Positions 1 through 64,000 of a DNA stretch of 64,000 nt are shown piece after piece (the stretch's first letter is position 1; the number at the start of each line of letters is the position of its first letter). Position numbers and translations under genes: made by a program. Source of the DNA: Bacillota bacterium (GTDB lineage: Bacteria > Bacillota_I > Bacilli_A > Erysipelotrichales > Coprobacillaceae); contig JAUNWT010000003.1 of the NCBI GenBank assembly GCA_030540195.1, positions 1 to 64,000 of the forward strand. The letters run 5' to 3'. The notes under the pieces are model-generated. The model was not told where the DNA came from, made no database searches, and saw only the letters and a program-made list of their open reading frames with translations.

Positions 1-53
1 TCATTGTTCTTTTTCTATTTTTGGCTGTTTATTTTATTTTGTTACAGCCCCTT

Positions 54-815
54 TTATTGCGGTGTATAAAATGAAACAAGAATTTCAATAAAGATGTTAA
101 ATATACTACGATTATCTATACGATGAAAATTCTTATTATTATTTGGATTATATATAGATAGCATAGGAAGTAAAAAATAATAAGTCATACTCTTTTTCAA
201 ATACTCTGAATCATTCATTGTAACCATTGCAGTCCTTATATTATTTTCCTTACAATAGTCAATAATTTCTTTATAACTTGTAATCGAACCACTTACCGAA
301 AAGAAAATCAATAAATCATCTTTTGATAAACAGTTTTCCAAATACTTAAGTTGTACTGAATCCATAATTGTACTTGCCCAAAGCCCTGTCGAAAACAAAA
401 AGTAAGTCAGTTGTTGTGCAGGAAGAGAACTATTTCCCATACCAATTGTAAATATTCGCGAATTTGGAAATTCAGATATAAAATCAATGATTTGTTTTTC
501 ATCAATATATGAATACATCTTATCAAGATTCGATTTATAAGATTCAATAATATGTGTAACATTCGAACTACTATGTGGTTTTTTATCTTCTTTGATACAA
601 TCTTTTAAAGCATAACGAAATTCACTGTATCCTTTGTATTCCATACGTTTAGCTACTCTTAATAGTGAAGATGTTGAAACATCATAAATCTTTGCTGCTT
701 CAGCAATAGGATTATCAATAACTGTTTGTGGATCTTCTATAATAAGATTACATGTTTTTCTTTCTGCTGCAGAAAATTGATCATAATAAACAGATATACG
801 TTCAATAGGGTTCAT
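54..815 (-). CDS. MurR/RpiR family transcriptional regulator (HTH_6 + SIS)
   Basis: The protein has 253 aa. The N-terminal ~75 residues form an RpiR-type helix-turn-helix, with a recognition stretch around IYDVSTSSLLRVAKRMEY. Residues ~105-240 form a SIS sugar-phosphate-binding fold, with FTIGMGNSS and IFFSVSGS loops that typically hold the ligand phosphate. Members of this family sense phosphosugars and repress or activate sugar or amino-sugar catabolism. The start is set by an AGGAGGG ribosome site a few bases before the ATG. An inverted repeat at 834-861 lies over the likely promoter and suggests autoregulation. No sugar catabolic gene is visible next to it inside the window, so the ligand cannot be named. 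Confidence 0.88.
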   Translation of the reverse strand: MNPIERISVYYDQFSAAERKTCNLIIEDPQTVIDNPIAEAAKIYDVSTSSLLRVAKRMEYKGYSEFRYALKDCIKEDKKPHSSSNVTHIIESYKSNLDKMYSYIDEKQIIDFISEFPNSRIFTIGMGNSSLPAQQLTYFLFSTGLWASTIMDSVQLKYLENCLSKDDLLIFFSVSGSITSYKEIIDYCKENNIRTAMVTMNDSEYLKKSMTYYFLLPMLSIYNPNNNKNFHRIDNRSIFNIFIEILVSFYTPQ

Positions 816-833
816 AGACGCCCTCCTTTTTTT

Positions 834-861
834 ATTTCATGTCTTAATTATACCATGAAAT
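834..861 (-). promoter_or_regulatory. Inverted repeat around TATAAT upstream of the rpiR-type gene
   Basis: ATTTCATG and CATGAAAT form a perfect 8-bp inverted repeat separated by 12 bp. On the minus strand the spacer contains TATAAT, a consensus -10 hexamer. A symmetric site over the -10 of a regulator gene is the classic place for an autoregulatory operator. No strong -35 is visible. The operator role is inferred. Confidence 0.5.
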
Positions 862-886
862 AAATTTCAAAGTAAAAAAAGCTATA

Positions 887-914
887 CAAAAAAGATGATA
901 TTTCTATCATCTCT
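887..914 (-). terminator. Intrinsic terminator after the LysR gene
   Basis: AGATGATA, loop GAAA, TATCATCT, then a T run on the minus strand. The hairpin overlaps the 3' end of the LysR coding sequence. The A-rich side on the other end could also make it work in the opposite direction. Confidence 0.8.
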
Positions 915-1779
915 TAAAGTATTCTTTTGCATATTTAATAAAAGCCGTCGTTGCTGGTGAAAAGAATTGTTCCTTTTTCCAAGCAAGTGCCGTTTGTTGA
1001 TGAAGTGATGGCTTTAATGGAATAAAACATAAATCTTTATAATCATAATTTAGCTTGATTCCTAAAACAACACCTACATTACTTTGTGCAAAGAGCGCTT
1101 CATTATAAATAAGATTTCCTCTTGCGACGATATTCATTTGATTTTGAAATTTTCCAAACCAATGATTAAGAATTGTTTCTTGATAATCGCCAATAGATGT
1201 AACAATTGGAAGATCTATTAAATCTTGTGGTTCAATAAATTCTTTACAGGCAAGACGACTGTCTTTTTTCACCAAAACACCCCATGTTTCTTTTAAAGGC
1301 ATTTCAACACTTTCAAATTTAGAAAGATCAATAGGACAAGACATTAAACCTAAATCAATAAGTCCTCTTTCAATATTATCTTTAATATTATTGGTATTAC
1401 CACTATAGAGTTCATATTTAATATGAGGATGTTCTTTTCTAAAAGCAGCAATACAATCAGTTAAATATTTCGTTGCTTGAAATTCACCACAGCCAATAGA
1501 AATTGTGCCTTCAAGATGTTCATCTTTATACAAGAAATCTTGTTTGGTTTTATTAGCTAAAGACAGAATTTCTTGTGCTCTTCTTTTTAAAATCATCCCA
1601 TCTTCACTTAAAACAATTTTATGATTATTTCTTTCAAATAAAGTCACACCTAGTTCGTCTTCTAATTGAGCTATTTGTCTTGATAAAGTTGGTTGGGTAA
1701 TATGTAATTGCTTCGCTGCTTTTGTAAAATTTTCTTCACGAGCAATCACTAAAAAATATTTTAATACTCTTAACTCCAT
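907..1779 (-). CDS. LysR-family transcriptional regulator
   Basis: The protein has 290 aa, the usual length of the family. The N-terminal winged HTH is unmistakable: residues 1-60 carry the FTKAAKQLHITQPTLSRQI helix pair followed by LGVTLFERN. Residues ~90-290 form the LysR substrate-binding fold that senses a small-molecule co-inducer. It is the last gene of a probable operon in which the MBL hydrolase (2234-3040) and the UPF0303 protein (1805-2221) come first, with gaps of 12 and 25 bp. LysR regulators often control adjacent genes, so these two are the obvious targets. The ribosome site (AGAAGTG) is weak. The ligand is unknown. Confidence 0.92.
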   Translation of the reverse strand: MELRVLKYFLVIAREENFTKAAKQLHITQPTLSRQIAQLEDELGVTLFERNNHKIVLSEDGMILKRRAQEILSLANKTKQDFLYKDEHLEGTISIGCGEFQATKYLTDCIAAFRKEHPHIKYELYSGNTNNIKDNIERGLIDLGLMSCPIDLSKFESVEMPLKETWGVLVKKDSRLACKEFIEPQDLIDLPIVTSIGDYQETILNHWFGKFQNQMNIVARGNLIYNEALFAQSNVGVVLGIKLNYDYKDLCFIPLKPSLHQQTALAWKKEQFFSPATTAFIKYAKEYFKR

Positions 1780-1804
1780 AATTATTCACTTCTATCATTA
1801 ATAA

Positions 1805-2221
1805 TTATTTTGTTTGTAAGTATTCATTAACTGATTCTTCTACTAACTTGGCATCATCTTCGTGAGCCATTCCTGAAACACATACAATACAAATGATTTT
1901 TCCATCTTTATATAGAGGATAACCTCCACCATATAAAGCAACTGTTGGATCATCTTTTAATTCAGAAAACTTTCCTTCATTTGTTGCATAGAATGCTTCA
2001 ATAGAAGACATTCCTGTCTTTTTAACGGCATTGACTTTACGTTCTAACCAGGGAATATTTCCTGCATCTCTGCCTTGCATAATATATTGAAAAATCACAA
2101 GATCATCCATATAGATTCTAATCGCAATCGGTTCCTTATGCTTGTCATGTTTTTCAACAATTAAACATCCAAGTTTAAAACAATCATCATAATTAAAATC
2201 TTTTACTTCGCTGTATTTCAT
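1805..2221 (-). CDS. UPF0303 / GlcG-HbpS-like (haem-degrading domain) protein
   Basis: The protein has 138 aa and matches the pattern of the UPF0303 family, which is grouped in databases with the GlcG/HbpS 'haem-degrading' fold. It has a hydrophobic N-terminal helix ending in a VAIRI-like strand (here PIAIRIYMDD), a central W-LERK-NAV helix, a GGGYPLY turn and a C-terminal VSGMAHEDDAKLVEES helix. The name 'haem-degrading' comes from a distant homologue, and no haem ligand can be deduced here. It sits between the MBL hydrolase and the LysR gene with very short gaps, so it is probably co-transcribed and acts on the same metabolite. The biochemical role is unknown. Confidence 0.75.
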   Translation of the reverse strand: MKYSEVKDFNYDDCFKLGCLIVEKHDKHKEPIAIRIYMDDLVIFQYIMQGRDAGNIPWLERKVNAVKKTGMSSIEAFYATNEGKFSELKDDPTVALYGGGYPLYKDGKIICIVCVSGMAHEDDAKLVEESVNEYLQTK

Positions 2222-2233
2222 GATTTCTACCTC

Positions 2234-3040
2234 TTAATCAACAACGTATTCTTCACCAGGTGCTAAAATAACAACTCTTTCTGGATTAACGACATTGTCT
2301 AAAATATCTTGAGGATTTCCGTTAAAAGCACTTGCTTCAGGTGCATCAACACTTCCCCAATGAATTAAAACAAGTTTGGTATTTGGATAGGTATTGGCAA
2401 GTTTATAGGCATTTTCTAAGCCAATATGCACAGGATTATCCGCAAAGTCAAAGAACATCACATCTGGTGGATCCATATGTAATTGACAATCCATCAATTT
2501 AGAATCTCCTACATACCAAATTTTCTTTGTTGGTGTTTTTACATAGAAACCACAATATTCACGATCTTCCCATACTCGATAATTATATTTAGCGACTTGA
2601 TTTTGCCAAGCATGATCGGCTGGTGTAAGTTCAACATCAATATCATTGATTTGAATATGATCGCCAATATCATGTCCAATTCCATCTACACCACATTCTT
2701 CTTTCATTAAAGAAGCAACATAATAAGAAGTATGATATTCTTTACAAACATCTTTTAAATCTCTACACGTTGGTCTTGAATAATGATCATTATCTACATG
2801 AGATACTAAAATAGCATCAACATGAGGTACATCTTTTACATCAATTGGCATATCAATCAATAAAGGCATATCAAATCCTTCTAAAAGAGGATCAATCATA
2901 ATCACTGTTCCATGGTCATTGATCATGGCTCCTCCGCCACCTAACCAATAAACACGTGTGTTTCCTTGATCTTCAAAATCTTTTTTTGTCATTTTTACTG
3001 TTTTTGGTGCAACTGCTTGTCCTTTTTCATTTTTAAACAT
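2234..3040 (-). CDS. MBL-fold metal-dependent hydrolase, UlaG-like
   Basis: The protein has 268 aa from the start chosen here. A longer frame opens at 3061, but AAAGG lies 9 bases before the internal ATG at 3040 and overlaps the earlier ATGs. The N-terminal YWLGGGGAMI strand, IDPLLE and the SHVDNDHYS metal loop place it in the metallo-beta-lactamase superfamily, closest in layout to UlaG-type lactonases. In the metal loop the usual HxHxDH reads HxDxDH, so the second histidine is an aspartate. Later metal ligands are suggested by DHAWQNQ, VGDSKL and LIHWGS. It leads a unit with the UPF0303 and LysR genes. The substrate is unknown; a phospho-lactone or similar ester is only an inference from UlaG. 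Confidence 0.82.
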   Translation of the reverse strand: MFKNEKGQAVAPKTVKMTKKDFEDQGNTRVYWLGGGGAMINDHGTVIMIDPLLEGFDMPLLIDMPIDVKDVPHVDAILVSHVDNDHYSRPTCRDLKDVCKEYHTSYYVASLMKEECGVDGIGHDIGDHIQINDIDVELTPADHAWQNQVAKYNYRVWEDREYCGFYVKTPTKKIWYVGDSKLMDCQLHMDPPDVMFFDFADNPVHIGLENAYKLANTYPNTKLVLIHWGSVDAPEASAFNGNPQDILDNVVNPERVVILAPGEEYVVD

Positions 3041-3157
3041 AGTATTCATCCTTTCTTTCATCTAATTCTATTATATAAAATGAAAGGTCAACAACAAATG
3101 CATAATCCTCTTTTTCTATCCATATATTGACAATTCACTTTATTTGTCTATTTATAT

Positions 3158-3192
3158 AAAAAATACCTATTAAAAATTTCTTTAATAGGTAA
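3158..3192 (-). terminator. Intrinsic terminator after the PNPOx-like gene
   Basis: On the minus strand TACCTATTAAA, a short loop, TTTTTAATAGGTA and then TTTTTT. It separates the PNPOx gene from the MBL-UPF0303-LysR unit. Confidence 0.85.
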
Positions 3193-3199
3193 CTTATGA

Positions 3200-3592
3200 T
3201 TAAAACTTAATAACTTCTGGTTCATGAGTAAATGATGAAAAGATAGCTGTTGCTTCTTGAAAATAGAAAACTTCCGTATTTCCATCATCTGCTTTATACA
3301 TCTTTTGTAAACTTGGATAAGCATCTAGCATAGATTGTCTTGCTTCATTACGGTCATCTTCAATTAATTTTCCACTTACACGTAACCATTCTCCATTTTT
3401 AAAAGCACAAATTTCTGCTTTAGGATTTTGATGTAATTGTTTTGAAACATCTTTGACCTTACCTGTTTGAATATAAAGTTTTCCTTCAAAAACATGTGCA
3501 GTTCCAAAAGGTCTTACTCTTGGTTGATCACCTTCTACTGTCGCTAAATAATATGTTTCTGCATCTTTTAAGAATTTTAATACTTTATCCAT
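3200..3592 (-). CDS. Pyridoxamine 5'-phosphate oxidase-like flavoprotein
   Basis: The protein has 130 aa and consists of a single split-barrel FMN-binding domain. Typical marks are YYLATVEGDQPRVRPFG at residues ~14-30, KLYIQTGKVKDVSKQL and the ICAFKNGEWLRVSGK strand pair. Small stand-alone members of this family bind FMN or F420 and reduce unidentified substrates; they are not the vitamin B6 enzyme PdxH. A GGAGGATC ribosome site precedes the ATG. Terminators bracket it, so it is probably monocistronic. Its substrate is unknown. Confidence 0.85.
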   Translation of the reverse strand: MDKVLKFLKDAETYYLATVEGDQPRVRPFGTAHVFEGKLYIQTGKVKDVSKQLHQNPKAEICAFKNGEWLRVSGKLIEDDRNEARQSMLDAYPSLQKMYKADDGNTEVFYFQEATAIFSSFTHEPEVIKF

Positions 3593-3636
3593 AATGATCC
3601 TCCTTTATTTACTTTATTTTATCACTTCATAAAGAA

Positions 3637-3658
3637 AAGGACAAAAAATTTGTCCTTA
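3637..3658 (-). terminator. Hairpin terminator after the Gfo/Idh/MocA gene
   Basis: AAGGACAAA, loop TTT, TTTGTCCTT, then TTCTTT on the minus strand, overlapping the stop codon. Confidence 0.75.
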
Positions 3659-4639
3659 CCATTTTTCTCCTGGATATTGCATTTTCCATTCTTTGCGAAG
3701 TTGACTCATAATATCCATAACATCTTTTGTATACTCTAAATTTAAATGTGAATCATCATGATTTCTAACAGCTTCTTCCATATCACACATTTCATAATAA
3801 AGAGCATTTTCTGTATTTCCATTTTCAATAATTGTTTGTTTTCCTGTTACAGCATCCACAATCGTTGCTTTTTGTCCACGAGGAAATTCATAAACTTCAA
3901 TATACCCTTTTTCTAAAGAAATCATAATTCTTTTAGGTTGTTTTGAATGCATTGATAAAGCAATTGTTGCCATTTGTTGATCTTCATTCTTTAATAAAAT
4001 CGTTGCTTGTTCATCAGAACCTGTAGGTGCAAACTTCACTTGGCTTACAATTTCATTTGGCTTCTTTGACATAAAGCTACGTACTGCCGAAAGAGCATAA
4101 ACCCCAATATCTAATAAAGCACCCCCTGCAAGATTCATATTAAAGAAACGATTATTCATATCATATTCTTTAAAACTTCCAAAGTTTACTGTCATGATTT
4201 GCATTTTACCAAGTTTTCCACTTTGAACAATATTCCATAATTCTTTATAGATAGGCATATGCCAAATGGTCATCGCTTCTGCAAGAATTAGATTCTTTTC
4301 TTTAGCAAGTGCCATCATTTCATCTAATTCACGACTATTTAAAGTAATTGATTTTTCTACAAATAAATGTTTTCCATGTTCCAAAGCCTTTTTCATAAAT
4401 TGATAATGCGTATTATGTGGTGTTGTTAAATAAATAATATCAACATTTTCATCATCAAACACTTCATCAATTTCATCATAGACTTTTTTAACTCCATACT
4501 TTTTAGCAAAATCAATAGCCTTTGTATGTGTTCTATTAGCGACTCCATAAAGTGTTTTATCCATCTTTTGTAAAGCTTGTGCCATTTCATTAGCAATCAC
4601 ACCTGTTCCAATGACTGCCCAGTTCAATTCTTTTTCCAT
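3656..4639 (-). CDS. Gfo/Idh/MocA family NAD(P)-dependent oxidoreductase
   Basis: The protein has 327 aa. It has an N-terminal Rossmann fold with the AVIGTGVIANEMAQAL nucleotide loop at residues ~8-23, then the family motif FVEKSITLN (the EKP-like lysine strand) near residue 95. The C-terminal alpha/beta domain contains GGALLDIGVYALS, whose D..H/Y residues usually line the active site. Homologues oxidise or reduce sugars, inositols or trans-dihydrodiols. The gene has its own AAGGGGGAT-type ribosome site and is probably transcribed alone. The substrate cannot be predicted from this sequence. Confidence 0.88.
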   Translation of the reverse strand: MEKELNWAVIGTGVIANEMAQALQKMDKTLYGVANRTHTKAIDFAKKYGVKKVYDEIDEVFDDENVDIIYLTTPHNTHYQFMKKALEHGKHLFVEKSITLNSRELDEMMALAKEKNLILAEAMTIWHMPIYKELWNIVQSGKLGKMQIMTVNFGSFKEYDMNNRFFNMNLAGGALLDIGVYALSAVRSFMSKKPNEIVSQVKFAPTGSDEQATILLKNEDQQMATIALSMHSKQPKRIMISLEKGYIEVYEFPRGQKATIVDAVTGKQTIIENGNTENALYYEMCDMEEAVRNHDDSHLNLEYTKDVMDIMSQLRKEWKMQYPGEKW

Positions 4640-4808
4640 ACAAATCCCCCTTGTGTGACTTATTCTAACATATTTATAAATAATTAAAATTGATAAATGT
4701 CATATATTTCCTATTCTCATTACAGAACAAAAACTTTCAAATAGCATTTGTGTTCTGATATCAAAACACAAATATAAATATTAGGATTTTTATTCTAATA
4801 CTAGAACA
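4640..4808. other. Intergenic region with an imperfect hairpin
   Basis: The 169-bp gap between the TetR and Gfo/Idh genes contains CAGAACA and TGTTCTG as a separated inverted repeat (about 4724-4758). A weaker ATTAG/CTAAT pair lies just after the TetR stop and could serve as a poor terminator. No small gene is apparent. Confidence 0.4.
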
Positions 4809-5378
4809 TCAAAATACAACGTCAAACATTTGTTTTAACACTTTCTTTTCATCATAACAACCCTTTCTGCATGCCCAATCTAAGCCAATGCCTACAACAA
4901 TAGCTTGATACGTTTGATAGAGTTCCATCGGTTCTTTATCATTTCTAATTTCATTACATTCTTGTCCTTTTTCAATTAAAGACAATTGTAACTTAGAATA
5001 TCTATTTGCATAGTATCCAAAACTATCTTTTGTCAAAGGTGAAAGCTGTTGTAAATTATTTTTTATATCAACTTGATAGTATGCATATAAAACCTGTGGT
5101 GTTAAAGCAATAATGTTATCAAAAGCATAATCAAATAACATCCAAAGTTGCTCTCTAGGGGAAGAACTTTTTAAGATTTCAGGTAAGATATCATAATAAT
5201 CGGTAAATATTTGTTCAATATATTCATAAATAACTTCTCCTTTATTTTGAAAATAATAATAAAATGTTCCTTTTGTAATTCCTGCCTTTTCACATATTTT
5301 AGGAATCGATACTTGATTGTATCCCATTTCTTTAAACAACACTATTGCTGAATTGACAATTTTTTCCTTCGTGTCCAT
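4809..5378 (-). CDS. TetR-family transcriptional regulator
   Basis: The protein has 189 aa. The N-terminal HTH (residues ~5-50) reads SAIVLFKEMGYNQVSIPKICEKAGITKGTFYYYF in outline, the standard TetR signature. The C-terminal ~130 residues form the ligand-binding helical domain. It is divergent from the ene-reductase at 5498, and the 119-bp intergenic region carries a palindrome at 5440-5455. That arrangement strongly suggests that this protein represses the reductase until an inducer arrives. The inducer, possibly the reductase substrate, is unknown. Confidence 0.92.
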   Translation of the reverse strand: MDTKEKIVNSAIVLFKEMGYNQVSIPKICEKAGITKGTFYYYFQNKGEVIYEYIEQIFTDYYDILPEILKSSSPREQLWMLFDYAFDNIIALTPQVLYAYYQVDIKNNLQQLSPLTKDSFGYYANRYSKLQLSLIEKGQECNEIRNDKEPMELYQTYQAIVVGIGLDWACRKGCYDEKKVLKQMFDVVF

Positions 5379-5439
5379 CTTTTTTATACTCCAGTCTAAA
5401 AATAATTATATTATCGTACTAAGTGTACAATAACATAAC

Positions 5440-5455
5440 TTGAAAGAGCTTTCAA
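5440..5455. promoter_or_regulatory. Palindrome in the tetR/ene-reductase divergent promoter region
   Basis: TTGAAAG and CTTTCAA form a perfect 7-bp inverted repeat with a 2-bp centre, 43 bp before the reductase ATG. A second, shorter repeat (GTAC-N5-GTAC) lies at about 5417-5429. Either could be the TetR operator. The assignment is inferred from position only. Confidence 0.45.
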
Positions 5456-5497
5456 TTCCTTGCTAAAATTTTAATATCAAAAGGAGGAAAAAAGAAA

Positions 5498-7507
5498 ATG
5501 GCTTATGATGCTTTATTTCAACCAATGAAAATTGGTACTATGGAAGTAAAAAATAGAATTAAAATGGCCGCTATGGGAATCCATGATGCTGAATTAACAA
5601 ATCCTGATGGAAGTTATACTAAGCGTGGTATTCAATATTTTATTGAAAGAGCAAAAGGTGGTGTTGGCTTAATCACAACCGGTGCGATGCAAGTACAAAA
5701 TCACTTTGAAGCAGATGCTCATGCAACAACCATTTCAAATGCCGGGCAAGGTTATGTTGATGGAATGAAAAAACTTACGTCTGGTGTTCATCAATATGGT
5801 GCAAAAATTATTACTCAATTAACAGCTGGAACAGGACGACAAAATCCTATTTGGTTATCTGATGCAAGTGATCCAATTGGACCAAGTGATGGTTTACCAA
5901 ACGTTTGGAAACCTTCTATTAAACATCGTGCCCTCACACCAGAAGAAATTAGAAAATATTACATAGAAGGATTTAAAAAGGGAGCTGTTGTCGCTAAAGA
6001 AGCTGGTTTTGATGGAATTGAAATTCATGCCGTTCATGAAGGATATTTATTAGATCAATTTGCGACTGCTGCTATGAACTGGCGTGATGATGAATTTGGT
6101 GGTAGTGTTGAAAATCGTTTACGTTTTTGTAAAGAAATCATTGATGCTATTCACGAATCATGTGGTGAAGATTATCCTGTACTTATGAGATACTCTGTTG
6201 TTTCAAAAATGAAAAATTGGAATGATGGTGCTTTACCAGGTGAAGATTATCAAGAATTTGGTAGAGATTATCAAGAAAGTATTGAAATTGCACAATATTT
6301 AGAAAAAATTGGTTACGCTGCTTTAGATGTCGATAATGGAACTTATGATTCTTGGTATTGGCCTCATCCACCTGTTTATATGCCTGAATATTGTAACTTA
6401 AAAGATGTTACATTCTTGAAAAAACATGTTAATATTCCTGTTTATTGTGCAGGAAAAATGTCTGATCCTGAAGTATGTAATGATGAAATCGCTAAAGGAA
6501 ATATTGACGGTGTTGCTTTAGCACGTATTTTACTTGCTGATCCTGAATGGGCAAATAAAGCACAAGCAAATATCAAAGATGAAATTAAACCATGTATTGG
6601 TTGTCATATTGGATGCTTAGGAAGATTATTCCAAGGTAAAAGAATGGGCTGTGCTATTAATCCAGAATGTGGTTCAGAAATTTGTTATCACTATGAAAAA
6701 TCTGATATTCAAAAACATATCGTCATTGTTGGAGGTGGTATTGCTGGAATGGAAGCAGCTTTAGATGCAACTAAAAAAGGCTACCTTGCAACTATCTATG
6801 AAGCAAGTGATCAATTAGGTGGTGCCTTTATTTCAGCAAGTGCAATGTCTTTTAAAAAAGAAGACAAAAAGCTTATTCAATGGTATATCCATGAATGTCA
6901 AAAAGCTGGTGTTCAATTTGTAATGAATACAAAAGTAACACTTGAACTTATAGATTCATTACAATTTGATGAATTGGTTATTGCTACCGGAGCAAAAGCA
7001 CGTCAATTAAGTAATATCAAAGGACTTGAAAAGGTAAAAGTAATTAATGCTAAAGATGCTTTACTTCATCCAGAAATCGTTGGTGAAAAAGTAACAATTA
7101 TTGGTGGTGGATTAACGGGTATCGAAATGGCTTATGATATGGTACTTTCAGGAAAAAAAGTTGATGTTATAGAAATGAAAGATTCTATTTTAGGCATGGA
7201 TGTTGTATGTGCGGCTAATGGACAAATGTTACAACAAATTATTAAATATTACCATATTCCTGTTCATTTATCCGCAAGTATTGATCATTTTGAAGAAGGA
7301 AAGATTTACTACACGCAAGATAATACACAACATACTATTGAATGTGATACCATTATTTCTTCAATTGGTTATATAAGTGATCATCAACTTTATGATACTT
7401 TAAAAAATAAATATAAAGATCATATTCATCTTATCGGTGATAGCCAACAAGTAAGTAATTTATTAGGTGCTACTTGGTCCGCTGCTGAACTTATTCAAAA
7501 ATTATAA
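5498..7507 (+). CDS. NADH:flavin oxidoreductase, 2-enoate reductase / BaiCD-FldZ type
   Basis: The protein has 669 aa with three parts. Residues 1-350 form an old-yellow-enzyme FMN TIM barrel (KNRIKMAAMG, GFDGIEIHAVHEGYLLDQF, NRLRF). A 4Fe-4S site follows at about C366, C369, C373 and C385 in a CxxCxxxC-x11-C spacing. The C-terminal ~280 residues form an FAD/NAD(P) disulfide-reductase-like module with two Rossmann loops (IVGGGIAGMEAA and IIGGGLTGIEMA). This layout matches 2,4-dienoyl-CoA reductase, 2-enoate reductases, FldZ and the bile-acid enzymes BaiCD/BaiH. An AAGGAGG site sets the start. It is a single gene between a divergent TetR regulator and a terminator. The substrate (enoate, bile-acid intermediate, xenobiotic alkene) cannot be resolved by eye. 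Confidence 0.9.
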   Translation: MAYDALFQPMKIGTMEVKNRIKMAAMGIHDAELTNPDGSYTKRGIQYFIERAKGGVGLITTGAMQVQNHFEADAHATTISNAGQGYVDGMKKLTSGVHQYGAKIITQLTAGTGRQNPIWLSDASDPIGPSDGLPNVWKPSIKHRALTPEEIRKYYIEGFKKGAVVAKEAGFDGIEIHAVHEGYLLDQFATAAMNWRDDEFGGSVENRLRFCKEIIDAIHESCGEDYPVLMRYSVVSKMKNWNDGALPGEDYQEFGRDYQESIEIAQYLEKIGYAALDVDNGTYDSWYWPHPPVYMPEYCNLKDVTFLKKHVNIPVYCAGKMSDPEVCNDEIAKGNIDGVALARILLADPEWANKAQANIKDEIKPCIGCHIGCLGRLFQGKRMGCAINPECGSEICYHYEKSDIQKHIVIVGGGIAGMEAALDATKKGYLATIYEASDQLGGAFISASAMSFKKEDKKLIQWYIHECQKAGVQFVMNTKVTLELIDSLQFDELVIATGAKARQLSNIKGLEKVKVINAKDALLHPEIVGEKVTIIGGGLTGIEMAYDMVLSGKKVDVIEMKDSILGMDVVCAANGQMLQQIIKYYHIPVHLSASIDHFEEGKIYYTQDNTQHTIECDTIISSIGYISDHQLYDTLKNKYKDHIHLIGDSQQVSNLLGATWSAAELIQKL

Positions 7508-7510
7508 TTC

Positions 7511-7546
7511 AAAAAAGATTGTAGATACTGCCCTACAATCTTTTTT
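7511..7546 (+). terminator. Strong bidirectional intrinsic terminator
   Basis: AAAAAAGATTGTAG, an 8-base loop, then CTACAATCTTTTTT. The A run before and the T run after the stem allow termination of both the reductase (+) and the small membrane-protein gene (-). Confidence 0.9.
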
Positions 7547-7910
7547 ATATATACAAGAAAATTATTCTTAATCCAAATAAAAATAAAAAAATCCCTAAAA
7601 TTGCATGAGAAATAACATCTTCTTCATCTCCATAAACAATATGTAATCTTTCATCATAATAAAAGAAATCAATATCTCCTATTTCTTTTTTATAATCATG
7701 TCCTTTAGTTTTATATTTTATATTCATTCCTTGATGAATAGATTGATAACAATATATATATGTAATTGCATGAGTGCTAACTGCTGATTTATACACAGCT
7801 GTCAATTCCATAGGAATCGTTTTGAAATTTTCTTTAAAAATGAAGAAATTCGTTCCTTTCAATATATTAAATGCACCTTTTATAATAAATAAAATACTTA
7901 TTATTATCAT
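7545..7910 (-). CDS. Small two-TM membrane protein, function unknown
   Basis: The protein has 121 aa. The longer frame starts at 7931, but AGGAG lies 7 bases before the ATG at 7910, which I take as the start. There are hydrophobic segments at the N-terminus (MIIISILFIIKGAF) and C-terminus (AILGIFLFLFGLRIIFLYI) with a soluble ~80-residue stretch between them. The architecture resembles DUF3592-type membrane proteins, but I do not see a defining motif. No clear operon partner. Confidence 0.6.
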   Translation of the reverse strand: MIIISILFIIKGAFNILKGTNFFIFKENFKTIPMELTAVYKSAVSTHAITYIYCYQSIHQGMNIKYKTKGHDYKKEIGDIDFFYYDERLHIVYGDEEDVISHAILGIFLFLFGLRIIFLYI

Positions 7911-8007
7911 ATTTATTCTCCTAAAAAACAATTTAACTATATAAATATATAATAAAAAAAGAAGTTTAATTACATTTTTAACTTCTACTTAAAAAAAACA
8001 TAATAAT

Positions 8008-8084
8008 TGGCGTCCTCGAGGTGATTCGAACACCCGATCTATCGCTTAGGAGGCGATTGCATTATCCAGCTGTGCTACGAGGAC
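8008..8084 (-). tRNA. tRNA-Arg (anticodon CCU), CCA encoded
   Basis: The minus strand reads a 7-bp acceptor stem, GTCCTCG with CGAGGAC. The anticodon stem ATCGC/GCGAT encloses loop CTCCTAA, which gives anticodon CCT. A TTCGAAT T-loop is present. Discriminator G is followed by genomic CCA. The tRNA decodes AGG. It stands alone rather than in a tRNA cluster. Confidence 0.95.
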
Positions 8085-8190
8085 AAATCCTCTTTTATCC
8101 TATCAAAATTGTGATAAAATTACAATATTGATAATATTGATTGACAATTTCAATTTTTAAATTATTATGTAAAAACGAGGTGTTTTTATT

Positions 8191-9264
8191 ATGAAAGAGA
8201 ATATTATTATATTAATTCCTGCCTATGAACCAACGTCAACACTTATCTCGTATGTTCATGACTTATCACAACATTTTAAACATATTGTCGTTGTTGATGA
8301 TGGCTCTGGAAAAAACTATTTAAATATTTTTAATTCTATTGATTCACTATGTCATGTTATTCATTATTCTGATAACCAAGGAAAAGGCTATGCCTTAAAA
8401 ACAGGTTATCAATATATCAAAGAAAATTACATAAATGCTCAAGGAGTTGTTACAGTTGACTGTGATGGTCAACACCATTTAAATGATGTTATTAATATTA
8501 GTTGTATGATAGAAAATCATCCTCATTCTCTTATTTTGGGAACACGTGATTTTTCACAAAAAAATGTACCAATTAAATCACAATTTGGAAACCGTTTTTC
8601 ATCTTTATTATTCTTTATATTATATGGAAAATGGTTAAGTGATACCCAAACAGGTTTACGAGGATTTGATATATCCTTAATTAATGAAATGATTCAAATT
8701 CAAGGAAATCGTTTTGAATATGAATCTCAAGTTTTAATTGATTGTGTTGAAAAAAATATTCCTATAGAAACGAAATCTATTCAAACAATCTATGAAGATA
8801 ATAATAGTGGAACACATTTTCAACCTTTAAGAGACAGTTTATTAATTAGTAAGGTTCTATTAGGGCGTTTTTCTAAGTTCTTTTCATCATCTATTATGAG
8901 TTCCATCATTGATATTGGATTTGCTTGGGTATTTTTAGATTTATTGAAATTATGTATTTTTGATGATTTTTTAAGAATTATCTGTGCAACAGTTCTAGCT
9001 AGAATTATTTCTATGCTTTTTAACTACACTGTAAATAAAAAATATGTATTTAAAAACAAAAGTTCACATAAAACATTTATTCGTTATTTAATTCTATCTA
9101 TAATTATTATGCTTTTATCAGGTAGTTTCGTATACATAGCAGCTAATTTCATTGGTATTAATGAAAAGATTGCAAAACCTATTGTTGATTCACTTCTATT
9201 CTTATTAAGTTACCAATTACAAAAGAAATGGGTTTTTAAGGGGGAGTCTAATAATGAAAAATAA
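8191..9264 (+). CDS. Bifunctional GT2 glycosyltransferase / GtrA-like flippase domain protein
   Basis: The protein has 357 aa. Residues 1-210 form a family 2 glycosyltransferase: ILIPAYEP at the N-terminus, VVVDDGSG, then TVDCDGQHH, the DxD-like metal site, and a DTQTGLRGFD segment typical of DPM1/GtrB-like polyprenyl-phosphate glycosyltransferases. Residues ~225-350 form a four-helix GtrA domain, which translocates polyprenyl-linked sugars. A GAGGTG site precedes the ATG. It overlaps the BcsA-like synthase by 11 bp, so the two are translationally linked. Probable role: make and flip a lipid-linked sugar used in the surface polysaccharide built by this operon. Confidence 0.9.
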   Translation: MKENIIILIPAYEPTSTLISYVHDLSQHFKHIVVVDDGSGKNYLNIFNSIDSLCHVIHYSDNQGKGYALKTGYQYIKENYINAQGVVTVDCDGQHHLNDVINISCMIENHPHSLILGTRDFSQKNVPIKSQFGNRFSSLLFFILYGKWLSDTQTGLRGFDISLINEMIQIQGNRFEYESQVLIDCVEKNIPIETKSIQTIYEDNNSGTHFQPLRDSLLISKVLLGRFSKFFSSSIMSSIIDIGFAWVFLDLLKLCIFDDFLRIICATVLARIISMLFNYTVNKKYVFKNKSSHKTFIRYLILSIIIMLLSGSFVYIAANFIGINEKIAKPIVDSLLFLLSYQLQKKWVFKGESNNEK

Positions 9265-11503
9265 TACTAAAAAAATGATTTTCTTTTTAATAACAGCTAT
9301 TTTAATGACGATTTATTTATTATGGAGAATCTTTTTTACATTACCTTTTGATCAAGGTTTACCACAAGTTATTTTTGGAATTTTATTAATTGTTGCTGAA
9401 ACAATTACTGTCTTTACCACTTTTGAACTTTACTATCGTAAAATAAAAAGTGATCGTTACGAACTTGAATTACCAGAAATAGAACTACAAGATTATCCAG
9501 ACATTGATGTTTTTATTGCAACACATAATGAAAGTACTGAACTTTTATATAAAACAGCTAATGCCTGTACTTATATGGATTATCCTGATTTATCAAAAGT
9601 ACATATCTATTTTTGTGATGATGGTAATCGTAAAGAAGTAGAAGATCTTGCTAAACAATTAAATATTGGCTACATCGGTCTTAAAGATAATAAAGATGCT
9701 AAATCTGGAAATTTAAACAATGCTTTAAGTCATACATCTTCTCCATTGATAGCTACATTTGATGCAGATATGATACCAAGACATACGTTTTTAATGAAGA
9801 CAGTCCCTTATTTTCTTCTTCCTTATTATATAAAAGAAGATGAAAAATGGCGAAAACGTACAGAAGAAGAAATGGATGAAAAATTTAAAATCGGTCTTAT
9901 TCAAACACCACAAAGTTTTTATAATCCTGATTTATTCCAATATAATCTTTATGCTGAAAATACAATTCCAAATGAACAAGATTTCTTTTCTAAAGAAGTC
10001 AATATTATGCGTAATTCATCAAATGCGATTGCCTATACAGGAAGTAACACCGTTATTTCTAGACAAGCCCTTGAAGATATTGGTAGATTTCCACTTAAAA
10101 CAATTACAGAAGACTTTGAAACAAGTGTGCGTATTCAAAAAGAAGGCTATGTAACGTATGCTACTGATGAAGTGCAAGCAGCAGGTCTTTCAACCACAAC
10201 TATCCCAAGTATGATCAAACAACGTACACGTTGGGCTCGTGGTGTTATTCAAAGCATTCAAAATACTCATGCAATTTTTACACGTCATTTACCTATTGCT
10301 GGAAGATTGACATATTTAAGTGCTTATTTATATTGGTGGTCTTTTTTCAATCGTCTTATTTTTATTTTAGCACCAATTATGTTTGCACTCTTTGATTTTC
10401 AAGTTGTTAATACTGACTTTGTTTCATTACTTATTTTTTGGTTACCTGCTTATTTCTTTTATAGTATGTCTATGCGTTATTTATCAAGCAATATTAGAAA
10501 TCAAAGATGGTCACAGGTTATCGATACGATTCTTGCACCTTATTTAATTTTTCCTGTTATTTTAGAAACATTACATATACATCAAAGAAAATTTAAAGTA
10601 ACAAATAAAAAGAAAGATAATTCTCGTAAACAAAATCTTTATTATGCCATTCCACATATTATTTTACTTATTCTTTCTATTGCTGCCATCATTCGCTTTG
10701 TTTGGGGAAAATACGGCTGGGCATTAATTTATAGTAGTATTATTATTTTCTGGCTTGTTTATAACTTAGTTGCTATTATCTATGCCCTTTTATTCATGAT
10801 TGGTCGTGATGCACCTCGTAGAAGTGAACGTATCAAAGCAACTGCTCATGTTGAAATAAATGTTGAAAATGTGATAATTCATGCAATAACTTATGATGTT
10901 TCTGATTATGGGCTCTCATTTATTATTGAAAATTCACAATATATTCCTGATGATCAAGAAATTTCACTTAAAGTCAGCGATGGACCTTACACTTCTCAAT
11001 TAAAAGGTCATGTTGCTTATGTTAAAAAACATGAAAAAGGTTGGTTTTATGGCATGGAAGTAGAGCCTATTGATCAAAAAAATAAAAATGAATATCTTCA
11101 AATCATTTATGATCGTGATCATTCATTACCAGTAGAAATGGATCTATGGTCAACTGCTTATGATGATATGATGAGAAATATTTCTTTAAGAGTGAAAAAA
11201 AAACCATTAGAAAAACAAAAACAACCTCGTTTTTTGATTAATAAAGCTGTTACTTTTGTAAATGGTGCTTCAGGTGTTATTGTAGATTTTAATTATGATT
11301 ATGTTGCTATTTCAAACTTTAAAGAAGGAAATACACATCCTGAAACTTACGTATGGCGTAGTCCTTCTGGTATTTTCCTTGTTTTGAAAAAAACAGATCA
11401 TGTTAGTAAAGACGATCAACATCTTTTACTTAAAGTAGATAATTTATCATCTTTAGTAAAAAATAATCAACTCGATGATTTGATCAATGAACTTATTATT
11501 TAA
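9254..11503 (+). CDS. BcsA-like processive glycan synthase with PilZ domain
   Basis: The protein has 749 aa. N-terminal TM helices are followed by a processive GT2 core: FIATHNES, CDDGN, DADM (DxD), TED base and QRTRWARG (QxxRW). It then has interfacial and TM helices and FKVTNK, which matches the FxVTxK gating loop of cellulose synthase BcsA. A PilZ domain follows around residues 515-625 with RRSER (RxxxR) and DVSDYG (D/NxSxxG), both intact, so c-di-GMP activation is expected. About 100 extra C-terminal residues are unassigned. GGGGGAG precedes the ATG. No bcsB, bcsZ or GGDEF/EAL gene lies in the window. The polymer could be cellulose or another beta-glycan. Confidence 0.92.
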   Translation: MKNNTKKMIFFLITAILMTIYLLWRIFFTLPFDQGLPQVIFGILLIVAETITVFTTFELYYRKIKSDRYELELPEIELQDYPDIDVFIATHNESTELLYKTANACTYMDYPDLSKVHIYFCDDGNRKEVEDLAKQLNIGYIGLKDNKDAKSGNLNNALSHTSSPLIATFDADMIPRHTFLMKTVPYFLLPYYIKEDEKWRKRTEEEMDEKFKIGLIQTPQSFYNPDLFQYNLYAENTIPNEQDFFSKEVNIMRNSSNAIAYTGSNTVISRQALEDIGRFPLKTITEDFETSVRIQKEGYVTYATDEVQAAGLSTTTIPSMIKQRTRWARGVIQSIQNTHAIFTRHLPIAGRLTYLSAYLYWWSFFNRLIFILAPIMFALFDFQVVNTDFVSLLIFWLPAYFFYSMSMRYLSSNIRNQRWSQVIDTILAPYLIFPVILETLHIHQRKFKVTNKKKDNSRKQNLYYAIPHIILLILSIAAIIRFVWGKYGWALIYSSIIIFWLVYNLVAIIYALLFMIGRDAPRRSERIKATAHVEINVENVIIHAITYDVSDYGLSFIIENSQYIPDDQEISLKVSDGPYTSQLKGHVAYVKKHEKGWFYGMEVEPIDQKNKNEYLQIIYDRDHSLPVEMDLWSTAYDDMMRNISLRVKKKPLEKQKQPRFLINKAVTFVNGASGVIVDFNYDYVAISNFKEGNTHPETYVWRSPSGIFLVLKKTDHVSKDDQHLLLKVDNLSSLVKNNQLDDLINELII

Positions 11504-11515
11504 AAGGAGGTTATT

Positions 11516-13366
11516 ATGTATTTTTTAAAGATTATTGCTTTTATAGGCTCTATAATTGGTTACTTCTTTATTTTTAGAAAATTGTTTAAAATTGATTCTT
11601 TCTTTGTCCCTCTTTTTACATTTTCAACTTTAACTTTAGGTGTTTATTTAGGAGGACTATGTCATTATTTATTAGAAGTAAGCTATCTTTTAATGTTTAT
11701 TGGTTTAGGATGTTTTATTTATTTCTTAATAAAACATCCTTTCAAAGAATTAAAAAAATTTTTCAATCTATTTCATTTAGCTTTTTTCATTGGCTGTGTT
11801 CTATTTTTTGTTTTACTTTTAAATAGTCAATTTATTCATTATGATAATTTTTCACATTGGGGAACCGTTGTCAAAACGATGCTTCTTACAAATGATTTTC
11901 CTAATATACAAACACCAATTATCGAATTTACAAATTATCCTTTAGGAATGTCTTCTTTTATTTATTATGGGTGTCTTTTTTTAGGACATGGACAAAATAT
12001 AATGCTTTTTATGCAAGGTATTTATATTTTTTCATGCTTTTATGCAATCTTTGGAATTATTCAAGAAAAGAAACGTTTTCTTCTATATACTTTTTTAGCA
12101 GCTGGATGTTCTCTTTTATCGATATTTAATATTACGATTCGTATTAATAATTTATTAGTTGATTTTGTTTTACCAATTGTTTCTCTTGCCGTTTTTTCTA
12201 TTTCTTATACTTATCGTCATGATTTAAAGAAAGCAATGATTGCCCTTCCTATTTTAGGATTACTAACCATTGTTAAAAGTACTGGAAGTATTTTTGCTCT
12301 TATCAATCTTATTTATATCATTTACCTTGCTTTCATCGATAGAGATACTCGTAAAAAAAGTAATATAAAATGGGTATTACCATTTGCATTATCTTATTTA
12401 CCAATTATCTTATGGCAATTACATATGAAAACAGCTTTTGCAGGTGTGAGTAATAAATTCGATGTTTCTTCTACTCAAATAAAAACAACAAATGATATTC
12501 ACAAAATAATTCAACTTTTTATAAAATCATCCTTTGATTTTTCAAGTCGGCAAACTCTAGGAATTTTTATCTTTGAAATTGTGACAATTGTCGCAACCCT
12601 TTTTCTCTACTTCTTCTTAAAGAAGAAATGGGCTTTAATTAAAGCACTTATTGCTTTAGATATTATGTTGATTCTTTATTATTTAGGTATTTTAGCGATG
12701 TATATTTTCTCTATGCCACTTGATGAAGCTTTATATTTAGCCGGATTTGAACGTTATAGTGCAAGTATTGTTGTTTTATTCTGTGGTGCCCTTATTATGT
12801 GTGCTACGGTTGATTTAGAAAATTCTTTTTCAATTAAAATGAATGATACATATAACTATCGTGCCTTTAAATCTATTAAAACTAAGAAATATTATCAAAT
12901 GGGAATCATTGCTTCTTTATCACTTGCAATTATTACTCTTTTATCTGAATATAATGGTATGATCTATAATCAAAATCAATATCAAACATCCCTTGTTCAA
13001 GAAGTTAAAAATGTAACGGGTGACCGTTGGAATCATAAAACTGTTGATTCACATAAATATCTTACTTATGCAAGCGATAAAGAAAGTCAGGTTACAAATT
13101 ATTATTTACAATATATTTCTCGTTATATGCTTTTTGCTGATCATGTTGATGGTGTTTGTTTATTTTATGAGGATAACTTAATTAATTTATTAAATAATTA
13201 TGATTATCTTGTTATCGTTGAAGCTGATAAGAATGAAAAAGATTTATTAAAGCGTTATTTTAACGTAGATGGTAAAGAGGGTATTTATCGTGTAAAAGAT
13301 CTCTTTTCTAATATGACACCTCTTGCAAAAAAACAATACGAACTTGTAAAAAAATACTCACAATAA
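11516..13366 (+). CDS. Polytopic membrane protein, GT-C-like, in the polysaccharide operon
   Basis: The protein has 616 aa and roughly a dozen or more hydrophobic segments through residue ~470. A final ~130-residue mostly soluble tail follows. A large first outer loop has YDNFSHWGTVVKTM and later TNYPLGMSSFIYY, reminiscent of lumenal catalytic loops in GT-C lipid-sugar-dependent glycosyltransferases. I cannot assign a family. AAAGGAGG precedes the ATG, 12 bp after the BcsA-like gene, so it is the third gene of the operon. It may decorate or help export the polymer, or use the lipid-linked sugar made by the GT2-GtrA protein. That role is inference. Confidence 0.65.
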   Translation: MYFLKIIAFIGSIIGYFFIFRKLFKIDSFFVPLFTFSTLTLGVYLGGLCHYLLEVSYLLMFIGLGCFIYFLIKHPFKELKKFFNLFHLAFFIGCVLFFVLLLNSQFIHYDNFSHWGTVVKTMLLTNDFPNIQTPIIEFTNYPLGMSSFIYYGCLFLGHGQNIMLFMQGIYIFSCFYAIFGIIQEKKRFLLYTFLAAGCSLLSIFNITIRINNLLVDFVLPIVSLAVFSISYTYRHDLKKAMIALPILGLLTIVKSTGSIFALINLIYIIYLAFIDRDTRKKSNIKWVLPFALSYLPIILWQLHMKTAFAGVSNKFDVSSTQIKTTNDIHKIIQLFIKSSFDFSSRQTLGIFIFEIVTIVATLFLYFFLKKKWALIKALIALDIMLILYYLGILAMYIFSMPLDEALYLAGFERYSASIVVLFCGALIMCATVDLENSFSIKMNDTYNYRAFKSIKTKKYYQMGIIASLSLAIITLLSEYNGMIYNQNQYQTSLVQEVKNVTGDRWNHKTVDSHKYLTYASDKESQVTNYYLQYISRYMLFADHVDGVCLFYEDNLINLLNNYDYLVIVEADKNEKDLLKRYFNVDGKEGIYRVKDLFSNMTPLAKKQYELVKKYSQ

Positions 13367-13382
13367 TTTGTGAGTATTTTTT
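13348..13382 (+). terminator. Bidirectional terminator at a convergent gene pair
   Basis: AAAAAATACTCACAA, loop TAA, TTTGTGAGTATTTTTT. It ends the polysaccharide operon and also lies at the end of the convergent AI-2E-family gene. Confidence 0.88.
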
Positions 13383-14478
13383 ATGTATCTAATTCTTTCA
13401 TTTTATTATGAAAGTCAATAACATCATTGAAAAGCATACGAATGACACAAATCATTGGTACTCCTAAAAACATCCCAATAAACCCAAAGAAATGTCCAAA
13501 AATCGTAATAGAAAGTAAAACCCAAAATGGAGAAATACCTACGACATCCCCTAGAATCTTTGGTCCTAGGAATAACCCGTCAAACTGTTGTAAAGCAAAG
13601 ACAAAGACTAGAACTGCTAATGCATGAAATAAATCTCCTGTCATCAATGCTACAAGTACAGCAGGAACACCACCAATAAATGGACCAAAATAAGGAATCA
13701 TGTTCGTAATTAAAATAAAAACAGCAAGAATTGGGAAGAATTTCACTTTTAAAATTGCAAGACCAATAAAAGCTATAATTCCAATAATTAAAGAATCCAA
13801 AAATTTACCATAAATAAATTGACCAAAAATTTGATGTGAACGGACTGCATAATCATGAATTAAAGAAATCTTTTCTTTTGACATAAAGAGCGAACATAAT
13901 CGATCAAAAATACTTACAAGTTTTTTAGCTTCAATTAAAACGTATGGCGTAAAAATTAAACCTAAAACAGCAGTAATAATTGTACTTCCTGCTTTGAAAA
14001 TCGTTCCAAGTGTCGCAATTGGATCAATAGCTTCAATTGAATTGACATATTTAACAACCATTTCATCAACTTTAATAATCACTTCACTTGCTAGATTACT
14101 TCCTAAATAGGTTTCTAAAGTTTTTTCAAAGTTTTTAATATACAACGTTAAATTATCCGCAATATTAACAACATAGTTGACAAGTGCAGGAATAATCGCG
14201 ATAAGTAAAACAACGATGATTAAAACAAAAACGACGAAAATAAAAATAGATGAGATTGTATGACTATATTTTATAAGCTTTTCATTTTGAAAAGAATCTA
14301 AAAACATTTCAAACTTATAAACCAAAGGTTGTAAAAAATAAGCAAGTATCGCTCCTACAATCAAAGGAATAAAAGCTGATAAAATATTAGAAAATAAAGC
14401 TATATCAAATGTTTTATAAATAAAAATGATCACACATGCACATAAAATAATCCCAACATAATTCTTCAATGTCTTCAT
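13381..14478 (-). CDS. AI-2E family transporter (UPF0118-type permease)
   Basis: The protein has 365 aa. A longer frame begins at 14505, but GAGGTGG lies 6 bases before the ATG at 14478, so I use that start. It has about eight hydrophobic segments with the family's large extracytoplasmic loop between helices 3 and 4 (residues ~95-165). A conserved C-terminal block contains IPYFGPFIGGVPA and GVPMICVIRM. Members export autoinducer-2 in a few species and act as Na+/H+ or unknown transporters in others, so 'AI-2' is a family label rather than a demonstrated substrate. It follows the 60-aa gene. Confidence 0.88.
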   Translation of the reverse strand: MKTLKNYVGIILCACVIIFIYKTFDIALFSNILSAFIPLIVGAILAYFLQPLVYKFEMFLDSFQNEKLIKYSHTISSIFIFVVFVLIIVVLLIAIIPALVNYVVNIADNLTLYIKNFEKTLETYLGSNLASEVIIKVDEMVVKYVNSIEAIDPIATLGTIFKAGSTIITAVLGLIFTPYVLIEAKKLVSIFDRLCSLFMSKEKISLIHDYAVRSHQIFGQFIYGKFLDSLIIGIIAFIGLAILKVKFFPILAVFILITNMIPYFGPFIGGVPAVLVALMTGDLFHALAVLVFVFALQQFDGLFLGPKILGDVVGISPFWVLLSITIFGHFFGFIGMFLGVPMICVIRMLFNDVIDFHNKMKELDT

Positions 14479-14504
14479 TTTAAACCACCTCAAACTTTTT
14501 TCCA

Positions 14505-14687
14505 TTATATCACACTCTCTATATTTTTACGATGCTTATTCCAACTTCTTAATAATCTTCTTATATAATAAATACTCATTTTTTCATATACTTCTTGTGT
14601 CTTAATATCGACTAGACAATAATCTTGTTCATATTTTATAATGGTCAAACCATAATGATATAAACCACTAATAATATCAATATCCAA
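14505..14687 (-). CDS. Small 60-aa protein with TTG start, unknown
   Basis: The start is TTG, supported by AGGAGG eight bases upstream. The protein is basic at its C-terminus (RRLLRSWNKHRKN) and has no TM segment. There is a faint similarity in layout to YqgQ/DUF910 (LxxYGxxI near the N-terminus), which I do not rely on. Its ribosome site is buried in the 3' arm of a terminator-like hairpin (14688-14728), so expression may be low or conditional. It could be a real small gene or only a leader to the AI-2E gene. Confidence 0.5.
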   Translation of the reverse strand: MDIDIISGLYHYGLTIIKYEQDYCLVDIKTQEVYEKMSIYYIRRLLRSWNKHRKNIESVI

Positions 14688-14728
14688 TAAAAAAACCTCC
14701 TTTACACATTCTATGTATAAAGTGAGGT
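14688..14728 (-). terminator. Terminator hairpin that sequesters a ribosome binding site
   Basis: On the minus strand ACCTCACTTTATACAT pairs with ATGTGTAAAGGAGGT (15 pairs with one bulged A and one G-T), followed by TTTTTTT. The 5' arm holds the last codons of the PAP2 gene. The 3' arm contains the AGGAGG of the next gene. Confidence 0.8.
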
Positions 14729-15295
14729 ATTATAATAAATAAATAATAAATAACTTAAAGATAACAAAAAGCCACCTATAACATCAGAAAAATAATGCAC
14801 GCCTAAATAAATACGACTTAATCCTATTAAAATGATCATGATTGCTAAAAATACTTCTATTATCTTTCTATATTTTAAAGAACTTTTTTTTACTTCAACG
14901 ATCAACAAGCCATACCCTATCATTGCAGACATACTATGTCCACTTGGAAAACTATAGTTTGTTTCTTTAACTAAATGATACATTTGAGGTGGTCTTGGTC
15001 TTTTAACCAGTGCTTTAATTATACGATTGATTCCTTGAATAATTAACAAATGGATTCCTATCCAAACATCCTTTTTATTTTTTAAAAGTACTAACACTAA
15101 AACAAGTATGACATAAAACCAAGTACTTCCTAGATTTGAACAAAGTTTAAAAAAGGATGTCATAAAATCACATTTTAGATTTTGAACCAAATGATAAATA
15201 AACCAATCTATTGGTTGAATAATTTGGTAATGAATGAATAAATAATCAATAACAAATAAACAAAGAGGAATAATAAATAAATATTTCTTTTTCAT
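14711..15295 (-). CDS. PAP2-family membrane phosphatase
   Basis: The protein has 194 aa with about five or six TM helices. All three phosphatase motifs are present: KRPRPP (end of KxxxxxxRP) near residue 97, PSGHSMS near 117, and SRIYLGVHYFSDV (SRxxxxxHxxxD) near 160. In Gram-positives such enzymes dephosphorylate undecaprenyl-pyrophosphate or phosphatidylglycerol-phosphate, and the active site faces outward. Its place beside lipid-sugar-using polysaccharide genes fits undecaprenyl-PP recycling, but that is inferred. It starts 2 bp after the GT2 gene, so they are co-transcribed. Confidence 0.92.
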   Translation of the reverse strand: MKKKYLFIIPLCLFVIDYLFIHYQIIQPIDWFIYHLVQNLKCDFMTSFFKLCSNLGSTWFYVILVLVLVLLKNKKDVWIGIHLLIIQGINRIIKALVKRPRPPQMYHLVKETNYSFPSGHSMSAMIGYGLLIVEVKKSSLKYRKIIEVFLAIMIILIGLSRIYLGVHYFSDVIGGFLLSLSYLLFIYYNTSLYT

Positions 15296-15296
15296 T

Positions 15297-16268
15297 TTAT
15301 TCTTCTATTTCTAATTGATAAACTTTTTCAAAGACTTTTATAAGCATACTATATAATTTTTCATTATTACTACTTATAACAAAGCCATAAACACGCTTCG
15401 TAAGTGCTTTATATAATTTAGGATTATTAAATCCTAAATGTGCATTTAAAAGTTCAACTTGTTCCTTTTGATTTGATTTTAATAATAAATACACAGTAAT
15501 AACATATACCTTTGATAAATATTCAATAACATAACTTCTTTGTCTTCTACTCTTTAAAGAATAAACATCATATAAATCCCATAAGCTTTTCATTAAATCA
15601 ACATAACTATTTGATTTTGAAATATGAATTTTACGATGTGTTCCATAACAATGGAAAGGCACATTTAAATAATACATTGATTTAATATAAGGAATTGTTC
15701 CATAGACTGTTAATTCATTATAAAAAATATTTTCTTCATCTGCATTAATCTTTTTTAAAGTGCTTGTTTTAATAATGACAGAACCTAAATCAATTTGAAA
15801 ATGTTTATGAAATGCTTTAATATTATGCCATTCAAAAATTGTTTCCATTGGAAAAACATTTTTATAAGAAATACGTTTTTCTTTTTCTTGAGGAACAACA
15901 TATTTATAATCAGTAAGAAGTACATCTAAGTTTGCTTGAATACGAATAAAGTCACGAATCGTTTCAATAACACTTACAAGTGAAGGCTGATCTAAATAAT
16001 CAAAACATTGAAGTATTTTAAAATAAAGTCCTTCACTATGTTTTAAAGCTGTTTTTAAAAAAGGAACATCTTCCCTTGTTGTAATAACTTTTACAGTATC
16101 AGGATAAGCTTCTTCATACTCTTTGGCTACTTGCAATGTTTCATCATGCGAATGTCTATCTACAATTAAGACTTCCACTTCATCTTTCATTAAAAGACAT
16201 GAATTAATAGCTTTATGCATTTCCATAATTGAGTTATAACAAGGTATACATACTGTTAATAATTTCAT
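15297..16268 (-). CDS. Family 2 glycosyltransferase
   Basis: The protein has 323 aa. GGAGG eight bases before the ATG at 16268 makes this the start rather than the longer frame from 16283. The N-terminal GT-A fold has LTVCIPCYNS and VEVLIVDRHSHDET, with aspartates for nucleotide-sugar binding. It lacks TM segments, so it is cytosolic or peripheral. The C-terminal ~120 residues are basic and helical, as in teichoic-acid or capsule glycosyltransferases. It is first in the unit GT2-PAP2-small ORF-AI-2E. The sugar and acceptor are not predictable. Confidence 0.85.
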   Translation of the reverse strand: MKLLTVCIPCYNSIMEMHKAINSCLLMKDEVEVLIVDRHSHDETLQVAKEYEEAYPDTVKVITTREDVPFLKTALKHSEGLYFKILQCFDYLDQPSLVSVIETIRDFIRIQANLDVLLTDYKYVVPQEKEKRISYKNVFPMETIFEWHNIKAFHKHFQIDLGSVIIKTSTLKKINADEENIFYNELTVYGTIPYIKSMYYLNVPFHCYGTHRKIHISKSNSYVDLMKSLWDLYDVYSLKSRRQRSYVIEYLSKVYVITVYLLLKSNQKEQVELLNAHLGFNNPKLYKALTKRVYGFVISSNNEKLYSMLIKVFEKVYQLEIEE

Positions 16269-16378
16269 AATTAAATCCTCCAAAAATATTCTATCATAAT
16301 TCGTCTATTAGTACACGTATTATTGCATTTCCTTTGATTTTGTGCTATTTTATTAAGGTATCTAAAGGAGGAAATAAT

Positions 16379-16663
16379 ATGCATTTTGTAATTAATGTGT
16401 TTGTTGCTGGAGTATGTTTTATCTCTCTTATTTTATTCAAAGAGATTTTTAATAAAATCATGAAAGTTTTATTAAGTGTTGTTGGATGTGGAACTTTATC
16501 TTATGCACTTTCTATTCTTATTAAAAAATGTGGAGAATGGTTTGGATGTTGGTCTGGAGATGCAAAATATATTAAAAGTAATTTCTTATGGATCTTACCA
16601 ATTGTTCTTGTTGTTTATATTATTATTTGTTTTATTATTGCAAAGAAAAATAAAGCTGAATAA
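16379..16663 (+). CDS. Small membrane protein, unknown
   Basis: The protein has 94 aa, starting at the ATG preceded by AAAGGAGG (seven-base spacing). A longer in-frame extension to 16334 lacks a ribosome site. It has three hydrophobic segments: residues ~1-20, ~24-45 and ~65-85. A short loop contains two cysteines (KCGEWFGCWSG), and a Lys-rich tail ends the protein. I recognise no family. It is flanked by its own terminator and appears monocistronic. Confidence 0.6.
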   Translation: MHFVINVFVAGVCFISLILFKEIFNKIMKVLLSVVGCGTLSYALSILIKKCGEWFGCWSGDAKYIKSNFLWILPIVLVVYIIICFIIAKKNKAE

Positions 16664-16676
16664 GCTTTATTTTTTT
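16649..16676 (+). terminator. Intrinsic terminator between convergent genes
   Basis: AATAAAGCT, loop GAATA, AGCTTTATT, then a T run. It ends the small membrane-protein gene and abuts the end of the RNase H1 gene. Confidence 0.85.
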
Positions 16677-17260
16677 ATACCCACAGCTTTCTTCGCAAGT
16701 CCGTCGGCTACTTCATTATAATAGTCCCCACTATGTGCTAAAACCTTTTGAAAATAAATCTCAATCTTATTTCTCATTGCTTGTATGTTTTTTACATAGT
16801 TTTGTGTTTGTTCTTTATTTGCTTTCCATAAACCTGTTGCCCACTTTTCAATACCTTCATAATCATAGTAAATACAAATAGATTTATATTGATGATCTAT
16901 CGCATACTGAATAGCTTTTAAACAACCAAGTATTTCCCCTGAAACATTTCGCATAGAGGCATATTCTGGTTGATTACCTTTCCCTAACAATTGTCTAATA
17001 ACTTGTTGTCCTTCAATTAAAACACAACCATATCCATATTCTCTTGTTTTAACATTAAAACTTCCATCAACATAAGCAAGTAGTCCTAAAACATCATTTG
17101 CTTTCTTTACTTCTTTTCCTATAAATGCTTTTGCTTCTTCTTCAGTTGTAAATGATTTATAGACTGCCCCTGAATAACCATTAACTTGTTCTTTACATTC
17201 ATCCCAAGTATGATAAATTCCTGGATTTCTTCCTTCTTTAACTGCATAAAATTTTGCCAT
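16667..17260 (-). CDS. rnhA: Ribonuclease HI with N-terminal RNA/DNA-hybrid-binding domain
   Basis: The protein has 197 aa. Residues 1-48 form the caulimovirus-viroplasmin/RHBD domain (FYAVKEGRNPGIYHTW, then GAVYKSF). Residues ~60-197 form the RNase H fold with the catalytic acids in YVDGSF, SGEILG, IYYDYEG and NEVADGLA (D-E-D-D). It cleaves RNA in RNA:DNA hybrids during replication and R-loop removal. AAAGGAG precedes the ATG. The eukaryote-like domain order RHBD-RNaseH is common in Firmicutes. It is monocistronic and divergent from the lipid kinase gene. Confidence 0.93.
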   Translation of the reverse strand: MAKFYAVKEGRNPGIYHTWDECKEQVNGYSGAVYKSFTTEEEAKAFIGKEVKKANDVLGLLAYVDGSFNVKTREYGYGCVLIEGQQVIRQLLGKGNQPEYASMRNVSGEILGCLKAIQYAIDHQYKSICIYYDYEGIEKWATGLWKANKEQTQNYVKNIQAMRNKIEIYFQKVLAHSGDYYNEVADGLAKKAVGIKK

Positions 17261-17368
17261 AGTTAGCTCCTTTGTATATTTTCTTTATTATAATCTTTGT
17301 ATCAAGCATTGTATATCTTTTTTATTTGTTTTAAAATTAATATAGTATATTGTAAGCGAGGAGAAAAT

Positions 17369-18268
17369 ATGAAACGTTGTCTTATTATTATTAATCCATC
17401 ATCTGGTAAGCATATCATTCAAAATAAATTAGATCGCATTATCGGTCAACTAACATTACAAAACATTGTTGAACATTTTGAAATCTTCTATACAAAGAAA
17501 AAAGATGATGCTTATTATAAAGCAAAAGAAAGTGATGAAAATCAATACGATTTTATCATGTCTGTTGGCGGTGATGGTACTTTAAATGAAGTTATTTCAG
17601 GAATGGTAGATAGCCATAAAAAAATACCACTTTGTATTTTAGCAGCAGGAACTGTTAATGATTTTGCCAATTATTTAAATATTCCAAGCTCAGTCGATGG
17701 TATTGTCGACATGATCCAAAACTTTAATGTTATTTCTAGTGATGTAGGGAAAATCAATAATCAATATTTTATTAATGTCGCTGCTGCAGGAATGTTTTCA
17801 GATATTTCTTTTGCTGTATCAAAAGAAGAAAAGAAAAAATTTGGTCCATTAGCTTATTACTTTAAAGGTATGACACAATTACCTCAGCAACTTTCGACAA
17901 ATCTTCATCTTAACGTAATCGTTGATGATGAAACTTTTGAAGAAGATGCTTATATGTTTGCGATAACGAATACCAATCGTGTAGGCGGTTTTGATGGTAT
18001 TATTCCTTTTGCGGATATCAATGATGGAAAGCTCGATCTTGTAATCGTTAAAAGATGTTCTGTCACCGATTTAATTGCTTTAATCAAAGATTATCGTTTT
18101 GGCAAACATGATAAAAGTCCTTTTATTCACTATATTCAAGGACAACATATTCACATTACTTGTGATCAAGATCTTACAATGGATATAGATGGTGAAGAAG
18201 GAACCCATCTTCCTATTGATGTACATAATTTACAAAAATCAATTCAATTATTAGTTCCTTCAAAATAA
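17369..18268 (+). CDS. Diacylglycerol kinase family lipid kinase (DgkB/YegS type)
   Basis: The protein has 299 aa. I start at the ATG preceded by GAGGAG, not at the longer frame from 17297. Residues 1-12 give IIINPSSGK, and SVGGDGTLNEV near residues 65-75 is the GGDGT catalytic loop of the DAGK fold. A C-terminal beta-sandwich follows, with DIDGEEG near the end. It phosphorylates diacylglycerol or a related lipid at the cytoplasmic membrane face. In Gram-positives DgkB recycles DAG released during lipoteichoic-acid synthesis, which is the most likely role here. Confidence 0.9.
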   Translation: MKRCLIIINPSSGKHIIQNKLDRIIGQLTLQNIVEHFEIFYTKKKDDAYYKAKESDENQYDFIMSVGGDGTLNEVISGMVDSHKKIPLCILAAGTVNDFANYLNIPSSVDGIVDMIQNFNVISSDVGKINNQYFINVAAAGMFSDISFAVSKEEKKKFGPLAYYFKGMTQLPQQLSTNLHLNVIVDDETFEEDAYMFAITNTNRVGGFDGIIPFADINDGKLDLVIVKRCSVTDLIALIKDYRFGKHDKSPFIHYIQGQHIHITCDQDLTMDIDGEEGTHLPIDVHNLQKSIQLLVPSK

Positions 18269-18276
18269 TTTTATAC

Positions 18277-18317
18277 AAAAAAGATTTCACTATTTTATAA
18301 CAGTTGAAATCTTTTTT
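18277..18317 (+). terminator. Terminator after the lipid kinase gene
   Basis: AAAAAAGATTTCA, loop, TGAAATCTTTTTT; long enough to work in both directions. Confidence 0.88.
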
Positions 18318-18376
18318 AGTTCTAATTAATAATTTTTAAAACATCTCCTTCAATGGACGTTTAGTCCAAAAGAAAA

Positions 18377-18415
18377 CAAAAAAAGCTATTGATGGATTAA
18401 TCCATTTCAATAGCT
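18377..18415 (-). terminator. Terminator of the ABC exporter operon
   Basis: On the minus strand AGCTATTGA pairs with TCAATAGCT around an inner ATGGATTAATCCAT-like repeat, followed by TTTTTTT. The stem covers the last codons of the ABC gene. Confidence 0.85.
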
Positions 18416-20247
18416 CCTGTATATAATTGATAATATTTACCTTTTTCTTTAATAAGTGATTGATGATTTCCTCTTTCAATAATATGTCCTTGTTCTAAAA
18501 CCATAATGCAATCACTGTTTTTAATTGTTGATAAACGATGGGCAATAACAAGTGTTGTTCTACCATGCATTAATTTATCCATCCCATCTTGTACAAGTTT
18601 TTCTGTACGAGAATCAATAGAAGATGTTGCTTCATCTAAAATAAGTGCTGGTGGATTAGCAACAGCTGCACGGGCAATCGCTAATAACTGTCTTTGTCCT
18701 TGAGATAAGTTCGCCCCATCTCCTGTAAGCATTGTTTGATAGCCATCTGGTAAATGTTTAACAAACAAATCTGCATTGGCAAGTTTTGCTGCTTCGATAC
18801 ATTCTTCATCTGTAGCATCAAGACGTCCATAACGAATATTATCCATAACTGTTCCCGTAAATAAATGTGTATCTTGTAAAACTACACCTAACGATCTTCT
18901 TAAATCATCTTTTTTAATGAGTTTAATATCAATTCCATCATAAGTAATCGAACCTTTTTGAATATCGTAGAAACGATTGATTAAGTTTGTAATAGTTGTT
19001 TTACCTGCACCTGTTGCTCCAACAAAGGCAATCTTTTCACCAGGATTAGCGTAAACATCAACATTGTGTAAAACCATACGATCATCGAAATAACCAAAGT
19101 CAACACTTTCTAGACGAATATCACCCTTCATTTCAACAAGTTCAACATGTCCATCACTACGTGGATGTTTCCAAGCCCAATGTCCAGTTCTTTTATCTGT
19201 TTCTACCATTTTTCCATCAACAGTTTCTACACGACATAAAGTAACAACGCCTTGATCATCTTCACTTTCTTGATCTAATAAATCAAAGATACGACCAGCT
19301 CCAGCTTGTGCCATGGCAACAGCATTGATTTGTTGAGAAATTTGTCCGATAGGTTGGTTGAAACTTTTATTCAATGTTAAGAAAGCAACAAGGGTACCAA
19401 TTGTCAATGCAAAATGTCCATTTAAAGCAAGAATTGCCCCAACAATTGCACAAATAATATAAGAAATATTTCCAAGTTGTACTGTAACTGGCATTAAGAT
19501 ATTCGCAAACTTATGTGCTTGATAAGCACTTTCTCTTAATTCATCATTTAATTTTCTAAAATCTGCAATTGCTTGATCTTCATGGTTAAAAACTTTAACA
19601 ACTTTTTGACCAGAAATCATTTCTTCAATATATCCATTAACTTTACCTAAATCCCCTTGTTGTTGAACAAAGAATTTACCTGATAATGAACCAAGTTTTC
19701 TTGATACAACAAGCATGACCATAAGCATACATACACTTAACACAGTTAAAGGAATATTTAAAATAATCATGGATACAAATGTTGTCACAATGGTCATGCA
19801 ACTTGAAATAAGTTGTGGAATTGATTGTGAAATTAATTGTCTTAATGTATCAATATCATTTGTATAAACTGACATTGTATCCCCATGAGGTGTTCTATCA
19901 AAATAACGAATTGGTAAAGATTCCATATGTTCAAACATCTCAATTCTTAAATCTCTTAAGAACCCTTGTGTTACATAAACCATAATACGGTTAAATGTAA
20001 AAGCACAAACAACACCACAAGCATAAAGTGCACCTACACGAATTAACGCATGCAATAATCCACTAAAATCAGGTGAAGAACTTTTTAAAAGTGGAACAAT
20101 ATACTCATCAATTAATGTTTGCATAAACATTGTTCCTTGAACATTAAATAAAGCATTTCCTACAATACATAGAAAAACAACAATTAAATGGATTTTATAT
20201 TTACTCCATAACATTTGAAGTAAACGTTTCATTGTTCCTTCTTTCAT
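18397..20247 (-). CDS. ABC exporter half-transporter, catalytically competent subunit
   Basis: The protein has 616 aa. An N-terminal six-TM ABC type I exporter domain spans residues ~1-320, then the nucleotide-binding domain. The Walker A loop (GATGAGKTT), signature LSQGQRQ and Walker B ILDEATSS (with catalytic Glu) are all intact. It is paired with the preceding gene (shared base at 20247), whose NBD is degenerate, so the two form an asymmetric heterodimer like BmrCD, YheHI or EfrCD. An insertion of about 40 residues between TMD and NBD (around DKRTGHWAWKHP) is somewhat unusual. It is likely a multidrug or lipid exporter. A GGAGG site lies seven bases before this ATG. Confidence 0.92.
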   Translation of the reverse strand: MKEGTMKRLLQMLWSKYKIHLIVVFLCIVGNALFNVQGTMFMQTLIDEYIVPLLKSSSPDFSGLLHALIRVGALYACGVVCAFTFNRIMVYVTQGFLRDLRIEMFEHMESLPIRYFDRTPHGDTMSVYTNDIDTLRQLISQSIPQLISSCMTIVTTFVSMIILNIPLTVLSVCMLMVMLVVSRKLGSLSGKFFVQQQGDLGKVNGYIEEMISGQKVVKVFNHEDQAIADFRKLNDELRESAYQAHKFANILMPVTVQLGNISYIICAIVGAILALNGHFALTIGTLVAFLTLNKSFNQPIGQISQQINAVAMAQAGAGRIFDLLDQESEDDQGVVTLCRVETVDGKMVETDKRTGHWAWKHPRSDGHVELVEMKGDIRLESVDFGYFDDRMVLHNVDVYANPGEKIAFVGATGAGKTTITNLINRFYDIQKGSITYDGIDIKLIKKDDLRRSLGVVLQDTHLFTGTVMDNIRYGRLDATDEECIEAAKLANADLFVKHLPDGYQTMLTGDGANLSQGQRQLLAIARAAVANPPALILDEATSSIDSRTEKLVQDGMDKLMHGRTTLVIAHRLSTIKNSDCIMVLEQGHIIERGNHQSLIKEKGKYYQLYTGAIEMD

Positions 20248-21977
20248 TATTCTTCCTCCTTCCCTTTCATTTGTGTTTCATAAATTGTACGATAAATTTC
20301 ATTTGTTTCTAATAATTTTTCATGTGTGTCAAATCCATCAACGACACCATCATTTAAAACAATAATACGACTTGCATTTTGGACAGATGAAATACGTTGT
20401 GAAATAATAATTTTTGTTGTATCCGGAATACGTTCATTGAATGATTCTTGAATACTTGCATCTGTAGCTGTATCAACAGCACTTGTTGAATCATCTAAAA
20501 TTAAGATTTTAGGATTTTTAAGTAACGCTCTGGCAATACATAAACGTTGTTTTTGTCCACCTGAAACGTTTGAACCACCTTGTTCAATATACGTATTATA
20601 ACCATCTTCAAAACGATCAATAAACTCATCTGCACAAGCTAAACGACAAGCTTCTTTACATTCTTCCTCCGTTGCATTTTCATTACCCCAACGTAAGTTT
20701 TGTAAGATTGTTCCACTAAATAAAACATTCTTTTGTAATACTACAGAAACTTCATCTCTTAAAACTTCAAGATCATAGTTACGAACATCTTGTCCACCAA
20801 CAACTACACTTCCTTCGTCAACATCATATAAACGAGAAATAAGGTTGACCAAACTACTTTTAGCACTTCCAGTACCACCAATAATTCCAATTGTTTCACC
20901 ACTTTTAATATGAAGATCAACATCTTTTAAAACCGCTTCTCCACTACCATGTTTATAAGAGAAAACGACATGATTGAAATCAATTGAACCATTTTTTACT
21001 TCAGTTAAAGCTTCTTGAGGAGATACTAAATCAGATTGTTCATTAATAACTTCAGCAATACGTCTTCCTGAAGCAAGTGACATGGTAATCATAACAAATG
21101 CCATAGAAAGCATCATAAGTGACATCATAATATTCATAACATAACTAAATAAACTTGTAAGTTCACCTGTTGTAAGGGTTCCACCAACGATTGCTTTAGC
21201 ACCTAACCATGAAAGCATTAAAATCGAACCATACACTGCAATTAACATTGCTGGGTTATTGTAAGATAAAACAGATTCAGCTTTGACGAAAAGTTTATAA
21301 ATGTTTTGTGCTGCTTTTTTAAATTTTTCATTTTCATATTTTTCTCTAACAAATGATTTAACAACACGAATTCCAACAACGTTTTCTTGAACACTTTCAT
21401 TTAAAGTATCGTATTTAGGGAAAACATCATTAAAATATTTTGTAGCATGATACATAATAGTTGCAAGAACAGCCACTAAGAAAACGATGGCAACAACGAA
21501 AATCATACTTAATTTTAAGTTGATCATCATAGCCATAGCTAAGGCACAAATAAGTGACATTGGCGCACGAATACACATACGAATAATCATTTGATAAGCA
21601 TTTTGTACGTTTGTCACATCTGTTGTTAAACGTGTTACAAGCCCAGCAGTGCTATATTTATCAATGTTTGAAAAAGAGAATGTTTGAATGTTTGTATACA
21701 TCGCATCTCTTAAATTAGCCGCAAAACCAGTTGAAGCTTTAGCTGCATGATTTCCCGCTAAAAAACCAAGTGATAATGTTCCAATAGCGATAGTAAACAT
21801 AAGTGCTCCATATTTTGTAACATTAGACATATTTCCAGCTTCTATTCCTTTATCAATAAGACTTGCCATTAATAAAGGGATGATAATTTCTAAGACAACT
21901 TCTAACGCTGCAAACAACATTGTAAGTAATGAGTCTTTTTTATACTCTTTAATTTGTTTCATTAAAGTTTTTACCAT
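20247..21977 (-). CDS. ABC exporter half-transporter with degenerate nucleotide site
   Basis: The protein has 576 aa with TMD plus NBD. The Walker A loop reads GGTGSAKSS, with Ala in place of the usual second-last Gly. Walker B ends ILDDSTSAVD, so the catalytic Glu is Asp. The signature SGGQKQR is intact. These are the expected marks of the non-catalytic half of a heterodimeric multidrug exporter. It is co-transcribed with the MarR gene (43 bp upstream) and the catalytic subunit downstream. Regulation by that MarR protein is the simple inference; the substrate is unknown. Confidence 0.92.
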   Translation of the reverse strand: MVKTLMKQIKEYKKDSLLTMLFAALEVVLEIIIPLLMASLIDKGIEAGNMSNVTKYGALMFTIAIGTLSLGFLAGNHAAKASTGFAANLRDAMYTNIQTFSFSNIDKYSTAGLVTRLTTDVTNVQNAYQMIIRMCIRAPMSLICALAMAMMINLKLSMIFVVAIVFLVAVLATIMYHATKYFNDVFPKYDTLNESVQENVVGIRVVKSFVREKYENEKFKKAAQNIYKLFVKAESVLSYNNPAMLIAVYGSILMLSWLGAKAIVGGTLTTGELTSLFSYVMNIMMSLMMLSMAFVMITMSLASGRRIAEVINEQSDLVSPQEALTEVKNGSIDFNHVVFSYKHGSGEAVLKDVDLHIKSGETIGIIGGTGSAKSSLVNLISRLYDVDEGSVVVGGQDVRNYDLEVLRDEVSVVLQKNVLFSGTILQNLRWGNENATEEECKEACRLACADEFIDRFEDGYNTYIEQGGSNVSGGQKQRLCIARALLKNPKILILDDSTSAVDTATDASIQESFNERIPDTTKIIISQRISSVQNASRIIVLNDGVVDGFDTHEKLLETNEIYRTIYETQMKGKEEE

Positions 21978-22020
21978 ATTTGACTTCCTTTCCTATTCAT
22001 TTACCGAACTTCATGAATAT

Positions 22021-22464
22021 TTATAAATCTTCTTTGATGTTATTAATTAATTTATCCGCTATTTTAATAAACGTATTTATTTCTTCTTCAGATAAATTTC
22101 TACTTAATTTTTGATGCATTTCTTTCATTTTATCTTCAATTTGACGATTGTGTGCTCTTGAAGAATCCGTTAAAACGATTTTCTTTAATCTTGCATCATA
22201 CTCTACTTCTTCTCTTGTAATCATTCCTTTTTTACACATCAGTTTCAACATTTCTGATGTGGTAGAACGATTAATTGAAAATTCCTTTTCTATATCTTTA
22301 GGAAATGTATCAAGTCCACTGTCTTCTCTATCTTGAACAAAACCAATAATCCAACAATGCATTAAAGTTGCACGATCAGGTCGTTGACCTGTTTCTTTAT
22401 CCATTGCTTTTCTCATTAGATTATTTATGGTCTTAATACGATGTCCAATGGGATCTCTGTACAT
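22021..22464 (-). CDS. MarR-family transcriptional regulator
   Basis: The protein has 147 aa with a winged-helix MarR fold: IEKEFSINRSTTSEMLKLMCKKGMI forms the recognition region, and the wing VEYDARLKKIVLTD follows. N- and C-terminal helices would build the dimer interface. It is first in an operon with the two ABC half-transporters, the usual layout of self-regulated multidrug exporters. A perfect 9-bp inverted repeat upstream (22493-22514) is a good operator candidate. AAGGAGAG precedes the ATG. Confidence 0.9.
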   Translation of the reverse strand: MYRDPIGHRIKTINNLMRKAMDKETGQRPDRATLMHCWIIGFVQDREDSGLDTFPKDIEKEFSINRSTTSEMLKLMCKKGMITREEVEYDARLKKIVLTDSSRAHNRQIEDKMKEMHQKLSRNLSEEEINTFIKIADKLINNIKEDL

Positions 22465-22492
22465 ATCATCTCTCCTTTATTGTTCGGTTACG

Positions 22493-22514
22493 AATTGTAT
22501 GTTACCATACAATT
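22493..22514. promoter_or_regulatory. Candidate MarR operator
   Basis: AATTGTATG and CATACAATT form a perfect 9-bp inverted repeat with a 4-bp centre, 28 bp before the marR start. On the minus strand it overlaps a plausible -10 (TAACAT) located 17 bp from TTTACA. It sits between marR and the divergent pepT, so it could affect both. Confidence 0.65.
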
Positions 22515-22588
22515 TATGATTTGTAAACTCTTTTCATAGAAGTTCTTTATAAGTCGTTGTATAATAGAAAAGAAAGTGAGGCAGACAA

Positions 22589-23812
22589 ATGGAAATTAAA
22601 GAAAGATTTTTAAATTACGTGGGTTTTGATACACAATCAGATAGTTATTCACATACTGTTCCTTCAACTTCAAAACAATTAAAATTAGGAAATTATTTAG
22701 TTGAAGAACTAAAATCATTAGGAATTGAAAACGCTAAGATAGATGAATTTGGTGTTGTTTATGGAACAATTCCTAGTAATAATAATCATCAAGGAGATGT
22801 TATTGGTTTTATTGCTCATATGGATACTTCTCCTGATGCAAGTGGTAAAGACATTCATCCACAAATCATTAAAGATTATCAAGGTCAAAAAATTACTTTA
22901 AATCAAGAAAAAGAACTTTATCTTGACCCTGAACAATATCCTCAACTCTTACAACTTATTCATCATGATTTAATTACAACAGATGGAACAACTTTATTAG
23001 GAGCCGATGATAAAGCTGGTATTGCGATCATTATGCAAATGGTGGAATATATTTATAATCATCCTGAATTTAAACACAATGATATTCAAATTGCCTTTAC
23101 ACCTGATGAAGAAATTGGACATGGTAGTGATCATTTTAATGTTGAATACTTTAACGCTCAATACGCTTACACAATTGACGGTGGAGATATTCACATTGTA
23201 GAATATGAAAACTTTAACGCATTTAGTGCGGAAGTAAAAGTCCATGGAAGAAGTATTCATCCAGGAAGTGCTAAAAATAAAATGATTAATTCAACGCGTG
23301 TTGCCTATGAATTTGATTCACTTTTACCAGTGCATATGCGTCCTGAATCAACAGAAGGTTATGAAGGATTTAATCATCTTCACTCTATTCAAGGAACATG
23401 TGAAGAAACAACAGTAGAATATATTATTCGTAACCATGACTTACAACAAGCAAAAAAACAATGCCAAGACTTTAAAGACATTGCAGAGTTCTTAAGCAAA
23501 AAATATGGTTATCAAATTGTTGATGTCACAATTACAGAAAGCTACTTAAATATGAAAGAAGCTTTAAAAGATCATATGTTTATTGTAGAACAAGCATTAA
23601 CTGCCATCAAAGAAAATGGTTTAGATGCTTATTGTTCACCTATTCGTGGTGGTACAGATGGTGCACGTTTAACATTCAAAGGTCTCCCTTGTCCTAATCT
23701 TGGAACAGGTGGTTTTAACTATCATGGTCCTTATGAATATTGTTCACTTACGATGATGGAAAAACAAGTTCAAATTTTACTTCATATTTTAAAAAACACT
23801 GCTTCAAAATAA
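22589..23812 (+). CDS. pepT: Peptidase T (tripeptide aminopeptidase)
   Basis: The protein has 407 aa, the normal PepT length. It is an M20B zinc peptidase: AHMDTSPD, LGADDKAGIA, the catalytic TPDEEIGHG, DGGDIHIVEYENFNA and IHPGSAKN mark the two-zinc active site and lid domain. It cleaves the N-terminal residue from tripeptides in the cytoplasm. It lies convergent to the opp operon and, with peptide uptake next door, completes a peptide-use module. A TATAAT at about 22560 precedes a GTGAGG ribosome site. It is monocistronic. Confidence 0.96.
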   Translation: MEIKERFLNYVGFDTQSDSYSHTVPSTSKQLKLGNYLVEELKSLGIENAKIDEFGVVYGTIPSNNNHQGDVIGFIAHMDTSPDASGKDIHPQIIKDYQGQKITLNQEKELYLDPEQYPQLLQLIHHDLITTDGTTLLGADDKAGIAIIMQMVEYIYNHPEFKHNDIQIAFTPDEEIGHGSDHFNVEYFNAQYAYTIDGGDIHIVEYENFNAFSAEVKVHGRSIHPGSAKNKMINSTRVAYEFDSLLPVHMRPESTEGYEGFNHLHSIQGTCEETTVEYIIRNHDLQQAKKQCQDFKDIAEFLSKKYGYQIVDVTITESYLNMKEALKDHMFIVEQALTAIKENGLDAYCSPIRGGTDGARLTFKGLPCPNLGTGGFNYHGPYEYCSLTMMEKQVQILLHILKNTASK

Positions 23813-23826
23813 GCAGTGTTTCTTTA
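23794..23826 (+). terminator. pepT terminator
   Basis: AAACACTGCTT, loop, AAGCAGTGTTT, then CTTT. The stem covers the end of the pepT coding sequence. Confidence 0.8.
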
Positions 23827-23828
23827 TG

Positions 23829-23864
23829 AAAAATAGTTTAGAGAAAACTCTAAACTATTTTTTT
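23829..23864 (-). terminator. opp operon terminator
   Basis: AAAATAGTTTAGAG, four-base loop, CTCTAAACTATTTT with A and T runs on both sides. It ends oppF on the minus strand and backs up the pepT terminator. Confidence 0.88.
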
Positions 23865-24784
23865 GACCATTTTTCAAATTCTTCATCAGTAGCTAAAACA
23901 TAATGTGTTCCATCTACTAAATGTTCCGTACCTTTTGTATAATCTACTCCACTTTCTTTATAATCATAAGTAAATGATTTACGTACTTTTTCTACACGTG
24001 GATTTGGATGTGGAATGGCACTTAATAATGATTTTGTATATGGGTGAATTGGATTATCAAAGATTTCTTCAGTAGTTCCTGTTTCTACTAAATGTCCTAA
24101 ATGTAATACTCCAATTTTATCACTGATATATTTTACCATTGATAAGTCATGTGCAATAAATAAATAAGCAATTCCTGTTTCTTTTTGAATCTTTTTCATT
24201 AAGTTAACAACTTGTGCTTGAATAGATACGTCTAACGCTGAAATTGCTTCATCGGCAATAATTAAATCAGGATTCATAATTAATGCTCTTGCAATACCAA
24301 TACGTTGTCTTTGTCCACCTGAGAATTGATGTGGATAACGTGAAGCATGTTCTCTTGATAAACCAACAAGTTCAAGCATTTCATAAATTTTTTCATTTCT
24401 TTCTTCCATAGAAGAATAAGACTTATGAATATCTAAACCTTGACCAATAATATCAATAACTTTCTTTCTTGGATTTAAACAAGCCATTGGATCTTGGAAA
24501 ATCATTTGCATCTTAGTATGTAATTCTTTAGATGTTTCCTTATCTAATTTTCCACCAATTTCTTTTCCATTGAAAACAATTGAACCAGAAGTTGGTTTAT
24601 ATAAACGAATAATACTTCTACCAGTAGTTGATTTACCTGAACCAGATTCACCTACTAAACCATAAGTTTCACCTGGCATAATATCAAATGAAATACCATC
24701 AACTGCTTTTACTGTAAAGTTACGATTAATTTTAAAATGTTGTTTTAAATCTTTAACGACAAGGATAGGTTCTTTCTTTTCCAT
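23855..24784 (-). CDS. oppF: Oligopeptide ABC transporter ATP-binding protein OppF
   Basis: The protein has 309 aa. Walker A GESGSGKST, then the MIFQDPMACLNPR Q-loop region, signature FSGGQRQRIGIARAL, Walker B IADEAISALD and the H-loop IAHDLS are present. A C-terminal oligopeptide-transporter extension (HPYTKSLLSAIPHPNP) marks the Opp/Dpp class. It pairs with OppD to drive uptake through OppBC. It overlaps oppD by one base and is the last gene of oppA1BCDF. Confidence 0.94.
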   Translation of the reverse strand: MEKKEPILVVKDLKQHFKINRNFTVKAVDGISFDIMPGETYGLVGESGSGKSTTGRSIIRLYKPTSGSIVFNGKEIGGKLDKETSKELHTKMQMIFQDPMACLNPRKKVIDIIGQGLDIHKSYSSMEERNEKIYEMLELVGLSREHASRYPHQFSGGQRQRIGIARALIMNPDLIIADEAISALDVSIQAQVVNLMKKIQKETGIAYLFIAHDLSMVKYISDKIGVLHLGHLVETGTTEEIFDNPIHPYTKSLLSAIPHPNPRVEKVRKSFTYDYKESGVDYTKGTEHLVDGTHYVLATDEEFEKWSKK

Positions 24785-25869
24785 TATTCAATACCCTCCT
24801 TTTTCATTTTTTCTAATCTGTTTTTTAATTCAACTGGCATTTCAACTTTTGGAGCTTTTTCATGCATTAACCATGAAGCAACTTTATGAGTTGTACTACC
24901 AGGTACTTTAAACATTGGAGGTTCAATTCTTAAATCAATATTTAAAGCATACTTATTACGTGGAGCAAAAGCATCTCCTTTTACTTCATGTGCTAAGTTT
25001 GGTGGTGTACCAGGGATTGTATATAATTCATCATCATCAGTATCTAAATCTGGCATAGATGATAATAATCCCCAAGTATATGGATGACGTGGATCATAGA
25101 AAATTTCATCAATTGTTCCAGTTTCTACGATTTTACCAGCGTACATAACGTTTACATAATCAGCCACTTTAGCAACAACACCTAAGTCATGTGTGATGTA
25201 AATAACTGATAAATCTTTTTTCTTTTGGATATCTTGAATTAATTCAAGAATTTTAGCTTGGATAGTAACATCCAATGCAGTTGTAGGTTCATCACAAATT
25301 AAAACATAAGGATCACATGATAAAGCAATTGCGATAACAATTCTTTGTCTCATCCCACCAGATAATTGGTGAGGATAGTTTTTCATACGTTTTTCAGCAT
25401 TAGTAATACCTACTAATTGTAATAATTCAACTGCTTTTTTATAAGCTTCTTCTTTTGGTGTATTGTAATGATGAATCATTGGTTCCATGATTTGATTTCC
25501 AATAGTCATTGTAGGGTTTAATGATGTCATTGGATCTTGGAAAACCATGGCAATTTTACGACCACGGATTTCACTTTGCATTTCTTTTTCACTTAATTGA
25601 CAAATATCTTTAGTGATTTTTTCACCAGTATTTTCATCTGTCCAAGTGTAGTTAATAGAACCACCATCAATTGAACCATTTCCAGCCATGATACCCATAA
25701 TTGCTTTTGTAGTAACTGATTTACCTGATCCAGATTCACCAACGATAGCGATTGTTTCACCTTTATATAAATCTAAGTTAACACCACGAATGGCTTTAAC
25801 AGTACCACTATCAGTTCTAAAAGAGATATTTAAATCTCTGACTTCTAATATTTTTTCTCTTTCTGCCAT
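24784..25869 (-). CDS. oppD: Oligopeptide ABC transporter ATP-binding protein OppD
   Basis: The protein has 361 aa. It has Walker A GESGSGKSVT, Q-loop VFQDPMTSLNP, signature LSGGMRQR and Walker B ICDEPTTALD. The C-terminal Opp extension has HPYTWGLLSSMPDLD and PGTPPNL, but it lacks the cysteines that ligate the FeS cluster in some OppD proteins. An insert of about 20 residues after Walker A (around NYTWTDENTGEK) is typical of Firmicute OppD. It is coupled to oppC (2-bp gap) and oppF (1-bp overlap). Confidence 0.94.
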   Translation of the reverse strand: MAEREKILEVRDLNISFRTDSGTVKAIRGVNLDLYKGETIAIVGESGSGKSVTTKAIMGIMAGNGSIDGGSINYTWTDENTGEKITKDICQLSEKEMQSEIRGRKIAMVFQDPMTSLNPTMTIGNQIMEPMIHHYNTPKEEAYKKAVELLQLVGITNAEKRMKNYPHQLSGGMRQRIVIAIALSCDPYVLICDEPTTALDVTIQAKILELIQDIQKKKDLSVIYITHDLGVVAKVADYVNVMYAGKIVETGTIDEIFYDPRHPYTWGLLSSMPDLDTDDDELYTIPGTPPNLAHEVKGDAFAPRNKYALNIDLRIEPPMFKVPGSTTHKVASWLMHEKAPKVEMPVELKNRLEKMKKEGIE

Positions 25870-25871
25870 AA

Positions 25872-26804
25872 TTACATCTCCTTCATAGTTGGATCAAGTG
25901 CATCACGAAGTCCATCACCAAATAAGTTGAAACTTAACATTAAGATAGAGAAAATAATAACTGGAATTACCATCATGTAAGGGTAAATAGTAATTGAGTT
26001 AAATCCATCATTAATTAATGTTCCTAATGAAGCCATTGGAATTGGTAAACCTAAACCAACGAATGATAAGTATGCTTCATAGAAGATAGCATTTGGAATA
26101 GACATCATAATCATAATAATCATTTGACTATAAATATTTGGTAAAATTTCTTTAAAGATAATAAACATATTACTAGCTCCTAAAGTACGTGAAGCTAAAA
26201 CGAATTCTTCTTCTTTTACTCTTAAAACTTGAGCTCTTGTAATTCTTGACATACCAATCCATTCAGTAAATGATAAAGCCATGATAATTGTGAATAATGA
26301 TGCTTTCATCACCATTAATAACAATGTTAATATTACTAAAGTTGGGATAGAGTTAATGATTTCTTGAATTCTTTGCATTACTGAATCAACTTTACCTCCA
26401 AAATAACCAGAGATAAGTCCGTATGTCATACCTACAATCACATCAATAAAGATTGCAACAACGGCAATGAATAATGAATATCTTGTACCTGTCCAAACAC
26501 GTACAAATAAATCACGACCATAAGTGTCTGTACCAAAGAAATGTTCAGCACATGGTGAGATACTTGCAATTTTTGTATTGATTGCATCAAATTTATATGA
26601 TGAAAACATTGGGGCAAAAATAGCAAATACCGCGATAACTAAAATACAAATTAAACCGATAACGGCACCTTTATTCTTTTTAAAACGATTTAAAGAATCT
26701 TTCCAAGCAGGAAGTGATGGAGCAACAACGTCTTTAGTAATGTCTTGTTTATCTCCAACGAATTCAAAATCGTCTGGTAAAAATTCAATCTTTTCTAAAT
26801 CCAT
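25872..26804 (-). CDS. oppC: Oligopeptide ABC transporter permease OppC
   Basis: The protein has 310 aa with a cytosolic N-terminal stretch, one TM and an OppC-type N-terminal domain ending in FFGTDTYGRDLFVR, the classic DppC/OppC signature. A five-TM BPD permease core follows with the EAA loop RTLGASNMFIIFKEILPN that docks on OppD/F. It is translationally coupled to oppB and oppD. Confidence 0.94.
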   Translation of the reverse strand: MDLEKIEFLPDDFEFVGDKQDITKDVVAPSLPAWKDSLNRFKKNKGAVIGLICILVIAVFAIFAPMFSSYKFDAINTKIASISPCAEHFFGTDTYGRDLFVRVWTGTRYSLFIAVVAIFIDVIVGMTYGLISGYFGGKVDSVMQRIQEIINSIPTLVILTLLLMVMKASLFTIIMALSFTEWIGMSRITRAQVLRVKEEEFVLASRTLGASNMFIIFKEILPNIYSQMIIMIMMSIPNAIFYEAYLSFVGLGLPIPMASLGTLINDGFNSITIYPYMMVIPVIIFSILMLSFNLFGDGLRDALDPTMKEM

Positions 26805-26806
26805 TA

Positions 26807-27751
26807 TTAATCATCCTTTCCTAATCTAATTCTTGGATCGATAATTCCGTAAGAAATATCAATAATCAACATCATAAAGATGTACATTGCCGCATATAAG
26901 AATGAACAAGCTAAAATGATGTTGTAATCATTTGATAAAATACTATTAATTAATAATTTACCTAATCCAGGAACAGAACAAATCTTTTCAACAACCATAG
27001 TACCTGTCATTAAGTTAACTAAGATAGGTCCTAAAATTGTAATAACTGGAATTAAAGCATTTCTTAATGCATGTTTGAAAATTAAAGTTTTACGATCTAA
27101 ACCTTTTGCTTTTGCAAGAGTCATATATTCACTTGTTAAAACTGAAACCATTTCAGTACGTGTAAAACGTGCAACGTTTGCAATAACACCAACTGATAAA
27201 GCCAAAATTGGCATAATTGATGATTTAATTGCATTCGATGAACTATATGAAGTTGGTAACAATCTTAATTTTGAAGCAAATAGTAATAAAATTAACATTG
27301 CAAATACGAATGAAGGGATTGAAACCCCAATTACAGAGATAACTGTAGCAATAGTATCCCAAATTGTATTTTTATGTAAGGCAGCAAATACCCCTAAGAA
27401 CATACCAATAATTGTTCCAATAATTACTGCACATAAACCATAAATCATAGATAATTTTGCAGCACTTCCTACAAGTGAAGATACTTGCATATCTTTGTAT
27501 AAGTTAAATGAAACACCGAAATCCCCTGTTAACATATTTTGAATATAACGTACGAATTGAACAGGTATTGGTTTATCCAATCCGTATTGAGCTTCGATAG
27601 CCGCTCTGGCTGAAGCACTTAATTTTTCATTGTTAATTGGAGAACCAGGTAAAAATTTAACCATTAAAAATAATACCATTAAAATAACGAATAAAGTAAC
27701 TAACGAAATAACAAGACGCTTTCCGATATATTTTAAGGTTGAATTACTCAT
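26807..27751 (-). CDS. oppB: Oligopeptide ABC transporter permease OppB
   Basis: The protein has 314 aa with six TM helices. It has an N-terminal KYIGKRLVISLVTLFVI signal-anchor helix, a periplasmic-side loop containing PGSPINNEKLSA and LDKPIPVQF, and the EAA loop AKAKGLDRKTLIFKHALRNAL. AGGAGG precedes the start. It follows oppA1 after an 88-bp gap that holds a stem-loop, which should lower expression of the membrane and ATPase genes relative to the binding protein. Confidence 0.94.
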   Translation of the reverse strand: MSNSTLKYIGKRLVISLVTLFVILMVLFLMVKFLPGSPINNEKLSASARAAIEAQYGLDKPIPVQFVRYIQNMLTGDFGVSFNLYKDMQVSSLVGSAAKLSMIYGLCAVIIGTIIGMFLGVFAALHKNTIWDTIATVISVIGVSIPSFVFAMLILLLFASKLRLLPTSYSSSNAIKSSIMPILALSVGVIANVARFTRTEMVSVLTSEYMTLAKAKGLDRKTLIFKHALRNALIPVITILGPILVNLMTGTMVVEKICSVPGLGKLLINSILSNDYNIILACSFLYAAMYIFMMLIIDISYGIIDPRIRLGKDD

Positions 27752-27773
27752 CTTTTTTCCTCCTATATTTATT

Positions 27774-27812
27774 TAAAAAAGAAACACAATACAGAATACT
27801 ATATTGTGTTGT
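27774..27812 (-). terminator. Intra-operon stem-loop between oppA1 and oppB
   Basis: On the minus strand AACACAATA, a ten-base loop, TATTGTGTT, then TCTTTTTT. Partial termination here would give the high binding-protein to permease ratio normal for opp systems. The stem sequence resembles that after oppA2. Confidence 0.75.
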
Positions 27813-27839
27813 CTTCTCTATGTTCTTTTTTTAATTGAA

Positions 27840-29459
27840 CTATTTTGAAACATATTCGAATGTGTATGGAACACCAACTGGTTTAATACCTAAGTTTTTA
27901 ACTTTTGTATTTTGTAAAGTTGCAGTACCTTTTTCGAATACTGGGATGTATCCTAAATCATCCATTAAGATTTTTTCTGCATCAATCATTTCTTGCCAAC
28001 GAGTATTAGCATCAGTTTCATTGTTAACTTTATCCATTAATGCATCATATTCAGCATTTGACCAATGACCATAGTTGTTATTGTTATCAGTTAATGCTAA
28101 TGTTAAATAAGTTGTAGGATCACCATAGTCAGGTCCCCAACGAGTTACTGATAAATCGAAATCTCCATTTTTTTGTTTGTTGTAGATACGATCTTGTTTA
28201 GTAGTAGCAACCATTTCAATGTTTAATCCTTTTAAACTAGAGAAAGCATTTTGTAAATAAGTTGCGAATACATCCATTGGTGATTCATCTGTACCATAAG
28301 TTAATCTTAAAGTAATTTCAGATTTTCCTAATTCTTTTAATCCTTCATCTAATGCAGCTTGAGCAGCTTTTTTATCATATGAAGTATAAGTATCTGCTTC
28401 ATCTCGGAAATCTTTTCCTTCTGGAGAAATTGATAATCCTTGAGGTACGAAGCCTTTAGCAACTTGTGAACCATCTTTTAAGACGTTTTCACATAAGTCT
28501 TTTCTATTAATTGCAAGTGAGATTGCTTTTCTTACATTTAAGTTAGCTAAATCACTGTTTTGGAAGTTTACTGAAATATAGAATAAATAACCTTCATTAA
28601 TTTGTTTAAATGAATCATCTTTTTTGTATTTATCAACTAAGTCTGAGTTGATTGGTGCGAAATCAGTTTCACCTGCTTCAAATGATTGAGCGGCAACTTT
28701 TGGTTCTTGAACTAATTTCATAACTAATTTGTCAATTTTAACATCTTTAGCAGCGTAGAATTTGTCATTTTTTTCGAATTCAGCTACTGAACCTGGTTCC
28801 CAGTTTGTCATAACAAAAGCACCATTTGATAAGATTGTATCAGCACTCTTACCATATTTGTCACCTTGTTTTTCACAGAATTTTTCATTGATTGGATAGA
28901 AACATGGGAATGACATTAATTCATCAAAGAATGAAACACGAGTAGTTGTAGTAACTTCTAATGTTTTGTCATCTACAGCTTTTACACCTAAAGCATTTAA
29001 ATCATCATCAGTTAAATCTTGTTCTGCATCGATTTTGTCTGATAATTCTTGTGCACCTGCGATGTTAGCAATTCCATCACAGAACATGTAATAATAGTTT
29101 CCTTTCTTTTTGAAGATTCTTTGCCATGCATAAACGAAATCGTTTGCAGTAACAGGATCTCCGTTAGACCATTTAGCATCTCTTAATTTATAAGTGTGTG
29201 TTAAACCGTCTTCTGAAACTTCTGAAGATTTAGCAATACCATATGTAGTAGTACCATCTTTAGCAGGTTTCATAAGCCCATCAATAATTGCATGTAATGC
29301 AGTAAATGAGCATCCGTCTTCGGCATCAGATGAGTCTAAGTTCTTAATATCTAATTCACTTGAATAAGTGTAAATAGATGAGTCATCACCAGATCCCCCA
29401 CACCCAGCAAGAGTTAGAGCCATCATAGCACAAAGTACCATAGATAATAATTTTTTCAT
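27840..29459 (-). CDS. oppA: Peptide ABC transporter substrate-binding lipoprotein, paralogue 1
   Basis: The protein has 539 aa. The N-terminal lipoprotein signal ends in LTLAGC, with the lipidated Cys at residue 20. It belongs to solute-binding protein family 5 (SBP_bac_5): YTYSSELDIKNLDSS, the LRDAKWSNGDPVTANDFVYAW region, then TRWGPDYGDPTTYL near residue 430, the strand that closes on the bound peptide. It lies directly upstream of oppBCDF and is the operon-linked receptor. A 645-bp block (28305-28949) is identical to the matching part of paralogue 2. It has its own promoter at about 29528-29556. Confidence 0.95.
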   Translation of the reverse strand: MKKLLSMVLCAMMALTLAGCGGSGDDSSIYTYSSELDIKNLDSSDAEDGCSFTALHAIIDGLMKPAKDGTTTYGIAKSSEVSEDGLTHTYKLRDAKWSNGDPVTANDFVYAWQRIFKKKGNYYYMFCDGIANIAGAQELSDKIDAEQDLTDDDLNALGVKAVDDKTLEVTTTTRVSFFDELMSFPCFYPINEKFCEKQGDKYGKSADTILSNGAFVMTNWEPGSVAEFEKNDKFYAAKDVKIDKLVMKLVQEPKVAAQSFEAGETDFAPINSDLVDKYKKDDSFKQINEGYLFYISVNFQNSDLANLNVRKAISLAINRKDLCENVLKDGSQVAKGFVPQGLSISPEGKDFRDEADTYTSYDKKAAQAALDEGLKELGKSEITLRLTYGTDESPMDVFATYLQNAFSSLKGLNIEMVATTKQDRIYNKQKNGDFDLSVTRWGPDYGDPTTYLTLALTDNNNNYGHWSNAEYDALMDKVNNETDANTRWQEMIDAEKILMDDLGYIPVFEKGTATLQNTKVKNLGIKPVGVPYTFEYVSK

Positions 29460-29527
29460 TTTTTCTCTTCCCTTCTATAAATCGCCTTTGTATACATTAA
29501 TACGCATACAATAAAATTTATGCTTTA

Positions 29528-29556
29528 ATATTAGTACAATGCGATATAGAAGTCAA
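29528..29556 (-). promoter_or_regulatory. oppA1 promoter
   Basis: On the minus strand TTGACT (29551-29556), 17-bp spacer, TAATAT (29528-29533). It begins a leader of about 65 nt that carries an inverted repeat. Confidence 0.75.
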
Positions 29557-29571
29557 TAAAAAAGACGAACT

Positions 29572-29581
29572 TTGTATACAA
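29572..29581. promoter_or_regulatory. TTGTATACAA palindrome 15 bp upstream of the oppA1 -35
   Basis: Exact 10-bp palindrome. The gap to the upstream edge of the -35 hexamer is 15 bp, the same as at oppA2 and oppA3. A second, looser copy (TTGTTTATACAA, 29592-29603) lies next to it. Candidate regulator-binding site. Confidence 0.65.
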
Positions 29582-29718
29582 AATTGTATTATTGTTTATA
29601 CAAAAAATCTATTTTTTAATCTACATTCAAGAATAAATTAGGATAATTGTTTTTTATACATTTCATTTTTTGGCGATATATTAATGAGAAGACAATATAT
29701 ATTTATTCTTATTTAAGA

Positions 29719-29748
29719 AGAAACACAATACCGAAATATTGTGTTTCT
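29719..29748 (-). terminator. Stem-loop after oppA2
   Basis: AGAAACACAATA, loop of six, TATTGTGTTTCT: a perfect 12-bp stem. The following T tract on the minus strand is short, so it may act as a 3'-end stabiliser or a weak terminator. Confidence 0.65.
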
Positions 29749-29762
29749 GTTGATTTTATCGA

Positions 29763-31385
29763 CTATTTTGATACATATTGGAATGTATATGGAACACCTA
29801 CAGGTCTAATTACTAAACCTTTTGCATCTTTATTTTGTAAAGTTGCAGTACCTTTTTCAAATACTGGGATGTAACATAAATCATCCATCATAATTTTTTC
29901 TGCATCAATCATTTCTTGCCAACGAGTTTTAGCATCAGATTCATTAGCAACTTTATCCATTAATGCATCTAATTCAGCATTTGAATATTTACCATAGTTA
30001 TTACTATTAGAAGAAATACCCATTGTTAAATAAGTTGTAGGATCACCATAGTCAGGTCCCCAACGAGTTGTAGCTAAATCGTAATCACCATTTTTTTGTT
30101 TATTGTAGATACGATCTTGTTTAGTAGTAGCAACCATTTCTACTTTAATACCATTTAATTTGCTTAAAGCGTTTTGTAAGTAAGTAGCGAATACATCCAT
30201 TGGAGATTCATCTGTACCATAAGTAACTCTTAAAGTAATTTCAGATTTTCCTAATTCTTTTAATCCTTCATCTAATGCAGCTTGAGCAGCTTTTTTATCA
30301 TATGAAGTATAAGTATCTGCTTCATCTCGGAAATCTTTTCCTTCTGGAGAAATTGATAATCCTTGAGGTACGAAGCCTTTAGCAACTTGTGAACCATCTT
30401 TTAAGACGTTTTCACATAAGTCTTTTCTATTAATTGCAAGTGAGATTGCTTTTCTTACATTTAAGTTAGCTAAATCACTGTTTTGGAAGTTTACTGAAAT
30501 ATAGAATAAATAACCTTCATTAATTTGTTTAAATGAATCATCTTTTTTGTATTTATCAACTAAGTCTGAGTTGATTGGTGCGAAATCAGTTTCACCTGCT
30601 TCAAATGATTGAGCGGCAACTTTTGGTTCTTGAACTAATTTCATAACTAATTTGTCAATTTTAACATCTTTAGCAGCGTAGAATTTGTCATTTTTTTCGA
30701 ATTCAGCTACTGAACCTGGTTCCCAGTTTGTCATAACAAAAGCACCATTTGATAAGATTGTATCAGCACTCTTACCATATTTGTCACCTTGTTTTTCACA
30801 GAATTTTTCATTGATTGGATAGAAACATGGGAATGACATTAATTCATCAAAGAATGAAACACGAGTAGTTGTTGTAACTTCTAATGTTTTATCATCGATA
30901 GCTTTAACACCCATTGCATCTAAATCAGCATCTGTAATATCTTCTTCATTGTCAATTTTATCTGACATTTCTTGTGCCCCTACGATACTTGCAATACCAT
31001 CACAGAACATGTAGTAATATTGACCTTTCTTTTGGAAGATTCTATGCCATGCATAAACGAAATCATCTGCAGTTACAGGATCACCGTTAGCCCATTTAGC
31101 ATTTTTTCTAATTTTGTAAGTATGAGTTAATCCATCATCTGAAACTTCAGAAGATGAAGCAACACCTTTTACGATATTACCTTTCTTATCTGTTTTCATA
31201 AGCCCATCAATAACAGCATGCATTGCTGTAAATGAGCATCCGTCATCGGCATCTGATGAGTCTAAGTTTTTGATATCTAATTCACTTGAAAAAGTGTAAG
31301 TAGATGAATCTCCTCCTGAGCCCCCACAACCAGCAAGAGTTAGAGCCATCATAGCACAAAGCACCATTGATAATAGTTTTTTCAT
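29763..31385 (-). CDS. oppA: Peptide ABC transporter substrate-binding lipoprotein, paralogue 2
   Basis: The protein has 540 aa. The signal peptide and lipobox (LTLAGC) are identical to paralogue 1 and the family 5 fold is the same. The middle third is identical to paralogue 1 at the DNA level, while the N-terminal ~140 residues and the C-terminal ~150 differ at many positions, such as LSKLNGIKVEM instead of FSSLKGLNIEM. No permease genes follow, so it presumably feeds the shared OppBCDF with a different peptide preference. It has its own promoter and a structured 5' leader. Confidence 0.94.
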   Translation of the reverse strand: MKKLLSMVLCAMMALTLAGCGGSGGDSSTYTFSSELDIKNLDSSDADDGCSFTAMHAVIDGLMKTDKKGNIVKGVASSSEVSDDGLTHTYKIRKNAKWANGDPVTADDFVYAWHRIFQKKGQYYYMFCDGIASIVGAQEMSDKIDNEEDITDADLDAMGVKAIDDKTLEVTTTTRVSFFDELMSFPCFYPINEKFCEKQGDKYGKSADTILSNGAFVMTNWEPGSVAEFEKNDKFYAAKDVKIDKLVMKLVQEPKVAAQSFEAGETDFAPINSDLVDKYKKDDSFKQINEGYLFYISVNFQNSDLANLNVRKAISLAINRKDLCENVLKDGSQVAKGFVPQGLSISPEGKDFRDEADTYTSYDKKAAQAALDEGLKELGKSEITLRVTYGTDESPMDVFATYLQNALSKLNGIKVEMVATTKQDRIYNKQKNGDYDLATTRWGPDYGDPTTYLTMGISSNSNNYGKYSNAELDALMDKVANESDAKTRWQEMIDAEKIMMDDLCYIPVFEKGTATLQNKDAKGLVIRPVGVPYTFQYVSK

Positions 31386-31419
31386 ATTCTCTCTTCCCTT
31401 CTTAAATTATCTTTTGTGC

Positions 31420-31457
31420 AATAAATCGACAAGTTGTATACAATTTATCGATTTATT
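31420..31457 (-). promoter_or_regulatory. 38-bp nested palindrome at the 5' end of the oppA2 transcript
   Basis: The arms AATAAATCGA and TCGATTTATT are perfect inverted repeats. They enclose four bases, the exact palindrome TTGTATACAA (31434-31443) and four bases. The element begins just downstream of the -10 and about at the expected +1. As RNA it would form a 10-bp stem with an inner hairpin; as DNA it could be an operator. Confidence 0.7.
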
Positions 31458-31463
31458 AACTTC

Positions 31464-31492
31464 ATGATAGAAGAATTTCTTCCGAAAGTCAA
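31464..31492 (-). promoter_or_regulatory. oppA2 promoter
   Basis: TTGACT (31487-31492), 17-bp spacer, TATCAT (31464-31469) on the minus strand. Confidence 0.78.
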
Positions 31493-31507
31493 TAGATTTT
31501 TGTATAT

Positions 31508-31517
31508 TTGTATACAA
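31508..31517. promoter_or_regulatory. TTGTATACAA palindrome 15 bp upstream of the oppA2 -35
   Basis: Exact 10-mer with the same 15-bp gap to the -35 as at oppA1 and oppA3. The intervening bases are not conserved between the promoters. Confidence 0.65.
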
Positions 31518-31554
31518 TATATTTAATAATTTTATTACTGTGATAATTTTTATG

Positions 31555-31586
31555 CAAAAAAGCGTATATGTTTTACTATATACGCC
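31555..31586 (-). terminator. oppA3 terminator
   Basis: GCGTATAT, eight-base loop, ATATACGC, then TTTTTT on the minus strand. Confidence 0.88.
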
Positions 31587-31596
31587 TTAATAACTT

Positions 31597-33225
31597 TTAT
31601 TCAGTTTTTTCTACATACTCAAACGAAATTGTTCGACATGGTTTGATTACAAGATTTTTAACCTTTGGATTTTGTAATGTTGCTGCTCCTTTTTCAAAAA
31701 CAGGAATATAGGCATAGTCTTCTAATAAGATTTTTTCAGCATCTTTCATTTCATGCCAACGCTTATTCACATCTGATTCAACACCAACTTGATCGACAAG
31801 GTTGTCATATTCACTATTAGACCATTTTCCATAGTTGTTACTATTTGTAGATAATGCAATTGTTAAATAAGTCGTAGGATCACCATAATCAGGTCCCCAA
31901 CGTGTTACTGCCAAATCAAAATCTCCATTTTTTTGTTTATTGTAGATACGATCTTGTTTAGTAGTAGCAACCATTTCTACTTTAATACCATCTAATTTAC
32001 TTAAAGCATTTTGTAAGTAAGTTGCAAATACATCCATTGGAGATTCATCTGTACCGTAAGTAATTCTTAATGTAATTTGATTTTTTCCTAATTCTTTTAA
32101 TCCTTCATCTAATGCAGCTTGTGCAGCTTTTTTATCATAAGATGTAAAATTTCCAGAATCTTTTCTAAAATCAACACCATCTGGACTTGTTGCTAGACCA
32201 GAAGGAATAAATCCTTTTGCAACTTGTGATCCATCTTTTAAAACATTTTCGCATAGATCTTTTCTATTGATTGCAAGTGAAATTGCTTTTCTTACATTTA
32301 TATTCGCTAGATCTGTATTTTTAAAATTGATAGAAATATAGAATAAGAAACCATCATAAACTTGTTTAAAAGCTTCATCATCTTTATATTTATCAACTAA
32401 ATCCGAATTAATTGGTGCATAATCTGTTTCTCCTGCTTCAAAAGATTGTGCAGCAACTTTAGGTTCTTGAACTAATTTCATGATAAGTTTATTTAATTTA
32501 ACATGTTTTTGATCATAATAGCTTTCATTCTTTTCAAATTCAGCGACTGAACCTGGTTCCCAGTTTGTCATTGTAAAAGCACCATTTCCTAAAATTGTTT
32601 TGGCACTTTTACCGTATTTATTTCCTTGCTTTTCACAGAATTTTTCATTAATTGGATAGAATGGTGGAAAAGCAAGGAGTTCATCTAAAAATGAAACACG
32701 AACTGTTGTTTTTACTTCTAATGTATAATCATCTAAAGCTTTTACACCCATAGAATTTAAATCATCATCTGTAAGTTCTTCACCAGCATCTATTTTATCT
32801 GATAATTCTTGTGCACCTTGAATGCTTGCAATGCCATCTGCAAACATGTAATAATAATTCCCTTTGTTTTTAAAGATGCGATGCCAGGCATAAACAAAAT
32901 CATTGGCTATCACAGGATCCCCATTTGACCATTTAGCATCTTTTCTAAGCTTATACGTATGGGTTAGTCCATCTTCTGAAACATCTTCACTTTTTGCAAT
33001 ACCATACGTAATATTTCCTTTTTTGTCTGTTTTCATTAATCCATCAATCACCGCATGAATAGCACGTAATGAACATTGATCATCGGCATCCGATGAATCT
33101 AAATTTTTGATATCCAATTCGCTTGAATACGTATAAGTTGATGTATCTTCTTTACTGTTGCCCCCACAACCAGCTAAAGAAAATATCATCAAAAAGCATA
33201 GTAATAATGATACATATTTTTTCAT
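31597..33225 (-). CDS. oppA: Peptide ABC transporter substrate-binding lipoprotein, paralogue 3
   Basis: The protein has 542 aa from the ATG at 33225. AAGGGAG is nine bases upstream, whereas the ATG at 33234 overlaps that site. The lipobox is FSLAGC. It is a family 5 binding protein with the same TRWGPDYGDPTTYL strand as its neighbours, and more diverged from paralogues 1 and 2 than they are from each other. Its promoter and terminator are its own, so expression can be independent of oppBCDF. Confidence 0.93.
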   Translation of the reverse strand: MKKYVSLLLCFLMIFSLAGCGGNSKEDTSTYTYSSELDIKNLDSSDADDQCSLRAIHAVIDGLMKTDKKGNITYGIAKSEDVSEDGLTHTYKLRKDAKWSNGDPVIANDFVYAWHRIFKNKGNYYYMFADGIASIQGAQELSDKIDAGEELTDDDLNSMGVKALDDYTLEVKTTVRVSFLDELLAFPPFYPINEKFCEKQGNKYGKSAKTILGNGAFTMTNWEPGSVAEFEKNESYYDQKHVKLNKLIMKLVQEPKVAAQSFEAGETDYAPINSDLVDKYKDDEAFKQVYDGFLFYISINFKNTDLANINVRKAISLAINRKDLCENVLKDGSQVAKGFIPSGLATSPDGVDFRKDSGNFTSYDKKAAQAALDEGLKELGKNQITLRITYGTDESPMDVFATYLQNALSKLDGIKVEMVATTKQDRIYNKQKNGDFDLAVTRWGPDYGDPTTYLTIALSTNSNNYGKWSNSEYDNLVDQVGVESDVNKRWHEMKDAEKILLEDYAYIPVFEKGAATLQNPKVKNLVIKPCRTISFEYVEKTE

Positions 33226-33267
33226 AGTTCCCATCTCCCTTTATTCATATCTATTTACTATGATATA

Positions 33268-33296
33268 AAAATACGCTAACTTATCCAAGAAGTCAA
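33268..33296 (-). promoter_or_regulatory. oppA3 promoter
   Basis: TTGACT (33291-33296), 17-bp spacer, TATTTT (33268-33273) on the minus strand. Confidence 0.65.
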
Positions 33297-33311
33297 AGGA
33301 TATGATAAAAA

Positions 33312-33321
33312 TTGTATACAA
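33312..33321. promoter_or_regulatory. TTGTATACAA palindrome 15 bp upstream of the oppA3 -35
   Basis: Exact 10-mer, third instance with the identical 15-bp gap. It touches the outer edge of the oppA4 terminator. Confidence 0.65.
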
Positions 33322-33360
33322 TAAAAGCATAATAGCTTTTTTACTATTATGCTTTTTATT
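33320..33360 (-). terminator. oppA4 terminator
   Basis: AAAAGCATAATAG, eight-base loop, CTATTATGCTTTT flanked by AT-rich ends. Confidence 0.85.
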
Positions 33361-33362
33361 TA

Positions 33363-34991
33363 TTATTCAGTTTTTTCAACATATTGGAAAGATAAAACAT
33401 TACATGGTTTAATCACTAAATTTTTAACCTTAGTATTTTGTAAAGTTGCTGATCCTTTTTCAAATACCGGAATACTTCCTAAATCAGTCATCAATACTTT
33501 TTCTGCTTCTAATAATTCTTGCCAACGAACACGTACATCTGATTCTGATGCAGCTTGTGCCATATAGTTATCAAAATCACTACTTACGTATTTGCCATAG
33601 TTATTACTATTTGTAGAAATATCAATTGTTAGGAACGTTGTAGGATCACCATAGTCAGGGCCCCAACGTGTTACCGCTAAATCATAATCCCCATTTTTTT
33701 GTTTATTATAAATACGGTCTTGTTTCGTTGTTGCTACCATTTCTACTTTAATTCCTTTTAACTTAGATAAAGAATTTTGTAAGTAAGTTGCAATCACATC
33801 CATTGGCGATTCATCTGTGCCATACGTAATACGTAATTTAATTTCAGATTTACCTAATTCTTTTAATCCTTGATCTAAAGCTTGTTGTGCTTTTGATTGA
33901 CTATAAGTAATATATGTTCCTGATTCTTCTCTAAAATCCTTTCCATCCGGACTTGTTGCTACACCTTTAGGAATAAATCCTGTTGCTGCAGAAGAACCGT
34001 CCTTTAATACTTTTTCACATAAATCTTTTCGATTAATTGAAAGTGACACTGCTTGTCTAATATTCGCATTAGCAAGATCTTCATTTTGGAAATTCACAGA
34101 TAAATAATAAAGAAATCCGTCTGGAACTTGTTTAAATGATTCATCATCTTTATATTTATCTACTAAATCAGAAGTAATTGGTGCATAATCTGTTTCTCCC
34201 GCCATAAATGATTGTGCGGCAACTTTGGGATCTTGAACAAGTTTCATCACAAGTTTTTCAATCTTGACAGTTTTCGCTTCATAATAATCTTCATTCTTTT
34301 TAAATTCAGCAATAGATCCTGGTTCCCAATTTGTCATAATAAAAGCACCATTTCCTAAAATAGCTTTTGCGCTTTTACCATATTTATCCCCTTGTTTTTC
34401 ACAAAACTTTTCATTAATTGGGAAAAAGCATGGAAATGCCATTAATTCATCAAAGAAAGAAACACGCACCGTTGTTTTCACTTCTAAAGTATAATCATCT
34501 ACTGCTTTTACACCCATAGAATTTAAATCGTCATCTGTAAGTTCTTCACCCGCATCAATTTTATCTGATAATTCTTGTGCTCCTTCAATACTTGCAATTC
34601 CATCGGCAAACATATAATAATAACTTCCCTTTTTTCTAAAAATACGTTGCCATGCATAAACAAAATCATGGGCCGTCACTGGATCTCCGTTTGTCCATTT
34701 AACATCTTTTCGAAGTTTGTAAGTATGTGTTAATCCATCTTCTGAAAGTTCTTCACTTTCAGCAACTGCATTGATGATATTTCCTTTTTTATCTGTTTTT
34801 GTAAGTCCATCAATAACTGCATGAATTGCTTTAAGTGAACATCCATCATCGGCATCTGATGAATCTAAATTTTTAATATCCAATTCACTTGAATACGTAT
34901 AAGTAGAAATGTCATCTCCACTTGATCCACCACATCCCGTTAAGGTTAAAACCATTAAACAACATAAAAGTAATGATAGTATTTTCTTCAT
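33363..34991 (-). CDS. oppA: Peptide ABC transporter substrate-binding lipoprotein, paralogue 4
   Basis: The protein has 542 aa from the ATG at 34991, which follows an AAAGGAGAAAGGG site. An upstream extension to 35054 has no ribosome site and would spoil the signal peptide. The lipobox is LTLTGC. It is the most distinct of the four family 5 paralogues, with changes such as YSQSKAQQALDQ. Unlike the others its promoter lacks the TTGTATACAA element and instead has a cre-like sequence (35060-35073), so it may be under catabolite rather than shared opp control. Confidence 0.93.
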   Translation of the reverse strand: MKKILSLLLCCLMVLTLTGCGGSSGDDISTYTYSSELDIKNLDSSDADDGCSLKAIHAVIDGLTKTDKKGNIINAVAESEELSEDGLTHTYKLRKDVKWTNGDPVTAHDFVYAWQRIFRKKGSYYYMFADGIASIEGAQELSDKIDAGEELTDDDLNSMGVKAVDDYTLEVKTTVRVSFFDELMAFPCFFPINEKFCEKQGDKYGKSAKAILGNGAFIMTNWEPGSIAEFKKNEDYYEAKTVKIEKLVMKLVQDPKVAAQSFMAGETDYAPITSDLVDKYKDDESFKQVPDGFLYYLSVNFQNEDLANANIRQAVSLSINRKDLCEKVLKDGSSAATGFIPKGVATSPDGKDFREESGTYITYSQSKAQQALDQGLKELGKSEIKLRITYGTDESPMDVIATYLQNSLSKLKGIKVEMVATTKQDRIYNKQKNGDYDLAVTRWGPDYGDPTTFLTIDISTNSNNYGKYVSSDFDNYMAQAASESDVRVRWQELLEAEKVLMTDLGSIPVFEKGSATLQNTKVKNLVIKPCNVLSFQYVEKTE

Positions 34992-35022
34992 ATTCCCTTT
35001 CTCCTTTTTATCTTCTCCTTTA

Positions 35023-35051
35023 ACCATAGACCTTTTTCTACACACCGTCAA
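35023..35051 (-). promoter_or_regulatory. oppA4 promoter
   Basis: TTGACG (35046-35051), 17-bp spacer, TATGGT (35023-35028) on the minus strand. Confidence 0.65.
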
Positions 35052-35059
35052 CAAAAATA

Positions 35060-35073
35060 TGTATCCGCTTACA
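35060..35073 (-). promoter_or_regulatory. Candidate cre (CcpA) site upstream of oppA4
   Basis: The minus strand reads TGTAAGCGGATACA, which matches the cre consensus TGWNANCGNTNWCA at 13 of 14 positions. It lies 8 bp upstream of the -35. CcpA binding is inferred from the motif. Confidence 0.55.
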
Positions 35074-35080
35074 TTTTTAT

Positions 35081-35110
35081 CAAAAAAAAGAAGTAGATCT
35101 CTCTACTTCA
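35081..35110 (-). terminator. Terminator of the ROK kinase gene
   Basis: GAAGTAGA, loop GAGA, TCTACTTC, then eight Ts on the minus strand. Confidence 0.9.
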
Positions 35111-35986
35111 TTATTTTACTACGCTCATGGCAAGAGCTAAAGCTCCAACAACCCCTGCATTATCCCCTAATCCTGGATAAACAATATAATCTTTAATTTT
35201 ATCAGTCGTTACTTCTTCTTTTTGAATATAACCATTTAAGAATTCTTGAGTATATTTATGAATCATTGGGAAAAGTTGTTTTTGATGCATAACACCACCA
35301 CCAAGAATAATTTTCTTAGGTGAAAGAGTTAAAATATAATTTGCCATTGCTTGTCCAATATAATAAGCTTCTAAATCCCATGCTGGATGATCTTCTGGAA
35401 GTTCACTTCCTTTAACTCCCCATCTTGCTTCAATGGCTGGACCAGCAGCTAAACCTTCAAAACATGTTCCATGATATGGACATTTTCCTGAATATTTGTC
35501 ATCTTCTCTAACAATCATTTTCATATGTCCCATTTCAGGATGAAGTAAACCATGAACAAGTTTACCACCAACAACGGCTCCTCCACCGATTCCTGTACCA
35601 ATTGTAAGATATAGGGCACTATCTAATCCTTTGGCTGCACCAAATGTTGCTTCTCCTAAAGCAGCCCCATTGACATCTGTATCAAAAGCCATAGGAATAT
35701 CATATCTTTCTTTTAAAGCACCCATAATATTATAGTTGTTCCATCCTGGTTTAGGTGTTGTTGTAATATATCCATAAGTTGGACTTGTAAGATCTGGATC
35801 AATAGGTCCAAAACTTCCTACACCTAATGCTTCAATATCTTTTCCATCAAAGAATTTAAAAACATTTTCCATTGTTTTTTCAGGTGCTTCTGTAGGAAAT
35901 GATTCTCTTTCTAGAACTTCACCTTTTTCATTTCCAATACAAACTACAAATTTAGTTCCACCTGCTTCAATTGCTCCTAATTTCAT
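35111..35986 (-). CDS. ROK-family sugar kinase, fructokinase type
   Basis: The protein has 291 aa. The N-terminal phosphate loop is GAIEAGGTKFVV. DTDVNGAALGE carries the catalytic aspartate, and TIGTGIGGG is the second phosphate loop. The ROK zinc site follows as HPEMGHMKM, CPYHGTC and FEGLAAG. This zinc-site layout and the short length match the YdhR/GmuE fructokinase branch better than glucokinase. It phosphorylates fructose or a related hexose with ATP. It is monocistronic, between opp and pfl genes, and fits entry of sugar into glycolysis. Confidence 0.9.
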   Translation of the reverse strand: MKLGAIEAGGTKFVVCIGNEKGEVLERESFPTEAPEKTMENVFKFFDGKDIEALGVGSFGPIDPDLTSPTYGYITTTPKPGWNNYNIMGALKERYDIPMAFDTDVNGAALGEATFGAAKGLDSALYLTIGTGIGGGAVVGGKLVHGLLHPEMGHMKMIVREDDKYSGKCPYHGTCFEGLAAGPAIEARWGVKGSELPEDHPAWDLEAYYIGQAMANYILTLSPKKIILGGGVMHQKQLFPMIHKYTQEFLNGYIQKEEVTTDKIKDYIVYPGLGDNAGVVGALALAMSVVK

Positions 35987-36060
35987 TATTATATCTCCTT
36001 TTTTTCCTCTACTCTTATTTTAAACAACTCTCTTTACAAAGTAAATATGCAATTATAAAT

Positions 36061-36114
36061 TGAAAAAGAGTTACATGATTCAGATGATAAATCTAAATTC
36101 ATGAACTCTTTTTT
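36061..36114 (-). terminator. pflA terminator
   Basis: Long imperfect stem AAAAGAGTTCATGA with TCATGTAACTCTTTTT on the minus strand, directly after pflA. Confidence 0.75.
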
Positions 36115-36116
36115 CA

Positions 36117-36872
36117 TTAATTATCTAAATATCTTGTATAACGATCTACATGTAGTAATCTTTTTGCATTATCTACACGTTCCTTAGTTGGAGGTTTAAT
36201 TCCTTCTAATTGATAAGGAATCTTCAATTCTTCCCATTTAAAGACACCCAAAGTATGATAAGGAAGTATTTCTACACGATAGACATTAGAAAGAGTTGAA
36301 ATAAAACGATCTAGTTCAATTAAATCTTCATCATAATCACTTCTTTCAGGAACAAGTACATGTCTAATCCAAATTGGTTTATCAATTTCCGATAAATATC
36401 TTGCCATATCTAAAATATTTTCATTACTTCTTCCTGTTAATACTTTATGTCTTTCATTATTGATTTCTTTAATATCAACAAGTAATAAATCTGTATATTC
36501 CATCAATTCATTAAATTTAGAAATGAAAGGTTCTTCTCTGGAAAAACATCCACCACTAGTATCAATACATGTATTAATTCCTTCTTTTTTTGCCAATTTA
36601 AATAATTCTAAAACAAAGTCAATTTGCACTAAAGGTTCACCACCACTAATTGTAATGCCACCTTTTTTACCCCAATAGGTTTTATATTTCATTGCTTGTT
36701 GAAGCGCTCTTTCAGGAGTATACTCTTCATATTTTTTTGACCCCCAAGTGTCAGGATTATGACAAAACTGACAACGTAAAGGACAACCATGTAAGAAATA
36801 AATATAACGAACTCCCGGTCCATCTACTGAACCAAAGCTTTCAATTGAATGAATTCTGCCAATTGTTTCCAT
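36117..36872 (-). CDS. pflA: Pyruvate formate-lyase activating enzyme
   Basis: The protein has 251 aa from the ATG preceded by GGAGG (36872), not the longer frame from 36899. It is a radical SAM protein: CPLRCQFC (CxxxCxxC) at about residues 30-37 binds the 4Fe-4S cluster. GGITISGGEPLVQ is the SAM-binding GGE motif. It abstracts hydrogen from the PflB glycine to install the glycyl radical, under anaerobic conditions. It lies 62 bp downstream of pflB, with a hairpin between. Confidence 0.95.
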   Translation of the reverse strand: METIGRIHSIESFGSVDGPGVRYIYFLHGCPLRCQFCHNPDTWGSKKYEEYTPERALQQAMKYKTYWGKKGGITISGGEPLVQIDFVLELFKLAKKEGINTCIDTSGGCFSREEPFISKFNELMEYTDLLLVDIKEINNERHKVLTGRSNENILDMARYLSEIDKPIWIRHVLVPERSDYDEDLIELDRFISTLSNVYRVEILPYHTLGVFKWEELKIPYQLEGIKPPTKERVDNAKRLLHVDRYTRYLDN

Positions 36873-36884
36873 TTTTCCTCCGTA

Positions 36885-36917
36885 ACAAAACAACCTCATA
36901 AGAGGTTGTTTTAAATA
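36885..36917 (-). terminator. Attenuating hairpin between pflB and pflA
   Basis: AAAACAACCTC, four-base loop, GAGGTTGTTTT followed by a modest T stretch. Likely a partial terminator giving more PflB than PflA. Confidence 0.7.
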
Positions 36918-36934
36918 TTTGATTAAGTTATTGA

Positions 36935-39199
36935 TTACATATGATCATGACAAGTTCTTGAAATAACGTCTAATTGTTGTTCACGAGTTAAATCAATGAA
37001 TTTAACAGCATATCCAGATACACGAATTGTGAAGTTTGCATATTCTTCTTTTTCTGGATGTTCCATAGCATCAATTAATTTTTCTTTTCCAAATACATTA
37101 ACATTTAAGTGATGAGCACCTTGTTCAAAATATCCATCCATAACTTGTACTAAGTTATCAACTCTTTCACCTTCATCATGTCCTAAAGCATCTGGATTGA
37201 TTGTTTGAGTATTAGAAATACCATCTAATGCCCATTCATATGGTAATTTAGCAACTGAGTTTAATGAAGCTAATAAACCATTTTGTTCTGCACCATAAGA
37301 TGGGTTAGCACCTGGTGATAATGGTTCACCTGCTTTACGTCCATCAGGTAATGAACCTGTAGCTTTACCATAAACAACGTTTGAAGTGATTGTTAAGATA
37401 GAAGTTGTTGGTTCTGAATCTCTGTAAGTATGATGTTTTTTGATTTTAGCTAAGAATTCACCTAATAACCATACAGCGATATCATCAGCACGATCATCAT
37501 CGTTACCATATCTTGGGAAGTCACCTTCAACTTCGTAATCCACTACGATACCATCTTCATCTCTGATTGTTTTAACTTTAGCATATTTGATTGCGCTTAA
37601 TGAATCTACTACATGTGAGAATCCAGCGATACCAGTTGCGAAAGTACGTTTTACATCAGTGTCAATTAATGACATTTGTGCAGCTTCATAATAATATTTA
37701 TCATGCATATATTGAATTAAGTTTAATGTATTAACATAAAGATCTGCTAACCATTCCATCATTTGGTCATAACGTTCCATAACTTCATCGTAGTCTAAGT
37801 ATTCAGAAGTAATTGGACGATATTTTGGAGCTACTTGATCTTTAGTTTTTTCATCAACACCACCATTGATAGCGTAAGTTAAACATTTAGCTAAGTTAGC
37901 ACGTGCACCAAAGAATTGCATTTCTTTACCAGTTTGGGTAGCTGATACACAACAACAAATTGAGTAATCATCTCCCCATACAGGACGCATTACATCATCA
38001 TTTTCATATTGGATTGAGCTAGTATCTACTGAGATCTTAGCAGCAAAACGTTTGAAGTTTTCTGGTAATGCTTTTGTATATAAAACTGTTAAGTTTGGTT
38101 CTGGTGAAGGACCCATGTTTTCTAATGTGTGTAAGAAACGGAAACAGTTTTTAGTAACCATTGAACGTCCATCAGTTCCTAAACCAGCAACTTCAAGTGT
38201 AGCCCATACTGGGTCACCAGAGAATAATTGGTTGTAAGAAGGGATACGTGCAAATTTAACCATTCTACATTTCATAACGAAATGGTCAACTAATTCTTGT
38301 GCTTCTTCTTCTGTAATTGTTCCGTTAGCTAAATCTCTTTCTACATAGATATCTAAGAAAGTAGAGATACGTCCAACTGACATTGCAGCACCATTTTGAG
38401 TTTTGATTGCAGCTAAGTAACCAAAGTATAACCATTGGAATGCTTCATGAGCATTTTTAGCTGGTTTAGAAATGTCATATCCGTAGATAGCAGCCATTTC
38501 TTTCATACCTTTTAATGCTTTTACTTGTTCAGCAATTTCTTCTCTTTTACGGATAATGTCTTCAGTCATTGATCCACTACCACAATGATTGAAATCATTT
38601 ACTTTTTGTTCAATTAAGAAATCAACACCATATAAAGCAACACGACGATAATCACCAACGATACGTCCACGTCCGTATGTATCAGGTAAACCTGTAATTA
38701 CTTTATTATGACGTGCTTTTTTAATTTCTGGTGTATAAACATCGAATACTGCTTGGTTATGTGTTTTATGATATTTTGTGAAAATTTCATGTAATTTTTC
38801 ATCTGGTTCATATCCATAAGTTGCAGCAGCTTGTTCTGCCATTTTGATACCACCATAAGGCATGAAAGCTCTTTTTAAAGGTTTATCAGTTTGTAAACCA
38901 ACAACTTTTTCTAAGTCTTTCATATCTTCATCGATATATCCAGGACCATAAGCAGTAAGTCCACTTACTACTTTTGTTTCACATTCTAATACGCCACCTT
39001 TAGCTCTTTCTTCTTTTTGTAATTTTTGAAGTTTTCCCCAAAGCTTATTAGTTGCTTCTGTAGGACCAGCTAAAAATGATTCATCTCCATCATAAGGTTT
39101 ATAGTTATCTTGAATGAATTGGCGTGTATTTACTTCTTCTTTCCAAAGTCTTCCTTTAAAGCCTTTCCATTCTTCATTGAATTTATCTGTTAAAGCCAT
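36935..39199 (-). CDS. pflB: Formate C-acetyltransferase (pyruvate formate-lyase)
   Basis: The protein has 754 aa. The active-site cysteines lie in [12 protein letters not shown], and the C-terminal glycyl-radical loop is RVSGYAVKF near residue 732. The enzyme converts pyruvate and CoA to acetyl-CoA and formate, a central anaerobic step. Codon use is more biased than in neighbouring genes, as for a highly expressed gene. A strong promoter (TTGTCT-N17-TATAAT) and a cre-like site precede it. pflA follows. Confidence 0.97.
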
Positions 39200-39235
39200 T
39201 TTGTTTATTTCCTCCTAAATCAACATTCCTTCATA

Positions 39236-39264
39236 ATTATAGCACTTACATTTTGCATAGACAA
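39236..39264 (-). promoter_or_regulatory. pflB promoter
   Basis: TTGTCT (39259-39264), 17-bp spacer, TATAAT (39236-39241) on the minus strand, 37 bp from the pflB ATG. Confidence 0.75.
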
Positions 39265-39282
39265 CAAAAATTTAAAGAAAAT

Positions 39283-39296
39283 GATGAGCGCTTACA
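39283..39296 (-). promoter_or_regulatory. cre-like site upstream of the pflB promoter
   Basis: The minus strand reads TGTAAGCGCTCATC, 12 of 14 positions of TGWNANCGNTNWCA, located 18 bp upstream of the -35. An upstream cre of this kind would fit CcpA activation of pfl, as known in some lactic acid bacteria. It also lies about 140 bp upstream of the divergent PRD gene. Confidence 0.45.
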
Positions 39297-39434
39297 TAAT
39301 TATTTTACATGTTCACTATAACAGGAATCATTCCTAAAATCCACTCATATGCTCATAAAAGATTATTTAATTTTTCCTAGCTTTTCTAATTGATTTAGTA
39401 TATAGTTTACATAGACATTTTAGGAGGCTTTTTT

Positions 39435-40124
39435 ATGACATTATCAAATCAAGCTTTATCAAGCGCAGCTGATAAAGATTTAGAATTATCAAAGCAAGCA
39501 TGTCAAGAAGCTGTAAATGAGGTTATTCAAAAAAATAATTTGTCATTGTCTACCCAATTTACACAAAATCTTGTTGTTCATCTTGCAATCGCAATACTTA
39601 GAATTAAAACAAATAATTATATTCCTTTAAGTCAAGGACAAATTACATCATATAAAGCAAATAAGAATTATGATTCAGCAGTTGAAATTTGCAACATCCT
39701 TAGTAAAAAGTTTGATATCGAATTTCCTGAATCTGAATTAGCACTTATTTCTATGTATTTATCTAAAAACAATGTTTTAGATGTTGAATTCAATGCCGGC
39801 GTTAATTTATTAGATGATGAAATTATTGAAGTTTTACAAAATACATTAGATTCTTTATTTGAACAAAAAGGAATTGATTTAAGACATAATGAAAAATTAC
39901 TTGTCTCTTTAGGATTACACTTAACACCAGCTCTTGATCGTCTATTAGAAGATTCACAAATTGAAAATCCTTTAACTGATAAAATCAAGGAAAGACATCC
40001 TAAAGAATTTGCAATGGCAGAAATCTTAAATGATGCTATTGAAGCTATTTATCATAAAAGATTTACAGAAGATGAAGTCGCATACTTTGCTTTACATTTC
40101 ATTGTTTCAGCAAGACAAAAATAA
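39435..40124 (+). CDS. Stand-alone tandem PRD protein
   Basis: The protein has 229 aa made of two PTS-regulation domains and nothing else. PRD1 (residues ~15-110) has LVVHLAIAILRI with the first phosphorylatable His; at the second position LISMYLSKNN has no His. PRD2 (~120-229) has both, in LGLHLTPALDRL and YFALHFIVSARQ. In known regulators PRDs follow an RNA-binding CAT domain or a DNA-binding HTH, but this frame has neither. TAGGAGG precedes the ATG and a terminator follows. It is divergent from pflB. It may bind a partner regulator or report PTS state by phosphorylation; the output is unknown. Confidence 0.82.
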   Translation: MTLSNQALSSAADKDLELSKQACQEAVNEVIQKNNLSLSTQFTQNLVVHLAIAILRIKTNNYIPLSQGQITSYKANKNYDSAVEICNILSKKFDIEFPESELALISMYLSKNNVLDVEFNAGVNLLDDEIIEVLQNTLDSLFEQKGIDLRHNEKLLVSLGLHLTPALDRLLEDSQIENPLTDKIKERHPKEFAMAEILNDAIEAIYHKRFTEDEVAYFALHFIVSARQK

Positions 40125-40148
40125 GAAGCTCACGCTTCTTATTTTTTT
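40117..40148 (+). terminator. Bidirectional terminator between the PRD and UvrA-like genes
   Basis: AAAATAAGAAGC, loop TCAC, GCTTCTTATTTTTTT. Confidence 0.88.
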
Positions 40149-42633
40149 ATAAATATTTACCTGTAATACTTTCCTTATTCTTTTTAATTTGTTCAACAGT
40201 TCCAGAAGCAACAATTCTTCCACCATCTTTACCACCACCAGGTCCCATATCAATAATATAGTCGGCATTTTTCATCACATCAATATCATGTTCAATAACG
40301 ATGACTGTAGCTCCTTGATCAATCAATGTTTGAAAAACTCTTAATAAAGTTTGAACATCTAAAGGATGGAGACCAATAGTTGGTTCATCAAAGATAAAAA
40401 CCGAATCGTTTTGTGATTTGCTCATCTCACTAGCAAGTTTTAAACGTTGGGCTTCTCCACCTGATAAACTTGGTGTTTCTTCTCCTAAAGTTAAATACCC
40501 TAAACCAAGATCTTCCAATACTTTTAATTTACGTGAAACACCTTTTAAATCAGCACACGCTTTTAAAGCCGTACGTACATCCATATTCATGAGTTCAGGT
40601 ATAGAATATTCTTCATTCTTTGACGTATGATATTTAATCAAGTCACTTTCTTTATTATAACGGGACCCTCCACAATCTGGACAAACAATCTGTACGTCAG
40701 GTAAAAATTGTACATCCAAATTTAAAACGCCTGTTCCATCACAGGTTGGACATCTTAATTTTCCAGTATTATAGGAAAAGGCTCCTGCTTTATAACCTTT
40801 TTCTTTTGCCATATCGGTTTTAGCGAATTGTTTACGAAGTTCATCATGAACATTAATATAAGTAGCAACTGTAGAGCGGACATTGATTCCAATTGGTGAT
40901 GCATCAATCAACTTCACATGTTCAATTCCTTCCATTTCAATTTCTTTGATATGTTGAGGATATTCACTTTTATTAATAAATGCTTGCATTGCAGGAAGTA
41001 AACTTTCTAGAATCAAGGTTGTTTTTCCTGAACCAGAAACCCCCGTTACTACTGTCAGCTTTCCTTTAGGAATATCTACTTCTAAAGGATGAACCGTATG
41101 AATACTATCTGTTGATAAATGAATCTTGCCAAATTCAAAAAGAGATTTTTCAAAAGAAACAGGACGGATTCTTTCTTGATAATCATGAGCTAAAAAGGGA
41201 CCTATCATTGAATTCTTATTTTTAGAAATTTCTTCAATCGTTCCTTCAGCAATCACATAACCACCATTTTTACCTGCTTCTGGCCCCATTTCAATAAGCC
41301 AATTCGCTTCTTTAATGATTTGAATATCATGATCAACAAGTAAAATAGAATTTCCATCTTTAATCAAATCTTGCATCACCCCGGCAAGTCCATAAATATT
41401 AGAAGGATGTAATCCAATTGAAGGTTCATCTAAAACATAAAGAATTCCTGTTGTACGATTTCGAATTGCACGTGCAAGTTGCATACGTTGTCTTTCCCCT
41501 GTTGATAATGTCGAAGTGGCACGATCTAATGACAAATAACCAAGTCCTAAATCCAATAATCTTTTTGATACTTCTAAAAAAGATTCACAAATTTGAAGTG
41601 CCATAGGTTTCATTTCTTCAGGTAATGAATCAGGTACACCTTTGACCCATTCAACTAATTCTTTTAAAGTCATTTGACAAGCTTCATCAATACTTATTCC
41701 TCTTAATTGAGGTTTTCTGGCTTCTTTTGATAAACGTGTTCCATGACACTCTGGACAAATTTCTTCTTTTAAAAAGCGTTCAACACGTTTCATTCCTTTA
41801 TCATCTTTTACTTTCGATAAAGCATTTTCTACAGTATATGTTGCATTAAAATAAGTAAAATCCATTTCACCCGCATGATCTGTATTTTTAGCTTTATAAA
41901 AAATATGTTTCTTTTCTGCAGGTCCATAATAAACAATCTCTTTCTCTTTTTCCGTTAATTCATTAAAAGGAACATCCGTTCTTACACCCATAGCGCGACA
42001 AACATCTGTCATTAAAGTCCACATGAGTGAATTCCATGGGGCAACTGCTCCTTGATCAATAGTAAGCGTTTTATCAGGAACAAGTGAATCAAGATCAACC
42101 GTTCTCACCACACCTGTTCCTCCACATTTTGAACAAGCGCCTTGACTATTAAAAGCAAACTCTTCAGCACTTAAAGGCTTGATCTTTTCACCACAAATTG
42201 GACAAATGATTTCCTTTTCCGCAGCCACATTTAAGGTTGGTTCAATATAATGCCCATTTTTACAGCAATGATTCGCTAGTCTTGAATACATTAAGCGTAA
42301 ATTATTGAGGAGTTCTGTTCCTGTTCCAAAGGTACTACGAATTCCTGGAATACTTGGTCGTTGATGTAAAGCAAGTGCTGCAGGAACATAAAGAACCTCA
42401 TCTACTTGTGCCTTGGTTGCACTTGTCATTCTTCTTCGCGTATAAGTTGACAAAGATTCTAAGTAGCGTCTTGACCCTTCACCATAAAGGACTCCCATCA
42501 CTAAAGAAGATTTACCTGAACCTGAAACCCCTGCAATAGCTACAATTTGATGAAGGGGAATATTCACATCGATATTTTTTAAATTGTGAACTTTTGCCCC
42601 TTTGACTTGTATCATCTTTGGTTGATTTTCCAT
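40147..42633 (-). CDS. UvrA-like ABC ATPase (UvrA2/DrrC class)
   Basis: The protein has 828 aa from the ATG at 42633, which follows GAGGG. The upstream extension to 42711 has no support. Two ABC domains are each interrupted by a zinc site: CPIC with CSKCGGTG in the first half, CPTCDGTG with CPDCGGS in the second. The first signature is LSTGERQR and the second LSGGEAQR. It is about 110 residues shorter than canonical UvrA and seems to lack the UvrB-binding domain. Such short UvrA paralogues are linked to DNA-intercalating drug tolerance, not classical excision repair. No uvrB or uvrC is nearby. Confidence 0.88.
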   Translation of the reverse strand: MENQPKMIQVKGAKVHNLKNIDVNIPLHQIVAIAGVSGSGKSSLVMGVLYGEGSRRYLESLSTYTRRRMTSATKAQVDEVLYVPAALALHQRPSIPGIRSTFGTGTELLNNLRLMYSRLANHCCKNGHYIEPTLNVAAEKEIICPICGEKIKPLSAEEFAFNSQGACSKCGGTGVVRTVDLDSLVPDKTLTIDQGAVAPWNSLMWTLMTDVCRAMGVRTDVPFNELTEKEKEIVYYGPAEKKHIFYKAKNTDHAGEMDFTYFNATYTVENALSKVKDDKGMKRVERFLKEEICPECHGTRLSKEARKPQLRGISIDEACQMTLKELVEWVKGVPDSLPEEMKPMALQICESFLEVSKRLLDLGLGYLSLDRATSTLSTGERQRMQLARAIRNRTTGILYVLDEPSIGLHPSNIYGLAGVMQDLIKDGNSILLVDHDIQIIKEANWLIEMGPEAGKNGGYVIAEGTIEEISKNKNSMIGPFLAHDYQERIRPVSFEKSLFEFGKIHLSTDSIHTVHPLEVDIPKGKLTVVTGVSGSGKTTLILESLLPAMQAFINKSEYPQHIKEIEMEGIEHVKLIDASPIGINVRSTVATYINVHDELRKQFAKTDMAKEKGYKAGAFSYNTGKLRCPTCDGTGVLNLDVQFLPDVQIVCPDCGGSRYNKESDLIKYHTSKNEEYSIPELMNMDVRTALKACADLKGVSRKLKVLEDLGLGYLTLGEETPSLSGGEAQRLKLASEMSKSQNDSVFIFDEPTIGLHPLDVQTLLRVFQTLIDQGATVIVIEHDIDVMKNADYIIDMGPGGGKDGGRIVASGTVEQIKKNKESITGKYL

Positions 42634-42784
42634 ATTATCCCTCTTTTCTTCTTTATTTATAAAGTATTTAAGCAAAATAAAAAAGAAGCTTTCGCTATTT
42701 TCAAAAATCATTTACATATTTTCTTATTATTTTTATTTTTTTGTAAATAGCATTTAAAAAAGTTGAATAGCTTTACTATCCAAC
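42634..42784. other. Intergenic region, UvrA-like gene promoter and deoC terminator
   Basis: Very AT-rich. It holds a small AGC-GAAA-GCT hairpin followed by TCTTTTTT and the deoC terminator on the right. I see no gene. Confidence 0.5.
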
Positions 42785-42789
42785 TTATT
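42756..42789 (-). terminator. Terminator of the rsmE-deoC operon
   Basis: AGTTGGATAG, loop TAAAG, CTATTCAACT (one G-T pair), then TTTTTT on the minus strand. Confidence 0.85.
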
Positions 42790-43426
42790 TTTCAACTAAT
42801 GAACATCCAGCACTTGTACCGATACGATCAGCCCCAGCTTCTACAATTTTAACCATGTCTTCATGAGTTCTCACTCCACCAGCAGCTTTTACTTTAGCTT
42901 TTCCTTGAACTGCTGCTTTCATGATTTGAACATCTTCAATGGTTGCTCCTCTTGTAGAGAACCCTGTACTTGTTTTGACATAATCAGCTTTTGCTTCAAC
43001 ACATAATTCACATGCTTTTTTGATTTCTTCTTCTGTAAGTAAACATGTTTCTAAAATCACTTTAACAAGTGTTCCATTAGCTGCATCAACAACAGCTTTT
43101 ACATCATCTCTTACTAAATCATAATTTTTATCTTTTAAAGCGCCGATATTCATCACCATATCGATTTCATCTGCCCCATTAGCGATGGCATCTTTTGTTT
43201 CAAATGCTTTTGTCGCACTTGTATTAGCACCTAATGGAAAACCAATAACCGTACAAACATTAACATCACTGTCTTTTAAATAATCTGCACAATAAGCCAC
43301 ATGGCAAGGATTAATACAAACACTTGCAAATCCATATTCCATTGCTTCATCACAAATTCTTTTTACTGTTTCTAAAGGTGTATCTGCTTTTAAAACAGTA
43401 TGATCAATCATCTTGTTGTAATTCAT
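42785..43426 (-). CDS. deoC: Deoxyribose-phosphate aldolase
   Basis: The protein has 213 aa from the ATG at 43426; GGAG lies nine bases upstream. The frame could extend to 43444, but that ATG has no site. It is a TIM-barrel class I aldolase: [10 protein letters not shown] at the N-terminus, [10 protein letters not shown] with one active-site Lys and [15 protein letters not shown] with the Schiff-base Lys. It splits 2-deoxyribose-5-phosphate to glyceraldehyde-3-phosphate and acetaldehyde in deoxynucleoside breakdown. It overlaps the end of murE by 23 bp, so it is translationally coupled to an unrelated pathway. Confidence 0.95.
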
Positions 43427-44870
43427 TTTCTTCTTCTCCTTCATATACTCTTTTTATCGCTTTTAAAGCCACCGCTTTATCGCCTTCATAATCTCTTTGT
43501 CCAACTTCCAAAGATATAAACTTCTCATGTCCTTTTCCAAGTAATAAAATCACATCTCCTGGACTTGCTTGTTCTACGGCTTGTTCTACCGCAATCGCTC
43601 TATTAGTAATGATAATGCTTGGAATATCCGTAATCGCTTCTTGGATTTCTTCACAAATATCTTCTACTTTTTCACCACGATCATCCAATTCCGTTAAAAT
43701 AACATGATCTAGATAGCGATTAGCAAGTTCACCAATTTTCTTTCTTCTAGCAATATGCCTTTTACTTGGTGCCCCTAGTACCGCAATGATTCTCCCTCTT
43801 GAAACACGATCTGCAAACTTAAATACATTTTCAAAATCTTTTGTATGACAACAATAATCAACAATAATCGTAATATTATGATGATTAGGAATGATTTCCA
43901 TACGTCCATCGACCGGTTCTAATTCACCTATAGCTTCAATAATCATACGATCATCAAACCCAAGTCCTACTAAAGCACCAACTGTCGCCAATACATTATA
44001 AATATTAAAATCAGCAATGACTGGACAATTGATATGATACTTATTTCCTTTTAATAATAAATCAAATTCACTATGGTCTATATAGAGTTCTATATTTTTA
44101 GCCATGATTTCACTTTCATTTTTAATACCATAGGTCATAATTCTTGCTTTTGTTGCTTCTTTGAATTCTTCAAATACTTCTACATCTTTATTCAATACCG
44201 CAATCGAATTGGTAGATAACATTGAAAATAATTTCTTTTTACTTTCAATATAATGTCTTCTTGTCCCATGAAAATCTAAATGTTCATCTGAGATGTTTGT
44301 TAGCACTGCAATATTAAAATCTACCGCATCAATTCTTTTTAATGCAAGACCATGGCTGCTTGCTTCCATGGCAACCACCTTAACCCCACGTCTTGCCATA
44401 TCAAAAAGTTTCTTTTGAACATAGAGTGTTTCTGGTGTTGTATAAGGACATTCCTCTTTAACACCATCATATTCTAATGAGATTGTTCCCATATAAGCCG
44501 CTTTACAATAATGATCCATAACATTTTTTACCATCGAAGCAACCACTGTTTTACCACTTGTTCCTGTGACTCCAACAATACGCATTTTTTTACTTGGATA
44601 ATCATAAAAAACATTTGAAACACGATTCAATTCATCTAATGGATCCGCTACACGAATATAAATAATTCCCTGTTGTTTTTCAATGTCCTTACTATGAACA
44701 ATGACCTTTGCCCCTTGAAAGATGGCATCATCAATATAACGATGTCCATCTACACTTAATCCTTCAATACAAAAGAAAATAGAATAGGGTTTCACATATC
44801 TTGAATCACTATGAATTGAATAGATCTTCATATCATTATCAATATCAAACAGCTCATTTAAACGTTTCAT
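43404..44870 (-). CDS. murE: Mur ligase, MurE-type UDP-MurNAc-tripeptide synthetase
   Basis: The protein has 488 aa. The N-terminal UDP-MurNAc-binding domain has SIHSDSRYV. The ATP loop is [11 protein letters not shown] near residue 102, with EASSHGL, the carbamylated-lysine region and GHEKF near the end. It adds the third amino acid to UDP-MurNAc-L-Ala-D-Glu. The usual specificity loop (DNPR for meso-DAP) is altered: [15 protein letters not shown], so the residue added cannot be read directly. It overlaps mtaB by one base. It is best called MurE, but a MurE-like paralogue is possible. Confidence 0.82.
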
Positions 44871-46150
44871 TATACCACTCTTCCAATTAATATTTCATCA
44901 TATGAATCAATTATAACATTCTTCAATTGACCTATCAATTGCTTGTCACTTGGGACCTTTACAAGTAAATAATTATCGCCATGGCCAACATAGTAACCAT
45001 CTTCTTCTTTTTCAAAAAGAACTCTTAAAGTCTTTCCAATTTGAGACTTTGCATAATTTTCATTTAATTCATGAGACAGCGCAATCAAACGATTCACTCT
45101 TTCATGTTTAACTTTTTCATCTACTTGTACCATACGTGCTGCTGGTGTTCCTTTTCTCATTGAATAAGGGAAGACATGAAGTTGTGTATAACCTACTTTT
45201 TTAATAAATTCGTATGTTTTTTCAAACTCTTCTTCACTTTCTCCTGGGAAACCAACAATGACATCTGTCGTAAAAACAATATCTGGAACAAGTTTTCTAA
45301 TTTTAGATAGTTTTTCATAATATTGTTCACAATTGTATTTACGATTCATTCGTTTTAAAGTTTCATCACACCCTGCTTGTAATGGTACATGTAAATGATT
45401 AACGATAATTTCAGATTTTGAAATTAAATCAATAATATCATCCGTAATTTGACTTGTTTCAATAGAAGAAATACGAAGTCTCTTTAATCCTTCAATCTTT
45501 ACAAGATCAACGAGTAGATCATAGAAACTATAATCTTCTAAATCTTCCCCATAACCTGCTGTATGGATTCCTGTTAAAACAATTTCTACATAGCCTTTAG
45601 CGACAAGATCTTTTGCTTGTTTAATAACACTTTCTGGTTTTCTTGAACGTACTCTCCCTCTTGCATAAGGAATAATACAATACGTACAAAAATTATTACA
45701 TCCATCTTGAATCTTTAAATACGCTCTTGTATGTAAAAAACGATCAATATTTAAATCTTCAAATTTTCTTAATTGTTTGACTTCCGATACTTTCACAATT
45801 CTTTCATGAGTTTCTTGGAATTGTTCAACTAAATCCACAATTTCATTTCTAAATTGTGTTCCTAAAATAATACTGACACCATCAATCGCTTCAATATCTT
45901 GAGGAGCCACTTGACTATAACATCCCACAACACAAATTGTTGCGGCAGGATTTTTACGAATTGCTTTACGAATCATTTGACGTGATTTACTATCTCCTGT
46001 ATTGGTAACAGTACATGTATTAATCACATAAACATCTGCTTCTTCTTTAAAGTCAACTTCTTGATAACCTGCTTCTTCAAACATATTCAACATAGCTTGA
46101 GATTCATAAGAGTTGACTTTGCATCCTAATGTATGAAATGCTACTTTCAT
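44870..46150 (-). CDS. mtaB: tRNA (t6A37) methylthiotransferase MtaB
   Basis: The protein has 426 aa. An N-terminal MTTase domain has CKVNSYES and INTCTV. The radical SAM core has CNNFCTYC. A C-terminal TRAM domain ends the protein. The short LGCKVNSYE motif and length separate MtaB from MiaB and RimO. It converts t6A to ms2t6A at position 37 of tRNAs that read ANN codons, which include lysine codons. The ribosome site is AGGTG. It sits in an operon with rsmE, an unknown gene, murE and deoC. Confidence 0.95.
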   Translation of the reverse strand: MKVAFHTLGCKVNSYESQAMLNMFEEAGYQEVDFKEEADVYVINTCTVTNTGDSKSRQMIRKAIRKNPAATICVVGCYSQVAPQDIEAIDGVSIILGTQFRNEIVDLVEQFQETHERIVKVSEVKQLRKFEDLNIDRFLHTRAYLKIQDGCNNFCTYCIIPYARGRVRSRKPESVIKQAKDLVAKGYVEIVLTGIHTAGYGEDLEDYSFYDLLVDLVKIEGLKRLRISSIETSQITDDIIDLISKSEIIVNHLHVPLQAGCDETLKRMNRKYNCEQYYEKLSKIRKLVPDIVFTTDVIVGFPGESEEEFEKTYEFIKKVGYTQLHVFPYSMRKGTPAARMVQVDEKVKHERVNRLIALSHELNENYAKSQIGKTLRVLFEKEEDGYYVGHGDNYLLVKVPSDKQLIGQLKNVIIDSYDEILIGRVV

Positions 46151-46158
46151 TTTTTCAC

Positions 46159-46911
46159 CTACTTTAATTTCTTTATTATTTTTTTATGTATTTTATCACT
46201 TATATAATTTAACTCATGGAGTTGTTCAATAAATTGTTGAGGTTGATAATAATATGTCATGAGATTTCTTATATCCTCTATATTTACATTTCCTTGGAAA
46301 TATTTATCAACAATTGGAAAACTATCAACTAGATGAGCCGTTTCTTTATCAAAAATATAAATTTTCTTTAATCCATCATAATAGTAATATTCATAGTTTT
46401 CATCTTCTGCAATTCCTTTTAAAGAAGAAAAAGCAGAACGTAATACTTTTAATCCATATAATTGATAAGTTTGTTCAATATCTCTTGGATATTCTTTTAC
46501 ATAAAGTTTATGTTGTTTTAAAGTCAACAACATATAGTTCTTTAAATATCTTTCATTAATAAACGGTTCTAAATGAGGAATCATAATAATTTGATCTTCA
46601 TGTTTCATTAACTTTAATTCCTTTAAAACATCACTTAAGATACTATTAAACATTTTTTGTTTTTCTTCATAATTTAAATATTGAATAGCATCTTGTGTTT
46701 CATAGGCAAATTTTTTATATTCTTCCTCGATTTTATTTTTATTAAATATACTATTTAAGACAACTTCATATTTAAACATTTCTTCTTCATTTGTCATTTT
46801 AAAATTGAAACCATCTTCTACAAAAACTTCTTTTTGCCCTTCAAGAAGTCGAAACAAATCACATTTTTTATATTTTAATTCTAACCCATATTTCTTTAAT
46901 AACTTCATCAT
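46159..46911 (-). CDS. Hypothetical protein in the rsmE-mtaB operon
   Basis: The protein has 250 aa with no signal peptide or TM segment. It is rich in Lys, Glu, Tyr and Leu, predicted mostly helical, with an aromatic EDENYEYYYYDGLKKIYIF strand pair near residue 170 and a basic tail KIHKKIIKKLK. The ATG overlaps the rsmE stop, so it is translationally coupled. I do not recognise a domain. Its fixed place between two RNA-modifying enzymes suggests a translation-related role, but nothing in the sequence proves it. Confidence 0.6.
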   Translation of the reverse strand: MMKLLKKYGLELKYKKCDLFRLLEGQKEVFVEDGFNFKMTNEEEMFKYEVVLNSIFNKNKIEEEYKKFAYETQDAIQYLNYEEKQKMFNSILSDVLKELKLMKHEDQIIMIPHLEPFINERYLKNYMLLTLKQHKLYVKEYPRDIEQTYQLYGLKVLRSAFSSLKGIAEDENYEYYYYDGLKKIYIFDKETAHLVDSFPIVDKYFQGNVNIEDIRNLMTYYYQPQQFIEQLHELNYISDKIHKKIIKKLK

Positions 46912-47648
46912 TTTGTAAGCTCCCTTGTATAACCAATCACACTCATTAAATAAAGTGGGGCTGTTTCACTTCTTAAAATACGATTACCTAAAGAACAACA
47001 TTTCACACCCATTTCATTAAGTTCTTTGATTTCACTTTCATCAAAGCCCCCTTCACAGCCAACAATAATCATTAGAGAATTTCCTGTTTGAATTTGTTGG
47101 AGCGTATGAAACAATTCACCATGTTGGTGTTGCTTTGCTGTTTCTTCATAAGCTACTAAATTATAATCTTTTAAATACGGTTTTAATTCTTTGATTGTTT
47201 TCACTTCTTCAATAGAAGGAATACGATTTCTACCTGATTGTTCACTTGCTTCTTTTAGGATTTTTTGATAACGGGGAAGTTTTTTATTAAATTTCTCTTT
47301 TGTAAGTTTGACAACACATCTTTTTGAACTTAATGGAATAATATGATGTACACCTAATTCACAAGCTTTTTGTAATACAAATTCAAATTTATCCCCTTTT
47401 GGAAGAGCATAAACCAATGTTACCTCAATATCTAATTCATTATTAATATCTAGTTTTTCAATTGGTAAGATTGTTCCTGTTTGAACATCTTCAATCGTAC
47501 ATAGATATTGGATATGATTTAAATCGACACATATAATTTGATCACCATTTCTATTGCGCATCACTTTTTCAATATGATGTTGATCTCCACTTTCAATTTC
47601 AAAAGTTTTATTTAATTCAATACTTTCATTCACAAAATATTTTTGCAT
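46908..47648 (-). CDS. rsmE: 16S rRNA m3U1498 methyltransferase RsmE
   Basis: The protein has 246 aa. An N-terminal PUA-like domain (residues ~1-70, with GDQHHIEKVMRNRNGD) precedes a SPOUT methyltransferase knot with IVGCEGGFDESEI and LGNRILRSETAPLYLMSVI. It methylates U1498 of 16S rRNA with SAM. GGGGTG precedes the ATG. It is the first gene of rsmE-(unknown)-mtaB-murE-deoC; the usual partner prmA is absent here. Confidence 0.95.
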   Translation of the reverse strand: MQKYFVNESIELNKTFEIESGDQHHIEKVMRNRNGDQIICVDLNHIQYLCTIEDVQTGTILPIEKLDINNELDIEVTLVYALPKGDKFEFVLQKACELGVHHIIPLSSKRCVVKLTKEKFNKKLPRYQKILKEASEQSGRNRIPSIEEVKTIKELKPYLKDYNLVAYEETAKQHQHGELFHTLQQIQTGNSLMIIVGCEGGFDESEIKELNEMGVKCCSLGNRILRSETAPLYLMSVIGYTRELTK

Positions 47649-47730
47649 TGTCTTTCACCCCAACATATTCTAGCATAATATTTTCCTAAGACAAACCTTT
47701 TTACATTTTTATTTAGATTCAGACAATGTC

Positions 47731-47766
47731 AAAAAAACCTCCTTGTCTTTAGACAAAAGAGGTTTT
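47731..47766 (-). terminator. Terminator of the ECF S-component gene
   Basis: AACCTC, mismatch, TTGTCT, short loop, AGACAA, mismatch, GAGGTT, then TTTTT on the minus strand. Confidence 0.78.
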
Positions 47767-47773
47767 ATTCTCA

Positions 47774-48388
47774 TTATTTTTTTAGTAAAGGTTTCATTGC
47801 TTTATAAACTGCCAACGAAACAACTGCTGCCAGAATTGCTTCTAGAATACCATTGGTTGTAACAACACCTAATAATAGTCCAATAAGCCCTGAATAGGCA
47901 ACATTTAAAGAACTTGCATAAGCATTTCCAAAGAATACATAAATTCCTGATAAAACAAGAACTGTATTTGTAAGAGCGCCTACCAGTGCCCCTACTAGAA
48001 CACCACTATTTTCATGTCCTTTATTTTTCATAATTTCAAAAATCAATCCAGCTAGATAACCTAATAAAATACGAGGAACAAAAGCAATCAACAAACTTTT
48101 ATAATTTCCACTAATTGTGCCTATTGTCACAAAAGGTGAAAAACAAAAAGAAGTGATTCCTGGTTGGATAGTTGCTTTGATCATACTTGTCAGACCAAAA
48201 ACAAAACCTAATTCAGCTCCTGCTTTCTTTCCTAAAATAATACCCGCAATAATAACAGGTATGTGCATCGTTGTCGCATTAAGTGGTCCAATTGGAATAT
48301 AACCAAGTGGTGTGACAACGAGGATGATTTCAATCGCTAAAAATAAAGCCATTGAAGTCATGTACTGTGTCTTTTTTGACTTCATCAT
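47774..48388 (-). CDS. ECF transporter S component, substrate unknown
   Basis: The protein has 204 aa with about six hydrophobic segments and a basic N-terminus. It carries the S-component motif region GPLNATTMHIPVIIAGI at about residues 35-50. S components bind a vitamin or metabolite and dock on a shared EcfAA'T module, which is not in this window. The motif set resembles pantothenate/folate-type or uncharacterised S components, but not enough to name the vitamin. AGGAGG is close to the ATGATG start, and either ATG could be used. Confidence 0.8.
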   Translation of the reverse strand: MMKSKKTQYMTSMALFLAIEIILVVTPLGYIPIGPLNATTMHIPVIIAGIILGKKAGAELGFVFGLTSMIKATIQPGITSFCFSPFVTIGTISGNYKSLLIAFVPRILLGYLAGLIFEIMKNKGHENSGVLVGALVGALTNTVLVLSGIYVFFGNAYASSLNVAYSGLIGLLLGVVTTNGILEAILAAVVSLAVYKAMKPLLKK

Positions 48389-48515
48389 TTCCTCCTACTG
48401 TCGCTCATAAAAGATGCAACGTTTTTTTGGTATTCACCATTTCGAATGTCTTAATAAGAGTCTTTCGATCTCTTTTAATATCAAAATAAGTGAACGAGAA
48501 AATTATATGACAAAA
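48389..48515. other. Leader of the ECF S-component gene
   Basis: 127 bp with short hairpins (for example AAGAG/CTCTT). I looked for known vitamin riboswitches and see none that fit well. Confidence 0.4.
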
Positions 48516-49484
48516 TCATCTATTTTTCAAATCAGAATAAGCTTTTAAGCCATAAGCACCCTTTGCCTTTAAAATTGCACGTTTAATACACATCGATGTG
48601 ACTTCACTGGCAAGAACACCCACAGCATCAACCATTCCTTCAACCTCGTTCGTACTTAAAACAAAAATAGTATCTCCATCACTCATGGTATGAACTGGTT
48701 CAATAGAACGAGCATAGCCATCATGGCAAATTCCAGCAAGTTTTGTACACTGTGCTTTAGTAAGTTTGACATTTGTGACAATACACCCAATTGTCGTATT
48801 ACCATCAGGGAGTTTTCGAATTTGATCCATTTGTTTCAATAAAACTTCTTTGGTAGAAACGACTTGTTGTGTTTTTTCATCATAAATTCCTGCCAACATT
48901 TCATGACTTTCATGGTCAACTACATTTCCACAGGCATTAACGGCCACAAGTCCTGCCACTTGAATATCGCCTACTTGTAAACCATACGTTCCAATACCAC
49001 CTTTCATGGCATGATCAAAACCTAAAAGTTTACCTACACTAGCACCACAACCCGCACCATAGTTTCCTTCTTTGATTTCTTCATTTTCACTATCAAGACA
49101 TGCTAAATAGCCCATTTGTTTATCCGGTCTTACCCTAGGATTTCCTACTGACAAATCAAAAAGAGAAGCGCCACAGACAATTGGTACCCTTGCAACCGAC
49201 ATATCAAAACCAATATCATGTTCTTCTAAATACTGCATTGCTCCACTTGCCGCATCTAAACCAAAAGCACTACCTCCACTTAACATGACCGCATGAATTT
49301 GTTGGACCATATTAATTGGATTAAGTAAATCTGTTTCTCTTGTTGCTGGTCCACCACCACGAACATCAACCCCTGCTGTGGCTCCTTTTTCAACAATCAC
49401 GACACTACATCCTGTCGCTGCTTGTATATCTTCAACTTGTCCTACTTTAACACCAGAAATATCTGTTATTTTTATTTCTTTCAT
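48516..49484 (-). CDS. P1-family peptidase (DmpA/NylC type, Ntn fold)
   Basis: The protein has 322 aa. GVDVRGGGPATRETDLL at residues ~38-55 and LSGGSAFGLDAASG mark the family. GNTTIGCIVTN near residue 233 is the auto-cleavage site, with Thr as nucleophile as in NylC. DGDTIF supplies the aspartates. Members hydrolyse beta-amino or D-amino peptides, or oligoamides, after self-processing into two chains. AAGGTG precedes the ATG. It follows the pentapeptide and GNAT genes as the last gene of a small unit. The natural substrate is unknown. Confidence 0.9.
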   Translation of the reverse strand: MKEIKITDISGVKVGQVEDIQAATGCSVVIVEKGATAGVDVRGGGPATRETDLLNPINMVQQIHAVMLSGGSAFGLDAASGAMQYLEEHDIGFDMSVARVPIVCGASLFDLSVGNPRVRPDKQMGYLACLDSENEEIKEGNYGAGCGASVGKLLGFDHAMKGGIGTYGLQVGDIQVAGLVAVNACGNVVDHESHEMLAGIYDEKTQQVVSTKEVLLKQMDQIRKLPDGNTTIGCIVTNVKLTKAQCTKLAGICHDGYARSIEPVHTMSDGDTIFVLSTNEVEGMVDAVGVLASEVTSMCIKRAILKAKGAYGLKAYSDLKNR

Positions 49485-49498
49485 TGTTTCACCTTTTC

Positions 49499-50122
49499 TT
49501 ATTTTACTTTAACTCCTAAAATTCCAATTAAATCAACTGCTTGAAAATCATTAATAATTAAATTCTTTAAGCTTTGTAAATCAAACAGCGCTCCTTGAAT
49601 TTGACAGCTTGATACATCTAAACCTTTATGATGTAAAGAAGTGAGTTCACATCGTATTAAAGAAGTATCCTTTAATTCTATTTTTTTACAATGCGCATCA
49701 TAGAAAGAAGCTTCTTGTAAATCGGTATGCTTAAAACAAACATTTTGAAGGGATGAAGAAGCATAATTACTGTAACGACCCTGACAATTTTCAAAAAGAA
49801 CATCTTTTAAATTTGTTTCTATAAAAGTTGTTCCTGTAAGTTTACAGTTTTTAAATTGCACACGATTAAAGTATTGATGATCAAAGTTTTGATTTGATAA
49901 ATCACATTTATCAAAAGTCACATCAATTAAATCAATATGATTTAATTGAATCGTATTAAAATCAATATTTTCAAAAAGACAACCATCAAAAGTAAGATGA
50001 TCTATATTCATTTCTCTTTCATAATTTTCATCAATATGAATATCTTGAAACTTCATTTCTTTTAAACATTCATCAAATGTTGTCTTTTCAATATAGCTAA
50101 GCTTTGGTTCTATTAATTTCAT
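49499..50122 (-). CDS. Pentapeptide-repeat protein
   Basis: The protein has 207 aa. From residue ~40 it has successive five-residue repeats of the A(D/N)LxX type, such as FENIDF, FDKCDL, FKNCKL and FENCQG. These fold as a right-handed quadrilateral beta-helix. It ends with the VDLIGILGVKVK segment seen in Qnr/MfpA-like and YjbI-like cytosolic members. Some such proteins mimic DNA and protect gyrase, but most are uncharacterised. AAGGAGA precedes the ATG. It overlaps the GNAT gene by 26 bp, so the two are coupled. Confidence 0.85.
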   Translation of the reverse strand: MKLIEPKLSYIEKTTFDECLKEMKFQDIHIDENYEREMNIDHLTFDGCLFENIDFNTIQLNHIDLIDVTFDKCDLSNQNFDHQYFNRVQFKNCKLTGTTFIETNLKDVLFENCQGRYSNYASSSLQNVCFKHTDLQEASFYDAHCKKIELKDTSLIRCELTSLHHKGLDVSSCQIQGALFDLQSLKNLIINDFQAVDLIGILGVKVK

Positions 50123-50621
50123 CTTGTCTCCTTTTTAAAGAATTCCAAAAATCCCAAAATTCCTTATTATCAATCATTCCATTTTTACATAAAATAATAT
50201 AATCTTCTTTTTGCCATGTATAGCATACTTTTGTTTCTTGAAAACCATTTCTTAAATAAAATTGTTTTCTTTTTATTCTTTGTTCCTTATTTTGACATTC
50301 TTTAATTTGTTCAATATCCAACATAATTCTATTTGAGCTATATTCTTTAGAAAGATCTTCTAAAATCATACTACCATATCCAAGATTACGATATTCTTCT
50401 TTAACCGCAAGATAAAGAATACTTACAATTTGGTGATGGATGCATAATATAGTAAAACCAATAAGTTTTTCTTCTTGATAATAGCCATAAATAATTCCTT
50501 TATGAAGTTGATCAAAAAGCCAAGTAAGATTGGTTTGTTCATTTTTAGGAAAAGCTTGTTGGTAAAGTGTTCTTATTTCTTTTATTTCTTCACTATGGAA
50601 ATCTATTTGTTTTCTAATCAT
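50097..50621 (-). CDS. GNAT-family N-acetyltransferase
   Basis: The protein has 174 aa. It contains the acetyl-CoA loop of the GNAT fold, EEYRNLGYGSMIL at residues ~75-88 (the R/Q-x-x-G-x-G/A motif), after strands ILYLAVK, and a C-terminal YLRNGFQETKVCY segment. The acceptor is unknown. The start lies directly after a terminator and has only a weak AAGAG site at about 12 bases, so expression may depend on read-through from the HAD gene. Confidence 0.82.
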   Translation of the reverse strand: MIRKQIDFHSEEIKEIRTLYQQAFPKNEQTNLTWLFDQLHKGIIYGYYQEEKLIGFTILCIHHQIVSILYLAVKEEYRNLGYGSMILEDLSKEYSSNRIMLDIEQIKECQNKEQRIKRKQFYLRNGFQETKVCYTWQKEDYIILCKNGMIDNKEFWDFWNSLKRRQDEINRTKA

Positions 50622-50656
50622 TTTAAAAAAACTCTTAATTTCTTAAGAGTTTAAAT
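50621..50656 (-). terminator. Terminator after the HAD hydrolase gene
   Basis: AAACTCTTAA, loop GAAA, TTAAGAGTTTTTTT on the minus strand, ending at the GNAT start codon. Confidence 0.82.
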
Positions 50657-51466
50657 AAGTCCTTTTTCTTCTAATTGTTTTAAACAATAAGCAATCCCAT
50701 TATCATTATTTGATAAAGTAATATAGTTTGCTCTTTCTTTTACTTCATCAACTGCATTTTCCATAGCAACACCATAACCACAATATTCAATTAAAGATAA
50801 ATCATTATAACCATCACCAAAAGCAATTGTTTCTTCTTGTTTAATTCCTAATTTCTTACATAAAACATCTAAAGAAGCTGCTTTATCAATTCCATTAGCC
50901 ATACATTCAATAAAGTAAGGATCACTACGATAAATAGACATTTTACCTTCATAAGGTGCTTTAAAATCATCAAGGATTTGTGCAACATATGCAGGTTCTC
51001 CCGTAATTAAAACTTTATTAACATCAAAGTTCACTTCTTTTTTAAAGTCTTGAACATGTTTGATATTCATTTTTGTTGTAAAGCTTTCTAATTGAATCCA
51101 ATGATCACCAATATCTTCTGTAATGATTTCAGTCGCATTATATGTAAGTGGTGATAAACCAAAAGCTTTGGCACGATCATACATTTCATGAGCTACTTCA
51201 CTTGAAAGTGTTTGTTCATAAACAACTTCATTTGTTTTATAATCTAATACTCTTGCCCCATTGAAAGATAAAAGATATCCTCCAACTTTATCTAAAGTTA
51301 ATTCTTTTGCTTCTTTAAAGATACCAGCTGTTGGTCTTCCTGAAGCTAAAACAATGATAATTCCTTTTTGTGCTAATTTAATAAGTTCTTGTTTTGTTTC
51401 TTCTAAAATATTTTTATTTTTATCTGTTAATGTTCCATCTAAGTCTAACGCTATTAATTTATACAT
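50651..51466 (-). CDS. Cof-type HAD-IIB hydrolase
   Basis: The protein has 271 aa. Motif I is LDLDGTLTD at residues 7-15, with the nucleophile Asp. Motif II is LASGRPT, and motif IV GDGYNDLSLIEY. A Cof-type (C2B) cap domain lies between residues ~85 and 190. These cytosolic enzymes dephosphorylate sugar phosphates, FMN or other small phosphoesters. AGGTAGG precedes the ATG. The substrate is not predictable. Confidence 0.93.
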   Translation of the reverse strand: MYKLIALDLDGTLTDKNKNILEETKQELIKLAQKGIIIVLASGRPTAGIFKEAKELTLDKVGGYLLSFNGARVLDYKTNEVVYEQTLSSEVAHEMYDRAKAFGLSPLTYNATEIITEDIGDHWIQLESFTTKMNIKHVQDFKKEVNFDVNKVLITGEPAYVAQILDDFKAPYEGKMSIYRSDPYFIECMANGIDKAASLDVLCKKLGIKQEETIAFGDGYNDLSLIEYCGYGVAMENAVDEVKERANYITLSNNDNGIAYCLKQLEEKGLI

Positions 51467-51537
51467 TTTTATACCTACCTTTTGCGTTTATTATAACAAA
51501 GACACTAAAAAAACAAAACTTATTTCTTAAAAAGAAA

Positions 51538-51575
51538 AAGAAGTCTAACAATTGTGTTAAACTTCTTAAAAAATA
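51538..51575 (-). terminator. aroE terminator
   Basis: AAGAAGTTTAACA with TGTTAGACTTCTT (13 pairs, one wobble), then TTTCTTTTT on the minus strand. Confidence 0.85.
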
Positions 51576-51578
51576 CTT

Positions 51579-52445
51579 CTAGAAATCTAAAGCTTCTTTT
51601 ACTTTATCAATTGGCATATCTTGATTTGTCCATAATTTAAATGAAGCAGCTCCTTGATAAAGCATCATTCCTAAACCATTAATCGTTTGACATCCAATTT
51701 TTTCAGCTTCTTCTAAAAGTTTTGTTTTTTCTGGCATATAAATAACGTCAGAAACAATTAAATCTTTTCTTAAATAAGAAGTATCTGGTAAAACCATTTG
51801 TCCTTCTAATTTCCCCATTCCCACATTTGTCGCATTTGTGAAGATGGCTGATTCACTAATTTCTTTTCTTAATGTTTCATGATCATTTAAATCAAATAAT
51901 TGTGCTTTACACTTTGTTTGTGAATTAATTTTTTCAACATTTTCTAAAGCACGATCCCATGAAGCATCTTTAATATTAAAAATACTAATTTCTTTAACAC
52001 CATCTAATGCAGCTTGCATAACAATTGCTGTTGCAGCTCCCCCAGCACCAACAATTGTCATCTTTTTACCAATGATATCAATTTCTTGATCTTTTAAAGC
52101 ACTCATATATCCTGTACCATCTGTAATTGTTCCAGTTAAAACACCATTATCATTAATAACTGTATTAATGGCTCCACACATTTTCGCAATTGGTGTAATA
52201 TGATCTAAATATTGACCTATTGATGTTTTATAAGGCATAGAAACATTCCATCCTCTTACATTTAAAGCTTTGAATCCTTTAACCGCATCTTCTAATTGGT
52301 CTGGTTGAATATCAAAAGCTAAATAAGCATAATCTAAACCTAAAGCACGACATGCGGCATTGTGCATTACTGGTGATTTAGAGTGTCTAATTGGTGTAGC
52401 AATAAGTCCTAATAATTCTGTATGTCCTGTAATTCTTTTTTCCAT
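51579..52445 (-). CDS. aroE: Shikimate dehydrogenase
   Basis: The protein has 288 aa. The N-terminal substrate domain has TPIRHSKSPVMHNAA and MPYKTSIGQYLD, with the catalytic Lys. GAGGAATAIVMQ is the NADP-binding turn. The C-terminal GMMLYQGAASFKLW helix is family-typical. It reduces 3-dehydroshikimate to shikimate, or quinate in some members. GGGGG precedes the ATG. The gene stands alone behind a T-box leader (52446-52719), so it is expressed when a cognate aminoacyl-tRNA is scarce. Confidence 0.95.
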   Translation of the reverse strand: MEKRITGHTELLGLIATPIRHSKSPVMHNAACRALGLDYAYLAFDIQPDQLEDAVKGFKALNVRGWNVSMPYKTSIGQYLDHITPIAKMCGAINTVINDNGVLTGTITDGTGYMSALKDQEIDIIGKKMTIVGAGGAATAIVMQAALDGVKEISIFNIKDASWDRALENVEKINSQTKCKAQLFDLNDHETLRKEISESAIFTNATNVGMGKLEGQMVLPDTSYLRKDLIVSDVIYMPEKTKLLEEAEKIGCQTINGLGMMLYQGAASFKLWTNQDMPIDKVKEALDF

Positions 52446-52719
52446 TTTTATTCCCCCATATATACTAATAAAAAAGTCTCTTCATCCCATAAGGACGAAA
52501 GAGACCATCGCGTTACCACCTTACTTCGTTATTATCTCACAATAATAACCTTACTAAGTACCTACATACTCATACACGTTAACGGGTGTCACCGGAGATA
52601 TCTACTTACTTCAATATTCTACTCCAAGAGGAATTCAATCATCAAACATAACTTTTTTTCACCAACCAAAAGCTCTCTACCTATGTTTTAATCATCTACT
52701 ATTTCTTTTCACTGTATTT
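52446..52719 (-). ncRNA. T-box leader upstream of aroE, probable Phe (UUC) specifier
   Basis: On the minus strand the leader has an AGAGAG box, a GGTTGGTG distal-loop motif (about 52650-52680) and a Stem I pairing AAACATA/TATGTTT. The specifier region is GAATTCCTCTTGGAG, with UUC at 52631-52633 placed as in known leaders. The T-box sequence AAGGTGGTAACGCGATGG lies at about 52505-52523. A terminator, GTCTCTTTCGTC...GATGAAGAGAC then TTTTTT, lies at 52471-52506. The T-box assignment is firm. The Phe specifier is likely but not certain, because the base after UUC is C where a purine is usual. Confidence 0.92.
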
Positions 52720-52725
52720 ATTTGT

Positions 52726-52754
52726 ATTAAACCACTTCATCATTTATTTGTCAA
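52726..52754 (-). promoter_or_regulatory. aroE T-box promoter
   Basis: TTGACA (52749-52754), 17-bp spacer, TTTAAT (52726-52731) on the minus strand. Confidence 0.78.
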
Positions 52755-52778
52755 AGATTTTTTATAAGCATGTTACAA

Positions 52779-52806
52779 AATATCGCCCCTCATGGGACGA
52801 TATTTT
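52779..52806 (-). terminator. Terminator-like hairpin after the vWA/FIVAR gene
   Basis: ATATCGTCCC, loop ATGA, GGGGCGATAT. A near copy follows the next surface-protein gene (55164-55191). Confidence 0.75.
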
Positions 52807-52808
52807 TT

Positions 52809-55124
52809 TTAATCTATTTTCTTTTTTCTTAGATAAGTTAAAACAACTAAACTTCCTATTAATAATAAAGCAATACCTATAATATTTTCATCATCGCCTG
52901 TTTTTACTTTTTTAACTTCTTGTTTATTTTCAGCTTTTACCATTGGTTTTATTGTTTCTTGATTATTGGATGTTGATTCATTCCTTTTATCATCTTTTAT
53001 TTGTTCTTTCAAAATCAAGGTTGTTGTAGCTACACCATCTTCAAACGTTACCTTAACATGATGTGTTCCCACAGAAAGTGTATTTAAATAATCATCATCA
53101 AAAGTAATAATTGTAGATCCCTTGGTTACTTTATAATGTAATTTATTAACTTCTTGACCATCTATTTCCACTTTTACATCTTCTGTAAATTCATGATCAA
53201 TTCTTATTGCATGATCATTTCCACTTTCTTTAACAAAAGTTTCATTTTCACCTTCAATAACTTTATAAGAAATATTTTTCTTTACAAGTCCTTCAATAGC
53301 TTTAGTGATAGTATCTGCATAATTATCGACGGTTGCCTGTTCTAGAATATTTTTATTATAAACAACAGATTCTATTGCTTCTGCCACTTTTGAAAAATCC
53401 ACATAATAATCTTTATTAAGTGACTTTGCTTTAGCAATAGCTTCTTCTACTTTTGTATAATCCGCTGATTTTAATATTAATGACTTGATTGCTTTATAAA
53501 TAATATCCTCATAACCATCTACAATATTTTGTTCAGTAACATTCTTTCCTTCTTCTACTAAAGCAAGTGCATCTTTCAATACTTTTACAGTTTCATCTGT
53601 ATAAATGCTCAAATCCGTTGGTATCTTTGATTTTGCTTCATTGACTTTTGTATAATCAGCATCTTTATATTTTAATTCACTTATTGCTTTATTAATAGCA
53701 TTTGCATAGTTATCCACAATTTCTTGTTCAAGAATATTTTTATTATAATTAACAGCATCGATAGCTTCTATAACCTTTGAAAAATCCTTATAATAATCTT
53801 TATTAAGAGACTTTGCTCGATTAATAGCTGCTTCTACTTTGGTATAATTGGCAGGTTTTGGAACTAATGATTTTATTGCTTCATTGATTGCCTTAGCATA
53901 ATTATCTACAATTTCTTGTTCAAACATATTTTTATCATAAGCAACCGAATCGATTGCTTCTGTAACCTTTGAAAAATCCTCATAATGATCTTTATTAAGC
54001 GATTTTGCTTGGTTAATAGCTTTTTCTACTTTAGTATAATCAGCAGGTTTTACCGTCAATGATTCAATTGCGGCAATAAGAGTATCTGCATACCCATCTA
54101 CCATTTCTTGTTCTGTAATATTCTTTCCTTCTTCTATTGCATCAAGTGCATTTTGTAATGCTTCTACTGTTTCATCTGTATATATACTTAAATCATTTGG
54201 TACTTTTGATTTTGCTTCGTTGACTTTTGTATAATCTGCACAATCGTATAATATCTTTGAAAGTGAATGAATAATTTCATTAAAAGTCGTTTCAGCTTCT
54301 AAAGAATTTTTAAACCCTTTATAATAATCCTCATTATTATCTTTTTGACCTAGTTGATCATAACTTTCTGCATCTAAATAATTACTAGACATACCATACA
54401 TATACGCATTAAATTTTTCAATATCTGTCCAATTACCATCCCCATCATCACCACTAATAGATATATCCGTATTAGAAGACATTCCAACAGTATACATTTT
54501 TGCCTTTTCTTTTATATTTTTTGCCATTGATATTGCATTATTTGCGACTTTATCTTCAAAATCTGATTGACTTGTTGGTGCGCCGTCAGTAATAAAAATA
54601 ATAACTCTCTTTACATATTTTCTACTATTGTCATTGATACTTTCATCGACTAATTTTTTTGTTAGTTCCATTGCTATATCTGCACGAGTTGCTCCAGCAG
54701 GTTTAATATCTTTTACTTTTGTTTTTAAACTTTCTTTATTTTCCTCAGTAATAGCCACATAATTACTTACAATTTGCGTATAATTATATCTATATCCTTT
54801 ATCGCTATATGTTTCATTTCCTATTCTATCGCTTTTATTACCCGCAAATTTTATAATAGAAATTCGACTTTGTTTAGTAATATCATCTCTATAAGAATTC
54901 TTTTTGGCATATTGATCAATAAATTGATAAACTAATTCATTTAAAAGATTTATTCTCTTCGTGGAATCTTCTTTACTCAGTGGGTCATCCATACTTCCAG
55001 AAGCATCTAATACAAAAGTAATATCTAATGGAGCTGATTCATCTTGATCAAGCGCAAATACATTGATTGGTATAAACGTTATAACTAAAGATAACGATAA
55101 CAATATCTTCTTTATCCTTTTCAT
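52809..55124 (-). CDS. Surface protein: vWA domain, five FIVAR repeats, wall anchor
   Basis: The protein has 771 aa. A signal peptide (to about residue 24, NVFA) is followed by a von Willebrand A domain at residues ~30-300: FVLDASGSMD is the MIDAS motif, with a later FITDGAPTS. Five FIVAR-like repeats of about 64 residues (~300-620) begin with (D/N)YTKV and alternate between two subtypes. An X2/Ig-like domain (GSTIITFDDDYLNTLSVGTHHVKVTFEDG in outline) is next. The C-terminus is VKTGD, a TM helix and RKKKID, a sortase-type anchor with a degenerate LPXTG. It is a probable adhesin or matrix-binding protein. GGAGG precedes the ATG. Confidence 0.88.
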   Translation of the reverse strand: MKRIKKILLSLSLVITFIPINVFALDQDESAPLDITFVLDASGSMDDPLSKEDSTKRINLLNELVYQFIDQYAKKNSYRDDITKQSRISIIKFAGNKSDRIGNETYSDKGYRYNYTQIVSNYVAITEENKESLKTKVKDIKPAGATRADIAMELTKKLVDESINDNSRKYVKRVIIFITDGAPTSQSDFEDKVANNAISMAKNIKEKAKMYTVGMSSNTDISISGDDGDGNWTDIEKFNAYMYGMSSNYLDAESYDQLGQKDNNEDYYKGFKNSLEAETTFNEIIHSLSKILYDCADYTKVNEAKSKVPNDLSIYTDETVEALQNALDAIEEGKNITEQEMVDGYADTLIAAIESLTVKPADYTKVEKAINQAKSLNKDHYEDFSKVTEAIDSVAYDKNMFEQEIVDNYAKAINEAIKSLVPKPANYTKVEAAINRAKSLNKDYYKDFSKVIEAIDAVNYNKNILEQEIVDNYANAINKAISELKYKDADYTKVNEAKSKIPTDLSIYTDETVKVLKDALALVEEGKNVTEQNIVDGYEDIIYKAIKSLILKSADYTKVEEAIAKAKSLNKDYYVDFSKVAEAIESVVYNKNILEQATVDNYADTITKAIEGLVKKNISYKVIEGENETFVKESGNDHAIRIDHEFTEDVKVEIDGQEVNKLHYKVTKGSTIITFDDDYLNTLSVGTHHVKVTFEDGVATTTLILKEQIKDDKRNESTSNNQETIKPMVKAENKQEVKKVKTGDDENIIGIALLLIGSLVVLTYLRKKKID

Positions 55125-55163
55125 ATAAGACCTCCAAACTACATCTTATTACTCACCATTTAT

Positions 55164-55191
55164 TAAATATCGCCCCAAGTGGGACGATATT
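55164..55191 (-). terminator. Terminator-like hairpin after the GLUG/FIVAR gene
   Basis: ATATCGTCCC, loop ACTT, GGGGCGATAT: same stem as at 52779-52806 with a different loop. Confidence 0.72.
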
Positions 55192-55195
55192 TAAT

Positions 55196-56983
55196 TTAAT
55201 CTATTTTCTTTTTTCTTAGATAAGTTAAAACAACTAAACTTCCTACTAATAATAAAGCTACACCTACAATATTTGTATCATCACCTGTTTTTACTTTTTT
55301 AACTTCTTGTTTATTTTCTGTTTTAACCGTTGGTTTTACTGTTTCTTGATTATTTGATGTTGAATCATTCTTTTTATCATCATTATCTTTTACAGGTGTT
55401 TCATTTTTATCATTATTTTTCTTTACAAGTCCTTCAATAGCTTTATTAATTGCATCTGCATAACCATCCACTGTTGCTTGTTCAGTAATATTCTTTTCTT
55501 CTTCTACTAAAGCAAGTGCATCTTTCAATACTTTTACTGTTTCATCTGTATAGATACTTAAATCACTTGGTACTTTAGCTTTTGCTTCATTGACCTTTGT
55601 ATAATCAGCATCTTTATATTTTAATTCACTTATTGCTTTATTGATTGCATCTGCATAACTATCTACTGTTGCTTGTTCATATTTACTTTTTGCATGATCA
55701 ACTGCATTAATTGCATCTTCTACAATAGAATAGTTAGCATATAGATTAGCATCTATTTTTTTAGCATCTGTGATTGCATCATTTACCTTTGTATAATCTG
55801 CAAGAATATTTCTTTCATCCCATGCAAATGTAGGATGATTAATTCCAGCTACCCATTCAATACCTGTTCCAGCATTATTTTGAAGATCAGTAAGTACGCT
55901 AGCAGAAGTAAAATTAGAACTTTCTCTTCCACATATAGACTGATCAAAGTTCGGATCTGCGGATGCAGTACCCGCATTCCAGTCTACAACAAGTTTTACA
56001 ACTGCACTATAGTTATTATCTAAATCATCAGGCACTCTATCTGGCCAAATACAATTTGTAATATTAGCTACTGTAACAGCTGCAACCCAAGTGATATTAC
56101 CCGGTTCTGCACAATTAATATTCTTTGTCGATACCATACAATTTTTAATTATTACACCAGGCTCTCCATGAAAATCAAAATTTGCACCGAGAATGCCACC
56201 TACAGCTGAATTAATATTTTGACAAGAAACAGAGCCTCCAAACCAGCAATCGATAATTTGTGAACTACTTGCAGAATTTTCCCATTGTCCAATTAATCCT
56301 CCTACAGTATCAACACTATCCTCACTAGGTTCAGTACTAATAACCGTGGCATTTGAAGCACAACCTTTTACCTGTGTACTCCAAGTACATTGCCCTATTA
56401 AACCACCTAGCATCTTATCACCAACATCATTTTCAATTTTTCCACTTGTATAACAGTTTTCAACTATACCACCATTGACCCAATCTGCCAAAATACCAGC
56501 AAGTAGAGAACAATCATTAGAAACAATATCAGCATTCGTAACCATCAAATTTTTCACAATTCCACCAGATGATATAACGCCAAACAATCCATTTCGTGTT
56601 AAATCTTCTCCTGTATAGTGATGATACAAATTCATTATTTTGTGATACTGACCATCAAAAGTACCGTCAAAATATTGAATAAAATTACTACCATTTCCAA
56701 TAGATATCCATTGATGCCCTGAAAGGTCCAAATCATTATCTAAATAAATCGTTTTATCTTTAAATACTATATCACCATTAACCAACTGAGCCAAACCTGC
56801 AAGTTGTTCTGCGGTTGTAATATGATATTCACTATCTGTTTCATGCCCAACATACCAGCTTGTGTCAGCTGTCCCATCCCATGTATCTACTGCTTCTGCC
56901 GCAAATACATTTGTAGGCACAAATGATACAGCCATGGATAATGATAATAATACCGCAACCATTATTTTCTTAATTGCTTTCAT
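55196..56983 (-). CDS. Surface protein: GLUG-like beta-helix, two FIVAR repeats, wall anchor
   Basis: The protein has 595 aa from the ATG at 56983 (GGGAGG seven bases upstream; earlier ATGs overlap the site). The signal peptide ends near NVFAAEA. Residues ~35-380 form a beta-helix of the kind seen in bacterial adhesins and IgA-peptidase surface proteins: YHITTAEQLAGLAQLVN, FDGTFDGQYHKIMNLY, and repeated GGIVENC/GGLIGQ turns (GLUG-like). Two FIVAR repeats follow, then a ~90-residue C-terminus nearly identical to that of the neighbouring vWA protein, with KKVKTGDDTN and a TM anchor. Likely a surface adhesin. Its promoter has a TTGTATACAA element. Confidence 0.87.
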   Translation of the reverse strand: MKAIKKIMVAVLLSLSMAVSFVPTNVFAAEAVDTWDGTADTSWYVGHETDSEYHITTAEQLAGLAQLVNGDIVFKDKTIYLDNDLDLSGHQWISIGNGSNFIQYFDGTFDGQYHKIMNLYHHYTGEDLTRNGLFGVISSGGIVKNLMVTNADIVSNDCSLLAGILADWVNGGIVENCYTSGKIENDVGDKMLGGLIGQCTWSTQVKGCASNATVISTEPSEDSVDTVGGLIGQWENSASSSQIIDCWFGGSVSCQNINSAVGGILGANFDFHGEPGVIIKNCMVSTKNINCAEPGNITWVAAVTVANITNCIWPDRVPDDLDNNYSAVVKLVVDWNAGTASADPNFDQSICGRESSNFTSASVLTDLQNNAGTGIEWVAGINHPTFAWDERNILADYTKVNDAITDAKKIDANLYANYSIVEDAINAVDHAKSKYEQATVDSYADAINKAISELKYKDADYTKVNEAKAKVPSDLSIYTDETVKVLKDALALVEEEKNITEQATVDGYADAINKAIEGLVKKNNDKNETPVKDNDDKKNDSTSNNQETVKPTVKTENKQEVKKVKTGDDTNIVGVALLLVGSLVVLTYLRKKKID

Positions 56984-57043
56984 ATGCATTCCTCCCAAAT
57001 AATCAATTTCAATGATACTTACAGTCTCATATTAAATTATTAA

Positions 57044-57071
57044 ATAATTATTGTCATTCAACAACAATTAT
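57044..57071. promoter_or_regulatory. Inverted repeat in the leader of the GLUG/FIVAR gene
   Basis: ATAATTATTGT and ACAACAATTAT are an 11-bp inverted repeat with one mismatch and a 6-bp centre. It lies between the promoter and the start codon. Operator or mRNA structure; function unknown. Confidence 0.45.
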
Positions 57072-57107
57072 CATTTTTAATTGAGACAATGTATCTCGTA
57101 TATATTT

Positions 57108-57136
57108 ATTATATTTTCTTATATGTTGTTTGTCAA
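57108..57136 (-). promoter_or_regulatory. Consensus promoter of the GLUG/FIVAR gene
   Basis: TTGACA (57131-57136), 17-bp spacer, TATAAT (57108-57113) on the minus strand: both hexamers perfect. Confidence 0.82.
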
Positions 57137-57146
57137 TTGTATACAA
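57137..57146. promoter_or_regulatory. TTGTATACAA palindrome abutting the -35 of the GLUG/FIVAR promoter
   Basis: Exact 10-mer directly next to the upstream edge of the -35. The same element is 15 bp away in three oppA promoters. Confidence 0.6.
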
Positions 57147-57186
57147 AAAAATCATACTCAAGAATTATAATTCTTAAGTATGATGC
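57144..57186 (-). terminator. Terminator after the YjcF-like GNAT gene
   Basis: ATCATACTTAAGAATT pairs with AATTCTTGAGTATGAT (one mismatch), then TTTTTT on the minus strand. Confidence 0.85.
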
Positions 57187-57191
57187 ATCTC

Positions 57192-57590
57192 TTATTTTTT
57201 CATCCATGTGTGAGGACAATCTTCATCATAATCTATTTCACCATAAGCTTTAAAACCTAGTTTTTCATAGAAGCCTTTAGCTTGAAGTTGTGCATGTAAA
57301 CATACTGTTCCTTTTAATAACTCACAAGCACTTTGTACAATATATTGTCCTACTTTTTTTCCACGATATTCTTTAATAACTGCTATTCTACCAATAATAT
57401 TAGCTTGTAGAGAATCATCATAATAATATCGGCATGTTCCAATGGGTTGATTGTTTTCAAAGGCAACTAGATGTTTACATTCTTGATCTAAATCATCAAA
57501 TTCATCTTTAAATCCTTGTTCTTCCATAAAGACTTTTATTCTTATATCTTTTGCTTCCTGAGGTAATTGTTCATAAATTTTATAATTCAT
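57192..57590 (-). CDS. GNAT-family acetyltransferase, YjcF/ElaA-like
   Basis: The protein has 132 aa. The N-terminal RIKVFMEEQGF helix is the RxxVFxxEQ signature of the YjcF/ElaA group. IGRIAVIKEYRGKKVGQYIV carries the acetyl-CoA loop, and AKGFYEKLGFKAYGEIDYDEDCPH is the usual C-terminal block. The acceptor is unknown. It lies 9 bp after the AEC transporter gene and is probably co-transcribed. Confidence 0.88.
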   Translation of the reverse strand: MNYKIYEQLPQEAKDIRIKVFMEEQGFKDEFDDLDQECKHLVAFENNQPIGTCRYYYDDSLQANIIGRIAVIKEYRGKKVGQYIVQSACELLKGTVCLHAQLQAKGFYEKLGFKAYGEIDYDEDCPHTWMKK

Positions 57591-57599
57591 AGACTTCTC

Positions 57600-58523
57600 C
57601 TATAATAACATTGTTGCAACAACAATAGGAATAGTAATAACTGATAATAATGTTGAAACAACGATATTTCTTGTTACGATTTTAACATTTGCATTATATT
57701 GTGTTGCAAGCATTAATACCATTGATCCTACTGGCATGGCATTAGTAATGATTGTAATGTTTGCATAATAAGGATCGATATGAAGTAAACGACAAACAAT
57801 CATTGTCACAAATGGTACAATCATTAAACGTACAAAAGCAAAGACATAACTACGCCAATCTGTAAAACTATCTTTAATTGGATAAACAGCTAATGATGAA
57901 CCAATCATCATCATGGAAAGTGGCGCTGTAAGTGAACCAATACTATTTACTGTATCCATTAAAACACTTGGAAGTTGAATATCGAATAAGTAAATAAAGA
58001 TTCCCACAAAAATCAAAATAATTCCTGGTGTAAGTAATTGTTTAAAATTCAACTTAAATTCACTATCATCACCTTTTGTAAGACACATAATCGCATAAGT
58101 ATACACAAAGAAGTTAAATGCCATGTGAATAAGTGATGCATAGAAAACAGCTTCTTGTCCAAAGACATCTAATAAAACAGGATATCCCATAAATCCTGTA
58201 TTCGCAAAAACAACCATACATTCATAAACAGGCCAATCTTTTTTAGGAAATGGGAAGATACGATTTATAATCTTTCCTAGTATTATAAATCCTATGTACA
58301 TTAAAATGCCGGCCCCAATCATTAAAAAGACAATACTTTTATCATTTCCTTCTACGCCTGCAATAGAACTAATAATAAGCATTGGTGATGCCACATTGAC
58401 AATCAATGCTGATATTTTTTTATTTGTATATTCATCAAAGATATGACACTTGAATAAAACAAATCCTAAAACAAGTAATAAAAACAATTTTAACATCGTT
58501 TGAAAGACAACCATGATATCCAT
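57600..58523 (-). CDS. AEC-family (auxin efflux carrier-like) transporter
   Basis: The protein has 307 aa with ten hydrophobic segments in a 5+5 arrangement. The family crossover is seen in NTGFMGYPVLLDVFG in the first half and MMIGSSLA and NAMPVGSMVLMLA in the second. Bacterial members export or exchange dicarboxylates such as malate, or other anions; auxin is only the family name. It stands with the GNAT gene behind a terminator. The substrate is not predictable. Confidence 0.88.
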   Translation of the reverse strand: MDIMVVFQTMLKLFLLLVLGFVLFKCHIFDEYTNKKISALIVNVASPMLIISSIAGVEGNDKSIVFLMIGAGILMYIGFIILGKIINRIFPFPKKDWPVYECMVVFANTGFMGYPVLLDVFGQEAVFYASLIHMAFNFFVYTYAIMCLTKGDDSEFKLNFKQLLTPGIILIFVGIFIYLFDIQLPSVLMDTVNSIGSLTAPLSMMMIGSSLAVYPIKDSFTDWRSYVFAFVRLMIVPFVTMIVCRLLHIDPYYANITIITNAMPVGSMVLMLATQYNANVKIVTRNIVVSTLLSVITIPIVVATMLL

Positions 58524-58626
58524 AAAATTCCCCCTCTTAAACCTTTACCATCTTATCATATTTCTATTTTTGCTCAATTCATTTTCATATTATAAAAATA
58601 ATTCATTAAAGCTTGGCTATCATAAC

Positions 58627-58673
58627 AAAAAAATTGTAACAAATGGTCAATTCCCAAATTATTACAATTTTTT
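58627..58673 (-). terminator. Terminator after the Pr6Pr gene
   Basis: AAAAAATTGTAA, 22-base loop, TTACAATTTTTTT on the minus strand. Confidence 0.78.
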
Positions 58674-58689
58674 AGATAAATACCTTTAA

Positions 58690-59364
58690 TTAATAAAAAT
58701 CTTTCTTTGTTTTCTTGATTTTCAAAAAAAGTTTTCCTAACCCAATAAAAATAATCAATAAAACAACAATCATATAAAATGTTCCAATTCCTAATGTCTT
58801 AGAGCCTAATAAAGATAGATCAAAACCAAACCATCCAGTAGAAGCACCATAATTTAAAAAATTATAAGGTGCTAACATATCGCCATACCAACGTATACCA
58901 AAGACTTGCCCTAAAATTAAAATATAACCAACATAAACAAGTGGTGGGATTACAGAATAAAAGACATGCCTTTTTTCAGGAAGATAGTTTTCGCTAAAGA
59001 AAATAAAATCAATGATAGCCAAAACTGGTGTTATAAAATGGACACATAAACTTCCTGCTCCATTATTTAAATAAGCACCGATAAAACCATGACTATTGGT
59101 TGGTGCTAATAAAAGCATATAAACAAAGAAGGTAAGCGTAATAGATATCGTCCCCATAAATTTAATCAGATACATTCCTTGTGGGATATATTTTGTTTTC
59201 TTTAAATTATAAATTAAAAAAATCAAAAGACAAACATCAATAAAGATATTTGATAAATTGGTAAAGTACGTAAAGAACATCCAATGATCTAATGATTGCA
59301 ACATTCCATAAATAGAAGAAAGTATTGCGATGAATTTTATAATTAGAGAAATCTTTCTTTTCAT
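58690..59364 (-). CDS. Pr6Pr-like six-TM membrane protein
   Basis: The protein has 224 aa from the ATG at 59364. A GTG at 59382 would add six residues, and the ribosome site GGGTGAT is weak. It has six hydrophobic segments with conserved-looking FFTYFTNLSN near residue 30, LCVHFITPVLAIIDF near 105 and PPLVYVGYIL. This layout matches the Pr6Pr (proteorhodopsin-like six-TM) family of unknown function. It is near the NhaC-type gene, but a terminator lies downstream and it need not share function. Confidence 0.72.
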   Translation of the reverse strand: MKRKISLIIKFIAILSSIYGMLQSLDHWMFFTYFTNLSNIFIDVCLLIFLIYNLKKTKYIPQGMYLIKFMGTISITLTFFVYMLLLAPTNSHGFIGAYLNNGAGSLCVHFITPVLAIIDFIFFSENYLPEKRHVFYSVIPPLVYVGYILILGQVFGIRWYGDMLAPYNFLNYGASTGWFGFDLSLLGSKTLGIGTFYMIVVLLIIFIGLGKLFLKIKKTKKDFY

Positions 59365-59415
59365 TTTTATCACCCGCAACACTATAACATATTATATTTT
59401 GAAGTTCAAATTTTT

Positions 59416-60912
59416 TTAATTCTTTCTTTTTTGATAAATACGTATTCCTAAAATAATTAAAACTAAAGAAGCAAAGGAAATACCTAAAGTAAGTACTAAA
59501 TTTTGAGTAAATCCAGCAACCAAATAACCTATAAAACAAGCACTTGATACAATCAAAGCATAAGGTATTTGTGTGGTAACATGATATAAATGATTACATT
59601 GTGCTCCTGTTGAAGCCATGATTGTCGTATCAGAGATAGGTGAAATATGATCACCACAAACTGCACCAGCTAAAATAGAAGCAATAGAAATAACTAACAT
59701 TGTTGACCCTTCAGGAAATAATGATGTTGCCATTGGAATTAAAATACCAAAAGTACCCCAAGATGTTCCTGTTGAAAAAGATAATCCTGCCCCAACTACA
59801 AATAAACACGCTGGTAGAATTGCGGTTGAAATTGAAGCAGATTGTAATGTGTTATAAACAAATGTTCCCGCTTGTAATTGATTTGAGACAAGATCACCTA
59901 AAGACCAAGCAAGTACAAGAATTAAAATTGAAGGAACCATCGCTTTAAACCCTTCTGGAATACATTCAACAAATTCATTATAAGAAACAACTTTACGAGG
60001 AATATAAAGAACAAAGACAAAAATAAGCGTAAAGAACGTTCCATAAACCAATCCTCTTGAGGCTTCACATTGACTAAAAGCTGTAATTAAATCTTTTCCA
60101 TCAAAGAAACCACCAGTATAGATCATCCCAATAATACAACTAAAAATTAAAACAATTACAGGTAAAATAAGATCCATAACTTTTCCATTTTCATTATAAG
60201 AGATTTCTTCACTTGTTTGATAAGAATCATCCCCAAAATGAATATCACCTTCCTTGGCTGCAAGTTCATGTTTTCTCATTTTTCCTACAAGAAATTCACT
60301 TTTAATCACATAACATACCATTACAATGGTAAGAAGAGCATAGAGATTAAAAGGAATAGTATTTAAAAACAATTGGAATCCATCTCCTGAAGTATAACCA
60401 CTGACAGCAGCAGCCCATGATGAAATAGGCGCGATGATACAAATAGGTGCTGCAGTACTATCAATAATATAAGCAAGCATTGCACGAGAAACTTTAAATT
60501 CATCAGTAATTTCACGCATAACACTTCCTACTGTTAAACAATTAAAATAATCATCAACAAAGATCACCACACCTAAAACAAAAGTAGAAAAAAGTGATTG
60601 TTTTGAAGATTTCATTTTCTTCTTTGCCCATTTTCCATAAGCTTGACTTCCTCCACTTTTAGTCATTAAAGTCACAATCATTCCTAACATCACTAAAAAC
60701 ATTAAGATACCAATATTAGAAGGTTTACTTAAACAACCAACAATGGTATCAAATAATAAATTCATACTTTCAACAATATGAAAATTTGTCAACAATAAAG
60801 TTCCTGTAATAATTCCTAATAATAAGGATAGATATACTTCTTTTGTTTTTAACGCAAAAACAATCGCAATAATTGGCGGTAATAACGCCCATACTGTACT
60901 TACAAAATTCAT
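59416..60912 (-). CDS. lysW: NhaC-family transporter, predicted lysine transporter LysW
   Basis: The protein has 498 aa from the ATG at 60912, which follows GGAGG; the extension to 60945 lies in the riboswitch terminator region. It has about 11-12 TM helices. Motifs such as FVDDYFNCLTVGSVM, GVVIFVDD, GTSWGTFGILIPMA and CGDHISPISDT(T) are typical of NhaC-type Na+/H+ antiporters. Its leader is a lysine riboswitch, and NhaC-family members under such control have been predicted to be lysine transporters (LysW). Lysine import is therefore more likely than simple Na+/H+ exchange. Confidence 0.88.
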   Translation of the reverse strand: MNFVSTVWALLPPIIAIVFALKTKEVYLSLLLGIITGTLLLTNFHIVESMNLLFDTIVGCLSKPSNIGILMFLVMLGMIVTLMTKSGGSQAYGKWAKKKMKSSKQSLFSTFVLGVVIFVDDYFNCLTVGSVMREITDEFKVSRAMLAYIIDSTAAPICIIAPISSWAAAVSGYTSGDGFQLFLNTIPFNLYALLTIVMVCYVIKSEFLVGKMRKHELAAKEGDIHFGDDSYQTSEEISYNENGKVMDLILPVIVLIFSCIIGMIYTGGFFDGKDLITAFSQCEASRGLVYGTFFTLIFVFVLYIPRKVVSYNEFVECIPEGFKAMVPSILILVLAWSLGDLVSNQLQAGTFVYNTLQSASISTAILPACLFVVGAGLSFSTGTSWGTFGILIPMATSLFPEGSTMLVISIASILAGAVCGDHISPISDTTIMASTGAQCNHLYHVTTQIPYALIVSSACFIGYLVAGFTQNLVLTLGISFASLVLIILGIRIYQKRKN

Positions 60913-61137
60913 CTTTTCCTCCATAAAAAAAGTACTTTGAGGCAATCAAAGTACTTACATACAAGATAGCTCTCCACTAAAAAGTGACAAGAAATTATAT
61001 ATTTTATAATTTCCCAGATAAATAAAAGTTGGTGCTTTTATTTTCTTCGGCACGTTTCCCTTTTCTCTTTAACTGTCACCAAACATTATTAAAGAGTACT
61101 CTTGATTCATGCACCTCTACCATTTATTCATTTTTCT
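60913..61137 (-). ncRNA. Lysine riboswitch (L-box) with terminator
   Basis: On the minus strand: GGTAGAGGTGCATGAAT, CAAGAGTA, GGTGACAG, AAAGGGAAACGTGCCGAAG, CTGGGA, TTGTCACTTTTTAGTGGAG and GCTATC. These are the conserved core blocks of the L-box five-helix junction, in order and spacing. A terminator AAGTACTTTGA, loop, TCAAAGTACTT then TTTTTT follows at about 60928-60957. High lysine should stop transcription before the transporter gene. Confidence 0.94.
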
Positions 61138-61142
61138 TTCAA

Positions 61143-61171
61143 AGAATAGCAAAGTCTTTTTATAAAGTCAA
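61143..61171 (-). promoter_or_regulatory. Promoter of the lysine riboswitch transcript
   Basis: TTGACT (61166-61171), 17-bp spacer, TATTCT (61143-61148) on the minus strand, a few bases before the L-box. Confidence 0.75.
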
Positions 61172-61238
61172 TTAAATTATATTGATTTCAATACAAAAAA
61201 CAATTCTAGTTTTTACAACTATATGCATAAATACAACA

Positions 61239-61287
61239 AAAGTGAACATCTTAAGTTGTTCATTTAACTTATTTTGTTCACTTTATA
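61239..61287 (-). terminator. Terminator after the GH16 gene
   Basis: AAAGTGAACA and TGTTCACTTT enclose a smaller AAGTT/AACTT hairpin. The T tract is short. A long, probably functional but not ideal terminator. Confidence 0.6.
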
Positions 61288-61309
61288 TTGCAACCCTATC
61301 TTCGATTAT

Positions 61310-64000
61310 TTATTTTAATACTTTTTTCTTTTTTAATGCAATAATTACGATAAATGATACTAAACAGCAACCAACGAAGATTTCAACTGGTGCTTGATCT
61401 CCTGTTTTTGTACTCTTTTGTGTTAAATTGTCCTTAGTAGTTTCTTTATTTGTATTTAATATACCTTCAACACTTTCATTTTTCTTATTATCTACATTTG
61501 TTTGACCATCTTTATTTTCTGTACCAGTATTTGGTTTTTCATTGTCATTATTACCTGTTCCTGGATTTGGTTTTTCGTTATCATCATTACCAGAATTTGA
61601 TTTCACAATTGTAAATGCTGTAGCTACATTTCCAGCTGTAGTTTGAACTTCAATCTTATGTTCTCCACTACTTAGAGTTTTTAAATATTCATCAGCTAAT
61701 ACAACTTTTGAATTACCATTGATTGCTCGTGAAATATTTTCAATCGTGTAGTATTTTGCATCAACTTCTTTTCCATCTACAAATACTTTTTGAATATTTC
61801 TTGCAGATACATTAACTGTAATTTCTAACGGTTTTGATTCATTATATTCTAATTTAATATCTTCACCACTTACAATAATTGCTTTTTTAAAACCATTAAT
61901 AATAGCTTTACCTACTTTTCCATCAATTGCTGGATAAATAACATCTACTTCTTGAGACTCTTCTAAAATTTCTTCTTTTGGATTTACAAATTCCCATCCA
62001 TCTGGTAATTTAACTGTTTCTAAAGTACTACCAATAGCTCCATTTAATTCTAATTGTGATTTTTCTAAATCTTTTTCAAAAGTTCTTTCTTCAACAGTAA
62101 GCGAAACTTGTCTTCTTGTTCTTGCACTAACTGTATCACCTTCTTTATAAGCAGTATAATACAAGTTATATGTTCCAGGTTTTAACGATTTTAATGATTT
62201 TGTATCATTCTTTCCTGTACATAACAGTGACACATGTGTGTTTCCTCCAACATTTGTGAACATTGGTTCATCATTAATAGAATAATCGACTACACTTTCC
62301 TTATCAGAAGTAATTTCAGCTAATAAATCTGGTGTTTCACCTTCTGTCATTATCACATCTTTTTCACCGTTAATTTTATAAGCATTTGCATAGAAAGCAT
62401 CTGCATCTTTTTGTTGTTGATCATTTCTAGCATAACGTACATAATCTACTTCATATTTTGTTCCTGCTAGATTTTCACCAGCTGCTCCAGGCCAAGCTCC
62501 ACCTAAAGCTAGATTAAATTGAATATATTGTGGTCTATCAATACATTCTAAAGCTCTTTGATCATCACTATAATCAACCGTTCTAACAATTTGATCATCT
62601 ACATACCATTCAATTTTACCTTTAGACCAATTAATTCCAAATACATGATAATCATCATTGAAAATTCCACTTGGTAGTGTATAGCAAGTACCATGTCCTG
62701 CATACTTTCCATCATCTTCACCATCAGTACCGTAATGAAGTGTTTGATAAACTTGTTTGTCACCATTAACGCCACCAGCAGTGCCAGTACCAATTAATTC
62801 CATGATATCTATTTCACCACTATCAGGCCATCCGATACCTTGAGCAATCTTACCATCCAAATGGAAATCAGATCCTAATGTCCAAAATGCTGGGAATACT
62901 GCTTGACCTTTAGGTAATTTAGCTTTCATTTCAATACGTCCATATAAGAATTCTTGTTTACCATGAGTTCTTACACTTCCTGAATCATAAATAACTTTTC
63001 TAGTTGTATCTCCTTGAGTTACTTCATATTGATCTTTTTCATTTCTATTGGTTGCCTTAATCACTAAATTACCATCTTCAAGATAAACATTATCTTTACT
63101 ATTTGTATAATGTTGTTGTTCTAAACCTCGAATATGACCTAGTTCATAACCCCAATTATTTTTATCTAATTCAGTTTCATTGAATTCATCAGCCCATACA
63201 AGATTATAATTATCATCTTCATTTCTAACTTCTGTTAATGAAACATCATCAACAAATACTTTTCCTCGATATGTTGCATCATTAGTTGATTCTGTCCATT
63301 TCATGAAACAAACTGTTAAATCTGTAGAACTTGCATTACCAAATATACTTTCTTGATTTCCTGTATCGATATTTAATTCAATATCTTGATATTGATCTTT
63401 ATTTTCTTCTGTACAACTTACTGTAATTTCATTGTTATTTACAAGGTATTGTGCGTTCTTTTTTAAGTTGACAAACATTGTTTGTCCTACTTCATTTAAA
63501 CGTACTTTTGCTTTTAATTTATATTTTGTATTTTTCTTTAAATTAACTGTTTGATAAATATTCGCATTTCTACTATTTTCTGGTAAAAAACCACACCAAT
63601 TTCCTTCACTAGCACATCCTGGGTATTTTGTAAATCGTGCATTCGTAGTCTTCCATGATGTACGACTATCAATTTCATCTCCTGATGAAGGATTACTTCC
63701 ATTTTCAAAAGAACCATTTTTAATAAGTTCTCTATCCAACTCTACTAAATCTTGTTTACCATTTGGTAAAACAGTAAGAATAACGGCTCTTCTTGTTGAA
63801 GGTTTTGTAGAATCTGTACTACTTCTTGCTGTGTAGTATAAATTATATTTTCCAGGTTTTAATTTCTTTAAACTTTGTTTATCATTTTTACCTGAACATA
63901 CTAAATCAACTGAAGTTAAACCACCTTTTGTTTTAAATGAATATTCATTATCAATTGAATAATCTAAAATACTATCTTGATCAGAAGTCACACCTTCTAA
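61310..64000 (-). CDS. Wall-anchored GH16 beta-glucanase, N-terminus beyond the window
   Basis: This is partial: the frame is open to base 64000 with no start or signal peptide, and about 897 aa are visible. In order they are a ~75-aa repeat (to nt ~63770), a CBM4/9-like carbohydrate-binding domain (nt ~63200-63760) and a GH16 domain (nt ~62430-63200) with catalytic GEIDIMELIG (ExDxxE). A second copy of the ~75-aa repeat (nt ~62085-62345), a linker domain and an X2/Ig-like domain with LADEYLKTLSSGEHKIEV follow. An Asn/Gly/Pro-rich spacer, STKTGD, a TM helix and KKKKVLK end it. It hydrolyses beta-1,3- or 1,3-1,4-glucans at the cell surface. Confidence 0.92.
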   Translation of the reverse strand, partial: LEGVTSDQDSILDYSIDNEYSFKTKGGLTSVDLVCSGKNDKQSLKKLKPGKYNLYYTARSSTDSTKPSTRRAVILTVLPNGKQDLVELDRELIKNGSFENGSNPSSGDEIDSRTSWKTTNARFTKYPGCASEGNWCGFLPENSRNANIYQTVNLKKNTKYKLKAKVRLNEVGQTMFVNLKKNAQYLVNNNEITVSCTEENKDQYQDIELNIDTGNQESIFGNASSTDLTVCFMKWTESTNDATYRGKVFVDDVSLTEVRNEDDNYNLVWADEFNETELDKNNWGYELGHIRGLEQQHYTNSKDNVYLEDGNLVIKATNRNEKDQYEVTQGDTTRKVIYDSGSVRTHGKQEFLYGRIEMKAKLPKGQAVFPAFWTLGSDFHLDGKIAQGIGWPDSGEIDIMELIGTGTAGGVNGDKQVYQTLHYGTDGEDDGKYAGHGTCYTLPSGIFNDDYHVFGINWSKGKIEWYVDDQIVRTVDYSDDQRALECIDRPQYIQFNLALGGAWPGAAGENLAGTKYEVDYVRYARNDQQQKDADAFYANAYKINGEKDVIMTEGETPDLLAEITSDKESVVDYSINDEPMFTNVGGNTHVSLLCTGKNDTKSLKSLKPGTYNLYYTAYKEGDTVSARTRRQVSLTVEERTFEKDLEKSQLELNGAIGSTLETVKLPDGWEFVNPKEEILEESQEVDVIYPAIDGKVGKAIINGFKKAIIVSGEDIKLEYNESKPLEITVNVSARNIQKVFVDGKEVDAKYYTIENISRAINGNSKVVLADEYLKTLSSGEHKIEVQTTAGNVATAFTIVKSNSGNDDNEKPNPGTGNNDNEKPNTGTENKDGQTNVDNKKNESVEGILNTNKETTKDNLTQKSTKTGDQAPVEIFVGCCLVSFIVIIALKKKKVLK

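Follow-up and report, generated by a model that had tools for sequence, protein, structure and literature searches.

Among the closest known FCD-type GntR systems is Atu1419, a VanR-group repressor of Agrobacterium fabrum (PDB 6ZA3 and 6Z74) that was crystallised on ATGTATACAT, with Arg45 reading G3 (PMC7797058). The protein is tetrameric, and loops between palindromes have been seen by electron microscopy (PMC7797058). Its operators are placed at the -10 or between the -35 and -10, with two palindromes per region, but it is a local regulator of hydroxycinnamate catabolism that senses methylenetetrahydrofolate, not a global amino-acid regulator. A second FCD protein, CitO of Enterococcus faecalis, illustrates that such a protein can use a metal to sense citrate (PMC4746285); it also has a local regulon, in which it activates citrate fermentation genes. 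Two further relatives, TM0439 (3FMS/3SXY) and PmiR (7XP0/7XP1), come from other organisms and have other functions. The closest functional counterpart is the CodY regulon of Bacilli, which covers amino-acid biosynthesis, the citrate branch and oligopeptide uptake.

We analysed a 64,000-nucleotide stretch of DNA (the window) from a Faecalibacillus genome (Coprobacillaceae, Erysipelotrichales) that is closest, among named species, to F. intestinalis and F. faecis. The window contains a recurring 10-bp palindrome, TTGTATACAA (full form ATTGTATACAAT). We consider it probable that a VanR-type FCD GntR protein, encoded in an acn-icd-gntR operon, has this word as its operator; the protein would repress from sites in core promoters and, at oppA, by DNA looping. 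The likely targets and presumed logic resemble those of CodY, although the protein and motif of CodY are unrelated to this GntR and its palindrome.

Palindromes at the oppA promoters

Four oppA paralogues lie in tandem at 27840 to 35054 of the window, and the following features accompany the palindrome there and at one further locus.

27840 to 29459, minus strand: oppA1, oligopeptide-binding lipoprotein (SBP_bac_5 type), heading the opp genes at 23855 to 27751
29488 to 29497: putative downstream operator copy of oppA1, TTGTATACAT on the plus strand and ATGTATACAA on the gene strand, one mismatch
29528 to 29556, minus strand: predicted oppA1 promoter, -35 TTGACT at 29551 to 29556, 17-bp spacer, -10 TAATAT at 29528 to 29533
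29572 to 29581: putative upstream operator copy of oppA1, TTGTATACAA, 15 bp above the -35, at about -60 to -51
29763 to 31385, minus strand: oppA2, oligopeptide-binding lipoprotein
31434 to 31443: putative downstream operator copy of oppA2, exact, downstream of its promoter
31464 to 31492, minus strand: predicted oppA2 promoter, -35 TTGACT at 31487 to 31492, -10 TATCAT at 31464 to 31469
31508 to 31517: putative upstream operator copy of oppA2, exact, 15 bp above the -35
31597 to 33225, minus strand: oppA3
33312 to 33321: putative upstream operator copy of oppA3, exact, 15 bp above the -35
57137 to 57146: fifth exact copy, abutting the -35 (gap 0; TTGACA-17-TATAAT) upstream of a surface-protein gene at 55196 to 56998

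The original prediction had described the three upstream copies, each 15 bp from a TTGACT -35 hexamer of a promoter with a 17-bp spacer, and these positions, gaps and spacers all proved exact. The intervening bases are indeed not conserved (AGTTCGTCTTTTTTA, ATATACAAAAATCTA and TTTTTATCATATCCT), the -10 hexamers of oppA1, oppA2 and oppA3 are TAATAT, TATCAT and TATTTT, and all three sites fall at -60 to -51 relative to the predicted start. The word was also rightly judged to exceed chance, since the window holds five exact copies against 0.25 expected from dinucleotide shuffles, a number reached by 0 of 100 shuffles. The inventory itself was incomplete, having missed the exact copies at 31434 and 57137 and the one-mismatch copy at 29488. 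The surface-protein gene downstream of the 57137 copy is probably a member of the same regulon.

The promoters of oppA1 and oppA2 are thus flanked by paired copies, which lie 84 bp (8.0 turns at 10.5 bp) and 74 bp (7.0 turns) apart, centre to centre. In F. faecis and F. intestinalis both oppA2 copies are kept, and a GTGTATACAA form occupies the place of the downstream oppA1 copy. No downstream partner was found for oppA3, and the fourth oppA (33363 to 34991) lacks a copy of the palindrome. A homologous oppA copy further upstream has an internal TGA in F. intestinalis and is split into pieces in F. faecis. Because the 15-bp spacing is common to tandem paralogues and is kept in these two relatives, its constancy may be due in part to shared descent of the tandem oppA genes.

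Targets and promoter positions across genomes

A survey of exact copies in the whole genome recovered 16, none of which is truly coding; two were flagged inside ORFs but were counted as non-coding because those ORFs begin at the palindrome's own TTG. By comparison, 12 of the 14 copies of a reversed control word, AACATATGTT, are coding (Fisher p = 1e-6). The random scatter through coding sequence that would have spoken against the original prediction was therefore not seen. The total number of words is close to that of the control (16 versus 14); the argument depends on where the sites lie, on what their targets do and on co-occurrence.

Most copies precede amino-acid genes (citZ, acn-icd, serC, aroF, his, gdhA and thrC) or peptide transporters. 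The flanking genes encode citrate synthase, aconitase-isocitrate dehydrogenase, serC, aroF-aroB-aroA, a histidinol-phosphatase, gdhA/hisZGD (two sites), hom/thrCB, an Ala/Gly-type symporter, HU, a GH16-type surface protein, the surface protein of the window and oppA1-3. Several of these names were read from translations, and an NCBIfam check covered citrate synthase, acn, icd, serC, thrC, gdhA and the histidinol-phosphatase. The copy upstream of the GH16-type gene has a longer symmetry, ACTTGTATACAAGT (L054:5614; C127:65613 in the genome), and may belong to another GntR regulator. The target list rules out a regulon limited to peptide uptake, as had been proposed, and points to a global amino-acid regulon; of the underlying idea, the word is very probably a protein-binding site, and it does exceed chance and define a regulon.

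Other genera (G021, G016, G007, G008, G010, G017 and G022) have sites at the same targets, with citZ, acn, serC/hisK and thrC/asnA/hom joined by hisZ, ilvE, ilvB, gltB and AGCS. Within the genus the site is also present at trpE and at a second opp cluster. By contrast with this pattern, G045, a genome of another family that lacks the regulator proposed below, has 10 exact copies, mostly inside genes. A thrC site with at most one mismatch was found in 7 of 14 regulator-positive genomes versus 0 of 9 regulator-negative ones, and is missing in several regulator-positive genera. Because of these gaps, and because the oppA site is variable or missing outside Faecalibacillus, the content of the regulon seems to drift. 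Word counts for palindrome and control were 177 versus 99 in regulator-positive genomes and 24 versus 22 in the others, a difference in the expected direction; the two-by-two comparison was not significant (p = 0.14), and a paired test within regulator-positive genomes was (p = 0.0009). Apparent insertion elements in G021 and G016 (L098, L102, L103 and L107) end in ...cccacagactatctgtgggttttaTTGTATACAA, which inflates the palindrome counts.

These insertion elements, together with a genome-wide count so near that of the reversed control, are what could be said for reading the sites as accidental words, or as debris left by mobile elements, in AT-rich intergenic DNA. That reading is extremely improbable given the position of the sites, the function of the targets, their recurrence across genera, the absence of the pattern from the regulator-less G045 and the form TATAAT-TGTATACAA at acn/gntR in most genera. 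Chance is refuted for the regulon as a whole, although single sites could still be due to it.

Position relative to promoters, which were predicted from consensus, differs among the targets. At citZ, serC, aroF, hisK, gdhA, hisZ, thrC, AGCS and acn the site lies on the predicted core promoter (-38 to +12); in biosynthetic genes it sits between the -35 and -10, or on the -10 itself, or on the start site, a placement that implies repression. The site of the 57137 gene is at -45 to -36, and those of oppA1-3 and the GH16 gene are at about -60 to -47. The fixed distance noted at the oppA promoters is consequently not a rule, since other targets in the same genome have the site within the core promoter. 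As for oppA orthologues, for which conservation had been expected, the element is kept in F. faecis and F. intestinalis, but outside Faecalibacillus its place varies or it is missing. Where homologues of oppA in other species and genera of the Coprobacillaceae (G005, G001, G017 and G034) have a site near the promoter, it is mostly downstream of that promoter.

The GntR protein of the acn-icd-gntR operon

CodY, the usual regulator of such genes, can be dismissed because it is absent. Its domain (PF08222) gave no match above cut-off in this genome or in 60 relatives, in a search whose controls recovered Bacillus subtilis and Lactococcus, and the CodY box AATTTTCWGAAAATT is not enriched in the window (17 matches with at most three mismatches, versus 29 expected).

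The original prediction left the regulator unnamed, and on sequence grounds we now propose the GntR protein of the acn-icd-gntR operon. A search of the genome for GntR proteins found this 228-aa protein (L055:2622-3308) as the third gene, directly 3' of acn-icd. It has an N-terminal GntR winged helix-turn-helix (PF00392, 59.1 bits, cut-off 27) and a C-terminal FCD domain (PF07729, 101.9 bits, cut-off 24.3). Its orthologue is present as a single copy in 42 of 43 Coprobacillaceae genomes, this one included, and in none of about 274 other genomes of the order Erysipelotrichales. The sole family genome without it, G014, has two copies of the 12-base word, and thrC was undetected there.

At the promoter of acn-icd-gntR, or of gntR alone, TATAAT-TGTATACAA is exact in 22 of 26 loci and has one mismatch in 2; of the remaining 2, the G018 contig ends before acn and G006 has no site. 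An extended form considered at acn, TTGTATAATTGTATACAA, turned out to be the -10 of the promoter (TATAAT) with the operator immediately behind it. In G022, G024 and G020 gntR does not stand behind acn, and the palindrome precedes gntR itself; the genes for a 754-aa aconitase and an NADP-type isocitrate dehydrogenase in G022 lie outside the gntR operon, each with a palindrome. We take this persistence of the palindrome before gntR, acn and icd even when they are unlinked as the strongest evidence for a site read by this protein. Operon linkage, the autoregulatory site and co-occurrence, like the motif, its targets and their conservation, can be read from the genomes directly, and they give good support to the acn-linked VanR-type FCD GntR as the probable regulator.

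Structural comparison is consistent with this assignment. The AlphaFold model (pLDDT 88.7) has a winged helix-turn-helix and six FCD helices (81-105, 108-126, 130-146, 151-172, 177-193 and 197-223), compared with seven in the FadR group, and it matches PmiR, McbR, Atu1419 and TM0439. TM0439 and PmiR are among the best matches in both sequence and fold, at 28-30% identity. Atu1419, about 28% identical, shares the winged helix-turn-helix with six-helix FCD architecture, and its Glu34/Arg45/Thr46/Arg49 align with the invariant E39/R50/T51/R54, which places the contact residues in correspondence. Its metal ligands N137/H141/H192/H214 likewise align with N137/H141/H185/H207, candidate ligands that are invariant in 26 GntR orthologues and form a corresponding Asn/His/His/His site. 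Both systems have a 10-bp palindrome with a TGTATACA core. More generally, TTGTATACAA fits the palindromic operator type (N)yGT(N)xAC(N)y, and conservation ties it to this gene and regulon. We found no description of this regulator in the literature searched, which lay mostly outside subscription journals, and a search for the exact palindrome word returned no bacterial regulator among the papers listed.

A different protein might instead read the palindrome, with the gntR linkage being coincidental. The candidates would be a MarR or UTRA protein, or a second FCD-type GntR that is encoded directly upstream of ilvC (L140:3695-4378, on C6 of this genome); its location and domain type, and the similarity of operators among FCD GntRs, favour the latter. 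However, L140 was found in three Faecalibacillus genomes, with a distant homologue in G007, a distribution too narrow for a family-wide motif regulon, and the acn-linked GntR keeps the operator in genomes where it is separate from acn. We therefore consider another reader very unlikely. The MarR protein of the window (22021 to 22464) was rejected because it has a different element of its own: a perfect 8-4-8 inverted repeat, ATTGTATG-TTAC-CATACAAT, lies at 22494 to 22513 between its gene and pepT (22589 to 23812), and is probably the MarR operator.

Proposed regulatory logic and its meaning for the family

In the mechanism that we favour, a GntR dimer would read the 10-bp palindrome, and protein bound in or on the core promoters of biosynthetic genes and of its own operon would block RNA polymerase, giving repression and autorepression. 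At oppA1 and oppA2, where the promoter lies between two operators, looping of the DNA by a tetramer could repress peptide uptake along with biosynthesis, a CodY-like job in a CodY-less family. The 74- and 84-bp separations are compatible with Atu1419-like tetramer looping, though only that. A small carboxylate from the citrate/isocitrate/2-oxoglutarate branch, bound at a putative metal site, is the probable effector; its identity is a guess from the operon and from relatives such as CitO, which this system would resemble in metal-assisted tricarboxylate sensing and resembles in its citrate-linked genes.

The same GntR could also act with dual sign, repressing biosynthetic genes while activating oppA1-3, and perhaps the 57137 gene, from near -55. 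This possible but doubtful arrangement would suit the identical placement of the three oppA sites, the 57137 site just above its -35 and the precedent of CitO, which activates from operators at -41 to -65 and -51 to -74 (PMC4746285). Against it stand the additional sites that oppA1 and oppA2 have on the downstream side of their promoters, the mainly downstream sites in oppA homologues of other species and genera, and the repression of oligopeptide (ami) genes in pneumococcus by the functional analogue CodY (PMC4406557). Looping repression is favoured at oppA because of these downstream partner sites and the mainly downstream sites of the homologues. We keep activation from -55 in consideration mostly because of oppA3, whose upstream-only site is no obvious repressor position. 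A full two-way switch that replaces CodY seems unlikely; in it, synthesis would be shut through core-promoter sites and peptide uptake turned on from near -55, with a citrate/2-oxoglutarate signal choosing between making and scavenging amino acids.

Gut Bacillota without CodY need another means of setting amino-acid synthesis in balance with peptide scavenging, and our proposal would supply a nearly family-wide regulator, an operator and a target list for that balance. If true, the regulon would be unusually broad for a VanR-type FCD GntR, since the solved relatives compared here are local regulators. The palindrome appears to be a GntR-family site that controls amino-acid synthesis and peptide uptake across the Coprobacillaceae, a family without CodY.
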